64,000 nt of DNA from Hydrogenophaga sp. GTDB lineage: Bacteria > Pseudomonadota > Gammaproteobacteria > Burkholderiales > Burkholderiaceae_C. Below, piece after piece: positions 1-64,000 of the stretch (position 1 is the stretch's first letter; each line of letters begins with the position of its first letter). The position numbers were made by a program, and so were the translations under genes. The DNA lies in the NCBI GenBank assembly GCA_011391495.1, contig JAABQK010000015.1, positions 1-64,000 on the forward strand, in the 5' to 3' direction. A model generated the notes under the pieces. That model was not told the origin of the DNA. It saw only the letters and a list, made by a program, of their open reading frames with translations, and did not search any database.

Positions 1-1111
1 CCGGCCCGCGGTCCAGCACGCCGAGGCGGCAATGCGACCCGTCCTGTTCGCACACCAGTTCCACCGGGCACGAAGGGGCGTAACGCATCGCGTTCTGCAG
101 CAGGTTGCCGAGCGCCCGGCGCAGCGACAGCGCGGGCACGGACCGCACACAGGGCTCGCTGCGCACCTGCACCAGGCAGGCGGCGGTGGAATGTTCGGTG
201 GCCAGTTCGTGCAACAGCGCCGGCAGGTCCACGGCCGTCGCCGGCTCGTGGGCCAGGCCGCGCGCCAGGTCGAGCACGTTGCCGATCAGCTGGTCCATCT
301 GCTCCATGTCGCGCTCCAGCCGCTCGAACAGCGAGGCGCTGGGCTGGGTCTTGAGCATCTCCAGCGCCAGCCGCATGCGGGCCAGCGGCGTGCGCAGGTC
401 GTGCGAGACGCCCGCCAGCAGCGTGGTGCGGGCGGACAACAGGTCCCGCACCTGCACCGCCATGGTGTTGAAGCGCCGGCTCAGGGCCGCCAGCTCCCGT
501 GGCCCGGTTTCGGGCAGCAACTCGGGCGTCTCGCCCTGACCCAGGCGCGCGCTGGCCTGCTCCAGCCGTGCCAGCGGCGCCACCACGCGGCGGGCCAGCA
601 GCAGCGCCAGTCCGCCGGCCAGCGCCAGCCCGCCCAGCAGGGTGACCAGCAGTGCCACGAGTGGCTGGCTGTCGATGCGCTCGCTGGACAGACCCACCGC
701 CAGCGTGCCGCCGCCCGAGGGCAGCCGGGCCCAGTACCAGTCCGCCCCGTCGCCCTCCTGCGTCCGCACGAGGTGCTCCTGCGTGCCGACACGACCCCGC
801 AGTGCCGACTCCAGCAGGAGGAAAAAGGGCGCATGCCATTCGTCCACGCTGGCGCCCGACGTGGCGGGACGGATCTGCAGCGCGTGCTTCTCGCGCAGCT
901 CGGTTTCAAAGGCGGGACGGGTGTCGGGCGGCAGCTCGGCCCAGGTCTGCGCCGACAGCACCATCAGCCCCGCCAGGTCATCGGCCGAGCGCCGCGCCAG
1001 GGGCAACATCACCAGTCCGACGAAGGCGATCACGGCCAGCAGTTCGATGGCGATGAAGGCCGCGGCCAGCAGCCCGGCGTGCTGCCGCACCAGGCCCGCA
1101 GGCCCTTTCAC
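1..1111 (-). CDS. Two-component sensor histidine kinase (C-terminus outside window)
   Basis: Membrane sensor kinase that should phosphorylate the response regulator encoded just upstream. The visible 370 residues show an N-terminal transmembrane segment (about residues 13-35), a periplasmic loop and a second membrane segment. A HAMP-like linker follows, then a dimerisation domain with the H-box SHDLRTPLAR and an N-box NLLQNAMRYA. The start of the G1 box (DRGPG) lies at the window edge, so the rest of the ATPase domain is off-window. The GTG start overlaps the regulator's TGA stop (GTGA), which indicates translational coupling. The architecture is EnvZ-like. The signal sensed cannot be read from sequence; the adjacent small secreted proteins and copper cluster make an envelope or metal signal a guess only. 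Confidence 0.93.
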   Translation of the reverse strand, partial: MKGPAGLVRQHAGLLAAAFIAIELLAVIAFVGLVMLPLARRSADDLAGLMVLSAQTWAELPPDTRPAFETELREKHALQIRPATSGASVDEWHAPFFLLLESALRGRVGTQEHLVRTQEGDGADWYWARLPSGGGTLAVGLSSERIDSQPLVALLVTLLGGLALAGGLALLLARRVVAPLARLEQASARLGQGETPELLPETGPRELAALSRRFNTMAVQVRDLLSARTTLLAGVSHDLRTPLARMRLALEMLKTQPSASLFERLERDMEQMDQLIGNVLDLARGLAHEPATAVDLPALLHELATEHSTAACLVQVRSEPCVRSVPALSLRRALGNLLQNAMRYAPSCPVELVCEQDGSHCRLGVLDRGP

Positions 1112-1860
1112 ACCTCGCCCCCGCGCGGGTTGAACAGATAACCCTCACCCCGCACGGTGCGGATGTAGAGCGGCGCTGCCGGGTCGGCTTCGATCTTGCG
1201 GCGCAGGCGGGTCACCCGGCTGTCCACGCTGCGGTCAAACGGATCGCGGTCGTAGCCCTTGAGCATGTCCACCAGCACGTCGCGCGAAAGTACGCGGCCG
1301 GGGTGGCTGACAAAAGCCGCCAGCAGGGCGTATTCCGCGCTGGTCAGGGCCACCTCCTGCCCGTCGCGCAACAGCCGGTGGCCGGCCGTGTCCAGCTGGT
1401 AGGGGCCAAACGCGGGACGCTCCGCCTCGGAAGCTGTTGCCGTACCGGGAGCGCCCGGCGTGGCGGCGGGCTGGGCCGGCTGAGCGTGCGTGCGCCGCAG
1501 CACGGCCCGCAGGCGCGCCAGCAACTCGCGCGGACCAAACGGCTTGGCCAGGTAATCGTCGGCGCCCACCTCCAGGCCAATCACCCGGTCCATCTCCTCG
1601 CCGCGGGCCGACAGCATGAGCACGGGGATGTCCGATTGCGCCTTGATGCTGCGGGTGAGCGACAGGCCGTCCTCGCCCGGCAGCATCAGGTCCATGACGA
1701 TGACGTCGGGCAGCCCGCTGGCCAGCGCCTGGCGCATCGCCGGGCCATCGCCCACGGCTTGCACCTGGTAGCCATTGGCGCTCAAATACTCGGACAGCAG
1801 GGTGCACAGATCGGGGTCGTCATCGACCACCAGAACGCGGGGGGGAACAGGTGATTGCAT
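1108..1860 (-). CDS. OmpR-family response regulator
   Basis: DNA-binding partner of the overlapping sensor kinase. The 250-residue protein has an N-terminal receiver domain with the acidic cluster VVDDD (about 12-16), the phospho-acceptor D57 in MDLMLPGEDG, and the switch lysine in LAKPFGPRELL. A C-terminal winged-helix Trans_reg_C domain ends in VRGEGYLFNPR. The ATG at 1860 was chosen because it gives the usual OmpR-family N-terminus directly before VLVVDDDPDL; upstream in-frame starts add about 40 residues unlike the family. It is divergent from the small secreted protein genes that follow, which are plausible targets. Family assignment is firm; the regulon is unknown. Confidence 0.94.
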   Translation of the reverse strand: MQSPVPPRVLVVDDDPDLCTLLSEYLSANGYQVQAVGDGPAMRQALASGLPDVIVMDLMLPGEDGLSLTRSIKAQSDIPVLMLSARGEEMDRVIGLEVGADDYLAKPFGPRELLARLRAVLRRTHAQPAQPAATPGAPGTATASEAERPAFGPYQLDTAGHRLLRDGQEVALTSAEYALLAAFVSHPGRVLSRDVLVDMLKGYDRDPFDRSVDSRVTRLRRKIEADPAAPLYIRTVRGEGYLFNPRGGEV

Positions 1861-1987
1861 GGCCGCCAGTGTAGGCCGCAACACCCGCACCAGCGTGGTC
1901 GCTGACACCGGCTGGCACACACCGACACACAACGGAACGCCGCGTGGCGGGCCCGCCATCGTGCTGCGACAGACCGCGCCCACCATG

Positions 1988-2014
1988 CAGCCATCGGTTC
2001 AGAGCCGTTGGCTG
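1988..2014. promoter_or_regulatory. Imperfect inverted repeat in divergent intergenic region
   Basis: Ten-base arms CAGCCATCGG (1988-1997) and CCGTTGGCTG (2005-2014) pair with one mismatch around a 7-base spacer. The repeat sits between the response-regulator gene and the first small secreted protein gene, about 70 bases before that start codon. It could be a regulator-binding site or a leader hairpin; nothing in the sequence decides between them. Confidence 0.3.
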
Positions 2015-2081
2015 TTTCGATGCTCCCGGTTGCCATGAAACCGTCCCACAGTCTGCAACCCGTTCTATTGAAGGAATGACC

Positions 2082-2447
2082 ATGAACACCACGCAAAAGA
2101 CCCTCTCAGCCCTGACCGCCGTGCTCGCCTTGGCGGCCGGTTCCGCCATGGCGGCCGATGCGGTGCAGGACACGGAAGCACAGGTCCTGAAAACCCGGCA
2201 ACGCACGGAGCTGCGCACCCAGCTGGAAGAAAAAACCCAACTCCAGCTGCAGCAGCGCGAACAGCTGAAAGCACATGCCGCCGACCAGGATGCCCGCCTG
2301 CCCGAGCTGACCCAGACCCAGAGCCGCACCCAGGCCCGTGTCCAGACGCAGACCCGCACACGAGCCCAGACCCGGATCCAGGTGCAGGACGGCAGTATGG
2401 GCAGCGCCGCCATGGGCTCTGCTGGCGGCGGCATGGGCAAGCGCTGA
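2082..2447 (+). CDS. Small secreted Thr/Gln/Arg-rich protein
   Basis: A 121-residue protein with a clear Sec signal peptide (cleavage expected after SAMA, about residue 24). A helical, Gln-rich stretch follows, probably coiled coil (ELRTQLEEKTQLQLQQ). Next comes a low-complexity segment alternating Thr-Gln and Thr-Arg (about residues 78-105), and a Met/Gly-rich tail with four Met in the last 19 residues. AAGGA at 2071-2075 lies 6 bases before the ATG at 2082, which favours it over the ATG two codons upstream. It is the first of three consecutive small exported-protein genes divergent from an OmpR-type two-component system. I do not recognise a named family. Export is supported by sequence; function is unknown. 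Confidence 0.8.
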   Translation: MNTTQKTLSALTAVLALAAGSAMAADAVQDTEAQVLKTRQRTELRTQLEEKTQLQLQQREQLKAHAADQDARLPELTQTQSRTQARVQTQTRTRAQTRIQVQDGSMGSAAMGSAGGGMGKR

Positions 2448-2484
2448 TCGACCGTTCACCCACCCACCAGCAGGCACGACCCGC

Positions 2485-2820
2485 ATGGCCTCCCGTCGAC
2501 TTTGCCTCTGCCTGGCCTGGCCGCTGCTGGCTGGCGTGTCCCTGCCCGCCTGGGCCGGGACAGGTCCGACCAGCACGCCCGCAACCGCCAGCTTCACGGC
2601 AGTACCGTCGGTGAACCACACCCGGCTTCCCTATGGCGCGGGCTTTGAGCAGCGACAGCAAGCCCGACGCGCCTGGGGCCAGACCACACAGCTCCCCGAT
2701 CTGGGCGCAGCCCCCGCCAGCGCACGCAACGCGCCGGGCGGTGGAGGCCGCAACGGAGCGGGCAGTTCGGGCGGCTCCGGTGGATCGGGCAATTCGGGTA
2801 GCTCGGGCGGCAGCCGCTAG
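2485..2820 (+). CDS. Small secreted Gly/Ser-rich protein
   Basis: A 111-residue protein with a signal peptide (hydrophobic core LCLAWPLLAGVSL, cleavage near AWA at about residue 24). A short central region contains FEQRQQARRAWG, and the last 25 or so residues are Gly/Ser-rich (GSSGGSGGSG and similar). There is no recognisable Shine-Dalgarno sequence, and the start lies 37 bases after the previous stop, so the gene probably shares that transcript. The disordered tail suggests an envelope or extracellular location. No catalytic motif is visible and I assign no function. Confidence 0.66.
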   Translation: MASRRLCLCLAWPLLAGVSLPAWAGTGPTSTPATASFTAVPSVNHTRLPYGAGFEQRQQARRAWGQTTQLPDLGAAPASARNAPGGGGRNGAGSSGGSGGSGNSGSSGGSR

Positions 2821-2899
2821 AGCCTTCCAGGTGGCTGCCGGACGGGTTGCGGCGGTCATCCCTTTGTTTCGAACAACCCAAGCTTCCAAGGAGTCTGTG

Positions 2900-3256
2900 A
2901 TGATGAAACGTACCCTGATGGCTGCGGCCGTTGCCGCCACACTGGGCCTGTCTCTGGGCGCGGCTTTCGCGGCCGATGACCCGATCCTCATCTATGGCAG
3001 CCAGCTCATGACCGAGCAGGAACGCCTGGAGTACCGCAACACCCTGCGCAACGCGAAAACCAGCGAGGAGCGGGAGCAGCTTCGCCTGCAGCACCACGAG
3101 CGCATGCTGCTGCGGGCCAAGGAAAAAGGGGTGGTCCTGCCCGAAGAACCGCCAGCCGGTGGTGGCATGAAGCCAGGCGGTGGCATGGGACCCGGCGGTG
3201 CTGGCCAGGGGCCAGGCGGCGCCATGATGATTCCACCCGGCGGCAAGGCGCGCTGA
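2900..3256 (+). CDS. Small secreted helical protein with Met/Gly-rich tail
   Basis: A 118-residue exported protein with signal peptide MMKRTLMAAAVAATLGLS and cleavage near AFA|ADD. The charged helical body (YGSQLMTEQERLEYRNTL and a following EEREQLRLQHHERM) resembles a type of proteobacterial hypothetical protein often carrying IYGSQLMT-like and RAK-G-V-LP-E motifs. The last 35 residues are Gly/Pro/Met-rich with repeated GGGM and GGAMM. CAAGGAG at 2887-2893 is a good ribosome-binding site for the ATG at 2900. It is the third gene of the small exported cluster and is followed by a strong hairpin. The His-His and Met-rich character could suit metal binding, but that is inference. Confidence 0.8.
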   Translation: MMKRTLMAAAVAATLGLSLGAAFAADDPILIYGSQLMTEQERLEYRNTLRNAKTSEEREQLRLQHHERMLLRAKEKGVVLPEEPPAGGGMKPGGGMGPGGAGQGPGGAMMIPPGGKAR

Positions 3257-3265
3257 CCCGGCACA

Positions 3266-3302
3266 CCACTCCGGTACGGCGCCCTGCGCCGCACCGGAGT
3301 GG
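3266..3302 (+). terminator. Strong GC-rich hairpin after small secreted protein cluster
   Basis: Arms CCACTCCGGT (3266-3275) and ACCGGAGTGG (3293-3302) are perfectly complementary. The interior CGGCGC/GCGCCG (3277-3282 with 3286-3291) also pairs around a CCT loop, giving a stem of about 16 pairs with one internal mismatch. It begins 10 bases after the last stop codon of the rightward cluster and lies before the convergent receptor gene. No T-tract follows, so it may act as a transcript-end stabiliser or as a non-canonical bidirectional terminator. Confidence 0.6.
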
Positions 3303-3371
3303 CCGACAGTCCTTGCGCCGAAGGAGCGAAGGAGCGAAGGCCTGTTACCGCTGGACCTGCCGTTCAGGTCG

Positions 3372-5690
3372 TCAGAACTTCACGTTCAGCCCGGCGTACA
3401 GCGTGCGCCCCATGCCCGGCACGGCGGTGCCCCACTGCGGGTAGTTGGGCAGCGCGGGGTTGGTCATGGTGGTGCCCTGGCCAACGTAAGCGCCGCCGGT
3501 GGGCAGGTTGTAGAACCGGTTGAAGAGGTTCTCGATGCCGACATCCAGCCGCACTGTTTTCCATGAATAACTGCCGCGCAGGTTCACCAGGCCGTAGCCG
3601 GGTGTCCTGATCTCGTTGCGCATGGTCGAGACGTGGGTCTTGGCTGCCACGGCCACCAGTTCGACGCTGTTGTCCCAGCCGCCCAGTTGGTGCGTGACAG
3701 CCAGTTTGGCGTTGAGCGGCATCATGTTGTAGAGACCGTCTCCGGTGTCGCGGTTGGAGCCGCGCGTGACGTTCAGCCGGCCCTTGAAACCCCATTCACC
3801 CGCGTCGTTGCGGGCCAGCGGCAGGTGCCCCGAGAGGTCCAGGCCGTAGAGGCGCGCCGACTGGTTGACGTACTTGAGCACGCTGAACTGGTCCCTGACC
3901 AGGGTCGTGGCGGCCTGGTTGGTGGCGGCGTTCCACTGGACGGCGTCGATGTAGTCGCTGACCCGGGTGACGTAGGGCGTGGCCCTGAAGCCCCAGCGCT
4001 GGTCTTCGGCGTGCCAGTCGAAGGTGGCCGAGAGCGTGTTGGCTTTCTCGGGCTTCAGGTTGAGGTTGCCGATGTAGCCATTGCCGTCGCCGACAAAGTT
4101 GTTCATGAGTGCGGCCATTTGCCAGGTGGACCAGGTGAAGCGCTCGTACACATTGGGTGAGCGCTCCTTGTGGGCGAAGCCAAACTCGATGTCCTGCGTC
4201 GGGCTGACGGTCCAGCGCGCCAGCGCGCTCAGGTCGAGGTTGCGGTCGGTGCTGGCGTGTTCGGCGGCGTTGAAGGCAGCCGCGTCGCGCCCCTGAAAGC
4301 CGCCACCGGCCGGGTTGTAGCCGGCCACGTCGCCCGCGTTCATCTTCACCTGCTCGAGGCGCGCGCCGATCAGCGTCATCCACTGCGCGCTCTGGCGGGT
4401 TTCCCACTCACCCCACAGGGCGGTGCGGTCGCGCTCACCGTCGCGGATGTTCCAGAAGGTGCCCGGCCACATGCCGGCACCGGAAGGCGGCCACCAGTCG
4501 TTGATCCGGTAGGTCTGCAGATCGCCGCCCAGCCGCAGCAGGTCCTGCTCGCCCAAGGGCACCTCGGCCTTGATGCTGACACCGGTCGTCTTGCCCTCGG
4601 TGTACATCGGCATGCCGGCTGCGCAGCTGGGGCCGATCGGGCTGCAGGGGATGCCGTCCAGCGCGGTGGCCCCTCCCGAGGCCGTGCCGTACCAGTAGCG
4701 CTTGTCGGCGCCAAAATCCATGAAGTGGTCCACTTTTTCCTGGTAGACCCGTGCCTCCAGTTGGCCCCAGTCGAGCTGGCCCGTGTAGCGCAGGTTCACA
4801 CTGGCCTGGTCGTTCCTGAGCATGTCCATGCGCTGGTTGGGGTAGAGCTGGGAAGGCATGTCCTGCACACCCAGCCGGGCCTCGAACAGGTGCTGGTCCC
4901 GCTTGAAGGCCAGGGCCAGCGTATGGTTGCGCGTCTCGTACGCCGTGGAGCCCACCTCGTCGCGCGGCAGTGTGTGGCCGACACGCCCCGTGAAGTCGTA
5001 GTCCTTGAAGTCGTCGCCCGCCGTGTAGTTGTCGGCCTGGCTGGTGGCGCCGCTGTAGCTGATGTTGAAGCGGTCGGTGGCGTAGGTGGCCGAGAGGTTG
5101 AGGCCGCTGGCGGCGTTGTTGCTGCGGTAGAAAGCGCCGGCCTCGCCTTTGCGGAGGGGTGCCTGCCCGGGCGCCGCAAACTCCGGCGCGCGCGTCTCGG
5201 CCAGGATGCTGCCGCCGATGCTGTCGCCGCCCGCGCTGACGGGTGAAATGCCGGCGTACACCTTGAGCGAACCGAGCTGGGTGGGATCGATGTACGAGAG
5301 TGCGGGATTCATGTGGTTGGGACAGGACGCGATCAGGTCCATGCCATCGACCTGGATGCGCAGCCGGTCATCGGCCAGGCCATGGATCGACGGCAGGCTC
5401 GACACACCGCCCGCCGCATTGAGGCTCACGCCGGGCACGTCGGCGAGCAGGCTGGCGGTGTCACTGGTGGCGGCCCGTCTGGGCAGCAGCTGTGACTGGC
5501 TGAGCTGGCCTGCGGCCTGGGGCAGCGGCACCACGCGGGTGCCCCGGACCACGACCTCTTCCAGTTGGGCGACCGGTTCGGCGGCCTGGCTGGCTGGCAT
5601 GTACAGCAGTGGAAACACGGCGGCGAGCGAAGCGCTCAGCAGCGAGAGGCGATGCACGGGTGCGCGTCGGGATTGAAAACGGGATGGCAT
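3372..5690 (-). CDS. TonB-dependent copper receptor (OprC/NosA type)
   Basis: Outer-membrane beta-barrel importer driven by TonB. The 772-residue protein has a long signal peptide, a TonB box-like segment (about 43-50, EEVVVRG) and a plug domain. The plug carries ASCPNHMNPALSY (C123, M127: a CxxxM element); a later loop carries VDHFMDF (H322, M324: an HxM element). CxxxM plus HxM is the copper-binding signature described for OprC-type receptors. The barrel ends in the expected terminal aromatic (NVKF). It is the last gene of a leftward cluster encoding PCuAC, SCO and DUF2946 proteins, which supports copper rather than iron as substrate. The ATG at 5690 was chosen because it starts a plausible signal peptide. 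Confidence 0.9.
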   Translation of the reverse strand: MPSRFQSRRAPVHRLSLLSASLAAVFPLLYMPASQAAEPVAQLEEVVVRGTRVVPLPQAAGQLSQSQLLPRRAATSDTASLLADVPGVSLNAAGGVSSLPSIHGLADDRLRIQVDGMDLIASCPNHMNPALSYIDPTQLGSLKVYAGISPVSAGGDSIGGSILAETRAPEFAAPGQAPLRKGEAGAFYRSNNAASGLNLSATYATDRFNISYSGATSQADNYTAGDDFKDYDFTGRVGHTLPRDEVGSTAYETRNHTLALAFKRDQHLFEARLGVQDMPSQLYPNQRMDMLRNDQASVNLRYTGQLDWGQLEARVYQEKVDHFMDFGADKRYWYGTASGGATALDGIPCSPIGPSCAAGMPMYTEGKTTGVSIKAEVPLGEQDLLRLGGDLQTYRINDWWPPSGAGMWPGTFWNIRDGERDRTALWGEWETRQSAQWMTLIGARLEQVKMNAGDVAGYNPAGGGFQGRDAAAFNAAEHASTDRNLDLSALARWTVSPTQDIEFGFAHKERSPNVYERFTWSTWQMAALMNNFVGDGNGYIGNLNLKPEKANTLSATFDWHAEDQRWGFRATPYVTRVSDYIDAVQWNAATNQAATTLVRDQFSVLKYVNQSARLYGLDLSGHLPLARNDAGEWGFKGRLNVTRGSNRDTGDGLYNMMPLNAKLAVTHQLGGWDNSVELVAVAAKTHVSTMRNEIRTPGYGLVNLRGSYSWKTVRLDVGIENLFNRFYNLPTGGAYVGQGTTMTNPALPNYPQWGTAVPGMGRTLYAGLNVKF

Positions 5691-5779
5691 GTTTGAAACA
5701 AGAAAATTGAAGGTGTTGATGCAGCGGCCAGCCGGCTGTGCCAGGCGCGCAGCGGGAAGCGGGTGAGGCGTGGAGCGGT

Positions 5780-6199
5780 TCAGGACCACAGCGCGGGCGG
5801 TGCCCGCATCGCCGACATGAGCAACACGCGGAGGATGTTGTCTGGCGGGTGCATCCCACAGACCTGCAGCAGGCCGGGAGCAAGCAAAACGGGAACCGAC
5901 GTCGGCGGGTAGCCGGCGTCCAGGCCAGGCGCCACGGCCACGTGGGCCCCAGCCCACACACAGACTGACGTCAGCGCCCCGGCCGGAAGTTCCTCCGCAC
6001 CGCCTGCGTCTTCAAGCGCCACCCACTGCAGGCCCTGGGGCGTGCAGATCTGCACCGTTGGCTCGCTGGCGATCAGAGGGACCACCCAGGCACCCAGCGT
6101 CCCGTGCAAGGCTGCAAAGAGCGTGCACAGCAGCACGCCACGCAGCCAGCGTCGGGCACTGGCGTTCAAGGCTGGTGCGCTGCCGATGGTCGGTCGCAT
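5780..6199 (-). CDS. DUF2946 family protein (copper-cluster paralogue A)
   Basis: A 139-residue protein with an N-terminal membrane anchor or signal segment (about 18-38). It carries the family signature ICTPQGLQWVAL, which is also present as ICTTGGMRWVQL and VCSASGMMWVKA in two other proteins of this cluster. Unlike those paralogues it lacks the His-Cys...Cys motif in its second half. It sits directly upstream of the copper receptor gene. DUF2946 genes are commonly found beside copper-handling genes, but no biochemical role is established. This copy looks divergent or degenerate. Confidence 0.8.
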   Translation of the reverse strand: MRPTIGSAPALNASARRWLRGVLLCTLFAALHGTLGAWVVPLIASEPTVQICTPQGLQWVALEDAGGAEELPAGALTSVCVWAGAHVAVAPGLDAGYPPTSVPVLLAPGLLQVCGMHPPDNILRVLLMSAMRAPPALWS

Positions 6200-6285
6200 G
6201 GCTCAGCAACGGGTCGACACCGCTGCACCGACGGGCAAGCGCGCAGCGCCCACGGTCCCGGCGCAAGCCCGATGCGCTGCGAATC

Positions 6286-6927
6286 TCACGCCGCAGCGCC
6301 CAGTGGCGCGGCGTTGGCGGCCCAGCCGGTGGTCAGGCGCCCCAGTCCGGCCACCGGGCCGAAACGGTCCGAGCGCACCGGTCCACTCTTGCGGCTGCGC
6401 GGGGGCAGCAGCTGTGCCAGCGCGCGGCACACCGTTTCGGTCTTGGCATCCACCACCTGCGCCACTTCGCGCAAGGCAGGCAGGGCTTCGCGGATGGCGT
6501 CGGCGTTGTCGCCCCAGGCCAGGTCGGCCGGATGCCATTCCAGGCCCAGCAGGCGCAGCAGGTGGGTGATGCGCTGCAGCACGGTGCCGGTGCGCAGGGC
6601 CGCCATGTCCTGGCTACGGTCCTGGTGCTGCAGCAGGGCCTGCTGCAAGAGCGGCTCGCGCGCGCTGTCGGCGCCCAGGCGCACGGGTTCCAGGCGGCAG
6701 GCGGTGAAGGCGGTGGCGCTGAACTGGTAGCGCCGCCCGCACAGCGATTCGATGCCGACCAGATCGCCGGGCAAGGCCAGCTGCACCGGCTGGCGGACCG
6801 GGCCACTGTCGCGGTCGAGGCGCACGATGCCATCGACCACGCGCCACATGGGGCCGGCTTCACCGGCGAGAAAAACGGCTTCCGCACTCGCACACGCGAG
6901 GGCGACCGGGGTGTCTTGATGTTTCAT
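6286..6927 (-). CDS. Crp/Fnr-family transcriptional regulator
   Basis: A 213-residue regulator with an N-terminal cyclic-nucleotide-binding-type beta domain (VRQPVQLALPGDLVGIESL) and a C-terminal helix-turn-helix including LREVAQVVDAKTETVCRAL. The effector-binding residues of classical CRP are not evident and there is no N-terminal Fnr Cys cluster, so the ligand is unknown. AGGAG at 6933-6937 sets the ATG at 6927 and excludes a longer upstream start. It lies inside the copper cluster between two DUF2946 genes, so it may regulate this operon or respond to copper or redox state; that is inferred from position. Confidence 0.85.
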   Translation of the reverse strand: MKHQDTPVALACASAEAVFLAGEAGPMWRVVDGIVRLDRDSGPVRQPVQLALPGDLVGIESLCGRRYQFSATAFTACRLEPVRLGADSAREPLLQQALLQHQDRSQDMAALRTGTVLQRITHLLRLLGLEWHPADLAWGDNADAIREALPALREVAQVVDAKTETVCRALAQLLPPRSRKSGPVRSDRFGPVAGLGRLTTGWAANAAPLGAAA

Positions 6928-7014
6928 GGGTGCTCCTGTGTCTGAACAACGGGCTACCGAAGGCAAACATCGGCAACCGGACGGAGGCCTCCCACCAGGG
7001 GAAGCCGGTGCGTG

Positions 7015-7404
7015 TCAGACGAGGAGCGGCGGACCGCGCGCGGCCGGGCTGGGCGCCGCGCGCGATGCGGGCGTGCGGGCGGTGTGTTCGGGTGCCGGCC
7101 ATGGCTGGGCCATCGCCGCCACCACGGGCAGTGTGGGCAGCAGCGGCGCAAAGCGCTCAGCCGCCAGACCGCAGTGGCCACAGTGGTCGAGCGCGTGCAG
7201 CAGGTCGTCGGCACTCAGCGGGTCGGCGTCGGCGCTGGCCGCTTCCAGCTGCACCCAGCGCATGCCGCCCGTGGTGCAGATCTCCACCCAGTCGCCCGCG
7301 CCGCGCGTGCTGGCAAGCCCGCGCGAAATGGCTGGCGCCAGCGCGGCCAGCAGCATTCCGGCCAGCAGGCAGCGGGCCAGGGTGCGCATCAGGCGGGCGG
7401 ACAT
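7015..7404 (-). CDS. DUF2946 family protein (copper-cluster paralogue B)
   Basis: A 129-residue protein with an N-terminal hydrophobic segment (about 12-30), the signature VEICTTGGMRWVQL, and a metal-binding-like motif LDHCGHCGL (HCxxC) near residues 71-79. The C-terminus is Pro/Ala/Arg-rich and probably disordered. An in-frame ATG at 7389 is an alternative start. It is the second of three DUF2946 paralogues in the same leftward cluster. The family associates with copper loci; a role in periplasmic or membrane copper handling is plausible but unproven. Confidence 0.82.
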   Translation of the reverse strand: MSARLMRTLARCLLAGMLLAALAPAISRGLASTRGAGDWVEICTTGGMRWVQLEAASADADPLSADDLLHALDHCGHCGLAAERFAPLLPTLPVVAAMAQPWPAPEHTARTPASRAAPSPAARGPPLLV

Positions 7405-7439
7405 GGGAGATGCGGGTTCTCAGGCCAACGGGCTGCGGA

Positions 7440-7877
7440 TCAGCGCAGACCGTCGAGGTACAGCTTGCTCAGTTGCGCGAACTGCTCGGCGCTCAGGATC
7501 TTGCGCAAGGCTTCCACGCAACGGTCGCGGCCCTTGAAGTGCTCGATTTCGGCCTCGCCGATCTGCTTCATCAGCGCTTCGCGGTCGGTAGCAGGCTGGT
7601 TGTCCAGCAGGGCCATGCGCAGCTCGCCGCGCAGCGCCAGGATCTTCTTCTGCACGGCCACGCGACCGGGCATGGCCTGCTTGCGGTAGCCGTCGAGCGC
7701 CTGGATCTGCTCGGCCGTGAGCTTGAGGTCGGCCTCATGCTTCATGGTCAGCGGCATGAGTTCGACCACGGGCAGGGCGCCGTCACCCGGCACCGATTTG
7801 GCAGCAGCCAGGCCGCTACCGAAGGCCAGGCACAGCGCGAGCGTGAGGTGACGAAGGGTTTGGGAAGAGAAGTTCAT
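7440..7877 (-). CDS. Spy/CpxP-like periplasmic protein (LTxxQ family)
   Basis: A 145-residue exported protein with a signal peptide (cleavage near LAAA, about residue 26). Its helical body contains the LTxxQ-type repeats LTAEQIQAL and LSAEQFAQL that define the Spy/CpxP fold. Family members are periplasmic chaperones or envelope-stress sensors, and relatives occur with metal-resistance systems. It lies 38 bases downstream of the PCuAC gene and 35 bases upstream of a DUF2946 gene, so it is likely cotranscribed. A stress-buffering role during copper exposure is inferred from context. Confidence 0.82.
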   Translation of the reverse strand: MNFSSQTLRHLTLALCLAFGSGLAAAKSVPGDGALPVVELMPLTMKHEADLKLTAEQIQALDGYRKQAMPGRVAVQKKILALRGELRMALLDNQPATDREALMKQIGEAEIEHFKGRDRCVEALRKILSAEQFAQLSKLYLDGLR

Positions 7878-7915
7878 GGGGAGGGTCCCGGGTCAGAAAA
7901 GAGGAGGTTGGGGGA

Positions 7916-8398
7916 TCAGTGCTTGTGTTCCATGCCCGGCTTCATGGGCATGGTCATGGGCGCGTTGCCACCGCCGAGCGCCGTCACGGGCGCCTTGATC
8001 TCCTGGGTGAAGCGTTTCTTGGCATCGTCCTCGAACACCAGGGTGATGGGCACGCTCTCGCCGCCCTTGAGCTGCTGCTTCAGGTCCATCAGCATCACGT
8101 GGTAGCCGCCCGGCTTGAGCTCCATCGACCGGCCGGCCGCCAGGTCCAGGCCGGGAACCTGGCGCATCTTCATGATGTCGTTCTCCATCGCCATTTCGTG
8201 GATTTCCACCACGCCGGCCACCGGCGACTGGGCGGCCACCAGGCGCGCGTTGGCCGACGGCGTCAGGCGCATGAAGGCGCCGGTGGCTTTTTGTGTGGCC
8301 ACGGTGCCACGCACCCAGGCGTCTTCCACCTTGACGGTGGTTTGCGCCCAGGCGCTGGCGGTGACGGCGAGCAAGGCGGTGATGAGCAGTTTTTTCAT
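7916..8398 (-). CDS. PCuAC periplasmic copper(I) chaperone
   Basis: Delivers Cu(I) to periplasmic targets such as the CuA site of cytochrome oxidase. The 160-residue protein has a signal peptide (cleavage after AWA). It shows the exact family motif H-x10-M-x21-H-x-M at H67, M78, H100 and M102. The C-terminus adds a Met/His-rich tail (PMTMPMKPGMEHKH) that could hold further copper. It lies downstream of the SCO gene in the same cluster, the usual partnership for oxidase CuA assembly. The leader between the two genes is a 34-base pyrimidine run on the coding strand. Confidence 0.95.
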   Translation of the reverse strand: MKKLLITALLAVTASAWAQTTVKVEDAWVRGTVATQKATGAFMRLTPSANARLVAAQSPVAGVVEIHEMAMENDIMKMRQVPGLDLAAGRSMELKPGGYHVMLMDLKQQLKGGESVPITLVFEDDAKKRFTQEIKAPVTALGGGNAPMTMPMKPGMEHKH

Positions 8399-8419
8399 GA
8401 TGACTCCTGTTGAAAAAGT

Positions 8420-8453
8420 GGGGGAAAGGAAAGAAAAGGAAGAAAGGAAAAGG
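8420..8453 (-). other. 34-base polypyrimidine tract in PCuAC gene leader
   Basis: All 34 bases are purines on the given strand and pyrimidines on the transcribed leftward strand. The tract lies between the SCO stop and the PCuAC ribosome-binding site (AGGAG). It would give a U/C-rich leader of low structure. It may influence translation initiation, transcript processing or Rho access; no experimental basis is visible. Confidence 0.5.
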
Positions 8454-8460
8454 TGCGCAT

Positions 8461-9114
8461 TCAGGCCGCGCGCTCGGCCAGCAGTTGCTTCACATCGGCC
8501 GCGTAGTCATCTGCCGTCTGCTCGTGGCGCAGGGCCACGCGGATGCGGCCCTGGCGGTCGAACAGGTAGGTCAGTGCCGTGTGGTCCATGGTGTAAGTGC
8601 TGCCGGTGGGGACCTTCTTGTAATAGACGCGGAATTCGTCGGCCGCCGCCTTGATCTGCGCGGCGTCGCCATGAAGCGCCATGAAGGACGGGTCGAACGC
8701 CGCCATGTAGTCGCGCAGCAGCGCCGGCGTGTCGCGCTCCGGGTCCACGGTGACAAAGAGCAACTGCACCTGAGTGGCATCGGTGCCGAGCTGCTGCATC
8801 ACGGCCGAGGCCCGGGTCAGTGCCGTGGGACACACGTCCGGACACTGCACGAAGCCGAAGTACAGCATCACCACCTTGCCCCGGTAGTCGGACAGGCTGC
8901 GCGGCTGACCGTTGAAGTCCATCAGTGAGAAGTCGCGCCCGTACGGAGCACCGGTGATATCGATGCCTTTGAAGCTGGCGGGCTGGCCAGCCCCCAGCGG
9001 CTTGTCACAGGCTGCCAGCAGGCCGCTGCAGACGGCAGCGCCGAGCCACAGCGTGGCCGCGCGGCGGGTCGGCACCCTGGGCGCCAACGGCGAGATGGAA
9101 TCGGTACGAGGCAT
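8461..9114 (-). CDS. SCO1/SenC copper-binding thioredoxin-fold protein
   Basis: Membrane-tethered copper metallochaperone or thiol reductase for cytochrome c oxidase CuA assembly. The 217-residue protein has an N-terminal basic-hydrophobic export signal with a lipobox-like LLAAC (Cys36). The SCO copper site is complete: QCPDVCP gives C91 and C95, and the distal ligand is H178 in YTMDHTALTYL. The order DUF2946-SCO-PCuAC in one leftward transcript supports a copper-delivery unit. Because all three ligands are intact it should bind copper, unlike degenerate SCO homologues. Confidence 0.94.
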   Translation of the reverse strand: MPRTDSISPLAPRVPTRRAATLWLGAAVCSGLLAACDKPLGAGQPASFKGIDITGAPYGRDFSLMDFNGQPRSLSDYRGKVVMLYFGFVQCPDVCPTALTRASAVMQQLGTDATQVQLLFVTVDPERDTPALLRDYMAAFDPSFMALHGDAAQIKAAADEFRVYYKKVPTGSTYTMDHTALTYLFDRQGRIRVALRHEQTADDYAADVKQLLAERAA

Positions 9115-9176
9115 CGGGCCTCCTGAACATCATGGGACACACGCAGCCCCGAGGGGGTCTGCGAACCGTGGTGGTT

Positions 9177-9584
9177 TCAGGAGGCGGACGGCGGGGCGCG
9201 GGCGTGGGCGACGGCCCAGACGCCAGAGAGCGAGGCCACGTGGGAAAAGGCGGGCGGCCGATCGCTCTGGCGGGGGGTCAGCTCGATGGCGGCCATCGCC
9301 AGCGGCAGGCCAGGAGCGCCACCGTGCAGGCTGCACCAGGGGCAGTGCATCCAGCTGTCCGACATCGGGCCACCCGCATCGTGGCCGGCCTGATCGACGC
9401 CGGATGCTGCCGACGGATCGGCCTTGACCCACATCATGCCGCTGGCGCTGCAGACCTCGACCCACTGTGCGCGGTCGGAAGACGCCACCACCGTCTGCAC
9501 CACCGCGGGCGCCAGCGCGCCCAGCACCATGGCCAGCAGGGCCAGCCAGGCGGTGAAACGGCGGTGGACGCGGGAAAACGGCAT
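9177..9584 (-). CDS. DUF2946 family protein (copper-cluster paralogue C)
   Basis: First gene of the leftward copper cluster. The 135-residue protein has an N-terminal membrane segment (about 10-32), the signature VEVCSASGMMWVKA, and a Cys/His motif MHCPWCSLHGG near residues 79-89. It matches the general plan of paralogue B (HCxxC) and, more loosely, paralogue A. The C-terminal part is Pro/Ala-rich. A role in copper handling is inferred from the motif and from its position immediately upstream of the SCO gene. Confidence 0.82.
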   Translation of the reverse strand: MPFSRVHRRFTAWLALLAMVLGALAPAVVQTVVASSDRAQWVEVCSASGMMWVKADPSAASGVDQAGHDAGGPMSDSWMHCPWCSLHGGAPGLPLAMAAIELTPRQSDRPPAFSHVASLSGVWAVAHARAPPSAS

Positions 9585-9620
9585 GCAGACAGTTTATCAG
9601 CCTGCACTGATATCTGCGCG

Positions 9621-9638
9621 GGCAACACCGATGTTGCC
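9621..9638. promoter_or_regulatory. Inverted repeat between copper cluster and GST gene
   Basis: GGCAAC (9621-9626) and GTTGCC (9633-9638) are perfect complements with a 6-base spacer. They lie in the 122-base divergent region, about 37 bases upstream of the first copper-cluster start codon. Position fits an operator for the copper cluster, but the regulator is not identifiable. Confidence 0.35.
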
Positions 9639-9706
9639 TGTGCGACTGCCCCGCTCCACCCACCGCCACTACCATGGCCAGCCACCCCAACCAACGGAGA
9701 CTCCCC

Positions 9707-10369
9707 ATGCTCGCACTCTGCGGCTTCGCGGCCAGCAACTACTACAACAAGGTCAAGCTCGCCCTGCTGGAGAAAGGCGTTCCGTTCACGGAGGAACTGG
9801 TCTGGGTGGGCGAAACCGATCCGGCGGCCAGCCCCCTGGGCAAGGTGCCGTACCTCCGGACGGACGAGGGCACGTTGTGCGAGTCCACCGTGATGCTCGA
9901 ATACATCGAGGCGAAATACCCGCAACCGGCCCTGCTGCCGGCCGACCCGTTTGCCGCCGCCAAGGTGCGTGAACTGCTGCGCTACCTGGAGCTGCATCTG
10001 GAGCTGGTGGCGCGCAACCTCTACCCGGAAGCCTTTTTTGGCGGCAAGGTGAGCGACGCAGCCAAGGAAAAGACCGGCCAGCAGCTGGAGAAAAACATCG
10101 CTGCGTTCGGCCAGCTGGCCCGCTTCGCGCCCTTTGTCGCTGGCGACCGTTTCACCCTGGCGGACTGTGCGGCCGCCGTGCACCTGCCCCTGGTGGGCAG
10201 CGCCACGAAGATCATCTATGGCCGCGACTACCTGGCCGACCTGCCGGTGCGCGACTACCTCAAGCGCATCGCCGAGCGCCCGGCGGTGCAACAGGTCAAT
10301 GCCGACCGCAAGGCCAGCACCGAGCTGATGATGCAGCGCGCCAGAGCGGCGGCCGCCGCCAAGGCCTGA
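9707..10369 (+). CDS. Glutathione S-transferase family protein
   Basis: Cytoplasmic glutathione-conjugating enzyme or GST-fold protein of 220 residues. The N-terminal thioredoxin-like domain includes NYYNKVKLALLEKG, the cis-proline segment GKVPYL and the glutathione gamma-glutamyl contact ES (CESTVMLEYIE). The C-terminal all-helical domain has FTLADC, the usual N-capping motif region. CGGAGA at 9695-9700 lies just upstream of the ATG at 9707, so that start is preferred over the ATG at 9674. It is a lone gene divergent from the copper cluster; the substrate cannot be inferred. Confidence 0.9.
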   Translation: MLALCGFAASNYYNKVKLALLEKGVPFTEELVWVGETDPAASPLGKVPYLRTDEGTLCESTVMLEYIEAKYPQPALLPADPFAAAKVRELLRYLELHLELVARNLYPEAFFGGKVSDAAKEKTGQQLEKNIAAFGQLARFAPFVAGDRFTLADCAAAVHLPLVGSATKIIYGRDYLADLPVRDYLKRIAERPAVQQVNADRKASTELMMQRARAAAAAKA

Positions 10370-10479
10370 CCCGCACCGGCACACGACGCCACCACCTTCC
10401 GGGCCGGAGCGCTTGCATGGGCCCGGAGGAGCGACACAATGCAGCGCATCGCCACGCCATGCCACACAGGAACATCCAG

Positions 10480-12858
10480 ATGGCCGAATTCCAGCCCCGG
10501 GGATTGAAGGAAGCGCTGCTGGCCGCTCTGCTGCGTGCATCGCTCCAGCTGTTGCTCAAGCCCGTTTTTTCTCCCCGCTTTTCCATCGCATTCCAGCGCC
10601 GCTGGCTGGCACTGGTCGCGCGCACCACGCTGGTCCCGCGCGCGGTGGCCATCACGCCGGGCCAGGTGGGCGGCGTGCCCGGCGAGTGGCTGCGCAGCCG
10701 CACGGCCCAGCCCACGAGGCCCGGCGCGCTGCTGTACCTGCACGGCGGCGCGTACTGCGTCGGTTCACCCGCCACCCACCGCGCGCTCACCGCCCGCCTG
10801 GCCCTGGCTCTGGGTCTGCCGGTGTTTGCGCTGGACTACCGACTGGCCCCCGAACACCCTTACCCGGCAGCGCTGGGCGATGCGCTCGCCGCCTTCCGCG
10901 CACTGCGCGCACAGGGTCCGGTGCTCATCGCCGGCGACTCGGCCGGCGGCGGACTGGCGCTGACCACCGCGCTGGCCCTGCGCGACACAGGTGAGCCCGC
11001 GCCCGCCGCCCTGCTGCTGTTCTCACCCTGGGCCGACATGGTCATGCCCGAGCCCGAACCGCCCCCGGTGGCCGGCGAAGCCATGCTCAGCGCGGCCTGG
11101 GCCAAGGCCTGCGCTTCTTTCTACCTGGGCGACCTGCCCGCCGCATCCCCCCTGGCCTCGCCGCTGCGCACCGGACTGCAGGGCCTGCCGCCCACTCTCG
11201 TCCAGGCCGGCACCGACGAAATGCTCTACCCGCAGGCGCTGGCGCTGCACGAAGCCCTGCAGGCCGGGGGTGTGGCTTCCACGCTCGACATCACCCGGGG
11301 CCGCTGGCACGTGTTCCAGCTGCACGGCGGCGTGCTGCCGAGCGCCGACGCCGCCATTGCCCGCGCCGCGCGCTTCGCCCTCGCGCCACTGGCCGCGGCG
11401 ACCCCGCCCGCGCACAGCGAGCACGAGGTCGTGATCATGGGCGCGGGTGTCTCGGGCATCTGCATGGCGATCCAGCTGCAACGCGCCGGCCAGCACAACT
11501 TCGTCATCCTGGAGAAGCAGCCGGGCCTGGGCGGCACCTGGTGGGACAACACCTACCCCGGCGCCCACGTGGACGTGCCCTCCCCGGTGTATGCGTTCTC
11601 CTTTGCGCCCAATCCCGACTGGTCGCGCCGCTTTGCGGGCGCCCCCGAAATCCAGGCCTACCTGCAGCATCTGGCCGAGCGCCACGGCCTGCTGGCGCAC
11701 CTGCGCCTGGGCACGCGCCTGAGCGAAGCGCGCTTCGACGAAGCCAGCGGCCACTGGCACTTCCGGACCGAGCGCGGCGACACCTTGCGCTCGCGCTTCT
11801 TCGTCTGCAGCACCGGCCCGCTGAACCAGCCGCGCTGGCCCGACATCCCCGGCCTGGCCGGGTTCCAGGGCGAGCGCCTGCACTCGGCCCGCTGGGACGC
11901 CAGCGTGCCGCTGGACGGGCGGCGCGTGGCCGTGATCGGCACCGGCTCCACCGCCTCGCAGCTCATTCCGCCGATCGCGGCGCAGGCGGCCCAGCTGCAC
12001 GTGTTCCAGCGCACGGCCAACTGGGTGCTGCCGCGCCTGGACCGGCCCTACAACCGGCTCGACCACCTGCTGGCGCACGTGCCACCCTATGCCGCCACCG
12101 TGCGCTGGTGCTGGACGCAGGTGCTGGAGTGGGGCCGCCGTGGTTTCGACGAAGGCACGCTCGCGCGCCAAGGCATGCTCAGGACCGCGGCCGCGCACCT
12201 GCGCCGCCAGGTGCCCGACGCGGCACTGCGCACGCAGCTGACGCCCGGCTACCCACTGGGCTGCAAGCGCATCATCTACTCGAACGATTTTTATCCCGCG
12301 CTCACCCGGCCCACCGTGGAACTGGTCACCACGGCCATCGAGCGCATCACTCCCGGCGGCATCGTCACCGCCGACGGCCGCGAGCGCGCGATCGACGTGC
12401 TGGTCTGCGCCACCGGCTTCGACACGGTGCAGCTGCTGTCCTCGGTGAAGGTGACCGGTCTGCAGGGCCAGACCCTGCGCCAGGCCTGGGCCAACGGCCC
12501 CGAGGCCTACCAGGGCGTCAGCGTGGCGGGATTCCCCAACCTGTTCCTCATGCTCGGCCCCAACACCGCCACCGGCCACACATCCACCCTGCTCTACATC
12601 GAGCCCGAGGTGCAGCACGCGATCGCCTGCATGCAGGCGGTGCAGGCCGGCGGTCACCGCTGGATCAGCGTCAGACCCAAGGTCTTCGCAGAGCACAACC
12701 GCGCGCTGCAGGCGCGTCTGGGCGGATCGGTGTGGAGCCAGTGCCGCAGCTGGTACCGCATGGACAACGGGCGCATCGTCGCGCTGTTCCCCGGTTTCAC
12801 ACGCGAATACGTGCGCGCGGTGCGCGTGCCGCGACTGGGCGACTACGAGCTGGCGTGA
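10480..12858 (+). CDS. Fusion of HSL-type esterase and Baeyer-Villiger-type flavin monooxygenase
   Basis: Two enzymes in one 792-residue chain. Residues about 60-300 form an alpha/beta hydrolase of the hormone-sensitive lipase family, with oxyanion motif HGG (88-90), nucleophile S154 in GDSAGGG, D246 and H277. Residues about 315-785 form a class B flavin monooxygenase. That part has the FAD Rossmann motif GAGVSG (about 321), GGTWWDNTYPGAHVDVPS (about 351), the Baeyer-Villiger fingerprint FQGERLHSARWD (462-473) and the NADPH motif GTGSTA (about 487). A monooxygenase turning a ketone into an ester and an esterase hydrolysing it would form a logical two-step ketone-cleaving module. The ATG at 10480 is preferred for an ACAGGA site 8 bases upstream; in-frame ATGs at 10417 and 10459 are alternatives. 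Confidence 0.9.
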   Translation: MAEFQPRGLKEALLAALLRASLQLLLKPVFSPRFSIAFQRRWLALVARTTLVPRAVAITPGQVGGVPGEWLRSRTAQPTRPGALLYLHGGAYCVGSPATHRALTARLALALGLPVFALDYRLAPEHPYPAALGDALAAFRALRAQGPVLIAGDSAGGGLALTTALALRDTGEPAPAALLLFSPWADMVMPEPEPPPVAGEAMLSAAWAKACASFYLGDLPAASPLASPLRTGLQGLPPTLVQAGTDEMLYPQALALHEALQAGGVASTLDITRGRWHVFQLHGGVLPSADAAIARAARFALAPLAAATPPAHSEHEVVIMGAGVSGICMAIQLQRAGQHNFVILEKQPGLGGTWWDNTYPGAHVDVPSPVYAFSFAPNPDWSRRFAGAPEIQAYLQHLAERHGLLAHLRLGTRLSEARFDEASGHWHFRTERGDTLRSRFFVCSTGPLNQPRWPDIPGLAGFQGERLHSARWDASVPLDGRRVAVIGTGSTASQLIPPIAAQAAQLHVFQRTANWVLPRLDRPYNRLDHLLAHVPPYAATVRWCWTQVLEWGRRGFDEGTLARQGMLRTAAAHLRRQVPDAALRTQLTPGYPLGCKRIIYSNDFYPALTRPTVELVTTAIERITPGGIVTADGRERAIDVLVCATGFDTVQLLSSVKVTGLQGQTLRQAWANGPEAYQGVSVAGFPNLFLMLGPNTATGHTSTLLYIEPEVQHAIACMQAVQAGGHRWISVRPKVFAEHNRALQARLGGSVWSQCRSWYRMDNGRIVALFPGFTREYVRAVRVPRLGDYELA

Positions 12859-12906
12859 GCCGTGAAGCCTTCCGGCGTAGAGTGCAAGGCACAAAGGAAA
12901 GCACGC

Positions 12907-13869
12907 ATGGAATACAAAGACTATTACAGGGTCATGGGGGTGGAGCGCACGGCGACCCAGGATCAGATCAAGACCGCGCACCGCAAACTCGCGCGCAAAT
13001 ACCACCCCGATGTGAGCAAAGAGGCCGACGCCGAGGCGAAGTTCAAGGAGGTCGGCGAAGCCTATGAGGTGCTCAGGGACCCGGAGAAGCGCGCTGCCTA
13101 CGACCGCTTGGGCGCAGATTGGAAAAGCGGGCAGGACTTCCGGCCGCCCCCGGGCTGGAACGCCGGTTTTGAAACCGGTGGCCGGGGCTTCCCGGACGAC
13201 GATGGCGCAGACCACAGCGACTTTTTCGAAACCCTGTTTCGCCAGGCCCGCAGCGGGCAGGCCGGTCGCCATGGCGCCGGCCAGGGCTTTCACGCGCACG
13301 GGCAGGACCGCCACGCCCGGATCCAGATCACGCTGGAGGAGGCCTACCACGGCGCTACCCGCAAGCTCGTGCTGCAGGTGCCCGAGACCGACGCCCAGGG
13401 TCATGTGGTGCTGCGCGAACACCCGATCGAATTTTCCGTCCCGCCTGGCGTGCGCGCCGGCCAGCGCATCCGTCTGGCCGGGCAGGGCGGTCCGGGCATC
13501 GGCCAGGGTCAGCCCGGCGACCTGTTCCTCGAAGTCGAATTCCAGTCCCACAGGCACTACCGGGTGGACCAGCACGACGTCTACCTGGATCTGCCGCTGG
13601 CACCCTGGGAAGCGGCGCTGGGTGCCGACATCCAGGTGCCCACCCCGAGCGGAAGGGTGGAACTCAAGGTGCCGGCTGGCTCCAGCGAAGGCCGCAAGCT
13701 GCGGCTCAAGGGGCGCGGCATTCCGGGCAAGACACCGGGCGACCTGTACTTCGTGCTGAAGATCGCGCTGCCGCCAGCCACCACCGAAGCCGACCAGGCC
13801 TTTTACCGCGGCATGGCCGACCGGTTCAAGTCCTTCAACCCGAGAACCTCGCTGGGAGCTGCGTCATGA
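12907..13869 (+). CDS. cbpA: Curved-DNA-binding protein / DnaJ-class co-chaperone CbpA
   Basis: J-domain co-chaperone of 320 residues. The J domain occupies residues 1-70 with the HPD motif at 33-35 (KYHPDVSKEA), which stimulates Hsp70 ATPase. A Gly/Phe-rich linker (about 75-125) follows, then two substrate-binding beta domains typical of class II DnaJ proteins without a zinc finger. The length matches CbpA. AAAGGAAAG stands before the ATG at 12907. Its stop overlaps the start of the next gene (ATGA), a modulator of CbpM type, which supports CbpA rather than DnaJ itself. Confidence 0.93.
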   Translation: MEYKDYYRVMGVERTATQDQIKTAHRKLARKYHPDVSKEADAEAKFKEVGEAYEVLRDPEKRAAYDRLGADWKSGQDFRPPPGWNAGFETGGRGFPDDDGADHSDFFETLFRQARSGQAGRHGAGQGFHAHGQDRHARIQITLEEAYHGATRKLVLQVPETDAQGHVVLREHPIEFSVPPGVRAGQRIRLAGQGGPGIGQGQPGDLFLEVEFQSHRHYRVDQHDVYLDLPLAPWEAALGADIQVPTPSGRVELKVPAGSSEGRKLRLKGRGIPGKTPGDLYFVLKIALPPATTEADQAFYRGMADRFKSFNPRTSLGAAS

Positions 13870-14198
13870 GCGATGCCCATACCCCATGGAATGCCCGTCT
13901 GCCGGTCCAGCCAGGCGGGTTGACGCTCGACGAGCTGTGCCGGGTCTGCGCGGTGCAGACCGGCTTTGTGCTGGCCCTGCTGGACGAGGGCGTGATCGAA
14001 CCGCAGGCGGGGCAAGCGCCCGAGAGCTGGCGTTTCACCGAGACACAGGTGCGCCACGTCACGTTGGCGTGGCGCCTGCAGCGCGACCTGGGCGTCAACC
14101 TCGCCGGCGCGGCGCTGGCCGTGCAACTGCTCGACGAAATGCAAGCCCTGCGCGCTCAACTCGCAGCCAGCATCCCGGCAGCTGACGACCTGGCTTGA
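13866..14198 (+). CDS. cbpM: CbpM-like chaperone modulator (MerR-like)
   Basis: A 110-residue protein overlapping cbpA by four bases, so the pair is translationally coupled. It has a MerR-type helix-turn-helix-like N-terminal region (LTLDELCRVCAVQTGFVLALLDEGVIEP) and a helical C-terminus (LAVQLLDEMQALRAQL). In the known system CbpM binds the J domain of CbpA and blocks its interaction with DnaK and DNA. Gene order and size match. Confidence 0.88.
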   Translation: MSDAHTPWNARLPVQPGGLTLDELCRVCAVQTGFVLALLDEGVIEPQAGQAPESWRFTETQVRHVTLAWRLQRDLGVNLAGAALAVQLLDEMQALRAQLAASIPAADDLA

Positions 14199-14202
14199 AC
14201 GC

Positions 14203-14244
14203 CCGGGCACTGGAAGCCCGGCTGCGCCGATGCGCCGGCATGCC
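14203..14244. terminator. Hairpins between convergent cbpM and plsC
   Basis: CCGGGC (14203-14208) pairs with GCCCGG (14216-14221) 5 bases after the cbpM stop. A second perfect palindrome, CCGGCATGCCGG, lies at 14233-14244 next to the plsC stop. There is no T-tract. The location between two convergent genes fits bidirectional transcript ends, but strength is uncertain. Confidence 0.4.
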
Positions 14245-14247
14245 GGT

Positions 14248-15015
14248 TCAGTGCCCTGCCGTGCCGGCCAGACCCAGCATCCCCGCCACCTCACCCTGCA
14301 AGGCCTGTGCCCAGGCGCGGCGGTCACGGCCTTCGGCCTCTTGCGCCTGGCCATAGGTCACCACCGCCTGCAGGCCGCTGGCGCGCAACGTGGACCAGAT
14401 CGACTCCATCAAGGTCGTGTCACCGATGAACAGCGGGGCGTCGCTGCGCCCGCCGGTGGCACCGTCCACAAAGGCCAGTGCCACCGGCATGACCGGCGCA
14501 TGAGCCGAAATGGCGGCCTGCACGAGGTTGGCATGGAAGGGCAGCAGCTGGCGGCCGTCCCCCGTGGTGCCTTCGGGAAAGACCGCCAGGGTGTCGTGTG
14601 CCCGCAGACGCTCGGCCATCTGGTGCACCACGCGCATGGCGTCGCGCCGGCTTTCCCGTTCGATGTAGAGCGTGCCTGCGCCGGTGATGAGCGCGCCCAG
14701 CACCGGCCAGTGCCTGACATCGGATTTGGAGACAAAACGTGCGGGCTGGGCCGCATTCATGACCACGATGTCGAGCCACGAGATGTGGTTGGCCACCAGC
14801 AGCACCGGACCGCGCTCGGGCGGCGTGCCGCGCACCACCAGTTCCACGCCCATGATGCGCAGCATCTGCCGCGACCACTCGCGCACCAGCAGCGCGCACT
14901 CGTCGGGTTTCAGACGGCCGAACTCGCTGCGGATGATCCACAACCCGCGCAGCACATGACCCACCGCGCGAACCGCCCGCCAGCAAGCCTTGAGCCGGGA
15001 CGTGCGGGCGCTCAC
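14248..15015 (-). CDS. 1-acyl-sn-glycerol-3-phosphate acyltransferase-type protein (PlsC family)
   Basis: Membrane-associated phospholipid-synthesis acyltransferase, 255 residues. It has the NHxxxxD catalytic motif in NHISWLDI and the acceptor-binding motif in FPEGTTGDG. An N-terminal amphipathic or membrane segment is present. It is the last gene of the yqgE-pyr cluster. The GTG start at 15015 overlaps the TGA of the upstream dihydroorotase-like gene (GTGA). No ATG occurs nearby in frame, and the GTG gives a normal family N-terminus. Exact lysophospholipid substrate is inferred from the family. Confidence 0.88.
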   Translation of the reverse strand: MSARTSRLKACWRAVRAVGHVLRGLWIIRSEFGRLKPDECALLVREWSRQMLRIMGVELVVRGTPPERGPVLLVANHISWLDIVVMNAAQPARFVSKSDVRHWPVLGALITGAGTLYIERESRRDAMRVVHQMAERLRAHDTLAVFPEGTTGDGRQLLPFHANLVQAAISAHAPVMPVALAFVDGATGGRSDAPLFIGDTTLMESIWSTLRASGLQAVVTYGQAQEAEGRDRRAWAQALQGEVAGMLGLAGTAGH

Positions 15016-16352
15016 GCCAGCGCCGTGGCCTTGCCCGACCCCTGGGACAGCTCGTGCGCGAGCTGGCCGCCCACGAGCGTGGCGCGCACGCGCACCGGCA
15101 TCTCGTGTCCGCCAAAGGGCGTGTGCTTGCCCTGGCTGCGCAGCGCTTGAGGCTCCACGCGCCAGCTGGCGCTGGGGTCGAAGATGCAGAGGTCGGCCTG
15201 ACCACCCACCACCAGACGGCCCACGCTGTGCTGCAAGGTACCCAGGCTGTTGCCCAGCACCGCCTGCGGTCCGGTGGTGAGCACGGTGAGTGCCCGCATC
15301 AGGTCCAGACCGTCCTGCTGCGCCCATTTGCAGGCCAGGCCGAGCAGCAGTTCCACCCCCGTGGCGCCGGGCTCGGCCTCGGCAAACGGCAGCACCTTGG
15401 CATCGCTGTCCACCGGGTTGTGGTCGGACACCAGCGCGTCGATGCTGCCGTCGGCGAGTCCGGCGCGCAGGGCGTCGCGGTCGCGCTGCTGGCGCACCGG
15501 CGGCTGCAGGCGCAGGCGGCTGTCGTAGTAGCCGATGTCCACGTCGGTCAGATGCAGGTTGTGCACGCTCACGTCGCAGCTCACCGGCAGGCCCTCGGCC
15601 TTGGCCTGGCGCACCAGCGCCAGCCCGGCGGCGCTGCTGATGCGGCACAGGTGCACGCGCGCTTCGCTGCCCTTGCCATGCACCGCGCGCAGCAACTCGA
15701 ACAGGGTGTGCAGCGCGATCGTCTCGGCCATCACCGGGATACCCGACAGGCCCATGCGCGTGGCCAGCGGCCCGCTGGCGGCCACACCCTTGCCGAGCCA
15801 GAAGTCCTGCGGACGCAGCCAGACCGTGTAGCCGAAGGTGGCCGCGTACTGCAGCGCACGCTGCAGTACCTGGGCGTTCACGATGGGCACTTCAGCCTGG
15901 CCGAAACCGATGCAGCCCGATTCGGTGAGTTCGGCCATTTCGGTCAGCACCTCGCCCTTGAGCCCGCGCGTGAGCGCGCCCAGCGGGAAGACCCGCGACT
16001 GGTGCAGTTTTTCGGCACGGAACTTGAGCATGTCCACCAGACCGGGTTCGTCGAGCACCGGGTCGGTGTCGGGCGGGCAGACCAGCGAGGTCACGCCACC
16101 AGCCACGGCCGCGGCCATTTCGCTTTCCAGCATGGCAGCGTGTTCCTGGCCGGGCTCGCGCAGGCGCACCGCCAGGTCCACCAGACCCGGAGCCACCACA
16201 CAGCCGCTCGCGTCGAGCGTGCGGTTGGCGTGGAAGTCGGCGGCCACGTTGCCGATGGCAATGATTCGCCCGGCGGCGATGGCGATATCGGCGATCTCGT
16301 CACGGCCGGTGGCCGGGTCCATGACACGGCCGTTCTGAATCAGGATCTTCAT
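15012..16352 (-). CDS. pyrC': Dihydroorotase-like protein lacking metal ligands (PyrC')
   Basis: Amidohydrolase-fold protein of 446 residues immediately after pyrB. Active dihydroorotases carry DxHVHLREPG; here the segment is DLAVRLREPG, with Ala61 and Arg63 in place of the two zinc-binding His. The later SDHAPH-like segment is SDHNPV, again missing a conserved residue. Such catalytically dead PyrC' proteins are known to be required structurally for the aspartate transcarbamoylase dodecamer in pseudomonads. A real dihydroorotase must therefore be encoded elsewhere. One base separates its ATG from the pyrB stop. Fold and context are firm; lack of activity is inferred from missing ligands. Confidence 0.9.
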   Translation of the reverse strand: MKILIQNGRVMDPATGRDEIADIAIAAGRIIAIGNVAADFHANRTLDASGCVVAPGLVDLAVRLREPGQEHAAMLESEMAAAVAGGVTSLVCPPDTDPVLDEPGLVDMLKFRAEKLHQSRVFPLGALTRGLKGEVLTEMAELTESGCIGFGQAEVPIVNAQVLQRALQYAATFGYTVWLRPQDFWLGKGVAASGPLATRMGLSGIPVMAETIALHTLFELLRAVHGKGSEARVHLCRISSAAGLALVRQAKAEGLPVSCDVSVHNLHLTDVDIGYYDSRLRLQPPVRQQRDRDALRAGLADGSIDALVSDHNPVDSDAKVLPFAEAEPGATGVELLLGLACKWAQQDGLDLMRALTVLTTGPQAVLGNSLGTLQHSVGRLVVGGQADLCIFDPSASWRVEPQALRSQGKHTPFGGHEMPVRVRATLVGGQLAHELSQGSGKATALA

Positions 16353-16353
16353 G

Positions 16354-17310
16354 TTATGCCTCGTTCCCGGCGACGATGCCCATCACCGCCATGCGCACAG
16401 CGATGCCGAAAGTGACCTGCGGCAGGATCACGCTCTGTGGCCCATCGACCACCGCAGAGTCGATCTCCACGCCGCGGTTGATCGGACCCGGGTGCATCAC
16501 GATGGCGTCGGATTTTGCCCAGCGCAGGCGCTCGGGTGTCAGCCCGAAGCTCTTGAAATACTCCTGACTCGAGGGCAGCAGCGCGCCACTCATGCGCTCG
16601 TTCTGCAGCCGCAGCGTGATCACGACGTCGCAATCCCTGATGCCCTCCTCCAGGGTGTGGCACACACGCACACCCATCTGCGACAGATCACCGGGCACCA
16701 GCGTGCGCGGGCCGACCACGCGCACATCGGGACAACCCAGCGTGGTGAGGGCGTGGATGTCGGAGCGTGCCACGCGCGAGTGCAGCACGTCGCCCACGAT
16801 GGCCACCGACAGCTGGGTGAAATCTTTCTTGTAGTGGCGGATGGTGTACATGTCCAGCAGCCCCTGCGTCGGGTGCGCGTGGCGCCCGTCGCCGGCGTTG
16901 ATCACGTGCACATGCGGCGCCACATGCTGCGCGATCAGGTAGGGCGCGCCCGACTCGCTGTGGCGCACGACAAAGATATCGGCCGCCATCGCGCTCAGGT
17001 TGGCAATGGTGTCGAGCAGCGACTCGCCCTTGGCGGTGGAGCTGCGCGCGATGTCGAGGTTGATCACATCGGCCGAGAGGCGCGTGGCCGCGATCTCGAA
17101 GGTGGTGCGGGTGCGCGTGCTGTTCTCGAAGAACAGGTTGAACACGCTCTTGCCACGCAGCAGGGGCACTTTCTTCACTTCGCGGCTGCTCACGCTGACG
17201 AAGTTGGCCGCGGTGTCCAGGATCCGGGTGAGGATGTCGCGCGACAGGCCCTCGGTGGAGAGCAGGTGGATGAGCTCGCCGTTCTTGTTGAGCTGGGGAT
17301 TGGATGGCAC
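16354..17310 (-). CDS. pyrB: Aspartate carbamoyltransferase catalytic subunit
   Basis: Catalyses carbamoyl phosphate plus aspartate to N-carbamoyl-aspartate in pyrimidine synthesis. The 318-residue protein has the carbamoyl-phosphate motif [12 protein letters not shown] and the [12 protein letters not shown] segment. Length is normal for the catalytic subunit. It starts with GTG (17310) two bases after the pyrR stop. No pyrI regulatory subunit is present; the adjacent pyrC' protein is the expected structural partner. Confidence 0.96.
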
Positions 17311-17312
17311 GG

Positions 17313-17828
17313 TCAGGCTTCCTTGTTTTCGAGCACGAAACTGAGGCGTCCGTCAGCGTCGCGCGCGAGTTCGAGCCGTTGTCCGGAGGGCACGGTTGCG
17401 GTGGCGGCACACACGTTGGCCTCGATCGGCAGCTCGCGCCCCCCGCGGTCCACCAGCACCGCGAGCTGCACGCTGTCCGGCCGGCCGTAGTCGAACAGCT
17501 CGTTGATCACTGCGCGCAGCGTGCGCCCGGTGTAGAGCACATCGTCGATCAGGATCACGTGTGCGCCATTCACATCGAAGGGCAGCACGGTCTGTGCGCT
17601 GACGGCCAGGCCACGCTGGGCGAAGTCATCGCGGTGCATGCTGGACGAAATCACGCCCGCGTCACCGGCGAGTTCCAGGTCACGCTGCAAACGCTCGGCG
17701 AGCCAGGCGCCACCGGAGGTGATGCCGGCCAGGTAGACGGGCCGGGGCGTGGCCGTCACGAGCTTGCGCACCCCGTGCAACAACTCGGCGTAGAGCGCTT
17801 CGGCGTCCAGCGGGAGGGATGAAATCAA
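17313..17828 (-). CDS. pyrR: Bifunctional pyr operon regulator / uracil phosphoribosyltransferase PyrR
   Basis: A 171-residue phosphoribosyltransferase-fold protein with the PRPP-binding motif [16 protein letters not shown]. PyrR proteins have uracil phosphoribosyltransferase activity and in some bacteria regulate pyr mRNA. No obvious PyrR-type attenuator is visible in front of pyrB here because pyrR is embedded in the operon. The start is TTG at 17828, overlapping the TGA of ruvX (TTGA). A protein beginning at this codon has the usual length. Confidence 0.92.
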
Positions 17829-18253
17829 GGCAGACTCCTCAGGAACTGTTCCAGGATGATGCAGGCCGATGCGGCATCGGCGTCCTTCGCACCAAGTGCA
17901 TGGGCTTCGGTGGTGCTGTAGCGCTCGTCCACCTCAAACACCGGCAGGCCGTAGCGGCCGCGCAACTGGCGCGCGAACTTCAGCGCACGCGCCGTGTTTT
18001 CATGCGGCGCCCCGTCGGGGTGACAGGGGACGCCGACCACCAGGGCGTCGGGCTCCCATTCCTTGAGCCTGGTGGCGATCTGGGCAAAACGCGCATCGCC
18101 TTCGGCGGCAATGGTGCTCAGCGGTGTGGCTGTGCAGGTGAGACGGTTGCCGCTGGCCACTCCGGTCCTCTTCTGGCCATAGTCAAAGGCCAGAAAGCGC
18201 TGACAGTGTGCCGCTGCGGGATGGGTGGCAGGCATGGGGGCCGTCAGGATCAT
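17825..18253 (-). CDS. ruvX: Putative pre-16S rRNA nuclease / Holliday junction resolvase-like RuvX (YqgF)
   Basis: RNase H-fold nuclease of 142 residues, implicated in 16S rRNA 5'-end maturation. Motifs include FLAFDYGQKRTGVA with the catalytic Asp, VVGVPCHPDG, and VDERYSTTEA. The ATG at 18253 overlaps the yqgE stop (ATGA); an internal Met six codons later is an alternative. The yqgE-ruvX order is widely conserved in proteobacteria. Confidence 0.93.
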   Translation of the reverse strand: MILTAPMPATHPAAAHCQRFLAFDYGQKRTGVASGNRLTCTATPLSTIAAEGDARFAQIATRLKEWEPDALVVGVPCHPDGAPHENTARALKFARQLRGRYGLPVFEVDERYSTTEAHALGAKDADAASACIILEQFLRSLP

Positions 18254-18840
18254 GCATGCCCCGCATCGGGCGAGAGCATCCAGGGTTGCAGCCCCAGCAG
18301 CGCCATGGCACGCTCGTAGCGCTCGGACACCGGCGCATCAAAAATCAGACTCGGGTCGGCTTCTACGGTGAGCCAGCTGTTTTCGGTGATCTCGGACTCG
18401 AGCTGGCCCTGTCCCCAGGAGGCATAGCCCAGGGAGACAAACACCTTGCGCGGACCGGCGCCCGAGGCCAGTGCTTCCAGCACGTCCTTGGAGGTGGTCA
18501 TCTCCAGCCCGCCGGGAATGGACAAGGTGGAGGCGTAGACCGACTGTCCCTCACCGCCCTCGATGGCTTCGTGCAGCACAAAGCCGCGTTCGGTCTGCAC
18601 CGGCCCCCCCTGGAACACCGGCAGCGTGGACAGGTCTTCGCGACCCATGGGCAGATCGACCTTTTCAAACAAGCGGGGCAGCAGGATGTCGCTCGGCTTG
18701 TTGATCACCAGGCCCAAGGCACCGCGCTCGCTGTGCTCGCACATGAACACCACGCTGCGACCAAAAAGCTCGTCGCTGAGACCGGGCATCGCAATCAGGA
18801 AATGATTGGTCAGGTTGATGGGGGCAAAATCAGCGGACAT
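18250..18840 (-). CDS. YqgE/AlgH family protein
   Basis: A 196-residue protein of the conserved UPF0301 (YqgE/AlgH) family, recognisable from NHFLIAMPGL near the start, GALGLVINKP, FQGGPV and VFVSLGYASWGQGQLE. Function is uncertain; AlgH has been linked to alginate regulation in Pseudomonas. It is the first gene of the leftward yqgE-ruvX-pyrR-pyrB-pyrC'-plsC run. A TAAAAT box lies only 6 bases before its ATG, suggesting an almost leaderless mRNA. Confidence 0.93.
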   Translation of the reverse strand: MSADFAPINLTNHFLIAMPGLSDELFGRSVVFMCEHSERGALGLVINKPSDILLPRLFEKVDLPMGREDLSTLPVFQGGPVQTERGFVLHEAIEGGEGQSVYASTLSIPGGLEMTTSKDVLEALASGAGPRKVFVSLGYASWGQGQLESEITENSWLTVEADPSLIFDAPVSERYERAMALLGLQPWMLSPDAGHA

Positions 18841-18852
18841 GGGACGATTTTA
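18841..18852 (-). promoter_or_regulatory. TAAAAT -10 box adjacent to yqgE start (leaderless-type)
   Basis: On the leftward strand TAAAAT (18852-18847) is followed by six bases and the ATG. Transcription would begin at or within a few bases of the start codon, and no Shine-Dalgarno sequence is present. The -35 region is weak. Confidence 0.45.
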
Positions 18853-18902
18853 AGCCGTCGTTCCGCAGGACACGGCCCGCACAACCACCCAGCCCACAGC
18901 GC

Positions 18903-20414
18903 ATGAACACCTACAACAAAGGCCTGATGTGGTTCCGCCGCGATCTGCGTGCCGATGACAACGCTGCGCTCCACCACGCACTCCAGGCTTGCCGGCAGGT
19001 GTGGTGCGTGTTCGTCTTCGACACCGACATACTGGACCCGCTGCTCGAGCGCGGCCTGGTGGCAGACCGGCGGGTGGAGTTCATCCGCGAGTCGCTGGTG
19101 GCGCTGGACGCCCGCTTGCGCGAACTCGGGCACGAACACGGGACGCAGGGTGTGAGCCTGATCGTGCGTCACGCTCGGGCACAGGATGACATCCCCGCGC
19201 TGGCGCAACAGCTGCAGGTACAGGCGGTGTTTGCCAACCACGACGATGAGCCGGCCGCACATGCCCGCGACGCCCATGTGCTGGGCAGGCTGGCGCACGC
19301 GGGCATCATGTTTCACGGCTACAAGGACCACGTCGTCTTCGAGCGGCGCGAAGTGCTCACGCAAGCGGGCCATCCGTTTGGCGTTTTCACCCCGTACAAG
19401 AATGCCTGGCTCAAGCAGCTGCAGACGGTTCATCTCGCGCCGCACCCGGTGGCGCCGCATGCCGGTTCGCTCGCCCCCCTGCCCGGGCAGTCCGTCGGCG
19501 TTTGTGGGGCACCGGTACCCACGCTGGGTGAGCTGGGCTTCCAGACCACCAACCTGGCGCAGATCCGAATCCCGACCGGTACCCACGGGGCCCACCAGCT
19601 GTTCGAAGACTTTGTCCAGCGCATCGACCGCTACCAGGACACCCGCGATTTCCCGGCCATCAAGGGCCCGAGCTACCTGAGCGTGCACCTGCGCTTTGGC
19701 ACCATCTCCATCCGGCAGGTCGCCTTGGTGGCCTACCAGATGCACTTGCAGGGGATGGCGGGTGCGAGCACCTGGCTGTCCGAACTGATCTGGCGCGATT
19801 TCTACCACCAGATCCTCGCCAACTTCCCGCACGTGGTGGAGAAGGCTTTCAAGCCCGAGTACGACCACATCAAATTCGAGCATGGCAAACACGCGAAGGA
19901 GCTGTTTGCCGCCTGGTGCGAGGGCCGCACCGGCTACCCGCTGGTGGACGCAGCCATGGCGCAGATCAACCAGACCGGCTACATGCACAACCGGCTGCGC
20001 ATGGTGGTGGCGAGCTTCCTCGTGAAGGACCTCGGCATCCACTGGCAATGGGGTGAACGCTACTTTGCCGATCATCTGATCGACTTCGACCTCGCCGCCA
20101 ACAACGGCGGCTGGCAATGGGCCAGCTCCAGCGGTTGCGACGCGCAGCCCTACTTCCGCATCTTCAACCCCGTCACGCAAAGCGAACGTTTCGACCCCCA
20201 AGGAAAGTTCATCCGGCGTTACCTGCCCCAGCTGGCGAACCTGCCCGACGCCTGCCTCCACGCTCCCTGGCAGGCCCGCGAGCTGGAGCTGGCCGCCGCC
20301 GGCGTGGAGCTCGGCAAGACCTATCCGCTGCCGGTGGTGGACCATGCCGAAGCCCGGGAGCGCACGCTGCTGCGCTACGCGGTGGTGAAGAAGCCGGGCA
20401 AAGTGGGGAACTGA
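18903..20414 (+). CDS. phrB: Deoxyribodipyrimidine photolyase
   Basis: Light-driven repair of cyclobutane pyrimidine dimers. The 503-residue protein begins with the antenna-domain signature LMWFRRDLRADDNAAL. Its C-terminal FAD domain includes WRDFYHQIL, GRTGYPLVDAAMAQ, MHNRLRMVVASFLVKDL and ASSSGCDAQPYFRIFNP, all class I photolyase motifs. It is divergent from yqgE with a 62-base shared region and ends before a bidirectional hairpin. Cryptochrome function is less likely given the complete photolyase motifs. Confidence 0.95.
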   Translation: MNTYNKGLMWFRRDLRADDNAALHHALQACRQVWCVFVFDTDILDPLLERGLVADRRVEFIRESLVALDARLRELGHEHGTQGVSLIVRHARAQDDIPALAQQLQVQAVFANHDDEPAAHARDAHVLGRLAHAGIMFHGYKDHVVFERREVLTQAGHPFGVFTPYKNAWLKQLQTVHLAPHPVAPHAGSLAPLPGQSVGVCGAPVPTLGELGFQTTNLAQIRIPTGTHGAHQLFEDFVQRIDRYQDTRDFPAIKGPSYLSVHLRFGTISIRQVALVAYQMHLQGMAGASTWLSELIWRDFYHQILANFPHVVEKAFKPEYDHIKFEHGKHAKELFAAWCEGRTGYPLVDAAMAQINQTGYMHNRLRMVVASFLVKDLGIHWQWGERYFADHLIDFDLAANNGGWQWASSSGCDAQPYFRIFNPVTQSERFDPQGKFIRRYLPQLANLPDACLHAPWQARELELAAAGVELGKTYPLPVVDHAEARERTLLRYAVVKKPGKVGN

Positions 20415-20537
20415 GACCCGATGCCCTTGTATGGCATCGGCTGGGCCGGCGCGCACCCGTTGCTCAGGCACGGCGCCAAAGCGAGATGCCTTGCGGGGAC
20501 CGGTGGTGTCCTGCTGCCCAGTGCACAACTGAAAAAC

Positions 20538-20565
20538 AAAACCCCGGCGCAAAGGCCAGGGTTTT
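20538..20565. terminator. Bidirectional intrinsic terminator between phrB and chpA
   Basis: AAAACCC (20538-20544) pairs with GGGTTTT (20559-20565). GGC/GCC extends the stem around a 6-base loop. A-rich and T-rich flanks allow it to terminate both rightward phrB and leftward chpA transcription, which converge here. Confidence 0.7.
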
Positions 20566-20585
20566 CGCAACCGCACCGGAACCCG

Positions 20586-23500
20586 TCAGGCTTCGGCCGT
20601 CATCTTGGCATAGTGGCCAATCAGCGCCAGCAGTTCCTCTTCCGAATACGGCTTGCCCAGGTAGTGATCCACGCCCAGTTCGCGGGCATGTTCCCGGTGC
20701 TTTTCGGCAATGCGGGACGTGATCATGATCACCGGCAGATCGGCCAGGCGTGGGTCGCTGCGAATGTTGCGTACCAGATCGAATCCGTCCATGCGCGGCA
20801 TTTCGATGTCGGACAGCACCACGGTCGGCCGCTCATGCTGCAAGCGTTCCAGCGCCTGCAGTCCATCGGCAGCCATCGACACGCGGTAGCCCTCGCGCTG
20901 CAGCAGACGCTGCGTGACGCGGCGCACAGTGATGGAGTCGTCCACCACCAGCACCAGCGGCACGGCATTCGCCGCCAGGTCCACCGGCGGCGCGACCTCG
21001 CCTGCCACCTGAGGTGCCTGGCCCTGACGGCTGGCCACCCAGTCGGGCACCTGAGCGCCGTACACGGTGGCCAGTGCCACCGGGTTGTAGATCAGCGCCA
21101 CAGCACCAGAGGCCAGTACCGACATGCCGGCCAGACCCGGCAGGCGCGAGAGTTGCGGACCGAGGTTCTTGACCACCACCTCCTGGTTGCCCAGCACTTC
21201 ATCCACGTGCATCGCGACACGCTGTGCGGCGCTGCGGAAGATCACCACCGGCCGCGTTCTGCCCTGCGGCTCATGGGATTGGGTGGATGACTGCAACAGC
21301 GCCCCTGCCCAATAGAACGGCACGTTTTCGCCTGCCACCGGCAGCATGCCGCTGGCGTAGGCCTTCGACAGTTCATCGCTGCTGAGGCGGCGCACCACCT
21401 CCACCAGGTTGGAGGGCACCCCCAGAGTCAGGGAACCGGCGCGCACCATCACCACCTGCGTCACCGCGGTGGTCAGGGGAAGCATCAGCTTGAAGCTGGT
21501 GCCCTGGCCGGGCTGGGTGCTGGTGTCGATCCGTCCACCCAGCGCCACGACGTCGTTGCGCACGACGTCCATGCCCACGCCGCGCCCAGCGAGCGAAGAC
21601 ACCTCGTTGGCGGTGCTCAAGCCCGGCGTGAAAATCAGCTGCGCTGTCTCGGCATCGTTCAGCTCGGCATCCGGCGTCACCAGACCCAACGACTGCGCCT
21701 TTTCACGCAGTCGGTGCAGGTCCAGCCCGGCGCCGTCGTCACGGAACACCACCGACACGTCGTTGAGTTCCTGGGCCAGGTGGATGCCGATCTGTCCTTC
21801 GGCCGGTTTGCCTGCGGCCAGCCTGGCCTCCGGGCTCTCGATGCCATGGACCACGCTGTTGCGCAGCAGGTGTTCAAAGGCAGCGGTCATGCGGTCCAGC
21901 ACACCGCGGTCCATTTCGATGTTGCCGCCCGTGATGTCCAGGCGGACCTGTTTCCCGGTTTCTTTGGACGCCTGACGCACCACACGGTACAGACGCTCGG
22001 AGATGCCTTCGAACTCCACCATGCGGGTGCGCAGCAGGTCGCGCTGCAGTTCGCGCGTCTGGCGCGCCTGGGATGCCAGACCGTCCTCGGTGGCCTCCAC
22101 CGCTCGCTGCAGGTTGCGCTGCACCGTGGCGACGTCGTTGACCGACTCGGCCATCATGCGGGTCAATTCCTGCACACGGGTGAAACGATCGAATTCCAGC
22201 GGATCAAAGGACTGCTCGGCATCACGCGCCTGGGCCAGCCGCGACTGCATCTGCGTTTCGGCCTGCAACTCCATGTCTCGCAGCTGCTGGCGCAGACGGT
22301 CCAGGTTGCCCGTGAGTTCCTTGAGCGAAGCACGTAGCGTGACCAGCTCGGCCTCCATGCGCGCACGGGTGATGATCACTTCACCGGTCTGATTCACCAG
22401 TCGGTCCAGCAGCTCCGGGCGCACCCGCACGGCGGCACCCGCGCGGGCCTGCACCGGAACGGGAACCCGCGGCAATGAGAGGCCGCTGAGGCCTTGTCCA
22501 GGCGAAAGGGCCGGCGACGCGGCCGCCAGCTCGGTGTATGACGGGGCAGCCGTCTCGGGCGCCGGCGTCAGAGCATCGGCCTGCACTTGCTCGGGTGCGC
22601 TCTGCACCACACCCTGCACGGCTGGATCGGTCTGCCGCAACAGGTCAAAGCGCGCGTTGAGAGCGTCGAATGCATGCTGGAGGGGTTCCAGGTCGGCACT
22701 GCGCTGCACGTCGGAACCCAGACGCTCCGCCGTGGTCTCCATGCGATGCGCCATTTCGCCCAGACGCAAAGCGCCCGCGAGGCGGGCACTGCCCTTCAGC
22801 GTATGCAGGTTGCGCAAAACTTCCGCCCGCGCACTGCCATTGTCCGGGCGCGCCACCCACTGGCGCAGGGCACCACCGAGCTGGGGCAGCAGTTCAAGGG
22901 CTTCATCGGCAAAGATCGGGAACAGGTCGACGTCGATCGTGTCCAGCACGTCGATGTCGTCGTCGATGTCCTGCACCGGCCCCGCCACAACGCCATCGGC
23001 GGAAGGCAACTCAGCGAACACGGTGGCCGACCCGCCGGAGGCCGGCTGGTCGAAAACGGGCGCAGCAAGGGCGTGCACCGGCTGCGACACCACCGTTTCC
23101 TCACTCACCGGTGGCACTCCAGACTCGGCCTCAGGCCCGACGCTCCACTGGCCAGCAAGAGTCAGATCGAACCCGTCATCGGACGCACCTGACGGCACTT
23201 CCTGGCCAAGCGCCCCGGGCGGAATGCCCTCGGGCACCGGTTCATGAACCACCCGGTGCAGCGCGGCCAGCAGGTCGGGACTGGGATCCTTGAGGAAGCC
23301 GGCGGCAAACTGATGCAACAGACGGCGAATGTCTTCAGAGGCCTCCACGAACAGCTGCGCCTGCTCGGCTGAGGCGGGCCATCCGGCCTGCTGGTGCAGG
23401 CCCACGGACTCGATGGCGTGCTCCAGTGCCCTGGCGATGTCCGACAGGGACTGAAAGCCTACCGTGGCCGAGCTGCCCGCCAGCGAGTGGGCCAGCGCCT

Positions 23501-26500
23501 CGGCCTGGCCAGGCACTGGCTGGTGGTACTCGAGCGCCCATTCGGCCAGCTCGGTGCTCAGGCGGCGCGACCATTCGTCAGCCTCATTGAGGTACACGTT
23601 GTACAGCTTGATGCCGATGCGCAGAGAACCGATGACACGGACCTGTTCATCGGGCATGTCGTCAAACGGCTGCTCGATCCGCTCATCGGCAACCACGGCG
23701 TCCACAGCCACGAGGTCCGCCTCATCGGCCTCTGGTACAGGCGCCGCCGGGCCCGGCATATCCTCGGGAGCTTCAGACAGACTCTGTGCATCCGATCCAA
23801 CCGTCTCTTCGGCCCCGACGTCCAGATCCACCCGCTCGCTGCCGCTCTCAGGACCCGCTGAAGCTGGCATGTCCAGGTCCAACGAAATGTCGTCAAACAT
23901 GGACGACAGGGTTGGCGGCTGTGTACCCAGCACGACGCTGGCATCCGGCGCAACGGCCTCGGCTTCTGCCTCACGTCCGGACGCATCGACGGAAGCCGGC
24001 TCAGATAGCGTGCTGGATGACAACGCCACCAGACTACCGAAGTCGATGTCGTCCAGCATGGGAACAGCCTGAACCTCGCCCGGAGCCTCGGCGAACAGGG
24101 GATCCGATTCCAGATCAGTGGCATCAGAGAACGGCGGTGTCTCGACGTAACCAGGTTGGTCCGGCGCAGGCCCGACCGCTTCGGCCGGCAAGGGCTGCTC
24201 GGCGTCCAACGCCAGATCCAGTACAGCAGCGGGCGCGACCTCTTCGAACGAAGCAGCCGCCCATTCCGGCTCCAGCGCCTGCGATGCGGGCAGGGCGATA
24301 TCGCCTTCTACTGCAGGCACCGCGCTATCCGCTGCATCCGCCGCATCCGCCGCGGCCGATTCGACCGCGCGTTCCACTGGCTCGCCAGCTCTCGCGGCGT
24401 CCAGCTGCAAGGGGAGGTACTGTGCATGGTTGCGCCAGGCCTCGGCGCTGGCGCGAAACGGCTGGGCAGACCAAGAGCCGTCCGAACGTCCGTCAATGTC
24501 ATCGACCCATCGGGACAACGCGCCCATGGCCTCATCTGAGAGCCTGAGCATGTCGGGGTGCGCGGCGCGCTGTTCAGCCAACACGGTGTTGAGCAACTGC
24601 TCCATGGCCCAAGCCGCTTCGCCGAATTCGTTCAGGCCCACCATGCGCGAACTGCCCTTGAGCGTGTGAAACGCGCGACGCAGGGTGGTGAGGTGTTCAA
24701 GGTCGGACGGATCCAGCTGCAACTGACCCACGGCTTCGCGGCCGTTGCCCACGACTTCGCGGGCCTCCTCCAGAAAGATGTCCAGCAGGTCGTCCTCTTC
24801 GTTGTCCTCACCGGCCAGCTGCACTGGTGCCGCTTCGTTCGCCTGGGGTGCCGTCTGCGAGAGGTCCACCAGCGCCTGCGCTCCCGCGACAGCGTTGTCG
24901 CTGACCACGGCCTGGGCGGCGTCGCGGGCAGCGCGGGCCACGGCGGGTTGCTCCGCCAATGAGGCCTGTGTCGCCAGCGTGTCGAGCTGCTGGCTCAGAT
25001 CGACCAGATTCAGACCGTCCTGCACGCCTTCGACCACACGCTGCACTTCGGCGTTGATCGCCGCCGCATCCTGGCGGGCCGCCTGCGGGGCCGCCTCTGC
25101 GCTCAGGGTGCGACCCATCAGCGGCAGCAGCTCACCCTTTTCTTCGTCAAAGACAAACAGCTTCTTGGCCAGCGCAGGCTGGTAATTGAGCATGTCGACC
25201 AGGAAGCTCAAGGCGCTGAGGTTGTTGCCCAGCTGCTGAAACGTACCCGCCTCCCTGGCCCGTGCCTCGTCCACCTCGGTGTCCAGGATCTGGTCGACGG
25301 TGCCACGCATGCGCGCGACGGTCTGCACCGCCTGCTCCAGACCTAGGACCGAGAGCACGCCGCGCATTTGAGCGAGCTGCGACACCGCCTGGTGCAATCC
25401 GCCCTTTTCATGGGGCGTGCGGAAAAACTGGTCCAGCGACTTTTCAACCTCGCCGAGCGAAACCTTGAGCTCGCCCACCACGCTGCCCATGGTCTGACGG
25501 TCGCTCACGCGGCGGTAGAGCTGCTCCATCCAGGGGTCGAGCGGTTGTGCAGGCGCACCGGCCAGCACGGTCTCCAGACGCGATGCAAGCGCCTGGGTCC
25601 GCTCGGTCATCTCGGGATCGTTGGGATCGAAATCCTCAAATGCCGCTTCCAGGTACAAGGTGGTCGTGGCCACTTCCATGGCCAGTTCGGGGCGCACCCC
25701 GGACGAATCCCGGGCCGCCTGCTCGGCCGCCTTCACCAGCGCCTGCGCCAGCACCGTGCTGGCGGGATGCAGCTTGAGCAGCGAGTCACCGATCAGGCCG
25801 AACTGGTCCTGAACCTGGCGGGCACGGCTGACATCCCCGCCCGAGAAAAGCGACCAAGCCTCCTTGGCCGCGTGGATGCGTTTGCGCGCCTGGACCAGGA
25901 GCGCCGGATCGTACCGGCCCAGCGTGGCCTGGTTGTAGTCCACCACCGGGTGTTCGCCCAGCTGGAATGCATCACGCACCGCCACCAGATGGGGCGTTTG
26001 AGCCGATGCGGCCGGACTGGCCTGTGCACAGAAAAACAGCAGATCGTGCAGCAGAGTCTCGGACACCTGGGTCTGACCTTGGGCAAAGGTCGCAAACTGC
26101 AGCAGGATGCGCGAGGCCGCCCGCTTGACATAGACGTCAGCGGGCAACAGGTGATGCGCCATCGCTTCAAAATAAGCTGCAGCTGCCCGCCAGAAAGTCT
26201 GGGCACGTGCTTCGGATGCACCAGCGGACAGGCCGGCACTGAGCTTGGCGAGCTGCTGCGCTGCTGCGGGACTCTGGGTCTTGATGAGCAGCAGAACCAA
26301 GCGGTCAAACAGCGATCGCAGGGTCGCATCGCAACGCATGGGTGCGGTGTCCCGGGGGGCTACCACGTTCACACCGCGGTGTTCGTACGACCACAGATCG
26401 GCCGGGTGAATACGCTCCGCAGCCGCCAGTTCCTGCACGTCTCGGTATTGCGAGAACAGGGCCACCGGCTGGACGGTCTTGTTGTTGAGCACCGCCTCCA

Positions 26501-26870
26501 GGTACTCGACCAGTGCAAAACTGGCGCGTTCGATTTTGCCCGCTGCGGCTTCCGTGCAGACTTGCGGGCGCTGGACAAAGCGCTGGACCGCAGACTCCAT
26601 GGCACGCAGCACATGGGCCGGCGCCGCGAGACCCACCATCTCCAGCGCGCCGACGGCCTGGTGCAATTGCTGGCGGGCCAGGCGAAGCGAGCCAGGATCC
26701 ACCGCTTCCAGGTCATCGTTGCGAGACTGTTCGGTTTCGCGCACAAAACGTTTCACGGCCTTGTTGGCGCCGTCCAGCGATTTGCGCAGCTCGTCGAACA
26801 CCCAAGCCAAGGGACCGAGGTCGGTCAGCGGTGCGTCCGTCTGCAGGCTGTCGGCAGTGGTGTCGAGCAT
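20586..26870 (-). CDS. chpA: Hybrid chemotaxis kinase ChpA of the type IV pilus Chp system
   Basis: Very large CheA-type kinase (2094 residues) controlling twitching motility. N-terminal Hpt-like modules are degenerate (LHQAVGALEMVGL near residue 71, LHQAVSQLAQMRG later). Three better Hpt sites follow: H735 (FHTLKGSSRMVGL), H1128 (AHSLAGSSATVGF) and H1356 (LHTLKGSARLAGA), separated by long acidic, Ala/Asp/Glu-rich linkers. The catalytic ATPase region (RNSVVHGIE, DDGAGLD, GRGVGMDVV) spans about 1500-1860, then a CheW-like domain. A C-terminal receiver carries phospho-acceptor D2021 (LSDIEMPRMDGFDL). It lies at the end of pilG-pilH-pilI-pilJ-chpA. No cheB/chpB or cheR/pilK gene follows. Confidence 0.94.
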   Translation of the reverse strand: MLDTTADSLQTDAPLTDLGPLAWVFDELRKSLDGANKAVKRFVRETEQSRNDDLEAVDPGSLRLARQQLHQAVGALEMVGLAAPAHVLRAMESAVQRFVQRPQVCTEAAAGKIERASFALVEYLEAVLNNKTVQPVALFSQYRDVQELAAAERIHPADLWSYEHRGVNVVAPRDTAPMRCDATLRSLFDRLVLLLIKTQSPAAAQQLAKLSAGLSAGASEARAQTFWRAAAAYFEAMAHHLLPADVYVKRAASRILLQFATFAQGQTQVSETLLHDLLFFCAQASPAASAQTPHLVAVRDAFQLGEHPVVDYNQATLGRYDPALLVQARKRIHAAKEAWSLFSGGDVSRARQVQDQFGLIGDSLLKLHPASTVLAQALVKAAEQAARDSSGVRPELAMEVATTTLYLEAAFEDFDPNDPEMTERTQALASRLETVLAGAPAQPLDPWMEQLYRRVSDRQTMGSVVGELKVSLGEVEKSLDQFFRTPHEKGGLHQAVSQLAQMRGVLSVLGLEQAVQTVARMRGTVDQILDTEVDEARAREAGTFQQLGNNLSALSFLVDMLNYQPALAKKLFVFDEEKGELLPLMGRTLSAEAAPQAARQDAAAINAEVQRVVEGVQDGLNLVDLSQQLDTLATQASLAEQPAVARAARDAAQAVVSDNAVAGAQALVDLSQTAPQANEAAPVQLAGEDNEEDDLLDIFLEEAREVVGNGREAVGQLQLDPSDLEHLTTLRRAFHTLKGSSRMVGLNEFGEAAWAMEQLLNTVLAEQRAAHPDMLRLSDEAMGALSRWVDDIDGRSDGSWSAQPFRASAEAWRNHAQYLPLQLDAARAGEPVERAVESAAADAADAADSAVPAVEGDIALPASQALEPEWAAASFEEVAPAAVLDLALDAEQPLPAEAVGPAPDQPGYVETPPFSDATDLESDPLFAEAPGEVQAVPMLDDIDFGSLVALSSSTLSEPASVDASGREAEAEAVAPDASVVLGTQPPTLSSMFDDISLDLDMPASAGPESGSERVDLDVGAEETVGSDAQSLSEAPEDMPGPAAPVPEADEADLVAVDAVVADERIEQPFDDMPDEQVRVIGSLRIGIKLYNVYLNEADEWSRRLSTELAEWALEYHQPVPGQAEALAHSLAGSSATVGFQSLSDIARALEHAIESVGLHQQAGWPASAEQAQLFVEASEDIRRLLHQFAAGFLKDPSPDLLAALHRVVHEPVPEGIPPGALGQEVPSGASDDGFDLTLAGQWSVGPEAESGVPPVSEETVVSQPVHALAAPVFDQPASGGSATVFAELPSADGVVAGPVQDIDDDIDVLDTIDVDLFPIFADEALELLPQLGGALRQWVARPDNGSARAEVLRNLHTLKGSARLAGALRLGEMAHRMETTAERLGSDVQRSADLEPLQHAFDALNARFDLLRQTDPAVQGVVQSAPEQVQADALTPAPETAAPSYTELAAASPALSPGQGLSGLSLPRVPVPVQARAGAAVRVRPELLDRLVNQTGEVIITRARMEAELVTLRASLKELTGNLDRLRQQLRDMELQAETQMQSRLAQARDAEQSFDPLEFDRFTRVQELTRMMAESVNDVATVQRNLQRAVEATEDGLASQARQTRELQRDLLRTRMVEFEGISERLYRVVRQASKETGKQVRLDITGGNIEMDRGVLDRMTAAFEHLLRNSVVHGIESPEARLAAGKPAEGQIGIHLAQELNDVSVVFRDDGAGLDLHRLREKAQSLGLVTPDAELNDAETAQLIFTPGLSTANEVSSLAGRGVGMDVVRNDVVALGGRIDTSTQPGQGTSFKLMLPLTTAVTQVVMVRAGSLTLGVPSNLVEVVRRLSSDELSKAYASGMLPVAGENVPFYWAGALLQSSTQSHEPQGRTRPVVIFRSAAQRVAMHVDEVLGNQEVVVKNLGPQLSRLPGLAGMSVLASGAVALIYNPVALATVYGAQVPDWVASRQGQAPQVAGEVAPPVDLAANAVPLVLVVDDSITVRRVTQRLLQREGYRVSMAADGLQALERLQHERPTVVLSDIEMPRMDGFDLVRNIRSDPRLADLPVIMITSRIAEKHREHARELGVDHYLGKPYSEEELLALIGHYAKMTAEA

Positions 26871-26906
26871 GGTCTTCGGTCAGAGTGGTGCGGATTCGGG
26901 CAATGT

Positions 26907-29156
26907 TTATGCGATCTTGAAACGCGCCACCGACTGGCGCAGTTCCTCGGCCATGGCCGAGAGTTCACGCACCTGGGTTGCCGTGGAACGCGTTCCCTCG
27001 CCCGTCTGCTCGGTCACTGCAAAGATGTGCTGGATATTGCCCGCCACCTCATTGGCCGAATCGGCTTCGCGCGACGTGGCGCTGGAGATCTGCTCGATCA
27101 GCTCGGCCAGGCGACGCGACACACGATCGATCTCGGAGAGCGCCGTACCGGCGTTGTCGGAGAGCTTCGCACCTTCAACCACACCCTGGGTGGAGCGCTC
27201 CATGGCGGCCACCGCGTCCTGGGTGTCGGTCTGAATCGCCTTCACCAGCGCGGCAATCTGGCGCGTGGCGTCGGCGGAACGTTCGGCCAGACGTTGCACC
27301 TCTTCAGCCACCACCGAGAAACCGCGACCCGCTTCACCGGCCGATGCCGCCTGAATGGCAGCGTTCAGAGCCAGCACGTTGGTCTGCTCGGTGATGTCGG
27401 AAATCAGTTCCGTGATTTCACCAATCTCCTGCGACGATTCACCGAGGCGCTTGATGCGTTTGGAGGTTTCCTGGATCTGGTCGCGGATGGCATTCATACC
27501 GCCGATGGCGTCCTGCACAGCCTGCAGGCCCGACTCGGCCGCCTGCAGAGAGGCTCGGGCCACCGAAGCCGATTCCTGCGCCTGGCCCGATACTTGGTTG
27601 ATGCGCTGCGCCATGTCCACCACCGACTGGCCGGTTTCGCGAATCTCCCGCAGCTGCTCGTTGGACGCGGCCAGCAGCTCGGTCGACGTGCTTTCCACCG
27701 CCGCCGTCGTTTGTGCCACGCGGGTGGCCGTGGACTGTACGTTGCCCACCAGCGAGCGCAACTCTTCCACCGTGTAGTTCACCGAGTCAGCGATGGCACC
27801 GGTGATGTCTTCCGTCACCGTGGCTTCCTGCGTCAGGTCACCTTCGGCCACCGTCTGCAGTTCGTTCATCAAACGCAGAATCGCAGCCTGGTTGGCATCG
27901 TTGACGCGCTTGGCATCCTGCTCCAGCGATTCGGCTGCGACCCGCTGGGATTCCGCCACCAGCTGGCGTTTTCGGCTGTCCTGTAGCTGGACATAGGCCA
28001 GCCCAGCGGCGCACAGCAGCGAGAAGAGCGCAGCGCCAACCAGTGCAGCCAGCTGACCGCCCCCCATCCCCGACTGGGTCGAGAGTTCGGCCTGGAGCGC
28101 CTGCAGGCCGAGGCGCAGAGGTTCACTGTCGGCAATGATGCCGGCCTGCGCTTCCCGCGCCGAAACCAGGCCTTGCAGATTCCCGAGAATGGCACCCGCT
28201 TCGGTTCGGGTTTGCTCATACAGCTGAAGCAAGGCCTCCAGGCGCTCACGCACCTGTGCGTCACGGGCCGGCGCCAGCCGAAGCTCGTCACTGCCCTTGA
28301 GCAGACCCTCGGAGACCTCCTTGAACGTGTTCAGGTCTTTGCCGAGCAGGAAAACCGCCTCGGGACTGACACCCTCCATCGTGAGGAACTCGTTGGCGGA
28401 CTTGCCGATACGCTGGGTCAGCATGACCAGCTGACCCGCAGCAGAGATCTCGGCAGCGGGTGCGTTCTGCTGCAGCTTGAGCGACGAGATGGTCTCGGCG
28501 ATCTCCAGCAGGTCGGAGGACTGGCGGTTGATGGTGCGCAGCGCTGTGCCCACCTGCGTCAGGATGCCCTCCTGGGCCAGAACCGCCGACGCATTGCTTT
28601 CTGCCTGGTCGATCTTGGGGAGCAGCTCATCCAGCTGCCCGGCGTACTGCGCACCCAGCGCAGCAATGGACAGTTCAGCATCACCCTGTTTCAAGCCGCG
28701 CACGTTGCGCGCCAGCACGCCCGAACTCTCCTTGACTTCAACGAACGCACTGGGACTGCCGATGAGGGCCTGCGACACGCTCTTGGCCAGCCGCTGCGAC
28801 TGCATCAGGGCCTGACCACTGGCCGCGACCTGCTGGCTGATTTTGTCCGTCTGGCTGAGGGTGAAAACCGTCACACCCCCCAGCAGAACCAGACCAGAGG
28901 CCAGCAAGATGGCCAGCGTGCGCTGGTGCTGCTCAGCCGACTTTCGGCCCAGGATGGGCAAGGAAACGCCAGCTTCCCCGGAGCCTTCTTCTGCGTCGTC
29001 TGCCAATCGGCTCTCCGCAAAGTCGCCAGCTGCCGGATCTGGCGCCAGTCGGGCGGCGGCCAGCTCGGCCATCTCCTGGTCGGACACAGCGCTCAGGTCG
29101 GGCTCATCTGCGGGTTTTTTCTTGAACAGTCCAGGGAATCGATCAAGCATGGCCAT
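26907..29156 (-). CDS. pilJ: Type IV pilus chemoreceptor PilJ (methyl-accepting)
   Basis: Membrane chemoreceptor of 749 residues. A cytoplasmic N-terminal tail (about 1-70) with FKKKPADEPD precedes TM1 (AILLASGLVLLGGVTVFTL). A periplasmic region with PilJ-type helical repeats follows, then TM2 (LAALVGAALFSLLCAAGLAYV). The cytoplasmic coiled-coil signalling domain contains the hairpin AAIQAASAGEAGRGFSVVAEEV. GGAAGG at 29164-29169 places the start at 29156 rather than at the longer upstream option. It should pair with PilI and ChpA to sense surface contact or pilus state. Confidence 0.93.
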   Translation of the reverse strand: MAMLDRFPGLFKKKPADEPDLSAVSDQEMAELAAARLAPDPAAGDFAESRLADDAEEGSGEAGVSLPILGRKSAEQHQRTLAILLASGLVLLGGVTVFTLSQTDKISQQVAASGQALMQSQRLAKSVSQALIGSPSAFVEVKESSGVLARNVRGLKQGDAELSIAALGAQYAGQLDELLPKIDQAESNASAVLAQEGILTQVGTALRTINRQSSDLLEIAETISSLKLQQNAPAAEISAAGQLVMLTQRIGKSANEFLTMEGVSPEAVFLLGKDLNTFKEVSEGLLKGSDELRLAPARDAQVRERLEALLQLYEQTRTEAGAILGNLQGLVSAREAQAGIIADSEPLRLGLQALQAELSTQSGMGGGQLAALVGAALFSLLCAAGLAYVQLQDSRKRQLVAESQRVAAESLEQDAKRVNDANQAAILRLMNELQTVAEGDLTQEATVTEDITGAIADSVNYTVEELRSLVGNVQSTATRVAQTTAAVESTSTELLAASNEQLREIRETGQSVVDMAQRINQVSGQAQESASVARASLQAAESGLQAVQDAIGGMNAIRDQIQETSKRIKRLGESSQEIGEITELISDITEQTNVLALNAAIQAASAGEAGRGFSVVAEEVQRLAERSADATRQIAALVKAIQTDTQDAVAAMERSTQGVVEGAKLSDNAGTALSEIDRVSRRLAELIEQISSATSREADSANEVAGNIQHIFAVTEQTGEGTRSTATQVRELSAMAEELRQSVARFKIA

Positions 29157-29219
29157 GAAAAAACCTTCCAACGGAAAACAAAATGACAAAAAAACAGGCT
29201 GGCTGACGGGTGGGAAGCG

Positions 29220-29765
29220 TCAGGCGGCAATCGCCATGAACTCAGGCTCGGCTGTCAGCGCCTGAAGATCAAGCTCCTGCCATGAATGGCCCTGGTGATC
29301 CACAAGGCTGCGCGTGAAATAGTCGCGGGAGGCAGCAGGCCGCTCACCCAGGGCGCCAAACATGGCCGGGTTGCGCAAGCCAAGCAGCCGGTCGATCCAG
29401 AACACGGCGTTGAAACCCAATGCGGTGTGCAGACTGACCAGGCGCGAGTCGGATGTGACGCGATCCACCGGAGACGCTGCCAGCGGTGAGCCCGTTTCAC
29501 CACCGACGAACCGCGCCAGGTCGATCACGCCGTGCAAGCCGCCGCGAAGGCTGGCCACACCGACGTACCACGGCTTGGTGTAGGGGACGACCTGGACCGC
29601 AGCCCAGGGGAAGATTTCGCCGGACTGGACCAGCGGCATCAGATACCGCTGGCCGCTCGCTTCAACGGCCAGCCAGGAGGCCGTTGCGGCTTCCGACTTT
29701 GCTGCAGTCAGGCGTTGGGCCAGTCGTTCCTGCAAATCCTTGAGTGACTGTCGGTTGGTGGCCAT
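29220..29765 (-). CDS. pilI: CheW-like adaptor PilI
   Basis: A 181-residue CheW-domain protein that couples PilJ to ChpA. Recognisable elements are WLAVEASGQRYLMPL, the beta-barrel segment WYVGVASLRGGLHGVIDL and a C-terminal LDLQAL. It is located between pilH and pilJ, as in the Pseudomonas pilGHIJ order. No catalytic function is expected. Confidence 0.92.
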   Translation of the reverse strand: MATNRQSLKDLQERLAQRLTAAKSEAATASWLAVEASGQRYLMPLVQSGEIFPWAAVQVVPYTKPWYVGVASLRGGLHGVIDLARFVGGETGSPLAASPVDRVTSDSRLVSLHTALGFNAVFWIDRLLGLRNPAMFGALGERPAASRDYFTRSLVDHQGHSWQELDLQALTAEPEFMAIAA

Positions 29766-29808
29766 GCTCTGTGGGGTTGGGTCGCGTGCTGCGGTGTGCG
29801 CTGGACGC

Positions 29809-30174
29809 TCAGCCCAATGCCCGGATCTTGGACAGCAGTTCTTCGGCGTTCACCGGCTTGGTGACGTAGTCACGCGCACCCTGGCGCATACCCCACACCC
29901 GGTCGGTTTCCTGATTCTTGCTGGTGCACATGATGATGGGAATGGTCGAATACTGCGGATCGCGGGCAATGGCTCGCGTCAACTGAAATCCATTCTGACC
30001 GGGCATCACGACATCCATCAAAATCAGGTCCGGCTTTTCCTCGCTCAGCCGACGGAAGGCCTCATCGGCATTCTCGGCGGTGCGCACGGTGTAGCCGTTT
30101 TTTCCCAACAGGTCGGACAGGACCATCAACTCGGTTTTCGAGTCGTCCACAACAAGTACTTTTTCAATCGGCAT
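29809..30174 (-). CDS. pilH: Single-domain response regulator PilH
   Basis: A 121-residue CheY-like receiver: acidic pair in VLVVDDSKTE, phospho-acceptor Asp in LILMDVVMPGQNGF, and switch Lys in VTKPVNAEEL. In the Pil-Chp system PilH is one of the two small regulators phosphorylated by ChpA and is tied to pilus retraction control. The ATG at 30174 shares its A with the pilG stop (TGATG). Upstream in-frame sequence belongs to pilG in another frame. Confidence 0.93.
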   Translation of the reverse strand: MPIEKVLVVDDSKTELMVLSDLLGKNGYTVRTAENADEAFRRLSEEKPDLILMDVVMPGQNGFQLTRAIARDPQYSTIPIIMCTSKNQETDRVWGMRQGARDYVTKPVNAEELLSKIRALG

Positions 30175-30569
30175 CACACGGCTCCAGGGTGGTTGGCACC
30201 AAACTGCTGCACGGCGTGCAGCAGCTGGTCTTTGGTAAAGGGTTTGGTCAGGTAATCCTGCGATCCCACCATGCGACCGCGCGCCTTGTCGAACACTCCG
30301 TCTTTGGAGGAAAGCATCACCACGGGGATGCTGGCGAAGCGGGCGTTGCGCTTGATGATGGCGCAGGTCTGGTAGCCATCCAGGCGCGGCATGAGGATGT
30401 CGCAAAAAACAAGATCCGGCTGGTAGTCGTTGATCTTCGCCAACGCATCAAACCCGTCGTCTGCCAGCAGTACCTCGTGCCCACCCTGCTTGAGGAAGAT
30501 CTCTGCACTGCGGCGAATGGTATTGCTGTCGTCCACCACCAGGACTTTCAGTGCGGTTGTCGCGTTCAT
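30174..30569 (-). CDS. pilG: Single-domain response regulator PilG
   Basis: A 131-residue CheY-like receiver with VLVVDDSNTIRR, phospho-acceptor Asp in LVFCDILMPRLDGYQ and switch Lys in LTKPFTKDQLL. PilG is the ChpA-phosphorylated regulator associated with pilus extension and cAMP signalling in Pseudomonas. It is the first gene of the leftward Chp operon and overlaps pilH by one base. A rubredoxin gene lies 105 bases upstream on the same strand, as in several betaproteobacteria. Confidence 0.94.
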   Translation of the reverse strand: MNATTALKVLVVDDSNTIRRSAEIFLKQGGHEVLLADDGFDALAKINDYQPDLVFCDILMPRLDGYQTCAIIKRNARFASIPVVMLSSKDGVFDKARGRMVGSQDYLTKPFTKDQLLHAVQQFGANHPGAV

Positions 30570-30674
30570 GGGTTCATCGCTCCAGAAAACGTTTCAGGGC
30601 ATGGGGCACACAACGGGCCGTTTCGCATCAAGCCCCGAGGGTGAACAAGTTCGCCGGGACCTGACACAACAGCA

Positions 30675-30848
30675 TCAGATTTGCACCATTTCGAAATCTT
30701 CTTTGCGCGCGCCACACTCGGGGCAAGTCCAGTTCATGGGAACCTCCGACCAGGGCGTTCCCGGCGCGACGCCGTGCTCCGGATCCCCGAGCGCTTCGTC
30801 GTAAATCCAGCCGCAAATCAGGCACATCCAGGTCTTGGTTTCGGTCAT
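30675..30848 (-). CDS. Rubredoxin
   Basis: Small electron carrier, 57 residues. It has the two Cys pairs of the Fe(Cys)4 site: CLICGW near residues 9-14 and CPECGA near 42-47, plus GWIYDEALGDPEHGV and the conserved W/P residues. The ATG at 30848 follows a GGAG-containing leader. Rubredoxins next to pilG occur in related genomes, but the redox partner is not evident here. It is divergent from thiD. Confidence 0.94.
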   Translation of the reverse strand: MTETKTWMCLICGWIYDEALGDPEHGVAPGTPWSEVPMNWTCPECGARKEDFEMVQI

Positions 30849-30862
30849 GGCTCCAGGGGGCA

Positions 30863-30890
30863 TTGTCATAGAATGCAATGATTGTATAGA
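30863..30890 (+). promoter_or_regulatory. Sigma70-type promoter for thiD
   Basis: TTGTCA (30863-30868) and TATAGA (30885-30890) are separated by 16 bases in the divergent rubredoxin/thiD region. They are oriented toward thiD, with transcription expected to start near 30897. Confidence 0.5.
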
Positions 30891-30991
30891 GGCGCACCAG
30901 GGCTTCCGGCCATTCACGCCGCTGGTTTCCCCTAATGGTTGCGTTGCCGCAACCCAGCACCCGCGTCGGTCCCGCCCTTCACAACAACACC

Positions 30992-31933
30992 ATGTCCGAC
31001 ACCCCCGATTCGCACCCACAAGCCCAGGTCGACACAACCGGTGAGGCGTCCCTGCCCTGCGTGATGGTGTTCAACGCCAACGATCCGAGCGGCGCTGGCG
31101 GATTGAGCGCCGACATCACGGCCATGTCCAGTGCATCGGCCCACGTGCTTCCGGTGGTCACGGGCGTCTATGTGCGTGACACGTCGGACATTCACGATCA
31201 CTTTGCACTGGATGAGGAAGCCGTCACCGATCAGGCGCGCTGCGCGCTCGAAGACATGCCGGTGCAGGCTTTCAAGGTGGGGTTCGCGGGCAGCCCGGAA
31301 AACCTCAGCGCGATCGCAGCGATCACCACCGACTACGCCGACGTGCCGGTCGTGGCCTACATGCCAGACCTGTCCTGGTGGGACGAACTGGCCATCGAAA
31401 CCTATCTGGACGCGTGCGTGGAACTGCTGCTGCCGCAAACCACCGTGCTGGTGGGAAACCACAGCACACTGTGCCGCTGGCTGTTGCCCGACTGGGAGGG
31501 TGACCGTGCACCCCACCCGCGCGAGGTGGCGCGCGCCGCAGCCGTGCACGGCGTGCCCTACACGCTGGTCACCGGCTTCAACGCTGCCGACCAGTACCTG
31601 GAAAGCCATCTGGCCAGCCCCGAGACGGTGCTGGCAACTGCCCGCTATGAGCGCTTTGAAGCCACCTTCACTGGCGCGGGTGACACCTTGTCGGCGGCAC
31701 TGTGCGCGCTCATTGCCGGGGGGGCCGACCTGCAGTCCGCCTGTGCCGAAGCCCTGACCTACCTGGACCAGTGCCTGGACGCCGGCTTTCAGCCCGGCAT
31801 GGGGCACGCGGTACCGGACCGTCTGTTCTGGGCCCACGACGATGACGGTGGGGAGCAGGGTCTGGCGGCCGATGCCCCGCCCGACAGCAAGCTCGATGCT
31901 GACGATTTCCCGCTTGACACCACCCGGCACTGA
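30992..31933 (+). CDS. thiD: Hydroxymethylpyrimidine/phosphomethylpyrimidine kinase
   Basis: Thiamine pathway kinase phosphorylating HMP and HMP-P. The 313-residue ribokinase-fold protein has the N-terminal signature NDPSGAGGLSADI, a conserved KVGF segment, and the C-terminal anion-hole motif FTGAGDTLSAAL. It is somewhat longer than typical ThiD (about 270) because of a charged Asp-rich tail. The ATG at 30992 is chosen because conservation begins soon after it; an in-frame ATG at 30935 would add 19 residues. It is followed by hemL after 64 bases; thiD-hemL adjacency is common in Burkholderiales. No TPP riboswitch is visible. Confidence 0.88.
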   Translation: MSDTPDSHPQAQVDTTGEASLPCVMVFNANDPSGAGGLSADITAMSSASAHVLPVVTGVYVRDTSDIHDHFALDEEAVTDQARCALEDMPVQAFKVGFAGSPENLSAIAAITTDYADVPVVAYMPDLSWWDELAIETYLDACVELLLPQTTVLVGNHSTLCRWLLPDWEGDRAPHPREVARAAAVHGVPYTLVTGFNAADQYLESHLASPETVLATARYERFEATFTGAGDTLSAALCALIAGGADLQSACAEALTYLDQCLDAGFQPGMGHAVPDRLFWAHDDDGGEQGLAADAPPDSKLDADDFPLDTTRH

Positions 31934-31997
31934 ACACGTTGGCCAGGGCCGATCCGCCTGACATCTCGTCCATCCGACACCCCGTTTCAAGAAATCC

Positions 31998-33305
31998 ATG
32001 AGCACCTCTGACCGCAACCAAGAACTGTTCGACCGTGCCAAGGCACTGATCCCCGGCGGCGTGAATTCCCCCGTGCGCGCGTTCCGCGCCGTGGGTGGCA
32101 CGCCACGCTTCGTGCAACGCGCGCAGGGTGCGTACTTCTGGGACGCCAACGGCCAGAAGTACATCGACTACATCGGTTCCTGGGGCCCGATGATCCTGGG
32201 CCATGGCCACCCGGCGGTGGTGGAGGCGGTGCAGAAGGCCGTGCTGGAAGGCTTTTCCTTCGGCGCCCCCACCGAGCGCGAGGTGGAACTGGCCGAAGAG
32301 ATCATCAAGCTCGTGCCGAGCATCGACATGGTGCGCCTGGTGAGCTCGGGCACCGAAGCCGGCATGAGCACGATCCGCCTGGCGCGCGGCGCCACCGGCC
32401 GCAAGAAGATCATCAAGTTCGAAGGTTGCTACCACGGTCATGCCGACGCGCTGCTGGTGAAAGCCGGCTCAGGCCTCGCCACCTTCGGCAACCCCACCAG
32501 CGCCGGCGTGCCGCCCGAGGTGGTTCAGCACACCATCGTGCTGGAGTACAACAACGTCGAACAGCTGGAGGCCGCATTCGTCGAACACGGCCCTGAAGTG
32601 GCCTGCCTGATGATCGAACCGATCGCCGGCAACATGAATTTCGTGCGCGCCAGCGTGCCGTTCATGAAGCGCTGCCGCGAGCTGTGCACGCAGTACGGCG
32701 CGCTGCTGGCCTTCGACGAGGTGATGACGGGTTTCCGCGTTGCGCTCGGTGGTGCGCAGAGCGTGTACGCGAAGCTCATTCCTGGCTTCGAGCCCGACAT
32801 GACGGTGATGGGCAAGGTGATCGGCGGCGGCATGCCGCTGGCGGCCTTTGGCGCCAAGCGCGCGGTGATGGAGCAGCTGGCTCCGCTGGGTGGCGTCTAC
32901 CAGGCCGGCACGTTGAGCGGCAACCCGGTGGCCACTGCCTGCGGTCTGGCCACGCTGAAGGAAATCCAGAAACCGGGCTTCTTCGATGCGCTGTCGGCCA
33001 CCACGCAGTCGCTGGTGAGCGGCTTGGCATCGGCTGCCGCAGCCGAAGGCGTGACGCTCTGCGGCGACAGCCAGGGTGGCATGTTCGGCTTCTTCCTGTT
33101 CGATGAACTGCCGCAGAACTACGCCAAGGTGATGACCACCGACGGTCCGCGTTTCAACACCCTGTTCCACGGCCTGCTGGACCGCGGCGTGTACATCGCC
33201 CCAGCGCTGTACGAGGCCGGGTTCGTGAGTGCGGCGCACACGGCGCAGGACATTGCCGACACCGTGTCCGCGGCTCGCGACGTGTTCAAGCTGCTGGGCA
33301 AGTAA
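31998..33305 (+). CDS. hemL: Glutamate-1-semialdehyde 2,1-aminomutase
   Basis: PLP enzyme of the C5 heme pathway converting glutamate-1-semialdehyde to 5-aminolevulinate. The 435-residue protein has [11 protein letters not shown] near the start, the PLP-phosphate region [16 protein letters not shown], and the Schiff-base lysine in [15 protein letters not shown]. Length and motifs match GSAM rather than other class III aminotransferases. An intrinsic terminator follows immediately. Confidence 0.97.
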
Positions 33306-33332
33306 GCGATTGTGCTTTCTTGAGGGTTCAGG

Positions 33333-33360
33333 CGGCCGGTTCTTCCGGCCGTTTGCTTTT
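33333..33360 (+). terminator. Intrinsic terminator after hemL
   Basis: CGGCCGG (33333-33339), a TTCTT loop and CCGGCCG (33345-33351) form a perfect 7-base-pair stem. TTTGCTTTT follows, 28 bases after the hemL stop. Confidence 0.9.
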
Positions 33361-33505
33361 GCGTACCCGCTGCGTTTCCCGCCAACACATCGCGCCAGGC
33401 GGATGGTGGATCTGCCGTACCCCGACCTCCTGCCCTTGCACCATGCAGGCGAGGAACAGGACACACGCAGAAGCGCCGGGAGAAACAGAAAAGGACCTCT
33501 AAGAG

Positions 33506-33541
33506 CCCTCACCCCAACCCTATCCCGGCACAGGGAGAGGG
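33506..33541. repeat. Small dispersed-type hairpin repeat (CCCTCACCCCAACCC family)
   Basis: The stretch beginning CCCTCACCCCAACCCTATCC and ending GGGAGAGGG resembles an intergenic repeat seen in many proteobacterial genomes. Its half CCCTATCCC (33518-33526) pairs with GGGAGAGGG (33533-33541) with one mismatch. It lies between the convergent ends of hemL and purH. Only one copy is seen in this window, so its repetitive nature is recalled rather than shown. Confidence 0.4.
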
Positions 33542-33551
33542 CGTAGGAGAA

Positions 33552-35138
33552 TCAATGCCGGAAGTGGCGTACACCCGAATAGACCATCACCACACCGCGC
33601 TCGTCGGCCGCATCGATCACCTCCTGATCGCGCATCGAGCCACCCGGCTGGATCACGCAGGTCGCGCCCGCATCCACCACCACGTCCAGACCGTCGCGGA
33701 AGGGGAAGAAGGCATCGCTCGCCACCGCGGTGCCCTGCAGCGTCAGGTTCGCGTGACCGGCCTTGATGCTCGCGATGCGGGCTGAATCGAGGCGGCTCAT
33801 CTGGCCGGCGCCCACACCCATGGTCATGCCGTCCTTGCAGAACACGATGGCGTTGGACTTCACGAACTTCGCCACCTTCCAGGCGAACAGTAGGTCGTCC
33901 AGCTGCTGCTCGGTCGGCTGCAGCTTGGTCACGACCTTGAGATCGCCACGTTGCAGCACATGGTTGTCGGCGCTCTGCATCAGCAGGCCCGAGCCCACGC
34001 GCTTGATGTCGGTGAGGTTCAGGCCTTTGTCCCAGGCGGTGGAGCCACCCGGCGGCAGCGCGATTTCGAGCACGCGCACGTTGGCCTTGGCCTTGAAAAC
34101 TTCCAGCGCTTCGGGCGTGTAGCCCGGCGCCATCAGCACCTCGACGAACTGCTTGCTGATGGCCTGTGCACCGGCACCGTCCAGCACGCGGTTCAGGGCG
34201 ATGATGCCGCCGAAGGCGCTGGTCGGGTCGGTCTGGAAGGCCTTGCTGTAGGCCTCCAGCGCATCCTTGCCGACCGCCACGCCACAGGGGTTGGCGTGTT
34301 TCACGATGACGCAGGCGGGCACGTCAAAGCTCTTGACGCATTCCCAAGCGGCATCGGCATCGGCGATGTTGTTGTAGCTCAGCTCCTTGCCCTGCAGCTG
34401 TTTTGCCGTGACCAGCGAGCCCGGGGCCGGGTGCAGGTCGCGGTAGAAGGCGGCGGTCTGGTGCGGGTTCTCGCCGTAGCGCAGGTCCTGCAGCTTGACG
34501 AAGCGGCCGTTGGCCTGGCCGGGGTACTCGGCGCGCCGGGGCACGCTCGCGCCCTCTTCGAACTGGATCGACGAGAGGTAGTCGCTGATGGCGCCGTCGT
34601 ACTGGCTGATGCGGTTGAACGCCGCAACCGACAGGGCGAAGCGGGTCCTGTCACTGAGCTTTCCAATGGCCTTCAGTTCGTCGATCACGGCCGGGTACTG
34701 GACCGCGTCGGTCAGCACCGCCACGTCTTTCCAGTTTTTGGCGGCGCTGCGCACCATGGCCGGGCCGCCGATGTCGATGTTCTCGATCGCGTCTTCCAGC
34801 GTGCAGCCGGGCTTGGCCACGGTGGCTTCAAACGGGTAGAGGTTGACGATCAGGATGTCGATGGTGTCGATGCCGTGCGTCTTCAAGGCGGCCATGTGCT
34901 CGGGCACATCGCGTCGCGCGAGCAGGCCGCCGTGCACCTTTGGGTGCAGGGTCTTGACGCGGCCATCGAGCATCTCGGGGAAGGCGGTGACCTCGGCCAC
35001 TTCGGTCACGGGCAGGCCGTTGTCGGCCAGCAGCTTGGCGGTGCCGCCGGTGGAGATGAGGGACACGCCGAGACCGTGCAGGGTCTGGGCCAGTTCGACG
35101 ATACCGGACTTGTCTGAGACGGAGATGAGTGCTCGCAT
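33552..35138 (-). CDS. purH: Bifunctional AICAR formyltransferase / IMP cyclohydrolase
   Basis: Final two steps of purine synthesis. The 528-residue protein has the N-terminal IMP cyclohydrolase domain ([36 protein letters not shown]) and the C-terminal formyltransferase domain. The latter has [11 protein letters not shown] with the catalytic Lys-His, and FFPFRDG near the end. It is the last gene of dusB-fis-purH, a conserved betaproteobacterial order. Confidence 0.97.
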
Positions 35139-35189
35139 GGGAAGGGATCTCGGAGAGGTTTTGAATTCGATTCGCGCAAGGCACAGTGC

Positions 35190-35429
35190 TCAATCAATGA
35201 GCTTGTGCTCCAGCAGCTTCTTGCGCAGGGTGTTGCGGTTCAGGCCCAGCCACTGCGCGGCGCGAGACTGGTTGTTCTGCGACTGCTGCATCACGACTTC
35301 GAGCAGCGGCTTTTCGACCGCCTTGACCAGCATCTCATGCAGACCGGCAGGGTCGGTGCCGTTGAGGTCGCGAAAATACTCTTCGAGGCTGGCACGCACA
35401 CAGTCGTGCAGATTGTTGTGGGAGCTCAT
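35190..35429 (-). CDS. fis: Nucleoid-associated protein Fis
   Basis: A 79-residue DNA-bending protein, shorter at the N-terminus than enteric Fis (98). The C-terminal helix-turn-helix SRAAQWLGLNRNTLRKKL is strongly conserved. Its ATG overlaps the dusB stop (ATGA), matching the dusB-fis operon known in enterics. Likely roles are rRNA promoter activation and nucleoid organisation. Confidence 0.96.
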   Translation of the reverse strand: MSSHNNLHDCVRASLEEYFRDLNGTDPAGLHEMLVKAVEKPLLEVVMQQSQNNQSRAAQWLGLNRNTLRKKLLEHKLID

Positions 35430-36463
35430 GCGGCCAGTTTCCAGTTGTCTTCTCGGGTCATTGATTGTTCAGGCGCCGAAGCCCAGGCGTCGAAGTGCTC
35501 GCGCACGCAGTGCAGCTGCGCCTGCGCGGTGGTGAGCGTGTTGATGCGGCTGCGGAACACGGCCGCGGCGCCCGCAGGCAGCGGCAACGCCTGCACGTAC
35601 CAGCCCAGGTGCTTGCGCGCGCTGCGCACACCGGTGAACTCGCCATACAGGCTGTAGTGGTCTTCCAGGTGATCCAGCAACCAGCCCTTCACCTCCAGCA
35701 GGTCGGGCGGCGGCAACTCTTCACCGGTGGCGAGAAAGTGCGCGATCTCGCGGAAGATCCAGGGCCGGCCCTGCGCGGCGCGGCCGATCATGAGGGCATC
35801 GGCGCCGGTGCGCTGCAGCACATCGCGCGCCTGCTGCGGGCTCGTGATGTCGCCATTGGCCACCACCGGGATCTTCACGCGGCTCTTGATGTGGGCCACC
35901 GTGTCGTGCTCGGCAAAGCCTTTGTACCCCTGCTCACGGGTGCGGCCGTGCACGGTGAGCATCATCACGCCCGCGGCTTCGGCGGCGAGCGCGATGGTCG
36001 GCGCATTCTTGCCGTCGGCGCACCAGCCGGTGCGCATCTTGAGCGTGACCGGCACGCCATGCGGCGCGGCGGCAGCCACCACGGCATCCACGATCTCCAG
36101 CGCCAGCGCTTCGTCCTGCATCAGGGCAGAGCCAGCCCACTTGTTGCACACCTTCTTGGCGGGGCAGCCCATGTTGATGTCGATGATCTGCGCGCCGCGG
36201 TCGATGTTGTAGCGCGCGGCATCGGCCATCATGGCCGCGTCGGTACCGGCGATCTGCACCGCGATCGGACCGGGCTCGCCGCTGTGGTCGGCACGGCGCG
36301 AGGTCTTCAGGCTGTCCTGCAGATCAGGCCGCGAGGTCACCATTTCACTCACCGCATAGCCTGCGCCCAGCCGCTTGCAGAGCTTGCGGAACGGCCGGTC
36401 CGTCACGCCGGCCATGGGCGCAACAAACAAAGCATTCGGCAGGGTGTAGGGACCCAGTTGCAT
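35426..36463 (-). CDS. dusB: tRNA-dihydrouridine synthase DusB
   Basis: FMN-dependent reduction of uridine to dihydrouridine in tRNA. The 345-residue protein has APMAGVTDRPFR near the start, the catalytic segment NMGCPAKKVCNKWAGSAL with the active Cys, the FMN-binding KMRTGW and VHGRTREQ, and NGDITSP. The start at 36463 was chosen because MQLGPYTLPNALFVAPMAG is the usual N-terminus; the upstream in-frame extension is not family-like. Confidence 0.96.
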   Translation of the reverse strand: MQLGPYTLPNALFVAPMAGVTDRPFRKLCKRLGAGYAVSEMVTSRPDLQDSLKTSRRADHSGEPGPIAVQIAGTDAAMMADAARYNIDRGAQIIDINMGCPAKKVCNKWAGSALMQDEALALEIVDAVVAAAAPHGVPVTLKMRTGWCADGKNAPTIALAAEAAGVMMLTVHGRTREQGYKGFAEHDTVAHIKSRVKIPVVANGDITSPQQARDVLQRTGADALMIGRAAQGRPWIFREIAHFLATGEELPPPDLLEVKGWLLDHLEDHYSLYGEFTGVRSARKHLGWYVQALPLPAGAAAVFRSRINTLTTAQAQLHCVREHFDAWASAPEQSMTREDNWKLAA

Positions 36464-36596
36464 GACGCGGGTGAGTTCGGATGGGGTGCGGTGGGAGTCC
36501 CGCGCGTCGGCAAAACCGCGACCGGGGAGGGGCATTGTATCTGCCTGTTTTTTCAGCAGGCGATATGCTCTTGCATTTCGTGTCTGCTCATTGCCC

Positions 36597-37082
36597 ATGC
36601 CCGACTGGATCACCCACCTGCTGCATCTGCTGGCCTTGCCCGAAGTCGGCCTGGGCACGGTCTTCGTGGTCGCCTTCATCTCCGCCACCCTGCTGCCCCT
36701 GGGCTCCGAGCCCGCGGTTTTCGCACTGATCAAGCTCAACCCCGAGCTGTTCTGGCCCGCCATCCTGGTGGCCACCGTGGGCAACACGCTCGGTGGCGCG
36801 GCGAGCTGGTGGATGGGCTACGGCGCCCACCGCATGGTGGACAAGGCGCGTCACGGGCACGACACCCACCTGCGCGCCATCGACTGGCTGCAACGCTTTG
36901 GCCCCAAGGCCTGCCTGGCTTCCTGGCTGCCGGTCATCGGCGACCCCCTGTGCGCGGTGGCAGGCTGGCTGAAGTTCCCGTTCTGGCCTTGCGTGGCCTG
37001 GATGGCGGTGGGCAAGTTTGCGCGCTACCTGACAATGACCGGCGGTTTGCTGTGGGTGTTCCCTGGGGGACTCCCCGCCTGA
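36597..37082 (+). CDS. YqaA-family inner-membrane protein (SNARE-associated/DedA-like)
   Basis: A 161-residue membrane protein with four or five hydrophobic segments. It contains FISATLLPLGSEPAVFAL, VGNTLGGAASWWMGYG (the Gly-rich motif typical of YqaA/DedA relatives), WLPVIGDPLCAVAGWLK and WMAVGKFARYL. It is divergent from dusB. YqaA proteins belong to the VTT/SNARE-associated family; substrate is unknown, though relatives are linked to lipid transport and envelope maintenance. Confidence 0.88.
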   Translation: MPDWITHLLHLLALPEVGLGTVFVVAFISATLLPLGSEPAVFALIKLNPELFWPAILVATVGNTLGGAASWWMGYGAHRMVDKARHGHDTHLRAIDWLQRFGPKACLASWLPVIGDPLCAVAGWLKFPFWPCVAWMAVGKFARYLTMTGGLLWVFPGGLPA

Positions 37083-37092
37083 TGCCTGCGCC

Positions 37093-37128
37093 TGTACGAA
37101 GCGATACTTGAGCGCTTAGATTCGTACA
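37093..37128. promoter_or_regulatory. Nested inverted repeat upstream of MFS gene
   Basis: TGTACGAA (37093-37100) is perfectly complementary to TTCGTACA (37121-37128). Inside, AAGCG (37099-37103) complements CGCTT (37113-37117). It lies between the YqaA-like gene and the MFS start. It could be an operator or a terminator-like hairpin for the upstream gene. Confidence 0.4.
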
Positions 37129-37245
37129 CCGAAGTCCTTGCCCCGAGTCCCGATCCGATGGCGGCAGCGCCCTCCGGACGGCTTCGCGTCTCCCGCGGCG
37201 GCGGGAGGCACCGGGCCACCGCACCAGAGACCACCACCTCCCGAC

Positions 37246-38418
37246 ATGACCCACCCGCGCACCAAGACCGCCCTGCCCCGCGCCCTGTGGGCGCTGATGC
37301 TGGGCAACTTCGTGATCGGTACCGGCGTGATGGTGGTGCCGGGCACGCTCAACGACATCAGTGCCTCGCTGAACGTGTCGATACCGCAGGCCGGCCAGCT
37401 GATCACCGCCGCCGCGATCCTGATGGGCCTGGGAGCACCGGCCTTTGCCACCCTGGTGGCCGGCTGGGACCGCCGGCGCCTGCTGACGCTGTCGCTGCTG
37501 TGGTACGCCCTGCTCACCGGTGTCTGCGCGCTGGCGCCGAGCTACGCCGTGCTGCTCCCGCTGCGGGTGCTCGCCGTGATCGCACCCGCCATCTTCACCC
37601 CGCAGGCCGCCGCCAGCGTGGGTCTTCTGGTGCCGCCCGCGCAACGCGGACGGGCCATCACCTTCGTGTTCCTGGGCTGGTCGGTCGCTTCGGTCATGGG
37701 CATGCCGCTGTCGGCCTGGATCGGTGGCACGCTGGGCTGGCGCTGGGCGTTCGGACTGGTGGCCCTCATGGCACTGGTCAGTGCCGGCTGGGTCTGGCGT
37801 GACATGCCCGATGGCATCCGGCCCGCAGCCCTGACGCGTGCCGCATGGCAGCAGACACTGGGCTCGGCGCCGCTGATGCTGGCGGTGGGCGTCACCCTGC
37901 TGTCGGCCTTCGGCCAGTTCACGCTGTTTTCCTACTTCGCCCCCTACTTCCTGCAGACGCTGGGACTGGGCGGCGCGGCACTGTCGCTGATGTTTCTGTG
38001 GTTCGGCGCTTTCGGGCTGGCGGGCAACATCGGCCTCACACGCTGGGTGGACCGGCTGGGTGCGCCGCGGGCGGTGCTGTTCACCCTGGGCGCCATCGCG
38101 CTGAGTCTGCTGTTGTGGCCGCTGGGTCGGCTGGGCCTATGGCAGCAGGCACTGGTGCTGGTGCCCTGGGCACTGGGCTGCTTTGCCGTCAATTCGGCGC
38201 AGCAGGCCAGGCTGGTGCACCTGTCACCGGCACTGGCCCCGGCCACGGTCGCGCTCAACACCTCGGCCATGTACGGCGGTCAGGCCCTGGGCGCTGCGCT
38301 GGGCGGCGCGCTGATCGCGCAGGGACAGATGCTGCGTCTGCACGAAGTGGGCATCATCGTGCTGCTGCTGGCCATGGCCCTGAGCGCGTGGGCCACGCAG
38401 CGTCAGAACCGCTCGTAG
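37246..38418 (+). CDS. MFS transporter (drug:H+ antiporter-1-like)
   Basis: A 390-residue transporter with 12 predicted membrane helices. The cytoplasmic loop WDRRRLLTLSLL occupies the motif A position between TM2 and TM3, and TM5 has the motif C-like SVASVMGMPLSAWIGG. Proteins of this plan export small molecules such as drugs, sugars or purines. The ATG at 37246 follows GAGACCACCACCTCCCGAC without a strong ribosome-binding site. Its end overlaps the convergent pseudouridine-synthase-like gene by 16 bases. Substrate unknown. Confidence 0.88.
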   Translation: MTHPRTKTALPRALWALMLGNFVIGTGVMVVPGTLNDISASLNVSIPQAGQLITAAAILMGLGAPAFATLVAGWDRRRLLTLSLLWYALLTGVCALAPSYAVLLPLRVLAVIAPAIFTPQAAASVGLLVPPAQRGRAITFVFLGWSVASVMGMPLSAWIGGTLGWRWAFGLVALMALVSAGWVWRDMPDGIRPAALTRAAWQQTLGSAPLMLAVGVTLLSAFGQFTLFSYFAPYFLQTLGLGGAALSLMFLWFGAFGLAGNIGLTRWVDRLGAPRAVLFTLGAIALSLLLWPLGRLGLWQQALVLVPWALGCFAVNSAQQARLVHLSPALAPATVALNTSAMYGGQALGAALGGALIAQGQMLRLHEVGIIVLLLAMALSAWATQRQNRS

Positions 38419-39176
38419 GGCAGCAGGTAGCGCCACTGCCCTGCCGGCAGCCCGCCCAGGCCAATGCGCCCGAGCCGCAGCCGCCGGATGGCCGTCACCC
38501 GCAGCCCGGCGCGCTCGCACAGATGCGCCACCTGGCCGGGCCGTGTGCCCTTGATGGCCAGGCGCAGGCGCAACTCGCTCTGCCAGCTGGCGCGCGCCGA
38601 GGGCACGGACCAGCCGTCAAAGAACAAGGCCTTGCCGAGCGACTGGAGCACGGCATCGCGCCGGGCATCGTCCTCCAGCGCCGGGTCTTCGGCCACCTCC
38701 ACCAGCCACTCGTGCTCCAGCTGTGCGGACTCGTCGGACAGCTTGCGCGCCACGCCCGGGTTCTGGGTGAACACCATCAGGCCGCTGGCCAGACGCTCCA
38801 GTGGCGCCACCGGCAACAGCTTGTGCACATGGGCCTTGAGCGGCCGCACACCGGAACGGTCACCCTTGAAACGATGGGCAGAGGTGAACAGGCTGGCCGC
38901 CACGGCGTCGGGCAACGGCGACGCCTCGGGCAGCGCCTGACCCACCGGCTTGTGCCAGATCAGCGTCATCGAGGCCAGCGGCTCCAGCCTCGCCTTCGGG
39001 TCAAGCGCCACGTCCTGCTCATCGCGCACACGGGCCATTGGCTCTTCCACCACCGTGCCATCCACCCGCACCCAGCCACCGGCGATGTAGAGCTCGGCAT
39101 CGCTGCGCGAGCAGGGCAACTGTGCGGCCAGGCGCTTGGCCAGGCGCTGGGGTTCGGGCCGGCCGGGTTCGGTCAT
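38403..39176 (-). CDS. RsuA/RluF-type pseudouridine synthase-like protein with atypical active site
   Basis: A 257-residue protein with an N-terminal S4 RNA-binding domain (RLAKRLAAQLPCSRSDAELYI, VRVDGTVV). A pseudouridine-synthase-like domain of the RsuA family follows (WHKPVG and a C-terminal LRRLRLGRIGLGGLPAGQWR). The usual active-site motif GRLDxxTSGLL reads APLERLASGLM here, so the catalytic Asp appears replaced by Glu and the preceding Gly-Arg is missing. It may be inactive or altered. It lies 10 bases after the ychF stop codon region on the same strand, but separate promoters are possible. Confidence 0.82.
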   Translation of the reverse strand: MTEPGRPEPQRLAKRLAAQLPCSRSDAELYIAGGWVRVDGTVVEEPMARVRDEQDVALDPKARLEPLASMTLIWHKPVGQALPEASPLPDAVAASLFTSAHRFKGDRSGVRPLKAHVHKLLPVAPLERLASGLMVFTQNPGVARKLSDESAQLEHEWLVEVAEDPALEDDARRDAVLQSLGKALFFDGWSVPSARASWQSELRLRLAIKGTRPGQVAHLCERAGLRVTAIRRLRLGRIGLGGLPAGQWRYLLPYERF

Positions 39177-39186
39177 GCGAATCGGC

Positions 39187-40278
39187 TCAACTGGAGAACA
39201 GGAAGTTCATCACGTCGCCATCCTTGACGACGTAGTCCTTGCCCTCGGCGCGCATCTTGCCCGCGTCCTTGGCGCCCTGTTCACCCTTGTAGGTGATGAA
39301 GTCGTCGAAGGCGATGGTCTGGGCACGGATGTAGCCCTTCTCGAAATCGGTGTGGATCACGCCAGCGGCCTGCGGGCCGGTGTCGCCGACGTGGATGGTC
39401 CAGGCGCGCACTTCCTTCACCCCGGCGGTGAAGTAGGTCTGCAGGCCCAGCAGCTTGTAGGCGGCGCGGATCAGGCGGTTCAGGCCCGGTTCGGTCTGGC
39501 CCAGTTCCTTGAGAAACTCGAGCCGGTCGGCGTCGTCCATCTCGGACAGCTCGGCCTCGATCTTGGCGCAGATGGCCACCACGGGCGCGTTCTGCTTCGC
39601 CGCGAATTCCTTCAGGCGGTCCAGCAGCGGGTTGTTCTCGAAGCCGTCTTCCGACACGTTGGCCACGAACATGGCCGGCTTGGCGGTGATCAGGAAGAAC
39701 TGCTTGAGCTGGGCCTGTTCTTCCTTGCTGAAGTCGATCGTGCGCACCGGCTGGGTGTCGTTCAGCGCGGCCTGGCACTTCTCCAGGATGGCCAGCTGCT
39801 TGACCGACTCCTTGTCGCCCGAGCGCGCCGTCTTGCTCACGCGGTGGATCGCCTTTTCCACCGCCGCCAGGTCGGCCAGGCAGAGCTCGGTCTGGATGAC
39901 CTCGATGTCGGCGATCGGGTCCACCTTGTTGGCGACGTGGATCACGTTCGGGTCTTCGAAGCAGCGCACCACGTTGACGATGGCGTCCGTCTCGCGGATG
40001 TGCGCGAGGAACTTGTTGCCCAGGCCTTCGCCGGTGCTCGCACCGGCTACCAGACCGGCAATGTCCACGAACTCGACGATGGCCGGCACCACGCGCTCGG
40101 GCTGGACGATCTCCGCCAGCTGGGCCAGTCGCGGATCGGGCACCTCCACCACGCCGGTGTTGGGCTCGATGGTGCAGAAGGGGTAGTTTTCAGCCGCGAT
40201 GCCGGCCTTGGTCAGCGCGTTGAAAAGGGTGGACTTGCCCACGTTGGGCAGGCCCACGATGCCGCATTGGAGACTCAT
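39187..40278 (-). CDS. ychF: Ribosome-binding ATPase YchF
   Basis: Obg-family P-loop ATPase of 363 residues. G1 [15 protein letters not shown]3 [16 protein letters not shown], and NKVDPI are followed by the coiled-coil insertion and a C-terminal TGS domain ending in [11 protein letters not shown]. Non-canonical NxxE-type specificity in this family favours ATP. The family binds ribosomes and is linked to oxidative-stress responses. Length is exactly typical. Confidence 0.97.
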
Positions 40279-40379
40279 GGTTTACCTCGAAAATCAACCT
40301 TAAAGTGTATGCGATGCCCCCGCTTGCGGTAGGCTTCCCCCGGTCTGGCAGATCCCAGAGGCGCATGGAGACACAAACA

Positions 40380-41132
40380 ATGGATGTTCAGACGGCCGGC
40401 AACTCGGCCCTGTACCTGTTTGAAAAATTCGAGGTCGGGGTGATCCATCTGGACGCCGGGCGCAATGTGGTGGCGATGAACGATTTCGCCCGCAAGGTGC
40501 TGCCGGTGGGCGAAAAGCAGCCGTTCGACAAGCTGGTGACCTCGTTCCATCCCGAGCGCTCCAAACCCAAGGTCAATTTTCTGCTGGACCAGGCATCGGG
40601 CTGCCCCGTGGCCAGCTCCACGCCCATGACCATGATCATCAACATCCCGGAACAGGTGCTGCTGATCAAGGTCACCCGGCTCGGCGATCACCTGGGCGTC
40701 ACCACCGGTTTCGTGCTCGTGTTTTACGACGTGACCCAGGTGGTGAGTCAGGACGCCCCGGCGACCGACACGCCGGCGGCGAATCTGCGGCTGAACCGCA
40801 TCCCCATGGTGGCCAACCACAAGGTGTCCTTTGTCGACACCCACGACGTGCTGTGCCTGGAATCCCAGGCGCACTACACCCGGGTGCTGACCCGCGAGGG
40901 CTTTCACTTCTGCAACCTGAGCATCGGGGATCTGGAAGCCCGGCTGAATCCGGCCCAGTTCATGCGCGTGCACCGCTGCTTCATCGTCAACCTGTGCGCC
41001 GTGGCCGAGCTCGGGCGCGAGGGCAGCAAGACCCAGGTGATCCTGAAAGGCAAACACCGCGATCCGATCCCGGTGGCGCGTGGGGACGTGGCCCGCCTGC
41101 GCGAAGCCCTCGGCATCATGGCCCGGCATTGA
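40380..41132 (+). CDS. rcoM: CO-sensing heme-PAS/LytTR transcriptional regulator (RcoM type)
   Basis: One-component activator of CO-oxidation genes. The 250-residue protein has an N-terminal PAS domain (about 10-115) and a C-terminal LytTR DNA-binding domain (about 145-245; FVDTHDVLCLESQAHYT, FMRVHRCFIVN). Remembered Burkholderia xenovorans RcoM residues align well. FHPERSKPKVNFLL gives the heme-ligand His (H57), GCPV gives the redox-switch Cys (C75), and TMIINIP gives the distal Met (M85), with the same Cys-to-Met spacing. The ATG at 40380 is preceded by GGAG with 9-base spacing; ATG at 40365 is an alternative. It stands directly upstream of coxMSL and its TTnnnG triplet. Confidence 0.92.
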   Translation: MDVQTAGNSALYLFEKFEVGVIHLDAGRNVVAMNDFARKVLPVGEKQPFDKLVTSFHPERSKPKVNFLLDQASGCPVASSTPMTMIINIPEQVLLIKVTRLGDHLGVTTGFVLVFYDVTQVVSQDAPATDTPAANLRLNRIPMVANHKVSFVDTHDVLCLESQAHYTRVLTREGFHFCNLSIGDLEARLNPAQFMRVHRCFIVNLCAVAELGREGSKTQVILKGKHRDPIPVARGDVARLREALGIMARH

Positions 41133-41199
41133 TGCCCCGCCTTTGCCTGCCCCTAGGACTTACCCGGATTGCCAAGCGGCATGCGCCTGATCTGAGCAC

Positions 41200-41247
41200 T
41201 TCATGCAGCTGGGCGCGCAATTCGTGCAAAAAACGCCGCATTTGATG
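41200..41247 (+). promoter_or_regulatory. RcoM-binding triplet: three TTnnnG direct repeats 21 bases apart
   Basis: TTCATG (41200-41205), TTCGTG (41221-41226) and TTGATG (41242-41247) are direct repeats with exact 21-base centre-to-centre spacing, each extended as TTnnTGC. Published footprints for B. xenovorans RcoM describe three direct TTnnnG sites 21 bases apart. The triplet lies between rcoM and coxM, ending 107 bases before the coxM start, consistent with activation of the cox operon. Confidence 0.88.
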
Positions 41248-41310
41248 CCTTCTGTCCGCTAAACCCCGACACTGGTGTCAAGTTCACAGTCTCCCTACAC
41301 TGGTTTGTCT

Positions 41311-41324
41311 TTGACAAATGTCAA
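41311..41324. promoter_or_regulatory. Palindrome TTGACA-AA-TGTCAA before coxM
   Basis: Perfect 6-base arms around AA, located 30 bases upstream of the coxM ATG and about 64 bases downstream of the last RcoM repeat. The left arm equals a consensus -35 box, but no good -10 follows at 16-18 bases. It could be a second operator or a leader element. Confidence 0.4.
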
Positions 41325-41353
41325 TTGCAAAACCCAGTCCACAGGAGACAAGC

Positions 41354-42217
41354 ATGATTCCACCGCGTTTCGAGTACCACGCACCGCGCTCCGTGAGCGA
41401 AGCCGTGGCCCTGCTGGGCCAGCTCGGCTCTGACGCCAAGCTGCTGGCCGGCGGCCACAGCCTGCTGCCGATGATGAAGCTGCGCTTTGCCGAGCCGGCG
41501 CACCTGATCGACATCAACCGCATTCCCGAACTGCGCGGCATCCGGGAAGCCGGCAACACGGTGGTGATCGGCGCGATGACTTCCGAAAACGAGCTGATCC
41601 ATTCCCCGCTGGTGCAGGCGAAACTGCCCTTGCTGGCCGAGGCCGCGAAGCTGATCGCCGACCCGCAGGTGCGCAACCGCGGCACCATCGGTGGCGACAT
41701 CGCCCACGGGGACCCGGGCAACGACCACCCCGCCCTGTCGATCGCGGTGGAAGCGCATTTCGTGCTGGAAGGTCCGAACGGCCGCCGCACCGTGCCGGCC
41801 GACGGCTTTTTCCTCGGCACCTACATGACGCTGCTGGAAGAAAACGAGGTGATGTGCGAGATCCACGCCCCGGCCTTCGCCCAAGGGACCGGCTGGGCCT
41901 ACGAAAAGCTCAAGCGCAAGACCGGCGACTGGGCCACCGCCGGCTGCGCGGTGGTGATGCGCAAGAGCGGCAACACGGTGAGCCATGTGCGCATCGCGCT
42001 CACCAACGTCGCGCCCACCGCGCTGCGCGCCGAAGCCGCCGAAGCGGCGTTGCTCGGCCAGGCCTTCACACCTGCGGCCGTGCAGGCCGCCGCCGACGCC
42101 GCCACCGCCATCTGCGACCCCGCCGAGGACCTGCGCGGCGACATTGAATACAAGACCGCCATGGCCGGCGAAATGGTCAAACGGGCCCTGGCCAAGGCCT
42201 GGGCCCGTTGCGCCTGA
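41354..42217 (+). CDS. coxM: Aerobic CO dehydrogenase medium (FAD) subunit CoxM
   Basis: Flavoprotein subunit that passes electrons from the Fe-S clusters to the quinone pool. The 287-residue protein has both FAD signatures of the CODH family: [13 protein letters not shown] (about 35-47) and [14 protein letters not shown] (about 111-124). CAGGAGA at 41342-41348 marks the ATG at 41354. It is the first gene of coxMSL and would be directly controlled by the RcoM triplet. Confidence 0.97.
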
Positions 42218-42242
42218 TCCGAACCACACCAGGAGACCACCC

Positions 42243-42728
42243 ATGGCAAAGAAACTCATTTCCGTCAACGTCAACGGCCGCACCGAAGAGAAAGCCGTCG
42301 AGCCACGCACCCTGCTGATCCACTTCCTGCGCGAGGAATTGAACCTCACCGGCGCCCACATCGGCTGCGAGACCAGCCACTGCGGCGCCTGCACCGTGGA
42401 CATCGACGGCCAGTCCGTCAAGAGCTGCACCCACCTCGCGGTGCAGTGCGACGGCTCCGAGGTGCTGACCGTCGAAGGCCTGGCCAACAAGGGCGTGCTG
42501 CACGCCGTGCAGGAAGGCTTCTACAAGGAACACGGCCTGCAGTGCGGCTTCTGCACCCCCGGCATGCTGATGCGCGCCTACCGTTTCCTGCAGGAGAACC
42601 CCAGCCCGAGCGAAGAGGAGATCCGCCACGGCATGGCCGGCAACCTGTGCCGCTGCACCGGCTACCAGAACATCGTCAAGGCGGTGCAGTACGCCGCCAA
42701 GAAACTGCAAGAACCCGTCACGGCCTGA
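42243..42728 (+). CDS. coxS: Aerobic CO dehydrogenase small (2Fe-2S) subunit CoxS
   Basis: A 161-residue iron-sulfur subunit. The N-terminal plant-ferredoxin-type cluster is bound by [10 protein letters not shown] plus a later Cys (SVKSC). The C-terminal cluster uses CGFCTPG and CRCTGYQN. It shuttles electrons from CoxL molybdenum to CoxM FAD. It lies 25 bases after coxM with an AGGAG site, in the canonical M-S-L order. Confidence 0.97.
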
Positions 42729-42743
42729 TCAGGAGAACACCAC

Positions 42744-45155
<2,412 letters not shown>

Positions 45156-45168
45156 TCGGCAACACAAG

Positions 45169-45813
45169 ATGGAAGTCAAACTCGACAAACGTTACCCGCT
45201 GGATGTGGACCCGGCCCGCGCCTGGACCATCCTCAGCGACCTCAAGGCGGTGGCGGGCTGCATGCCCGGCGCCGAACTCACCGAGCAGCTGTCCGAAACC
45301 TCGTACAAGGGTGGCGTGAAAGTGAAGGTCGGCCCGGCCGTGGCCCAGTTCGGCGGCACGGTGGACGTGCTGGAAAAGGACGACGCGGCCCAGAAGATGG
45401 TGCTGCGCGGCAAGGGTGCCGACAAGGGCGGCTCGTCGGCCTCGATGGACCTGATCGCGGTGATCGAGGCCGACCCGGCCAACCCGGCGCACGCGGTGCT
45501 GCACGGCGACGCCTCGGTCATCGTCAACGGCAAGTTCGCGCAGTTCGGCGGCCGCATGATGGTGCAGGTGTCCGACATGATCCTGGTCCAGTTCGTCGAG
45601 AACTTCCGCCAGGCGGCGCTGGCCCTGCCCGCACCCGCGTCGGTGGCCATGGCGGCCGACGCCGAAGCGGCGTTTGGCGCGGCGCCGGCAGCGGCACCGG
45701 CCGCACCGGCGCCTGCCGCTGCGCCGAAGGTGGCAGGCGAGATCAATGGCCTGGCCATCGTCTGGGCGCTGATCAAGAACTGGTGGCTCGGCCTGTTCGG
45801 CAAACGGACCTGA
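45169..45813 (+). CDS. coxG: CoxG family protein (SRPBCC fold, membrane anchor)
   Basis: A 214-residue protein with an N-terminal SRPBCC/CoxG domain (YPLDVDPARAWTILSDLKAVAGCMPGAEL) up to about residue 150. An Ala/Pro-rich linker (about 160-185) follows, then a short hydrophobic C-terminus (LAIVWALIKNWWLGLFGK). CoxG proteins are described as linking CODH to the membrane and its quinones. The linker-plus-tail layout fits a tethered carrier. It lies 13 bases after coxL. Confidence 0.94.
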   Translation: MEVKLDKRYPLDVDPARAWTILSDLKAVAGCMPGAELTEQLSETSYKGGVKVKVGPAVAQFGGTVDVLEKDDAAQKMVLRGKGADKGGSSASMDLIAVIEADPANPAHAVLHGDASVIVNGKFAQFGGRMMVQVSDMILVQFVENFRQAALALPAPASVAMAADAEAAFGAAPAAAPAAPAPAAAPKVAGEINGLAIVWALIKNWWLGLFGKRT

Positions 45814-45826
45814 TCGGGGCAGCGCC

Positions 45827-46762
45827 ATGTCCAGCCCCCCGACGCCTCTTGACGAACGTGCCCTGCGCGAGCAGCTGCAGCGCGTCGGCTACCTGGCCGA
45901 CGCGGACCTCGCCACCACTGTCTGGCTGGCTGGCCGGCTGCAGCGACCGCTGCTGATCGAGGGTGACGCGGGCGTGGGCAAGACCGCGCTCGCCACCGCG
46001 CTGGCCCAGGCCCAGGGGGCCGAACTGGTGCGGCTGCAGTGCTTCGAAGGGCTGGACCTGTCGCAGGCGGCCTACGAATGGAACTACGGCCGCCAGCTGA
46101 TGGCGATCCGCCTGCACGAGGGCGGGCCCGGCCCGGTGAAGGAGTCCGACGTGTTCGCGCGCGACTTCCTGCTGGAGCGCCCGCTGCTCAAGGCCATCAG
46201 CCAGAGCGGCCCGTGCGTGCTGCTGATCGACGAGATCGACCGTGCCGACGAGGCCTTCGAAGCCTTCCTGCTGGAGGTGCTGGCCGATTACCAGATCACC
46301 GTGCCCGAGATCGGCACCATCCGCGCCTTGCACATCCCGCAGGTGATCCTGACAAGCAACGGCACGCGCGAACTCTCGGACGCGCTGCGCCGCCGCTGCC
46401 TCTACCACTACCTCGACTACCCGAGCGTGGCGCGCGAGATCGCGATCGTGAAGACCGCTGTGCCCGAGGCCGACAGCCGGCTGGTCGAAGAGTGCGTGCA
46501 GTTCGTGCAGCGCCTGCGACACGAAGACCTCGCCAAGACCCCCGGCATTGCCGAAACGCTGGACTGGGTGCGCGCCCTGCACCAGCTCGACCAGCACACC
46601 CTGCCCGATGACATGGCCGTGCTGCTCACCACGCTCGGCTGCCTGCTCAAGACGCGCGAAGACCGCTTCCTGCTCACCACCGACCGCGCACGGCAGCTGG
46701 TGGAGGGCCGGCGCAGCGTGGGCGTGGCGGAAAGAACCGACGCAGTGATGGCCGCGCCATGA
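45827..46762 (+). CDS. coxD: MoxR-type AAA+ ATPase CoxD
   Basis: ATPase of 311 residues needed in known systems to mature the Mo-Cu centre of CODH (sulfuration and copper insertion). Walker A is GDAGVGKT (about 46-53), Walker B LLIDEIDRADEAFE, sensor region ILTSNGTRELSDALRRRCLYH. It overlaps coxE by four bases (ATGA), consistent with the MoxR/VWA partnership. Confidence 0.94.
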   Translation: MSSPPTPLDERALREQLQRVGYLADADLATTVWLAGRLQRPLLIEGDAGVGKTALATALAQAQGAELVRLQCFEGLDLSQAAYEWNYGRQLMAIRLHEGGPGPVKESDVFARDFLLERPLLKAISQSGPCVLLIDEIDRADEAFEAFLLEVLADYQITVPEIGTIRALHIPQVILTSNGTRELSDALRRRCLYHYLDYPSVAREIAIVKTAVPEADSRLVEECVQFVQRLRHEDLAKTPGIAETLDWVRALHQLDQHTLPDDMAVLLTTLGCLLKTREDRFLLTTDRARQLVEGRRSVGVAERTDAVMAAP

Positions 46763-47940
46763 ACCCGACCCGCACGCCGCACGCGGTACCGCCCGGGCAA
46801 AGCCTGGCGGGCTTTGCCGCCATGCTGCGCGACCACGGCCTGAAGGTCGGCGTGGCCGAGCAGCAGGCCATGCTGCAGGCGGGCATGGCCCTGGGCGCCC
46901 TGCAGGGCGAACGGCTGCGCGCTGCCTGGCGCGCCATTGCCTGCCACAGCGCGCGCGACTGGCGGCAGTGGCCCGAGCTGTTCGAACGCTACTGGTACCC
47001 GCAGCGGCTCAAGGGCCAGGTGCGCGTGAGCGGCCAGATGCGGCCGTCGCGCGACCTGCGCCAGGCGGTGCAGGAGATGCACACCCATATGGCGGCACCC
47101 ACGGCCAGCGCCCCTGGCAAGGCCGCACCGCACACCGCCAGCGACGCTCCCGGCGCCAGCCAGCACACCGGCGACGCGGGCAGCCCGCGCGCCATGGGTG
47201 GCGCCAGCCGCACCGAAGCGCTGCACCAGCGCGACGGCCAGATGTGGCTGCCGCAGGAGCTCGGCGCGCTGCAACAGCTGGCGCGCCAGATCACCGCCGA
47301 GCTGCGACCCCGCCCCACCCGGCGCTGGCAGACCGCACAGCCCGGGCGGCGGCTCGACCTGCGCCAGACCCTGCGCCGCAGCGTGGCCTGGGGCGGCGAG
47401 CCGCTGCGCCCGGCCTGGCAGGTGCAGCGGCGCGAGCCGCCGCGCCTGTTCATCCTGGCCGACGTGAGCCGCTCCATGGAGGCGCACGCGCCGCTGTTCC
47501 TGCGTATCGCGCGGGCCTTTGCGGTGGCGGCGCAGGCGCGGGTGTTCGTGTTCCACGTGCGGCTGGCCGAGGTCACACCGCTGATGCAGCGCGATTCGGC
47601 GGCCATCCAGGAAAAGATCAACGCCGTGACCGCGGGCTTCGGCGCGGGCACCCGCATCGCGCAGAGCCTGCAGGATTTCGTGCGCATCCATGCCCGCGCC
47701 CAGCTCCACCGCGGCGCGCGGGTCTGGATCTTTTCCGATGGCTTCGACACCGACGCCCCCGAGGCCCTGCCCGAGGCGCTGCGCGCGGTGCGCCAGCGCG
47801 GCGCGCGCATCACCTGGTTCCACCCCACGCGCGAGGTGCCCGCGGCCACCGCGCTGCAGCGCTCGCGCGCCTGTGTGGAGCGTTTCATCCCCCTGGCCAG
47901 CGTGAACGACCTGGCCGCTGCCCGACACATGCTGCACTGA
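46759..47940 (+). CDS. coxE: VWA-domain protein CoxE
   Basis: A 393-residue partner of CoxD. The C-terminal von Willebrand A domain has the MIDAS motif DVSRS (LFILADVSRSMEAH) and a later Thr/Asp region (SDGFDTDAPEALPEAL). The N-terminal 200 residues are helical and basic, with an Ala/Pro/Ser-rich linker. MoxR/VWA pairs act as metal-insertion chaperones, and CoxE is implicated in copper insertion into CODH. Translationally coupled to coxD. Confidence 0.92.
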   Translation: MNPTRTPHAVPPGQSLAGFAAMLRDHGLKVGVAEQQAMLQAGMALGALQGERLRAAWRAIACHSARDWRQWPELFERYWYPQRLKGQVRVSGQMRPSRDLRQAVQEMHTHMAAPTASAPGKAAPHTASDAPGASQHTGDAGSPRAMGGASRTEALHQRDGQMWLPQELGALQQLARQITAELRPRPTRRWQTAQPGRRLDLRQTLRRSVAWGGEPLRPAWQVQRREPPRLFILADVSRSMEAHAPLFLRIARAFAVAAQARVFVFHVRLAEVTPLMQRDSAAIQEKINAVTAGFGAGTRIAQSLQDFVRIHARAQLHRGARVWIFSDGFDTDAPEALPEALRAVRQRGARITWFHPTREVPAATALQRSRACVERFIPLASVNDLAAARHMLH

Positions 47941-47957
47941 ACACCGAAGGATCCCCC

Positions 47958-48935
47958 ATGAACCCCAACGAATGGATCACCCACGCCGCCCGGCTGCAAG
48001 CCGAGCAAACCGCGTTTGCGCTGGTCACCGTGCTGCGCGCGCAAGCCCCCACCTCGGCCAAGGCCGGCGACAAGGCCCTGGTCACCGCCGACGGGCAGAT
48101 CCACGGCTGGATCGGTGGCGGCTGCGCGCAGCCCGCGGTGGTGAAGACCGTGCGCCTGGCCCTGGCCAGCGGCCAGCCACAAAGCATCCGCATCGCGCCC
48201 ACCGATGCCACCGCCGAGCGCACGCTGGGCGACGTGCTGGAGTTCGGCATGGCCTGCCACTCGGGCGGCACGCTCGAGCTCTTCATCGACCCCGTGCTGC
48301 CGGCACCGCAGCTCACCGTGTTCGGCGACTCGCCGGTGGCGCGCGCGCTGGCTGGCCTCGCCCCTCGCGTGGGCCTGCGCGTGGCGCTGGTGGCCGAGGG
48401 TGCCAGCGCCACCGATTTCCCGGAGGCCGCTCTGGTGGTGGGCCGCGACGCGGTCGAACCGGTGGTGCAACAGATCACCAGCGGTGGCCTGGCCGTGGTG
48501 GCCACCCAGGGCCGGCGCGACCTGCCCGCGCTGAAAGCCGCGCTGGCCTTGCGGCCGCAGACGCTGTGGTTCGTGGCCAGCGAACGCAAGGCCTCCGTGC
48601 TGCGCCAGAGCCTCATCAGCAGCGGCGAAGACGCGGCCGCGGTGGCGGCCATCGTGGCCCCTGCGGGCGAACCCATCGGCGCGCAGACACCCGAAGAGAT
48701 CGCGCTGTCGGTGCTGGCGGCCGTGGTGGCCGCGCGGCGCAGGCGCGTGGCACCGGCGCTTGCGCTGGAAACGGCGACGGCAGCCCGGCCAGCGCCAACG
48801 TTCAAGCTCGACCTGCCACCCTTGGAAGTGGGCAGCTGCTGCGGCGGCGAGGCCCAAGCGGTGGCTGCGCCCGAAGCCGCTGTCGAACCGGCCGCTGCGG
48901 CGCCGGTCAAGAAGTCCTGCTGCGGAGGAAGCTGA
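47958..48935 (+). CDS. coxF: XdhC-family maturation factor CoxF with double SCCGG tail
   Basis: A 325-residue XdhC/CoxI-family protein involved in molybdenum cofactor handling for CODH. The N-terminal XdhC domain has TSAKAGDKALVTADGQ and GWIGGGCAQPAV; a Rossmann-like domain follows (about 120-250). The Ala/Pro-rich C-terminus carries two Cys-pair motifs, GSCCGG and KSCCGGS, about 30 residues apart. Such paired Cys could bind Cu(I) or carry sulfur. It is one of two XdhC-type proteins in the cluster (the other is coxI). Confidence 0.9.
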   Translation: MNPNEWITHAARLQAEQTAFALVTVLRAQAPTSAKAGDKALVTADGQIHGWIGGGCAQPAVVKTVRLALASGQPQSIRIAPTDATAERTLGDVLEFGMACHSGGTLELFIDPVLPAPQLTVFGDSPVARALAGLAPRVGLRVALVAEGASATDFPEAALVVGRDAVEPVVQQITSGGLAVVATQGRRDLPALKAALALRPQTLWFVASERKASVLRQSLISSGEDAAAVAAIVAPAGEPIGAQTPEEIALSVLAAVVAARRRRVAPALALETATAARPAPTFKLDLPPLEVGSCCGGEAQAVAAPEAAVEPAAAAPVKKSCCGGS

Positions 48936-48937
48936 AC

Positions 48938-49618
48938 ATGGGCTGCATTCTCAAAGGGGGGGGTGGCCTCTACAGCCGGCTCGCGGTGGGCGCGGTGCTG
49001 CTGGCCGCGGGCTCGGGTTCGCGCATGGGCCACCGGCCGAAATGCCTGCTGGAGCTCGGCGGCATACCGTTGATCCGGCGCCAGATCATCGCGCTCTCGG
49101 GCGCGGGGGTGGACGAGCTGGTGGTGGTGCTCGGGCACCACGCGGAACGCATCGCGCAGGTGGTGCAGGAGTTCCCGGTGACCGTGGTGCACAACCCGGA
49201 CCCGGACGCGGGACAGAACTCGTCGCTGCGCCTGGGCCTGCAGGCGCTCTCGCCCAGGATCGACACCGTGCTGGTGGCGCTGGCCGACCAGCCGCTGATC
49301 CACTCGCAGGACATCAATGACCTGATCGGCGCCTACAAGAAGCGCCCCGAAGGCACGCTGGTGGTGCAGCCCGAGGTGGACGGCCAGCCAGGGAACCCGG
49401 TGCTGTTCAGCGCCGAGGTGCGCGAGCAGATCCTGGCGGGCGAAGCCCGACTGGGCTGCAAGCAGTGGCAGGCCGCCCATCCCGAACAGGTTCACCGCTG
49501 GGCCACCACCAACCAGCGCTACCGCACCGATGTCGACACGCTGGAAGACATCGAGGCCCTGGCCGTGCGCACCGGCCACCGGCTGCGCTGGCCGGCCGAC
49601 CTGCTGGCCAGTGCCTGA
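48938..49618 (+). CDS. MocA-type molybdopterin cytidylyltransferase-like protein
   Basis: A 226-residue nucleotidyltransferase with the N-terminal signature LLAAGSGSRMGHRPKCLLEL and ADQPLI, typical of MobA/MocA. CODH uses molybdopterin cytosine dinucleotide, so the MocA function is expected. GGAGGAA at 48924-48930 sets the ATG at 48938. Codons 7-9 lie within a run of eight G (48956-48963), which is unusual at the 5' end of a gene. It overlaps no neighbour and follows coxF by two bases. Confidence 0.88.
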   Translation: MGCILKGGGGLYSRLAVGAVLLAAGSGSRMGHRPKCLLELGGIPLIRRQIIALSGAGVDELVVVLGHHAERIAQVVQEFPVTVVHNPDPDAGQNSSLRLGLQALSPRIDTVLVALADQPLIHSQDINDLIGAYKKRPEGTLVVQPEVDGQPGNPVLFSAEVREQILAGEARLGCKQWQAAHPEQVHRWATTNQRYRTDVDTLEDIEALAVRTGHRLRWPADLLASA

Positions 49619-49624
49619 GACCCC

Positions 49625-50317
49625 ATGAAAGCCGACCCGCTGCTGCAGCTCTGGTCCACTCCGCTGGGCGTGCACCACCTGGCGCAGGCCGACGCGCTGA
49701 ACCCGCTGCTGGTGCGGGTGTTCCAGTCGATGCGCGCGACCGACCCGTTGGCCGATCCGGCTGCGGCGTTCTACGCCAGCCGCGACGACCTGCTGCAGCG
49801 CATACGGGTGGGTGAATGGGAACAGCTGGTGCGCTTCCTCGTCGATGGCCTGCGCCAGACCGTGGTGCTGGCCAACCAGGGCGCCTGGCCCGACGCCACG
49901 CCGGGCCTGCAGATCGCGCTGCGCGGCATCTGGTTCCAGATCGCCAACCGGGGCAGCCACCACGACGTGCACACACACGGCAACTGCTCCTGGTCGGGCG
50001 TGTACTGCGTGCAGGTCGACACCGGTGCACAACGCGCGGCCCACCCGCTGCTCGGCGCCACCAACGGCGTGACGCGTTTCTACGGTCCGCACTTCAACCA
50101 CCTGGGTGGCGCCCACATGGACTTCGGCAACGCCTACCTGCAGTCGGCACACCTCGACGTTGCGCCGTTGCCGGGTCAGCTGGTGGTGTTTCCGTCCTGG
50201 CTGCCGCACCAGGCCATGCCCTACGACGGCGAGGCCGACCGCATCATCGTGTCGTTCAACGCCAGCGTGCATGCGGCCACGGGTTCCGACCAGCTGCACG
50301 GCTACACCCATGTCTGA
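49625..50317 (+). CDS. Putative 2OG-Fe(II) oxygenase family protein
   Basis: A 230-residue protein resembling the TIGR02466-type putative 2-oxoglutarate/Fe(II) dioxygenases. It has a His-rich segment HDVHTHGNCSWSGVYCV and FPSWLPHQAMPYDGEADRIIVSFN-like elements, where a second His and the Arg after it match the metal- and 2OG-binding positions. The usual HxD/E is hard to place, so activity is uncertain. It is embedded between mocA and a membrane protein gene in the cox cluster. A role in CODH maturation or regulation is possible but unproven. Confidence 0.75.
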   Translation: MKADPLLQLWSTPLGVHHLAQADALNPLLVRVFQSMRATDPLADPAAAFYASRDDLLQRIRVGEWEQLVRFLVDGLRQTVVLANQGAWPDATPGLQIALRGIWFQIANRGSHHDVHTHGNCSWSGVYCVQVDTGAQRAAHPLLGATNGVTRFYGPHFNHLGGAHMDFGNAYLQSAHLDVAPLPGQLVVFPSWLPHQAMPYDGEADRIIVSFNASVHAATGSDQLHGYTHV

Positions 50318-51371
50318 ACGCCACACCACCCCGCAGCCCGCCGCGCTGGCGCTGGCGCGCTGGACCGTGCTGCTCATGGGCTGGGTGTGGCTGGGCGCGC
50401 AGGGGCAGCGCCTCGGATGGTCCCTGGCCAGCGGCGTGCTCCCGGTGGCGCTGTGGTGGGGCCTGCGCCTGGTGTTGGCTGCCCTGCCGATCCCTCAAGG
50501 CCTGCCGCGCCAGACGCCCTGGGTGCTGGGGGTGCTGACCGCCCTCGGCACCCTGCTGGTGGCACAGGTGCCGGGCCCGGGACACGCGGCACTGCTGGCG
50601 CTGGCCGCGGTCTGGGCCGCCTGGCTCGCCTGGCTGGACGTGCCCGAGGCGGCCGCCCGCTGCAGCCGCCGCCAGGCCGGCTGGCCACCGGTGGTGGCCG
50701 CCGGACTCACCGGGCTGGTCACCGCAGCACCGCTGCCCATGGCGGTCTCCGCTGCCGCGGTGGTCCTGCTGCTGCTCGCCGCGGCCTGGCTGGGGCGCCG
50801 TGTTCCCGCCCCCATCGAACGGTCCGGCAGCAGCCATCCCGCTGCCCTGATCCCCGCCACCGCCATGGGCCTGATGATGGGCACGCTGTGGCTGGGCAGC
50901 GCCTGGTGCAGCGCGGCCGGCTGGTCCGACGCCGCGGTCGTGACCCTGCACCTGGGACTCATGGCCGCATTGCCCGCACTGACCCGGCTGGACCTGATTC
51001 CGCGCCGCTTGCCGCCCACCGTGGCCCACCGTCTGCCGCTGGCCCTGGTCTGTGCCGGCGGCTCGGTGCTGCTCGCCGGCACACAGGCCGCGCACGGCCT
51101 GGTGGGTATGGTCCTGCTGGCCCTGGCCTGGTCGGTGCATGCCGGACGCCATGGCGCAGCGACACCCTCCCCCTCCCGCTGGCGCGGAGCGGCGCTGGGC
51201 GGCCCGGCCCTGTTGCTGGCGGTGGGCTGGCTGGCTCCCACCCAGGGTCCGCAGGCCCTGCAAGCGGCCTATGGCCTGCTCGGCGCGCTGGCCCTGCTCA
51301 CCCTGCTGACGGCAGGGTGGCGCACACCGACGCATCATTCGACCTCCCTGGAATGGAGAGACGCATCATGA
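50310..51371 (+). CDS. Polytopic membrane protein of unknown function in cox cluster
   Basis: A 353-residue, extremely hydrophobic Ala/Leu/Gly-rich protein with about ten predicted membrane helices separated by short loops (e.g. RLDLIPRRLPPTVAHRL). No transporter signature is recognised. It overlaps the upstream oxygenase gene by 8 bases and coxI by 4, so it is firmly in the cox transcript. Position resembles the membrane-protein genes (coxB, coxC, coxH, coxK) of other CODH clusters, but I cannot equate it with one. Confidence 0.75.
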   Translation: MSERHTTPQPAALALARWTVLLMGWVWLGAQGQRLGWSLASGVLPVALWWGLRLVLAALPIPQGLPRQTPWVLGVLTALGTLLVAQVPGPGHAALLALAAVWAAWLAWLDVPEAAARCSRRQAGWPPVVAAGLTGLVTAAPLPMAVSAAAVVLLLLAAAWLGRRVPAPIERSGSSHPAALIPATAMGLMMGTLWLGSAWCSAAGWSDAAVVTLHLGLMAALPALTRLDLIPRRLPPTVAHRLPLALVCAGGSVLLAGTQAAHGLVGMVLLALAWSVHAGRHGAATPSPSRWRGAALGGPALLLAVGWLAPTQGPQALQAAYGLLGALALLTLLTAGWRTPTHHSTSLEWRDAS

Positions 51372-52369
51372 ACAGCATCGATATCGACGTCATCCGAACC
51401 GCCCTGGACTGGCAAGGCCGTGGCCACCGCGTGGTGCTCGGTACCGTGGTGCGCACCTGGGGTTCGGCGCCGCGCCCGCCGGGTTCTCTGATGGTCATCC
51501 GCGACGACGGCCAGGTGGCCGGCTCGGTCTCGGGGGGCTGCATCGAAGACGACCTGATCGGCCGGGTGGCGCGCGGCGAACTGGCCCTGCGCCGGCCCGA
51601 AGCCACCACCTACGGCCAGACCGCCGACGAGGTGCGCCGCTTCGGCCTGCCCTGCGGCGGCACGGTGCAGATCGTGCTGGAGCCGCTGTCGCCGCAATCA
51701 CAGCTGCGCGAGCTGCTGGCGGCGATTGAAAGCCACCAGCGGGTGCAGCGGCGGCTCGACATGGCCACCGGCGTGGTGCGCCACGCAGCGGCGGTCGATG
51801 GTGACAAGGTGCAGTTCGACGGCCAGACCCTCAGCACGGTGCACGGCCCGCGCCTGCGCCTGCTGATCATCGGTGGCGGTCAGCTGTCGCGCTACCTGGC
51901 GACCATGGCGGTGATGCTGGACTACCAGGTGACGGTGTGCGAACCGCGCGAGGAATACCACGAAGGCTGGGAACGCCTGGAAGGCGTGACCCTGTCGACC
52001 ACCATGCCCGACGACCTGGTGCTCGCCATGCACCTGGACCGCAACAGCGCGGTGGTCGCCGTCACGCACGACCCCAAGCTGGACGATCTGGCGCTGATGG
52101 AAGCGCTGCGCACGCCCGCCTTTTACGTCGGGGCACTGGGCTCGTTGCAGAACAACGCCAGGCGCCGCGAGCGCCTGCTGGAATTCGACGTGAGTCCCGA
52201 AGAGGCCGCCCGGCTGCACGGCCCGGTGGGCCTGAACCTGGGTGCGCTCACGCCACCGGAGATCGCCATGAGCATCGTGGCCGAGATGACCGCGCTGCGA
52301 CGCGGCATGGACCTGAGCGGGCCCCTGAGCAACTGGGCGGGGTCGAAGACGGTCTGCAGGACCTGCTGA
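51368..52369 (+). CDS. coxI: XdhC-family maturation factor CoxI
   Basis: A 333-residue XdhC/CoxI protein. The N-terminal domain has TWGSAPRPPGSLMVI and GSVSGGCIEDDLI; the C-terminal Rossmann domain has LLIIGGGQLSRYLA and YVGALGSLQNNARRRERL. It likely supplies or matures sulfurated Mo cofactor for CoxL. Starts by ATGA overlap with the membrane protein gene. It is the last gene of the rightward cox operon, 40 bases before the convergent MOSC gene. Confidence 0.92.
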   Translation: MNSIDIDVIRTALDWQGRGHRVVLGTVVRTWGSAPRPPGSLMVIRDDGQVAGSVSGGCIEDDLIGRVARGELALRRPEATTYGQTADEVRRFGLPCGGTVQIVLEPLSPQSQLRELLAAIESHQRVQRRLDMATGVVRHAAAVDGDKVQFDGQTLSTVHGPRLRLLIIGGGQLSRYLATMAVMLDYQVTVCEPREEYHEGWERLEGVTLSTTMPDDLVLAMHLDRNSAVVAVTHDPKLDDLALMEALRTPAFYVGALGSLQNNARRRERLLEFDVSPEEAARLHGPVGLNLGALTPPEIAMSIVAEMTALRRGMDLSGPLSNWAGSKTVCRTC

Positions 52370-52409
52370 ACCCCTGGCGCCGCCGGGGCGCGCCAAGGTG
52401 AAACGACCC

Positions 52410-53306
52410 TCAGTCGAAGGTCCAGTCCGCGCTGACCGTCTGACCCACACGCAGCACCAGACCATCGCCCTCCAGCACGATGGCGTTCATGCCGAAGGTG
52501 ATGGCGCCGTCCAGGCGCGGGTCCCGCCGGTAGGTCTGCAGCGTGTCGCCCACCTGGGGTGCCGACTCGGCGGTGAGCGGGTCGATGTTCGGTATCGGGC
52601 AGCGCGCGCAGGGCTTGACGGTTTCGATGAGTGCCACACCCGCCCCGGTGGCGATGCGCATCGGGCCGAGCCGGTCTTCATCGTGCGCTTCCACGCCGCC
52701 CAGCACCAGGTTGGGACGGAACCTTTGCATCCCCACCGGCGCGTGTCCGTCTGCCAGCAGCCGCTCGTTGAGACCAGCCAGCGAAGCACCGCTGGTCACC
52801 AGCAGGCCGAACCCATCGGCGAACTGGGTCACGGCTTCCCGGCCACCGGTCCATTTCGGGCTGCACAGGCGGCGCACCGCCGGGTCGAACCGGGCCAGTC
52901 GCAACCGTTTCAGGTCCCCGGGCGCATCAGGACCGAGGAAATCGCTGAACCACTGCGCGGCCACATCACCCATGTCGTAAGCGTCCAGTTCGTCGTCCCA
53001 GACGCGCACGCGCAGGGGCGCTTCGGCAGCGTCCAGCGCCAGGTGAAGGCTGAGCATGCCGGGCGCGCGCAGCACCAGCTGGCCCATTCTGAAGCTGGGC
53101 TGGACCAGCGCCATGCGGGGCAGTTCGCGCTGGGTGACGAATTCGCCCTGTTCGTCCACCACCATCCAGGACCGGTCGTAGGCCAGCCCCGTTGCGGTCA
53201 GTTCGGCCTCGGTCAGCGAGAGACCGGCGCAGGACTTCACCGGGTAGATCCAGAGCTGTTCGATGGTGGCCCGCACATCGGCAGCGGCGGCGTTTTCGGT
53301 GTTCAT
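52410..53306 (-). CDS. MOSC-domain protein (YcbX-like)
   Basis: A 298-residue protein with an N-terminal MOSC beta-barrel domain (LWIYPVKSCAGLSL, YDRSWMVVDEQGEFVTQRE). The C-terminal MOSC domain has the Cys-containing motif KPCARCPIPNID. MOSC proteins bind molybdenum cofactor; YcbX-type members reduce N-hydroxylated compounds. Convergent with coxI, so it is not in the cox operon, though a cofactor link is notable. Confidence 0.88.
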   Translation of the reverse strand: MNTENAAAADVRATIEQLWIYPVKSCAGLSLTEAELTATGLAYDRSWMVVDEQGEFVTQRELPRMALVQPSFRMGQLVLRAPGMLSLHLALDAAEAPLRVRVWDDELDAYDMGDVAAQWFSDFLGPDAPGDLKRLRLARFDPAVRRLCSPKWTGGREAVTQFADGFGLLVTSGASLAGLNERLLADGHAPVGMQRFRPNLVLGGVEAHDEDRLGPMRIATGAGVALIETVKPCARCPIPNIDPLTAESAPQVGDTLQTYRRDPRLDGAITFGMNAIVLEGDGLVLRVGQTVSADWTFD

Positions 53307-53409
53307 GGCAGAGGTGGGATCGCGGTCGGCGGAACGAAGGGGAGCGCCGCCAACCCTGCGCGGTCCGGGGATGGCGGGGCACGCGGCAAGGGGAATTGTG
53401 CCCTGCTCC

Positions 53410-53415
53410 TAAAAT
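53410..53415 (+). promoter_or_regulatory. TAAAAT -10 box adjacent to UbiH-family gene start (leaderless-type)
   Basis: TAAAAT ends 6 bases before the ATG at 53422 and no Shine-Dalgarno sequence intervenes, so the transcript would begin at or near the start codon. The same spacing occurs before yqgE. Confidence 0.45.
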
Positions 53416-53421
53416 CCACCC

Positions 53422-54606
53422 ATGTCGCACGCTTCCCACCGCCCTTCCGTCCACCGGCGCTTTGACGTGACCATCCGGGGTGGCGGTGTGGTCGGCCAGA
53501 CCCTGGCCCTGCTGCTGGCGCGCGAAAGGCTGCGCGTCGCGCTCGTCGGTGCACCCCGCCCCACCGCCAGCCGCCCCGATGTGCGCGCCTACGCGCTCAA
53601 CGCCGCGGCGCGCGAGCTGCTGCGCTCGGTCCGCGCCTGGCCCGAAGGCGGCGCCACACCCGACGAGGCCCTGCCGGTCGAGGCGCCGCCCAGCGTCACG
53701 CCGGTCACCCGCATGGACGTCTTCGGTGACGACCGCGGCACGCTGGGTTTTTCGGCGGCCGACCAGGGCACGGACGCGCTCTCCTGGATCGTGGACGTGC
53801 CGGCGCTGGAACAACGCCTGGCGCATGCCGTGCACTTCCAGAGCGGTATCGAATGCCTGAGCGAAGCGCCACCGGCGGCGCTCACTGTGATCTGCGAGGG
53901 CAAACGCAGCGCGACCCGCGACGAACTGGGCCTGGAATACGAGGTGCGTCCTTACGCCCACAAGGCGGTCGCCGCCCGCCTGCGCTGTGCACTGCCGCAC
54001 GGCGGCGTGGCGCGCCAGTGGTTTCACCAGGGGGAAATCCTGGCCCTGCTGCCGCTGGAAGGCGCACAGGGGAACTCTGTGGCGCTGGTCTGGTCTCTTC
54101 CTGCTCAGCAGGCTGACGACTGGGTGGCGGCCGAACCCCAGGCGCTGGCGCAAGCGGTGCAGCAGCGGTGCGGGCAGATCCTGGGTGAGATGCATCTGCA
54201 GAGCCCGGCTCAGGCCTGGCCGCTCGAACTCTCGCGAGCCCGGCGCTGGATCACCGGCACGGTCCAGGGTGCTGTGGTGCTGGCCGGTGACGCGGCGCAC
54301 GCCATGCACCCGCTGGCCGGGCAGGGGCTCAATGTGGGGCTGGGTGATGCTGCCGAACTGGCCCGCGTGCTGCACGAGCGCGAGTACTGGCGCGGCCTGG
54401 GCGACCTGAAGCTGCTGCGGCGCTACGAGCGCGCGCGGCAGGCCGATGTGAATGCCATGGGCTGGGTGACCGACGGGCTGTTTGGCCTGTTTGCCCAGAC
54501 CGACAGCCGCGTCCAGGCCCTGCGCAACTGGGGCATGACCGGCGTCGACCGCCTCGGCCCGCTGAAACACTGGCTGGCCCGCCAGGCCATGGGGCAGGCG
54601 GGCTGA
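53422..54606 (+). CDS. UbiH/UbiF/VisC-family FAD-dependent monooxygenase
   Basis: A 394-residue flavin hydroxylase of the ubiquinone-biosynthesis family. N-terminal FAD-binding GGGVVGQTLALLLA, a middle DG-like region, and the second FAD motif LAGDAAHAMHPLAGQGLNVG are clear. Which ring position it hydroxylates cannot be told from sequence alone. It is followed 50 bases later by dsbC on the same strand. Confidence 0.9.
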   Translation: MSHASHRPSVHRRFDVTIRGGGVVGQTLALLLARERLRVALVGAPRPTASRPDVRAYALNAAARELLRSVRAWPEGGATPDEALPVEAPPSVTPVTRMDVFGDDRGTLGFSAADQGTDALSWIVDVPALEQRLAHAVHFQSGIECLSEAPPAALTVICEGKRSATRDELGLEYEVRPYAHKAVAARLRCALPHGGVARQWFHQGEILALLPLEGAQGNSVALVWSLPAQQADDWVAAEPQALAQAVQQRCGQILGEMHLQSPAQAWPLELSRARRWITGTVQGAVVLAGDAAHAMHPLAGQGLNVGLGDAAELARVLHEREYWRGLGDLKLLRRYERARQADVNAMGWVTDGLFGLFAQTDSRVQALRNWGMTGVDRLGPLKHWLARQAMGQAG

Positions 54607-54656
54607 AGCCTGACCTGCCATTGCTTTTCCAACCATTCCAGCCCACGGGCCGATTC

Positions 54657-55370
54657 ATGAAACTCCTCCAGACCACCCTGATGGCTCTCGCCGCCGCCCT
54701 GTCCATGGGCGCGTTCGCGCAGGAAGCCGCCATTCGCAAGAACCTGGCCGAGCGCCTGCCCAACCTGCCCAAGATCGACGAGGTCAGCAAGACGCCGATG
54801 GACGGCCTGTACGAGATCCGCGTCAACCACAGCGAGATCTTCTACACCGACGCACAAGGCAACTTCCTGATCCAGGGTTCTCTGATCGACACCCAGGCAC
54901 GGGCCGACCTGACGGAGCAGCGGCTCAACAAGCTGACCGCCATTGCCTTCAAGGACCTGCCCTTGAAGGACAGCTTCACGATCGTGCGGGGCAACGGCAA
55001 ACGCAAGATGGCGGTGTTCGAAGACCCCAACTGCGGCTACTGCAAGCGCTTCGAGCGCGACCTGACCAAGGTGGACAACGTCACCGTGCATGTTTTCCTG
55101 TACCCGATCCTGAGCGCAGACTCGAACGAAAAATCGCGCAACATCTGGTGCGCCAAGGACAAGGGCGCTGCCTTTCTCGACTGGATGACCAAGGACGTGG
55201 TCCCGAAGACGGCCCAGTGCGATGCCACCGCCGTGGCGCGCAACGTGGAACTCGGCAAGAAGGCCCGCATCACCGGTACGCCCACCATCATCTTTGCCGA
55301 TGGTTCGCGCGTGCCCGGTGCCATCGGGGCTGACCGCATCGAAAAATTCCTGACCGAGGCCAAGCCCTGA
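54657..55370 (+). CDS. dsbC: Thiol:disulfide interchange protein DsbC
   Basis: Periplasmic disulfide isomerase of 237 residues. Signal peptide ends near AFAQ. The N-terminal dimerisation domain (about 25-80) leads to a thioredoxin-like domain with active site CGYC (C126, C129) and the cis-Pro segment ITGTPTII. Length and domain order match DsbC. The ATG at 54657 gives a normal signal peptide. Confidence 0.95.
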   Translation: MKLLQTTLMALAAALSMGAFAQEAAIRKNLAERLPNLPKIDEVSKTPMDGLYEIRVNHSEIFYTDAQGNFLIQGSLIDTQARADLTEQRLNKLTAIAFKDLPLKDSFTIVRGNGKRKMAVFEDPNCGYCKRFERDLTKVDNVTVHVFLYPILSADSNEKSRNIWCAKDKGAAFLDWMTKDVVPKTAQCDATAVARNVELGKKARITGTPTIIFADGSRVPGAIGADRIEKFLTEAKP

Positions 55371-55375
55371 ACCCC

Positions 55376-55864
55376 GTGACGCCCCAGGCCGTGCTGCACG
55401 ACCCGCACGACACCGCCCTGATCCGGACCCTGGGTTACGCCGGCCTGATTCCGTTTGTCCTGCTCGCTGGCCTGCTCTGGCTCATCGAGGCCGACCTGCA
55501 GGTCTGGGTCTCGATGGCCCTGGCGGGCTACGCTGCGCTGATTGCTGCCTTCCTGGGCGGCGCGCACTGGGGTATCGGCTGGCTGGCGGGGCTGCATGCC
55601 CGTCAGACCGCTGGCGCCCAGCGAGCGCACCACGCACAGCGCCACCACTTTCTCTGGGGCATCGTGCCTTCGCTGCTGGCCTGGCCCGGGCTGCTGATGC
55701 CGCCGTTTGCCGGGCTGGCCTGGCTGGGCTTCGTGCTGGTCCTGAGCTACCTGGCCGACCGCACGCTCTACGCCAGCGCCGGGCTGCAGACGTGGCTGAC
55801 CCTGCGTTTTCGGCTGTCGGCCGTGGCTTCGCTCAGCTGTTTCATCGGCGCAGCCGCCCTCTGA
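55376..55864 (+). CDS. DUF3429 family membrane protein
   Basis: A 162-residue membrane protein with about four or five hydrophobic segments and the family motif AAFLGGAHWGIGWL. It starts at a GTG only 5 bases after the dsbC stop, so it is likely cotranscribed. DUF3429 proteins are small inner-membrane proteins of unknown function (TMEM69-like in eukaryotes). No further role is assigned. Confidence 0.85.
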   Translation: MTPQAVLHDPHDTALIRTLGYAGLIPFVLLAGLLWLIEADLQVWVSMALAGYAALIAAFLGGAHWGIGWLAGLHARQTAGAQRAHHAQRHHFLWGIVPSLLAWPGLLMPPFAGLAWLGFVLVLSYLADRTLYASAGLQTWLTLRFRLSAVASLSCFIGAAAL

Positions 55865-55875
55865 ATGGTCCCCAC

Positions 55876-57804
55876 ATGACACCCACCCCGAAGCCACGCG
55901 CCACACCGGCGCGCCAGCGCTCCGCCGCTGTGCCGCAGCCCGCCGTGCGCTACCGCGTGGAGCCACTCAGCACCCAGGCCCACCTGTTTGCCGTCACGCT
56001 GGAGATCGACGCGCCCGCCGCCCGCCAGCGGCTGAGCCTGCCGGTCTGGATCCCGGGCAGCTACCTGGTGCGCGAATTTGCCCAGCACCTGCAGCACCTG
56101 CAGGCCACGCAGGCAGGCGAGCCGGTGCCGCTGCGCCAGCTCGACAAGCACAGCTGGCAGGTCGAGGCCGACGGCAGCCTGCCGCTGCTGCTGCACTACG
56201 AGGTCTACGCGTTCGACGCCTCGGTGCGCACCGCCTTCCTGGACAGCACGCGCGGCTTCTTCAACGCCACCAGCCTGTGCCTGCGCGTGAACGGCCAGGA
56301 AGACCGGCCGCAGGGCCTGGAGATCACCCCCGGCGCTGCACCACTGGGCTGGCAGGTGGCGACCGGCCTGGACGCCGTGGAGGTGGACAGCGCCGGTTTC
56401 GGCCGCTACCGGGCACAGGACTACGACGAGCTGGCCGACTGCCCGGTGGAACTCGGCGCCTTCTGGAGTGGCAGCTTTGTCGCCCACGGCGTGCCACACC
56501 GCTTTGTGGTCAGCGGCGCGGGTGGCTGGTTCGATGGCGAACGCCTGCTCGGCGACACGCGCCGCATCTGCGAAGCGCAGATCGGCTTCTGGCACGGCGC
56601 CAGCGGTCAGGCGCCGTTCAAGAGTTACCTCTTCATGCTGCATGCCAGCGGCGACGGTTATGGCGGGCTGGAGCATCGCAACAGCACGGCCCTGATCTGC
56701 CAGCGCACCGATCTGCCCAAAATCACCGAGCCCCCACGCTCCGCCGCTGCGCGGGTCGCTGCCCCCCAAGGGAGCGGTTTCGCCTTGGGGCGGCCCGGCG
56801 GTGAAACGCCGGCCAAAGAACAAAAACCCGCCGCCCTCAAAGCCACCGACGGCTACACCACCCTGCTCGGCCTGATCAGCCACGAGTATTTCCACACCTG
56901 GAACGTCAAGCGCCTGCGCCCGGCCGAATTCAGGCACTACGACTACCGCGCCGAAAACTACACCGAACTGCTGTGGTTCTTCGAAGGCTTCACCAGCTAC
57001 TACGACGACCTGCTGCTGAGGCGCGCCGGCCTGATCGACGACGCCACCTACCTGCAGCTGGTCACCAAGACCGTCAACCAGGTGGCACAGACGCCCGGTC
57101 GGGAGGTGCAAAGCGTGGCGCAGGCCAGCTTCGACGCCTGGGTGAAGTACTACCGCGTCAACGAAAACACGCCCAACGCGACGGTGAGCTACTACACCAA
57201 GGGCGCACTCGTGGCGTTGTGTTTCGACCTCACGCTGCGCGCCGAGGGCCACAGCACGCTCGACGATGTGATGCGCGAACTCTGGCAGCGCAGCGCAGGA
57301 GGTCCCATGCGCGAAGCCGACTTCGCGCGCGCCCTCAAGCGTCTGGGTGGTCGCAGTTTCGACAGCGAGCTGCTGCACTGGGTGCACGGCACGTCCGATC
57401 TGCCGGTGCTCGCCCTGCTGGAGAAACACGGCACCAAGGTCCAGCACGACAAGGCCCCGCTGCCTCAGCAACTGGGTCTGCGCGTGAGCGAGTCGGCGGG
57501 CCTCACGCTCAAGACCGTGCTGCGCGGCAGCGCGGCCGAAGCGGCCGGCATGGCCGCGGGCGACGAGTGGCTGGGCGTGGAGTTTGCGCCACCCAAACGC
57601 GGCCAGCCCGCCGAAGCGTGGCGCATCCACAAGCTCGACGACGTGCTTCAGCTGCGCGGCCAGCGCAGCCATCTGATCGCCCTGGTCTCGCGCGACAAGC
57701 GCCTGCTGCGCTGCCCTCTGGAATGGCCCACCGAGACCAAGGCTGTGCGGCTGACGGTGGGCGACGCCGGCCTGCTCGCGCGCTGGCTGGCCCCGGCCAG
57801 CTGA
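55876..57804 (+). CDS. M61-family metallopeptidase with PDZ domain and in-frame repeat insert
   Basis: A 642-residue glycyl aminopeptidase-like protein. The zinc motif is HEYFHTWNVKR (H336, E337, H340) with a downstream Glu (WFFEGFTSYYDD). A C-terminal PDZ-like domain spans about 530-640 (AAEAAGMAAGDEWLGVEF). There is no obvious signal peptide. Residues about 286-315, between GLEHRNST and the zinc motif, form a Pro/Ala/Arg/Gly-rich insert encoded by a hairpin repeat-like element. The reading frame stays open, so the protein is probably functional. Confidence 0.88.
   Translation: MTPTPKPRATPARQRSAAVPQPAVRYRVEPLSTQAHLFAVTLEIDAPAARQRLSLPVWIPGSYLVREFAQHLQHLQATQAGEPVPLRQLDKHSWQVEADGSLPLLLHYEVYAFDASVRTAFLDSTRGFFNATSLCLRVNGQEDRPQGLEITPGAAPLGWQVATGLDAVEVDSAGFGRYRAQDYDELADCPVELGAFWSGSFVAHGVPHRFVVSGAGGWFDGERLLGDTRRICEAQIGFWHGASGQAPFKSYLFMLHASGDGYGGLEHRNSTALICQRTDLPKITEPPRSAAARVAAPQGSGFALGRPGGETPAKEQKPAALKATDGYTTLLGLISHEYFHTWNVKRLRPAEFRHYDYRAENYTELLWFFEGFTSYYDDLLLRRAGLIDDATYLQLVTKTVNQVAQTPGREVQSVAQASFDAWVKYYRVNENTPNATVSYYTKGALVALCFDLTLRAEGHSTLDDVMRELWQRSAGGPMREADFARALKRLGGRSFDSELLHWVHGTSDLPVLALLEKHGTKVQHDKAPLPQQLGLRVSESAGLTLKTVLRGSAAEAAGMAAGDEWLGVEFAPPKRGQPAEAWRIHKLDDVLQLRGQRSHLIALVSRDKRLLRCPLEWPTETKAVRLTVGDAGLLARWLAPAS
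56731..56820 (+). repeat. In-frame repeat-like hairpin element inside the M61 peptidase gene
   Basis: The segment has CCCCAAGG (56764-56771) and CCTTGGGG (56783-56790) as a perfect stem with an 11-base loop. Flanks CCCCCACGCTCCGCCGCTGC and CGGCCCGGCGG resemble a dispersed element I recall from Comamonadaceae genomes. It adds about 30 codons without a stop. Only one copy is in this window, so its mobile or repetitive status is inferred. Confidence 0.55.
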
Positions 57805-57813
57805 GCCGCGCGG

Positions 57814-59109
57814 TCAGCGCCTGCGCAGGTCCACCACCCGCTTGGCCTTGCCCTGGCTGCGTTCCACACCGCCTTCGGGCTTCAGGTCCACCTCCACGCT
57901 GCTGCCCACAAACACCTTGACCTCGTGCCGCAGCAGCTCGGCCGCGGCGCGCGCCTCGATGCTCTCGGGCGACAGGCCCGGACGCGTTTCGACCACGACG
58001 GTCAGACTGTCCATGTGGCCTTCTCGCGTCAGCACGCACTGGTAGTGCGCGCTGAGTTCCGGACGTTTGAGGATGAGCTCCTCGATCTGCGTCGGGAACA
58101 CGTTGACGCCGCGCACGATCATCATGTCGTCGCTGCGGCCGGTGATCTTTTCCATGCGGCGCATGGTGCGTGCCGTGCCGGGCAGCAGGCGCGTGAGGTC
58201 GCGCGTGCGGTAGCGGATGATGGGCAGCGCTTCCTTGGTCAGGCTGGTGAACACCAGCTCACCCATCTCGCCGTCGGCCACCGGCTCACCGGTCTCGGGA
58301 TGGATGATCTCGGGGTAGAAATGGTCTTCCCAGATGGTCGGTCCGTCCTTGGTTTCCACGCACTCGTTGGCCACGCCCGGCCCCATCACTTCCGACAGGC
58401 CGTAGATGTCCACCGCGTCGATGTCCATGCGCGCCTCGATCGCCGCGCGCATGTCGTTGGTCCAGGGCTCGGCGCCGAAGATGCCGATGCGCAGGCTGCT
58501 CTCCCGCGGGTCCAGACCCAGACGCTGAAACTCGTCGGCAATCGCCAGCATGTAGCTGGGCGTGACCATGATGATGTCGGGGCGGAAGTCCTGGATCAGC
58601 TGCACCTGGCGCTCGGTCTGCCCGCCGCCGAAGGGCACCACGGTCAGGCCCAGTTTCTCGGCTCCGTAGTGCGCGCCCAGGCCACCGGTGAACAGCCCGT
58701 AGCCATAGCTCACATGCACCATGTCGCCGGGCCGCGCGCCACTGGCGCGGATGCTGCGCGCCACGACCGTGGCCCAGGTGTCGATGTCTCTCAGCGTGTA
58801 GCCCACCACGGTGGGCTTGCCGGTGGTGCCGCTGCTGGCGTGGATGCGCGCGCAGCGCTCGCGCGGCACCGCGAACATGCCGAACGGGTAGCTGTCGCGC
58901 AGGTCGTGCTTGGTGGTGAAAGGGAACTTCGCCAGATCGGCCAGCGTGCGGCAGTCGTCCGGGTGCACGCCGGCCTCGTCGAATTTGCGGCGGTACACCG
59001 GTGAGTTCTGGTACGCGTGGCGCAGCGTGGCCTGCAGGCGCTTGAGCTGCAGCGCGCGCAGTTCGTCGATGCTGGCTTTCTCGATGGGTTCGAGCGGGAA
59101 GTGGTTCAT
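57814..59109 (-). CDS. paaK: Phenylacetate-CoA ligase
   Basis: AMP-forming ligase (431 residues) activating phenylacetate to phenylacetyl-CoA. The ATP/AMP motif is HASSGTTGKPTVVGYT; DIYGLSEVMGPGVANEC and the C-terminal RSDDMMIVRGVNVFPTQIEE are PaaK hallmarks. The paaG-paaI-paaK order with ATGA overlaps matches part of the aerobic phenylacetate pathway. The paaABCDE epoxidase and paaZ are not in this window. Confidence 0.95.
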   Translation of the reverse strand: MNHFPLEPIEKASIDELRALQLKRLQATLRHAYQNSPVYRRKFDEAGVHPDDCRTLADLAKFPFTTKHDLRDSYPFGMFAVPRERCARIHASSGTTGKPTVVGYTLRDIDTWATVVARSIRASGARPGDMVHVSYGYGLFTGGLGAHYGAEKLGLTVVPFGGGQTERQVQLIQDFRPDIIMVTPSYMLAIADEFQRLGLDPRESSLRIGIFGAEPWTNDMRAAIEARMDIDAVDIYGLSEVMGPGVANECVETKDGPTIWEDHFYPEIIHPETGEPVADGEMGELVFTSLTKEALPIIRYRTRDLTRLLPGTARTMRRMEKITGRSDDMMIVRGVNVFPTQIEELILKRPELSAHYQCVLTREGHMDSLTVVVETRPGLSPESIEARAAAELLRHEVKVFVGSSVEVDLKPEGGVERSQGKAKRVVDLRRR

Positions 59110-59549
59110 GCTGACGCCTCCTCCGGAAAAATCTGGCCGGGGATCACCGCGCTCTTGCCGCGGAACATGGCGATCACCTCGCCCTTCTGGTTGCTGACCT
59201 TCATGTCGTAGATGCCGTGGCGGCCGCTGAGCGTCTGCTCGACGCCTTCGCAGGTGAGCACGTCGCCTTCCTGGCCCGGCTTGAGGAACTCGATGCTGCA
59301 GCCCGCCGCGACCGCGTTCTTGTTGTAGCTGTTGCAGGCGTAGGCGAAGGTGGTGTCGGCCAGGGTGAAGATGAAACCGCCATGGCAGATCCGGTGGCCG
59401 TTCAGGTGCAGCGGCTTCACCAACATGCGCAGCACGGCGCGGCCCGGCTCGACGCTCACCAGTTCGATGCCCATGGTCTCCCGAGCCGCCACGTCGACGG
59501 CGAACATGGTTTCACCCACTTTCCGGGCACGTTCCTGTGGACTCATCAT
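59106..59549 (-). CDS. paaI: Hydroxyphenylacetyl-CoA thioesterase PaaI
   Basis: Hotdog-fold thioesterase of 147 residues. The motif NGHRICHGGFIFTLADTTFAYA contains the catalytic Asp of the PaaI family. It removes dead-end acyl-CoA intermediates of phenylacetate catabolism. Overlaps paaK (ATGA) and paaG. Start at 59549 or the next Met codon. Confidence 0.93.
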   Translation of the reverse strand: MMSPQERARKVGETMFAVDVAARETMGIELVSVEPGRAVLRMLVKPLHLNGHRICHGGFIFTLADTTFAYACNSYNKNAVAAGCSIEFLKPGQEGDVLTCEGVEQTLSGRHGIYDMKVSNQKGEVIAMFRGKSAVIPGQIFPEEASA

Positions 59550-60352
59550 TCCCCCCTGAACCGCGCCGGGCGCTTCTCGCGGAACGCCATCACACCCTCG
59601 ATGTAGTCGTGTGTGGCACCCAGGGCCGACTGCGTGTCGCGCTCCACGTCCAGCTGCTGGTTCAACGTGTGCGTGCCGGCGTCGCGCAGCAGGGCACGCG
59701 TGGCGACCAGGGCCTTGGTGGGCATGACCGCCAGCTTATCGCCCATCGCCAGCGCTGCCGCCAGCGGGTCGTCCTGCACGTCCCAGATCATTCCCCACTC
59801 CCTGGCCTGCGCCGCGGGCAGCTTGTCGCCCGTCATGGCCAGCGCCATGGCGCGCGCCAGGCCCAGCCGCTCCACCAGGAACCAGCTGCCGCCAGCGTCC
59901 GGGATCAGGCCGATCTTGCTGAAGGCCTGGATGAAACTGGCACCTGGCGCCGCGATCGCGATATCGCAGGTCATGGCGAGCGATGCCCCCGCGCCCGCGG
60001 CCACGCCGTTGACGGCGGCGATCACCGGGAAGCGCAGCGACTGGATGCGCCGCGCCGTGGGGTTGAAGGCCTGGTCGATCACCGGGCCGGGGTCGGCGCG
60101 CTGCACCAGATCCGGACCTGGCTCGAAGTCGAACTCGGCGAGATCGGCACCGGCACAGAAACCGCGGCCGGCTCCGGTGATGACCATGGCGCGGATCACC
60201 GGATTGGCCTCCGCCCGGTCCAGCGCAGCCCACAGCTCGCGGTGCATCTGGCGGGTGAAACTGTTGAGGGCGTCGGGGCGGTTCAGTGTGACCAGGGCAA
60301 CGGCGCCGCGCTCTTCATAGAGCACGGTGCTGCCCGCGGCGGGGGCGTTCAT
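59546..60352 (-). CDS. paaG: 2-(1,2-epoxy-1,2-dihydrophenyl)acetyl-CoA isomerase PaaG
   Basis: Crotonase-fold isomerase of 268 residues forming the oxepin-CoA intermediate of phenylacetate degradation. GRGFCAGADLAEF and IPDAGGSWFLVERLG fit PaaG, including the Asp in PDAGG used in place of the hydratase Glu. The ATG at 60352 is preferred; longer in-frame starts exist. Divergent from an enoyl-CoA hydratase across a 177-base regulatory region. Confidence 0.93.
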   Translation of the reverse strand: MNAPAAGSTVLYEERGAVALVTLNRPDALNSFTRQMHRELWAALDRAEANPVIRAMVITGAGRGFCAGADLAEFDFEPGPDLVQRADPGPVIDQAFNPTARRIQSLRFPVIAAVNGVAAGAGASLAMTCDIAIAAPGASFIQAFSKIGLIPDAGGSWFLVERLGLARAMALAMTGDKLPAAQAREWGMIWDVQDDPLAAALAMGDKLAVMPTKALVATRALLRDAGTHTLNQQLDVERDTQSALGATHDYIEGVMAFREKRPARFRGE

Positions 60353-60417
60353 GGGTAGGTGTCTCCTCGGGCCGTCGTGAAGCGGCGCCTGTTCGGGGTG
60401 GTTAGCATGCAATTTAC

Positions 60418-60445
60418 CATTAGCCGACCCATCGGTCGGCTAATG
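60418..60445. promoter_or_regulatory. TetR-type operator palindrome between paaG and enoyl-CoA hydratase genes
   Basis: Twelve-base perfect arms CATTAGCCGACC (60418-60429) and GGTCGGCTAATG (60434-60445) around 4 bases. Size and CCGACC/GGTCGG cores resemble TetR-family operators of acyl-CoA catabolism such as PaaR-like sites. Position suits control of the divergent paaG-paaI-paaK operon. Confidence 0.7.
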
Positions 60446-60485
60446 TTTTCCCTTGGATGCCGTGTCACGGGGTCGCCCGCTATAG

Positions 60486-60501
60486 TTGACGTTCACGTCA
60501 A
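60486..60501. promoter_or_regulatory. Second palindrome TTGACG-TTCA-CGTCAA before enoyl-CoA hydratase
   Basis: Perfect 6-base arms with a 4-base spacer, overlapping the end of a TATAGT -10-like box (60481-60486). It resembles MerR-family (LiuR-like) operators controlling acyl-CoA catabolic genes, but the regulator is not in the window. Confidence 0.5.
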
Positions 60502-60529
60502 TACCGACCGATCCACCCAAGGACACCCC

Positions 60530-61318
60530 ATGAGCGAAGCCACCGCCCCCGAATTCATCAACGTGCGCACCGAAGGCCGTGTGGGCGTCGTCACCCTGAA
60601 CCGCCCCAAGCAGCTCAATGCCCTTAACGACCAGCTCATGACCGAGCTGGGCGTCGCGCTCAAGGCCTTTGATGCCGACGACAACATCGGCTGCATGATC
60701 GTCACCGGCAGCGAGAAAGCCTTTGCCGCGGGTGCCGACATCGGCGCCATGGCGACCTACACCTTCGCCGACGTCTACAAGGGCGACTACATCACCCGCA
60801 ACTGGGAAACCATCCGCAGCGTGCGCAAGCCGGTGATTGCCGCGGTCAGCGGTTTCGCCCTCGGTGGCGGCTGCGAACTGGCCATGATGTGCGACTTCAT
60901 CATCGCGGCCGACAACGCCAGGTTCGGCCAGCCCGAGATCAAGCTGGGCATCATCCCCGGCGCCGGCGGCACGCAGCGCCTGCCACGCGCGGTGGGCAAG
61001 TCCAAGGCCATGGACCTGGCCCTGACCGGCCGCATGATGGACGCCACCGAGTCCGAGCGCGCGGGTCTGGTGAGCCGCGTGGTGCCGCTGGACAAGCTGA
61101 TGGACGAAGCACTGGGCGCGGCCCTGCAAATCTGCGAATTCTCCCTGCCCAGCGTGATGGCCGCCAAGGAATGCGTCAACCGCGCTTTCGAGGGCGGCTT
61201 GGCCGACGGCGTGATGTTCGAGCGCCGCATGTTCCACGCCCTGTTCGCCACCGACGACCAGAAAGAAGGCATGGACGCCTTCGTGAACAAGCGCAAGGCG
61301 GTGTTCAAACATTCCTGA
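60530..61318 (+). CDS. Enoyl-CoA hydratase
   Basis: A 262-residue crotonase-fold hydratase. Motifs are EKAFAAGADIGAM (oxyanion hole), FALGGGCELAMMCD with the first catalytic Glu, and GIIPGAGGTQRLPRAVG with the second. Both catalytic Glu are present, so hydration of trans-2-enoyl-CoA is expected. It could serve as PaaF in phenylacetate degradation or in general beta-oxidation. CAAGGA lies about 8 bases before the ATG at 60530. Confidence 0.93.
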   Translation: MSEATAPEFINVRTEGRVGVVTLNRPKQLNALNDQLMTELGVALKAFDADDNIGCMIVTGSEKAFAAGADIGAMATYTFADVYKGDYITRNWETIRSVRKPVIAAVSGFALGGGCELAMMCDFIIAADNARFGQPEIKLGIIPGAGGTQRLPRAVGKSKAMDLALTGRMMDATESERAGLVSRVVPLDKLMDEALGAALQICEFSLPSVMAAKECVNRAFEGGLADGVMFERRMFHALFATDDQKEGMDAFVNKRKAVFKHS

Positions 61319-61333
61319 GCGGAAGGGGCGAGA

Positions 61334-61363
61334 TTGAAAGCAGCCCGAAAATTTGGCTATAAT
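61334..61363 (+). promoter_or_regulatory. Promoter of tRNA-Met gene
   Basis: TTGAAA (61334-61339) and a consensus TATAAT (61358-61363) are separated by 18 bases, with the tRNA 5' end 11 bases downstream of the -10 box. Confidence 0.8.
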
Positions 61364-61373
61364 TTTGGTCTTC

Positions 61374-61450
61374 GGCGATATAGCTCAGTTGGTTAGAGCG
61401 CAGCATTCATAATGCTGATGTCGGTGGTTCAAGTCCACCTATCGCCACCA
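61374..61450 (+). tRNA. tRNA-Met (CAT), elongator-type
   Basis: A 77-nucleotide cloverleaf. Acceptor GGCGATA pairs with TATCGCC (61440-61446), followed by discriminator A and encoded CCA (61448-61450). D-arm GCTCAGTTGGTTAGAGC, anticodon loop TTCATAA with CAT, and T-arm GGTGG-TTCAAGT-CCACC are all present. The acceptor begins with a paired G, unlike initiator tRNA, and the D-arm matches elongator tRNA-Met. A tRNA-Ile2 with lysidine-modified CAT is a less likely alternative. Confidence 0.93.
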
Positions 61451-61457
61451 GAATTCC

Positions 61458-61491
61458 AAAAGCGGACCCCGGCGACGGTGTCCGCTTTTTT
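61458..61491 (+). terminator. Intrinsic terminator after tRNA-Met
   Basis: AAAAGCGGAC (61458-61467) pairs perfectly with GTCCGCTTTT (61480-61489) around a 12-base loop, followed by further T residues. It begins 8 bases after the tRNA CCA end. Confidence 0.92.
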
Positions 61492-61518
61492 CTTGCCCGG
61501 CCCTTTTCTCCATCGTCC

Positions 61519-62079
61519 ATGGCCATCAAATCCACCATCTTCAAGGCGAACCTGCAGATTGCAGACATCGACCACGGCTACTACGCCGACCACGCGCTCA
61601 CCCTCGCGCGCCATCCGAGCGAGACCGACGAACGCATGATGGTGCGGCTGGTGGCACTGGTCATCCACGCCCATGAGCTGCAGGACACCTGCCGCGGCGA
61701 CGGCACGCTGGCCTTTGGCGCCGGTCTGTCCGACCCGGACGATCCGGACGTGTCGCTGACCGATTTCACGGGCCGCAAACGCATCTGGATCGAGGTCGGT
61801 CAGCCTGAAGACAAGCCGCTGGCCAAGGCCTGCAGCAAGGCCGACGCGGTGCTGGTTTACGCCTTCGGTCCAGCGGCGGACGTGTGGTGGCGCGGCATCG
61901 AGACCAAGCTGACCCGACTCGACAGGCTGCAGGTCTGGCGCCTGCCGAGCGACGCTGCACCGGCCCTGGCCGCACTCGCCGAACGCAGCATGCAGCTGCA
62001 GGCGACGATCCAGGAGGGCGAAATCACGCTCTCCAGCACGCAAGGCAGCGTGCACATCGTCCCGCTGCGCTGGAAATAA
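61519..62079 (+). CDS. YaeQ family protein
   Basis: A 186-residue protein with YaeQ family landmarks: MAIKSTIFKANLQIAD, DHGYYADHALTLARHPSET, and WIEVGQPEDKPLAKACSKAD. The fold is PD-(D/E)XK nuclease-like. YaeQ was once proposed as an RfaH suppressor; its role is unresolved. It stands alone after the tRNA terminator. Confidence 0.93.
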   Translation: MAIKSTIFKANLQIADIDHGYYADHALTLARHPSETDERMMVRLVALVIHAHELQDTCRGDGTLAFGAGLSDPDDPDVSLTDFTGRKRIWIEVGQPEDKPLAKACSKADAVLVYAFGPAADVWWRGIETKLTRLDRLQVWRLPSDAAPALAALAERSMQLQATIQEGEITLSSTQGSVHIVPLRWK

Positions 62080-62141
62080 ATCCGACGGCGTGGCCTTGCT
62101 CGACCAGCCAACCCGCTGAAGTCATTGCCAGGCCGGTCGCG

Positions 62142-62708
62142 TCAGCCGCCCGGCGTGCTCTGGTCCACCCAGATCAAAGCCCGGGTATCCACGCCCAGGG
62201 CTTGCGCCTGCCGGATCAAGCGATCACGCACCCCGGCGGGCAACTGGCGCTCCCGAGCCAGAATCCAGAGGTAGCCGGTGTTCGGTCCGATCACCATCGC
62301 CCAGCGGTAGTCCGGGTCCAGCGCGATCACGTGGTAGCCGCCATAAAACGGACCGAAGAACGACACCTTGAGCGACGCGGTGTGGCTGTCGCCCGTGAAC
62401 ACGGCGCGTCCCAGCGCCTCGCTCCATGCCCCCATGGCCGCGTTGTAGCCCCGGTTGGTCACCTGGATGCTGCCGTCGTCCCGCAGGTCGTAGCGCGCGC
62501 TGACGCGGCTCAGTCCGCGCTCGAAGCTGTGGTCCAGCCGGGCGATCTCGAACCACGCGCCCAGGTAACGCTGCACATCAAAGGAGCCGACCACCGTCAC
62601 GCCCTGCGGCGGGGCGGTGGAGCAGGCGCTCAGCCCCAGCACCAGGACAGTGGTGAACAGCAGCCGCACGAAGCATGGGCGCAAGCCCCACATGGACACT
62701 GGAATCAT
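62142..62708 (-). CDS. Outer-membrane lipocalin (Blc-like lipoprotein)
   Basis: A 188-residue lipoprotein: signal with lipobox LSAC, then a lipocalin domain beginning VVGSFDVQRYLGAWFEIARLDHSFERGL (the GxW lipocalin signature), with the conserved YHVIALDPDYRWAMVIGP strand. AGGAG at 62716-62720 selects the ATG at 62708. It likely binds lysophospholipids or fatty acids at the outer membrane. Confidence 0.93.
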   Translation of the reverse strand: MIPVSMWGLRPCFVRLLFTTVLVLGLSACSTAPPQGVTVVGSFDVQRYLGAWFEIARLDHSFERGLSRVSARYDLRDDGSIQVTNRGYNAAMGAWSEALGRAVFTGDSHTASLKVSFFGPFYGGYHVIALDPDYRWAMVIGPNTGYLWILARERQLPAGVRDRLIRQAQALGVDTRALIWVDQSTPGG

Positions 62709-62851
62709 CGTACGGCTCCTGAAAGAACGGTTCGTCGGTGCTGCACCGGCAGCAAGATATTTGTCATGGACAAACCGCATTCTGCTCCGTATCCTTGCGA
62801 CCTGTGGTTTCCGCTTTGCACCCCCGTCAAGGTGCACATCAGGGGTTTTTG

Positions 62852-63205
62852 ATGAATCTGTTCAACATTCTGCCGGGCTTCCAGACAACACCCGCCGGCC
62901 TGGAGCGTGAGGTGTTGCGCCGGCTGCCCCGGGTGTTGTGGGTGGGCACGGCGGTGCCCGCTGCGCTGTCCGTGCTGGCGCGCTGGCTGCCCTGGAGTGG
63001 CAGTGAAGCCGAGGTGCTCACGCACATCACCACACTGGACATCTATGCCATCAGCCTGGTGGTGCTGCACTGGACGCTGGTGCTGACGGTGGCGATTGGC
63101 GCGTTCATCGTGATGGTGATGAAAGGCCCGGCCTATGTGGCCGACGCCTACCCGCTGGTGGAATACGAGCATCCGCAGGCGAGCAGCGACCGGTCACAGG
63201 CCTGA
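62852..63205 (+). CDS. Small membrane protein of unknown function
   Basis: A 117-residue protein with two hydrophobic helices (about 28-46 and 67-92: SLVVLHWTLVLTVAIGAFIVMVM) and an acidic C-terminal tail. The N-terminus NILPGFQTTPAGLEREVLRRLPR is soluble and basic. I do not recognise a named family. The start at 62852 follows AGGGG. Divergent from the lipocalin gene. Confidence 0.7.
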   Translation: MNLFNILPGFQTTPAGLEREVLRRLPRVLWVGTAVPAALSVLARWLPWSGSEAEVLTHITTLDIYAISLVVLHWTLVLTVAIGAFIVMVMKGPAYVADAYPLVEYEHPQASSDRSQA

Positions 63206-63306
63206 AGCCAGGCGAGCACCCGGCGGGCGCCATGAGAGAATGCAGTTCCTTCTGCGATGGCTCGCACACCAGCCCCGCACGTTCTCACAGCCTCTGGATC
63301 TACACC

Positions 63307-63684
63307 ATGAACCGCTGCTTCGCTTTTCCCCTGAGCGCCTCCCGGCGCACCGCCTTGCTCACGCTGGCTCTGCTGGGTCTTGGCTTTTCCCAGGCCTCCC
63401 CCGCCCAGAACCTGAAACGCCAGTTTCCGCCAGCGGCCCTGCGCGGCACGCTGGTGGTGGTGCAACCACCCATCGTCTCGCTCGACGGCCGGCCCGCGCA
63501 ACTCTCGCCGGGCTCGCGCATCCGCAACACCAACAACGCACTGGTGCTGTCAGCCTCGCTGGTGAACCAGGAACTGCTGGTCAATTACGTGCGCGATGGC
63601 CAGGGCCTGGTGCACGAGGTCTGGATCCTGAACGCGGTGGAGGCGGCTGAAAAACGCCCCACCGCCAGCGACCTCAACGACTGA
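63307..63684 (+). CDS. Small exported protein of unknown function
   Basis: A 125-residue protein with signal peptide LSASRRTALLTLALLGLGFSQA and cleavage near SPA. The mature part has LRGTLVVVQPPIVSLDGRPA, SPGSRIRNTNN and GLVHEVWILN, probably a small beta-rich domain. In-frame ATG at 63232 is possible but would precede the signal peptide with a hydrophilic stretch. It sits just upstream of miaB. No function assigned. Confidence 0.72.
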   Translation: MNRCFAFPLSASRRTALLTLALLGLGFSQASPAQNLKRQFPPAALRGTLVVVQPPIVSLDGRPAQLSPGSRIRNTNNALVLSASLVNQELLVNYVRDGQGLVHEVWILNAVEAAEKRPTASDLND

Positions 63685-63812
63685 TCCAACGCAACCCGCC
63701 GGGCTGTGGTCCGGTGCCGGATGCCCGAGCGCACCGCTGGCGCGCACATCCCCTTTGCCCCCGATGAACCCGCGACCGCATGACCGGCTGGTTGCACCCC
63801 ACGCTGTCCACC

Positions 63813-64000
63813 ATGAGCAAAAAAGTCTTTGTCAAAACCTTCGGCTGCCAGATGAACGAGTACGACTCGGACAAGATGGTCGACGTGATGAACGCCGCTG
63901 AAGGCTATGAGCCCACCGCCAACGTGGACGAAGCCGACCTGATCCTGTTCAACACCTGCTCGGTGCGCGAGAAGGCGCAGGAAAAGGTCTTTTCCGATCT
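63813..64000 (+). CDS. miaB: tRNA-2-methylthio-N6-dimethylallyladenosine synthase (5' part)
   Basis: Radical-SAM methylthiotransferase modifying A37 of tRNAs. Only the first 62 codons are in the window, but the N-terminal UPF0004 domain is unmistakable: [18 protein letters not shown] with the first cluster-ligand Cys, and [17 protein letters not shown] with the second. The ATG at 63813 gives the standard N-terminus; an in-frame ATG at 63780 is an alternative. Confidence 0.95.

What the first reader, a model, noticed from the sequence alone, without database searches (positions are those of the whole stretch)
41200..41247. Perfect RcoM operator triplet between a CO sensor and its CO dehydrogenase operon
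TTCATG, TTCGTG and TTGATG occur as direct repeats with exactly 21 bases between starts. Published work on Burkholderia RcoM reports three TTnnnG sites 21 bases apart. Here all three share TTnnTGC, suggesting a longer consensus. The adjacent gene encodes a heme-PAS/LytTR protein with the expected His/Cys/Met ligands, and coxMSL follows.
Basis: partly seen in the sequence, partly recalled or inferred. Interest (0 to 1): 0.85.

Follow-up and report, generated by a model that had tools for sequence, protein, structure and literature searches.

The report
Carbon monoxide operator before coxM
A predicted bacterial switch site, three spaced copies of a short DNA word between a likely carbon-monoxide sensor gene and the genes that burn carbon monoxide, is real and conserved; it is a known kind of site, and a similar one sits before the same genes in distant bacteria that use a different carbon-monoxide sensor.

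Summary
Of 79 rcoM-coxM stretches, 75 hold a TTCGTGC pair at 20-22 bp scoring 12 or more of 14, against 14 of 5400 ordinary windows. The distance to a -10-like hexamer is nearly fixed, so it belongs to the coxM promoter. The 'extended consensus' is essentially the printed RcoM-1 motif TTCNNGCA with 12-13 bp gaps (PMC11347149, passages): a new member of a known kind. The third repeat is the weak one; all three slots are TTnnnG in only 22 of 79. Beyond the finding: the same pair stands before coxM in alphaproteobacteria with an MHYT-LytTR regulator, 7 of 7 scored, including Afipia carboxidovorans OM5, where the CoxC paper's text, as searched, treats only PcoxB; and a conserved box lies about 44 bp upstream of repeat 1 in 62 of 79. 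No binding data exist here.

The parts
40380..41132 (+). rcoM-type gene, 250 aa: N-terminal PAS-like sensor half with His57/Cys75/Met85, C-terminal LytTR DNA-binding domain (an alternative ATG lies in frame at 40365)
41156..41172 (+). conserved upstream box GGACTTACCCGGATTGC, 44 bp before repeat 1; binder unknown
41200..41207 (+). operator repeat 1, TTCATGCA
41221..41228 (+). operator repeat 2, TTCGTGCA (the slot that is most often TTnnnG in relatives)
41242..41249 (+). operator repeat 3, TTGATGCC (promoter-proximal, weakly conserved slot)
41296..41301 (+). predicted -10 hexamer TACACT, 54 bp from the start of repeat 3; no passable sigma-70 promoter pair by the consensus scan
41311..41324 (+). 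FNR/FixK-like palindrome TTGACAAATGTCAA just after the predicted start of transcription (motif name recalled)
41354..42217 (+). coxM, FAD subunit of aerobic CO dehydrogenase
42243..42728 (+). coxS, 2Fe-2S subunit
42744..45155 (+). coxL, molybdenum subunit, form I (AYRCSFR in the translation; that this marks form I is recalled), TIGR02416
45169..45813 (+). coxG
45827..46762 (+). AAA ATPase (coxD-like by position)
46759..47940 (+). CoxE-like VWA protein
47958..48935 (+). XdhC-like maturation protein (coxF-like; NCBIfam match 93.8 bits, below that model's cut-off of 350)
48938..49618 (+). MobA-like nucleotidyltransferase (mocA-like; start approximate)

Best explanation
The stretch is the operator of the coxM promoter, bound by the RcoM protein encoded just upstream. 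CO replaces the methionine ligand of the ferrous PAS heme, the LytTR domains then grip repeats on one face of the DNA at two-turn intervals, and RNA polymerase is recruited to a promoter with a fair -10 and no good -35, so that coxMSLG and the maturation genes are made when CO is present. Shown by sequence: the repeats, their conservation and spacing, the gene order, the conserved ligand residues, the lack of a consensus -35. Inferred: heme and CO binding, DNA binding, activation rather than repression, the transcription start, and that the downstream genes form one operon.
For: 75 of 79 rcoM-coxM stretches have the pair at 12 or more of 14 against 3 of 1580 shuffles and 14 of 5400 real windows from the same loci; 23 of 24 after thinning RcoM to below 80% identity. 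A -10-like hexamer lies 95-97 bp from repeat 1 in 63 of 79 (51 of the 64 loci whose register was not shifted by hand). A profile built from 34 operators, the window's among them, gives 36.1 bits here and at most 16.0 elsewhere in the own assembly (150 of 755 first-look candidates were scored). Among loci not used for the profile, L044 (27.8 bits), L043, L009 and L077 match at the coxM operator at E below 0.01. Cox loci with a LytTR regulator have the pair (12 or more) in 15 of 18, without one in 1 of 11 (Fisher p 2.6e-4). His/Cys/Met invariant in 82 of 82.
Against: No binding, expression or spectroscopic data for this organism. Repeat 3 is off the printed consensus and TTnnnG in only 39 of 79; the strict triplet is in 22 of 79, although the CoxC paper found all three copies needed at PcoxB. 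CoxC represses at PcoxB, so the sign of regulation cannot be read from the motif alone. The profile is not sharp: of the 18 sources other than the window, 7 more match the operator only at E 0.07-0.7, 7 do not match there at all (L066, L072, L074, L076, L083, L084, L085), and L009 and L043 each show a second match away from coxM (17.6 and 16.2 bits) about as strong as their own operator; so a weaker second site in the own assembly is not excluded. Cox loci with more distant RcoM are less clean: L124 and L148 score 11, reached by 9 and 4 of 60 shuffles, Caballeronia SBC1 11. L154 has a LytTR regulator and no clear pair; L132 has the pair and no LytTR regulator in the 10 kb seen.
Confidence: 0.9

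Rival explanations
1. RcoM binds here but as a repressor that CO releases, as CoxC does at PcoxB.
For: CoxC, a LytTR relative with a similar operator, is a repressor relieved by CO (PMC11347149).
Against: Repeat 3 ends 46 bp before the -10, so the repeats lie upstream of any -35, whereas the PcoxB operator overlaps the -35; no sigma-70 promoter with a passable -35 is found here, which suits activation; RcoM1 is described as an activator binding upstream of -35.
Confidence: 0.06
2. The repeats are an operator, but the main binder is another LytTR protein in the genome.
For: A second LytTR-like match exists in the own assembly (C55, E 2.5e-5).
Against: It is 28% identical, over the LytTR half only, and on another contig; the repeats go with rcoM-coxM neighbourhood in relatives.
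Confidence: 0.02
3. Chance spacing of TTnnnG words.
For: TTnnnG is short; a second triplet at 4060 in the window is likely chance.
Against: Footprint across 79 loci, nearly fixed spacing to the -10, real-DNA controls.
Confidence: 0.01

Closest known systems
RcoM-1 operator of Paraburkholderia xenovorans LB400
   Same: Three imperfect direct repeats TTCNNGCA with 12-13 bp gaps bound by a heme-PAS/LytTR CO sensor of cox genes (described in PMC11347149, passages; original papers not held).
   Different: Here repeat 3 departs from the consensus, rcoM runs in the same direction straight into coxM, and a GGACTTACCCGGATTGC box lies 44 bp upstream; in the P. aromaticivorans plasmid relative rcoM is divergent and an OmpW gene lies between. 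The LB400 promoter itself was not seen.
CoxC operator at PcoxB of Afipia carboxidovorans OM5
   Same: Three TTNNNGCN repeats at two-turn (18-21 bp) intervals read by a LytTR domain that answers to CO. My scan finds a TTnnnG triplet upstream of the gene taken to be coxB, but the paper's repeats are in a figure that is not held, so I could not check that it is the same one.
   Different: CoxC is a membrane MHYT sensor that needs copper and a repressor whose operator overlaps the -35.
Canonical LytTR sites (AgrA and the like)
   Same: Direct repeats about two turns apart, LytTR fold (Foldseek 3d6w, AgrA entries).
   Different: Canonical sites are pairs of 9 bp repeats 10-13 bp apart.

Membership tests
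RcoM | C-terminal LytTR DNA-binding domain | tested here: met
   PF04397 E 1.8e-18; Foldseek 3d6w E 2.7e-7
RcoM | N-terminal PAS domain | tested here: met
   Met on structure rather than sequence: PAS_10 E 8.6e-4 at 20.4 bits, below the 22.1 cut-off; AlphaFold model of moderate confidence in this half matches PAS domains including heme PAS of Aer2, SrrB (E 5.8e-4) and FixL (E 3e-3)
RcoM | heme ligands His, Cys, Met (His74/Cys94/Met104 of RcoM-1, numbering recalled; Met104 seen in a reference title) | tested here: met
   His57, Cys75, Met85 align with His75, Cys95, Met105 of the P. aromaticivorans protein; 82 of 82 invariant. RcoM-1 itself was not in the alignment
RcoM | binds heme and CO | not testable with these tools
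   needs purified protein
RcoM | linked to CO oxidation genes | tested here: met
   coxMSLG directly downstream
RcoM operator | three imperfect direct repeats TTCNNGCA, 12-13 bp gaps | tested here: met
   repeats 1 and 2 match fully, repeat 3 matches 4 of 6 defined letters; gaps 13 and 13 bp
RcoM operator | CO-dependent binding and activation of the cox promoter | not testable with these tools
   needs gel shift and reporter

The most novel reading that the evidence does not exclude
One cox operator code, a TTCGTGC pair at 20-21 bp plus a looser third copy, mostly 120-190 bp before coxM, is read by two unrelated CO sensors, heme-PAS RcoM and membrane MHYT-LytTR regulators. The site between coxC and coxM of A. 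carboxidovorans OM5 (TTCGTGC, TTGGTGA, CTGGTGC at 20 bp steps) would then be a second, untested operator of the model carboxidotroph, and in Burkholderiales a separate factor that reads GGACTTACCCGGATTGC shares the promoter in fixed phase.
Probability: 0.45. Interest if true: 0.6.

Novelty: new member of a known kind. Interest (0 to 1): 0.4.

Why it matters
It shows that the RcoM type of cox control extends through Hydrogenophaga, Limnohabitans and their kin, gives an operator and promoter geometry that can be measured against, and shows which repeats evolution keeps. The shared site before coxM in MHYT-LytTR loci makes a direct test possible: whether sensor domains were exchanged on a constant DNA code, and whether CoxC or CoxH also acts at coxM in A. 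carboxidovorans.

Tried and rejected
The upstream box was first taken for a CrbR/ErdR acetate-control motif; the printed ACTU motif sequences differ (PMC5715377 passages), and the searched words gave nothing in the ped cluster paper. It was then taken for a pleiotropic site: the 16-letter box pattern has one hit in the own assembly with up to 1 mismatch, a shorter 12-letter form a second hit on contig C38 whose setting was not resolved, and 4 of 120 family genomes, own included, have the exact 17-letter form, the three others with no cox match within 1.5 kb. In the window alone, 10 of 100 shuffles also give a box match at up to 2 mismatches. A sigma-54 reading of the box was dropped because the GG-GC spacing does not fit (recalled consensus). 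Other RcoM targets in the own assembly: none above 16.0 bits among 150 of 755 candidates scored. A strict TTnnnG-triplet scan at 20-22 bp found 29 of 80 stretches, some of them plainly spurious, which is why the pair score was used.

Rows dropped before the 79: L066 (no coxM match in the stretch) and L044 (10 bp intergenic as parsed, split coxM match; it does hold an operator match). Rows dropped before the 29: L127 and L153 (no coxM in the stretch). In one search the register of 15 loci was shifted by 21 bp by hand so that the upstream slot became repeat 1; 12 of these contribute to the 63 of 79, and the slot counts and the -34 position of the box in L079, L081 and L082 rest on the same choice. 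The box consensus was drawn from the same loci in which it was then counted.

Full report
What is there. Three direct repeats start at 41200 (TTCATGCA), 41221 (TTCGTGCA) and 41242 (TTGATGCC) on the + strand, exactly 21 bp apart. In the 64 kb window TTnnnG x3 at this spacing has two hits against a shuffle mean of 0.16, and TTnnTGC x3 has one, reached in 0 of 100 shuffles. The repeats lie in a 221 bp gap between a gene for a PAS-like/LytTR protein and coxM.

The neighbours. The upstream protein (250 aa from 40380) has a LytTR domain (E 1.8e-18), a weak PAS match (PAS_10 E 8.6e-4, below the Pfam cut-off), and an AlphaFold model (mean pLDDT 75.8, lower in the sensor half) whose halves match LytTR structures (3d6w, AgrA) and PAS structures, among them heme PAS of Aer2, SrrB and FixL. 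His57, Cys75 and Met85 are invariant in 82 of 82 aligned proteins (window, 80 relatives, one plasmid protein), and align with His75, Cys95 and Met105 of the 33%-identical Paraburkholderia aromaticivorans plasmid protein beside cox genes. Downstream follow coxM, coxS, coxL (TIGR02416, 1569 bits, cut-off 991), coxG, an AAA ATPase, a CoxE-like protein, an XdhC-like protein and a MobA-like protein.

The footprint. A genome-contig search kept the best 80 of 123 relatives, so close kin are favoured. With the window, 79 stretches between rcoM and coxM could be scored (L066 and L044 dropped). The best TTCGTGC pair at 20-22 bp scores 12 or more of 14 in 75 of 79; shuffled stretches do so in 3 of 1580, real 250 bp windows from the same loci (pair at 20 or 21 bp) in 14 of 5400. 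After thinning the RcoM proteins to below 80% identity 23 of 24 still do. The slots are not equal: TTnnnG stands in slot 1 in 63, slot 2 in 75 and slot 3 in 39 of 79; all three in 22 of 79, the window included (15 loci in a register set by hand). In Limnohabitans the third slot is often of the kind TGAATGAC.

Geometry. A -10-like hexamer stands 95-97 bp from slot 1 in 63 of 79, TACACT at 41296 in the window, 54 bp from the start of repeat 3. Fifteen loci had their register shifted by hand by 21 bp; without them the count is 51 of 64. Because the best hexamer was taken from 18 offsets, about one in six would fall there by chance. Some GC-rich relatives have it elsewhere (104-105 in L067, L070, L071, L078) or not at all (L079, L081). 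No sigma-70 promoter with a passable -35 is found in the window's gap. With a start about seven bases after the -10 (inferred), the repeats begin near -108, -87 and -66, on one face of the helix and upstream of polymerase, which suits activation.

Specificity. A sequence profile built from 34 operators, the window's among them, finds one strong site in the 3.23 Mb own assembly (86% complete): 36.1 bits at 41200, next best 16.0, with 150 of 755 first-look candidates scored. The profile is not sharp: some operators outside the training set score only 16-18 bits or are missed, and L009 and L043 each carry a second match of like strength away from coxM. So cox is the only clear target, but a weak second one is not excluded.

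Beyond RcoM. Form I cox loci were drawn from order, class and phylum (7 of 399, 12 of 369 and 18 of 398 genomes matched, own included and partly the same genomes) and upstream stretches fetched (31 loci, 2 without coxM; G903 was left out). Where a LytTR regulator, RcoM or MHYT-LytTR, matched in the stretch, the pair upstream of coxM scored 12 or more in 15 of 18 (11 or more in 17 of 18); where none matched, in 1 of 11 at either threshold (Fisher p 2.6e-4 and 5.8e-6). L149, with an MHYT match but no LytTR match, is counted among the 11. Absence of a regulator is only within the stretch fetched, about 4-12.5 kb. Of the 25 plasmid records, 13 were fetched. Seven have an MHYT-LytTR gene before coxM, and 7 of 7 have the pair at 12 or more: A. 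carboxidovorans OM5, Bradyrhizobium betae, Roseivivax THAF40, Rhizobium SL42, Shinella HZN7, Aestuarium, Marivivens (3 of 200 shuffles reach 12 for Marivivens, none for the others); three LytTR loci without cox score 8-9. R. jaguaris (L160) was fetched and not scored; the two RcoM plasmids score 12 (P. aromaticivorans) and 11 (Caballeronia SBC1). In OM5 the site is TTCGTGC, TTGGTGA, CTGGTGC at 20 bp steps between coxC and coxM. The CoxC paper describes the triplet at PcoxB; a term search of its text found PcoxM nowhere, and coxM only in the introduction and its figure legend. That both sensors read similar repeats is already said there; that the coxM-proximal site is the conserved one I did not find in print in searches, which cover openly licensed papers only and of which 89 listed 15 of 683 papers.

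The upstream box. GGACTTACCCGGATTGC (41156-41172) lies 44 bp before repeat 1; a match of 14 or more of 17 lies 43-45 bp before slot 1 in 62 of 79 (the consensus was drawn from the same loci). It keeps this distance even where the rcoM-coxM gap is 998 or 717 bp (L011, L027), so it goes with the cox promoter and not with the end of rcoM. In L079, L081 and L082 a GGGTTAACCCG-like word stands at 34 bp, one helical turn nearer, if their hand-set register is right. In 25 genomes with such loci the box pattern is found in 17, once in 15 of them and twice in two; the extra copies lie at one conserved place between genes that I read by eye as HxlR-like and MarR-like. Its binder is unknown.

What is known. 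The CoxC paper (passages read) gives the RcoM-1 motif as three imperfect TTCNNGCA repeats with 12-13 bp gaps, that is 20-21 bp between starts. The original RcoM papers are not held. I file the finding as a new member of a known kind.

Noticed in passing
window 41156-41172: Conserved 17 bp box at nearly fixed distance from the operator in 62 of 79 rcoM-cox promoters; rare elsewhere in the genomes searched; binder unknown.
   Followed up: partly
window 41311-41324: TTGACAAATGTCAA, an FNR/FixK-like palindrome (name recalled) just after the predicted transcription start; TTGA-N6-TCAA in the last 90 bp before coxM in 13 of 79 against 6 of 3950 shuffles. It may mean anoxic repression.
   Followed up: partly
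window 41305-41317: TTGTC-N2-4-GACAA palindrome near the predicted 5' end of the coxM transcript, in 9 of 79 against 0 of 3950 shuffles; could be a DNA site or an mRNA hairpin.
   Followed up: no
L085 6398-6444: Triplet between coxC and coxM of Afipia carboxidovorans OM5, not discussed in the CoxC paper's text as searched.
   Followed up: partly
L156 and L158: On Sinorhizobium meliloti and Rhizobium leguminosarum plasmids a relative of the MHYT-LytTR regulators lies before an EAL-domain gene instead of cox, without the TTCGTGC pair.
   Followed up: no
L132: Form I cox locus with TTCGTGC-like repeats but no LytTR regulator in the 10 kb fetched.
   Followed up: no
L087, L093, L111: The upstream box recurs at one conserved place between HxlR-like and MarR-like genes (read by eye) in three genomes, two of them Hydrogenophaga and one of the window's genus.
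   Followed up: partly
L009 12138-12178 and L043 10840-10879: Second operator-profile matches (17.6 and 16.2 bits) away from coxM, about as strong as these loci's own coxM site.
   Followed up: no
window 4060-4107: Second TTnnnG triplet at 21 bp in the window, probably chance.
   Followed up: no
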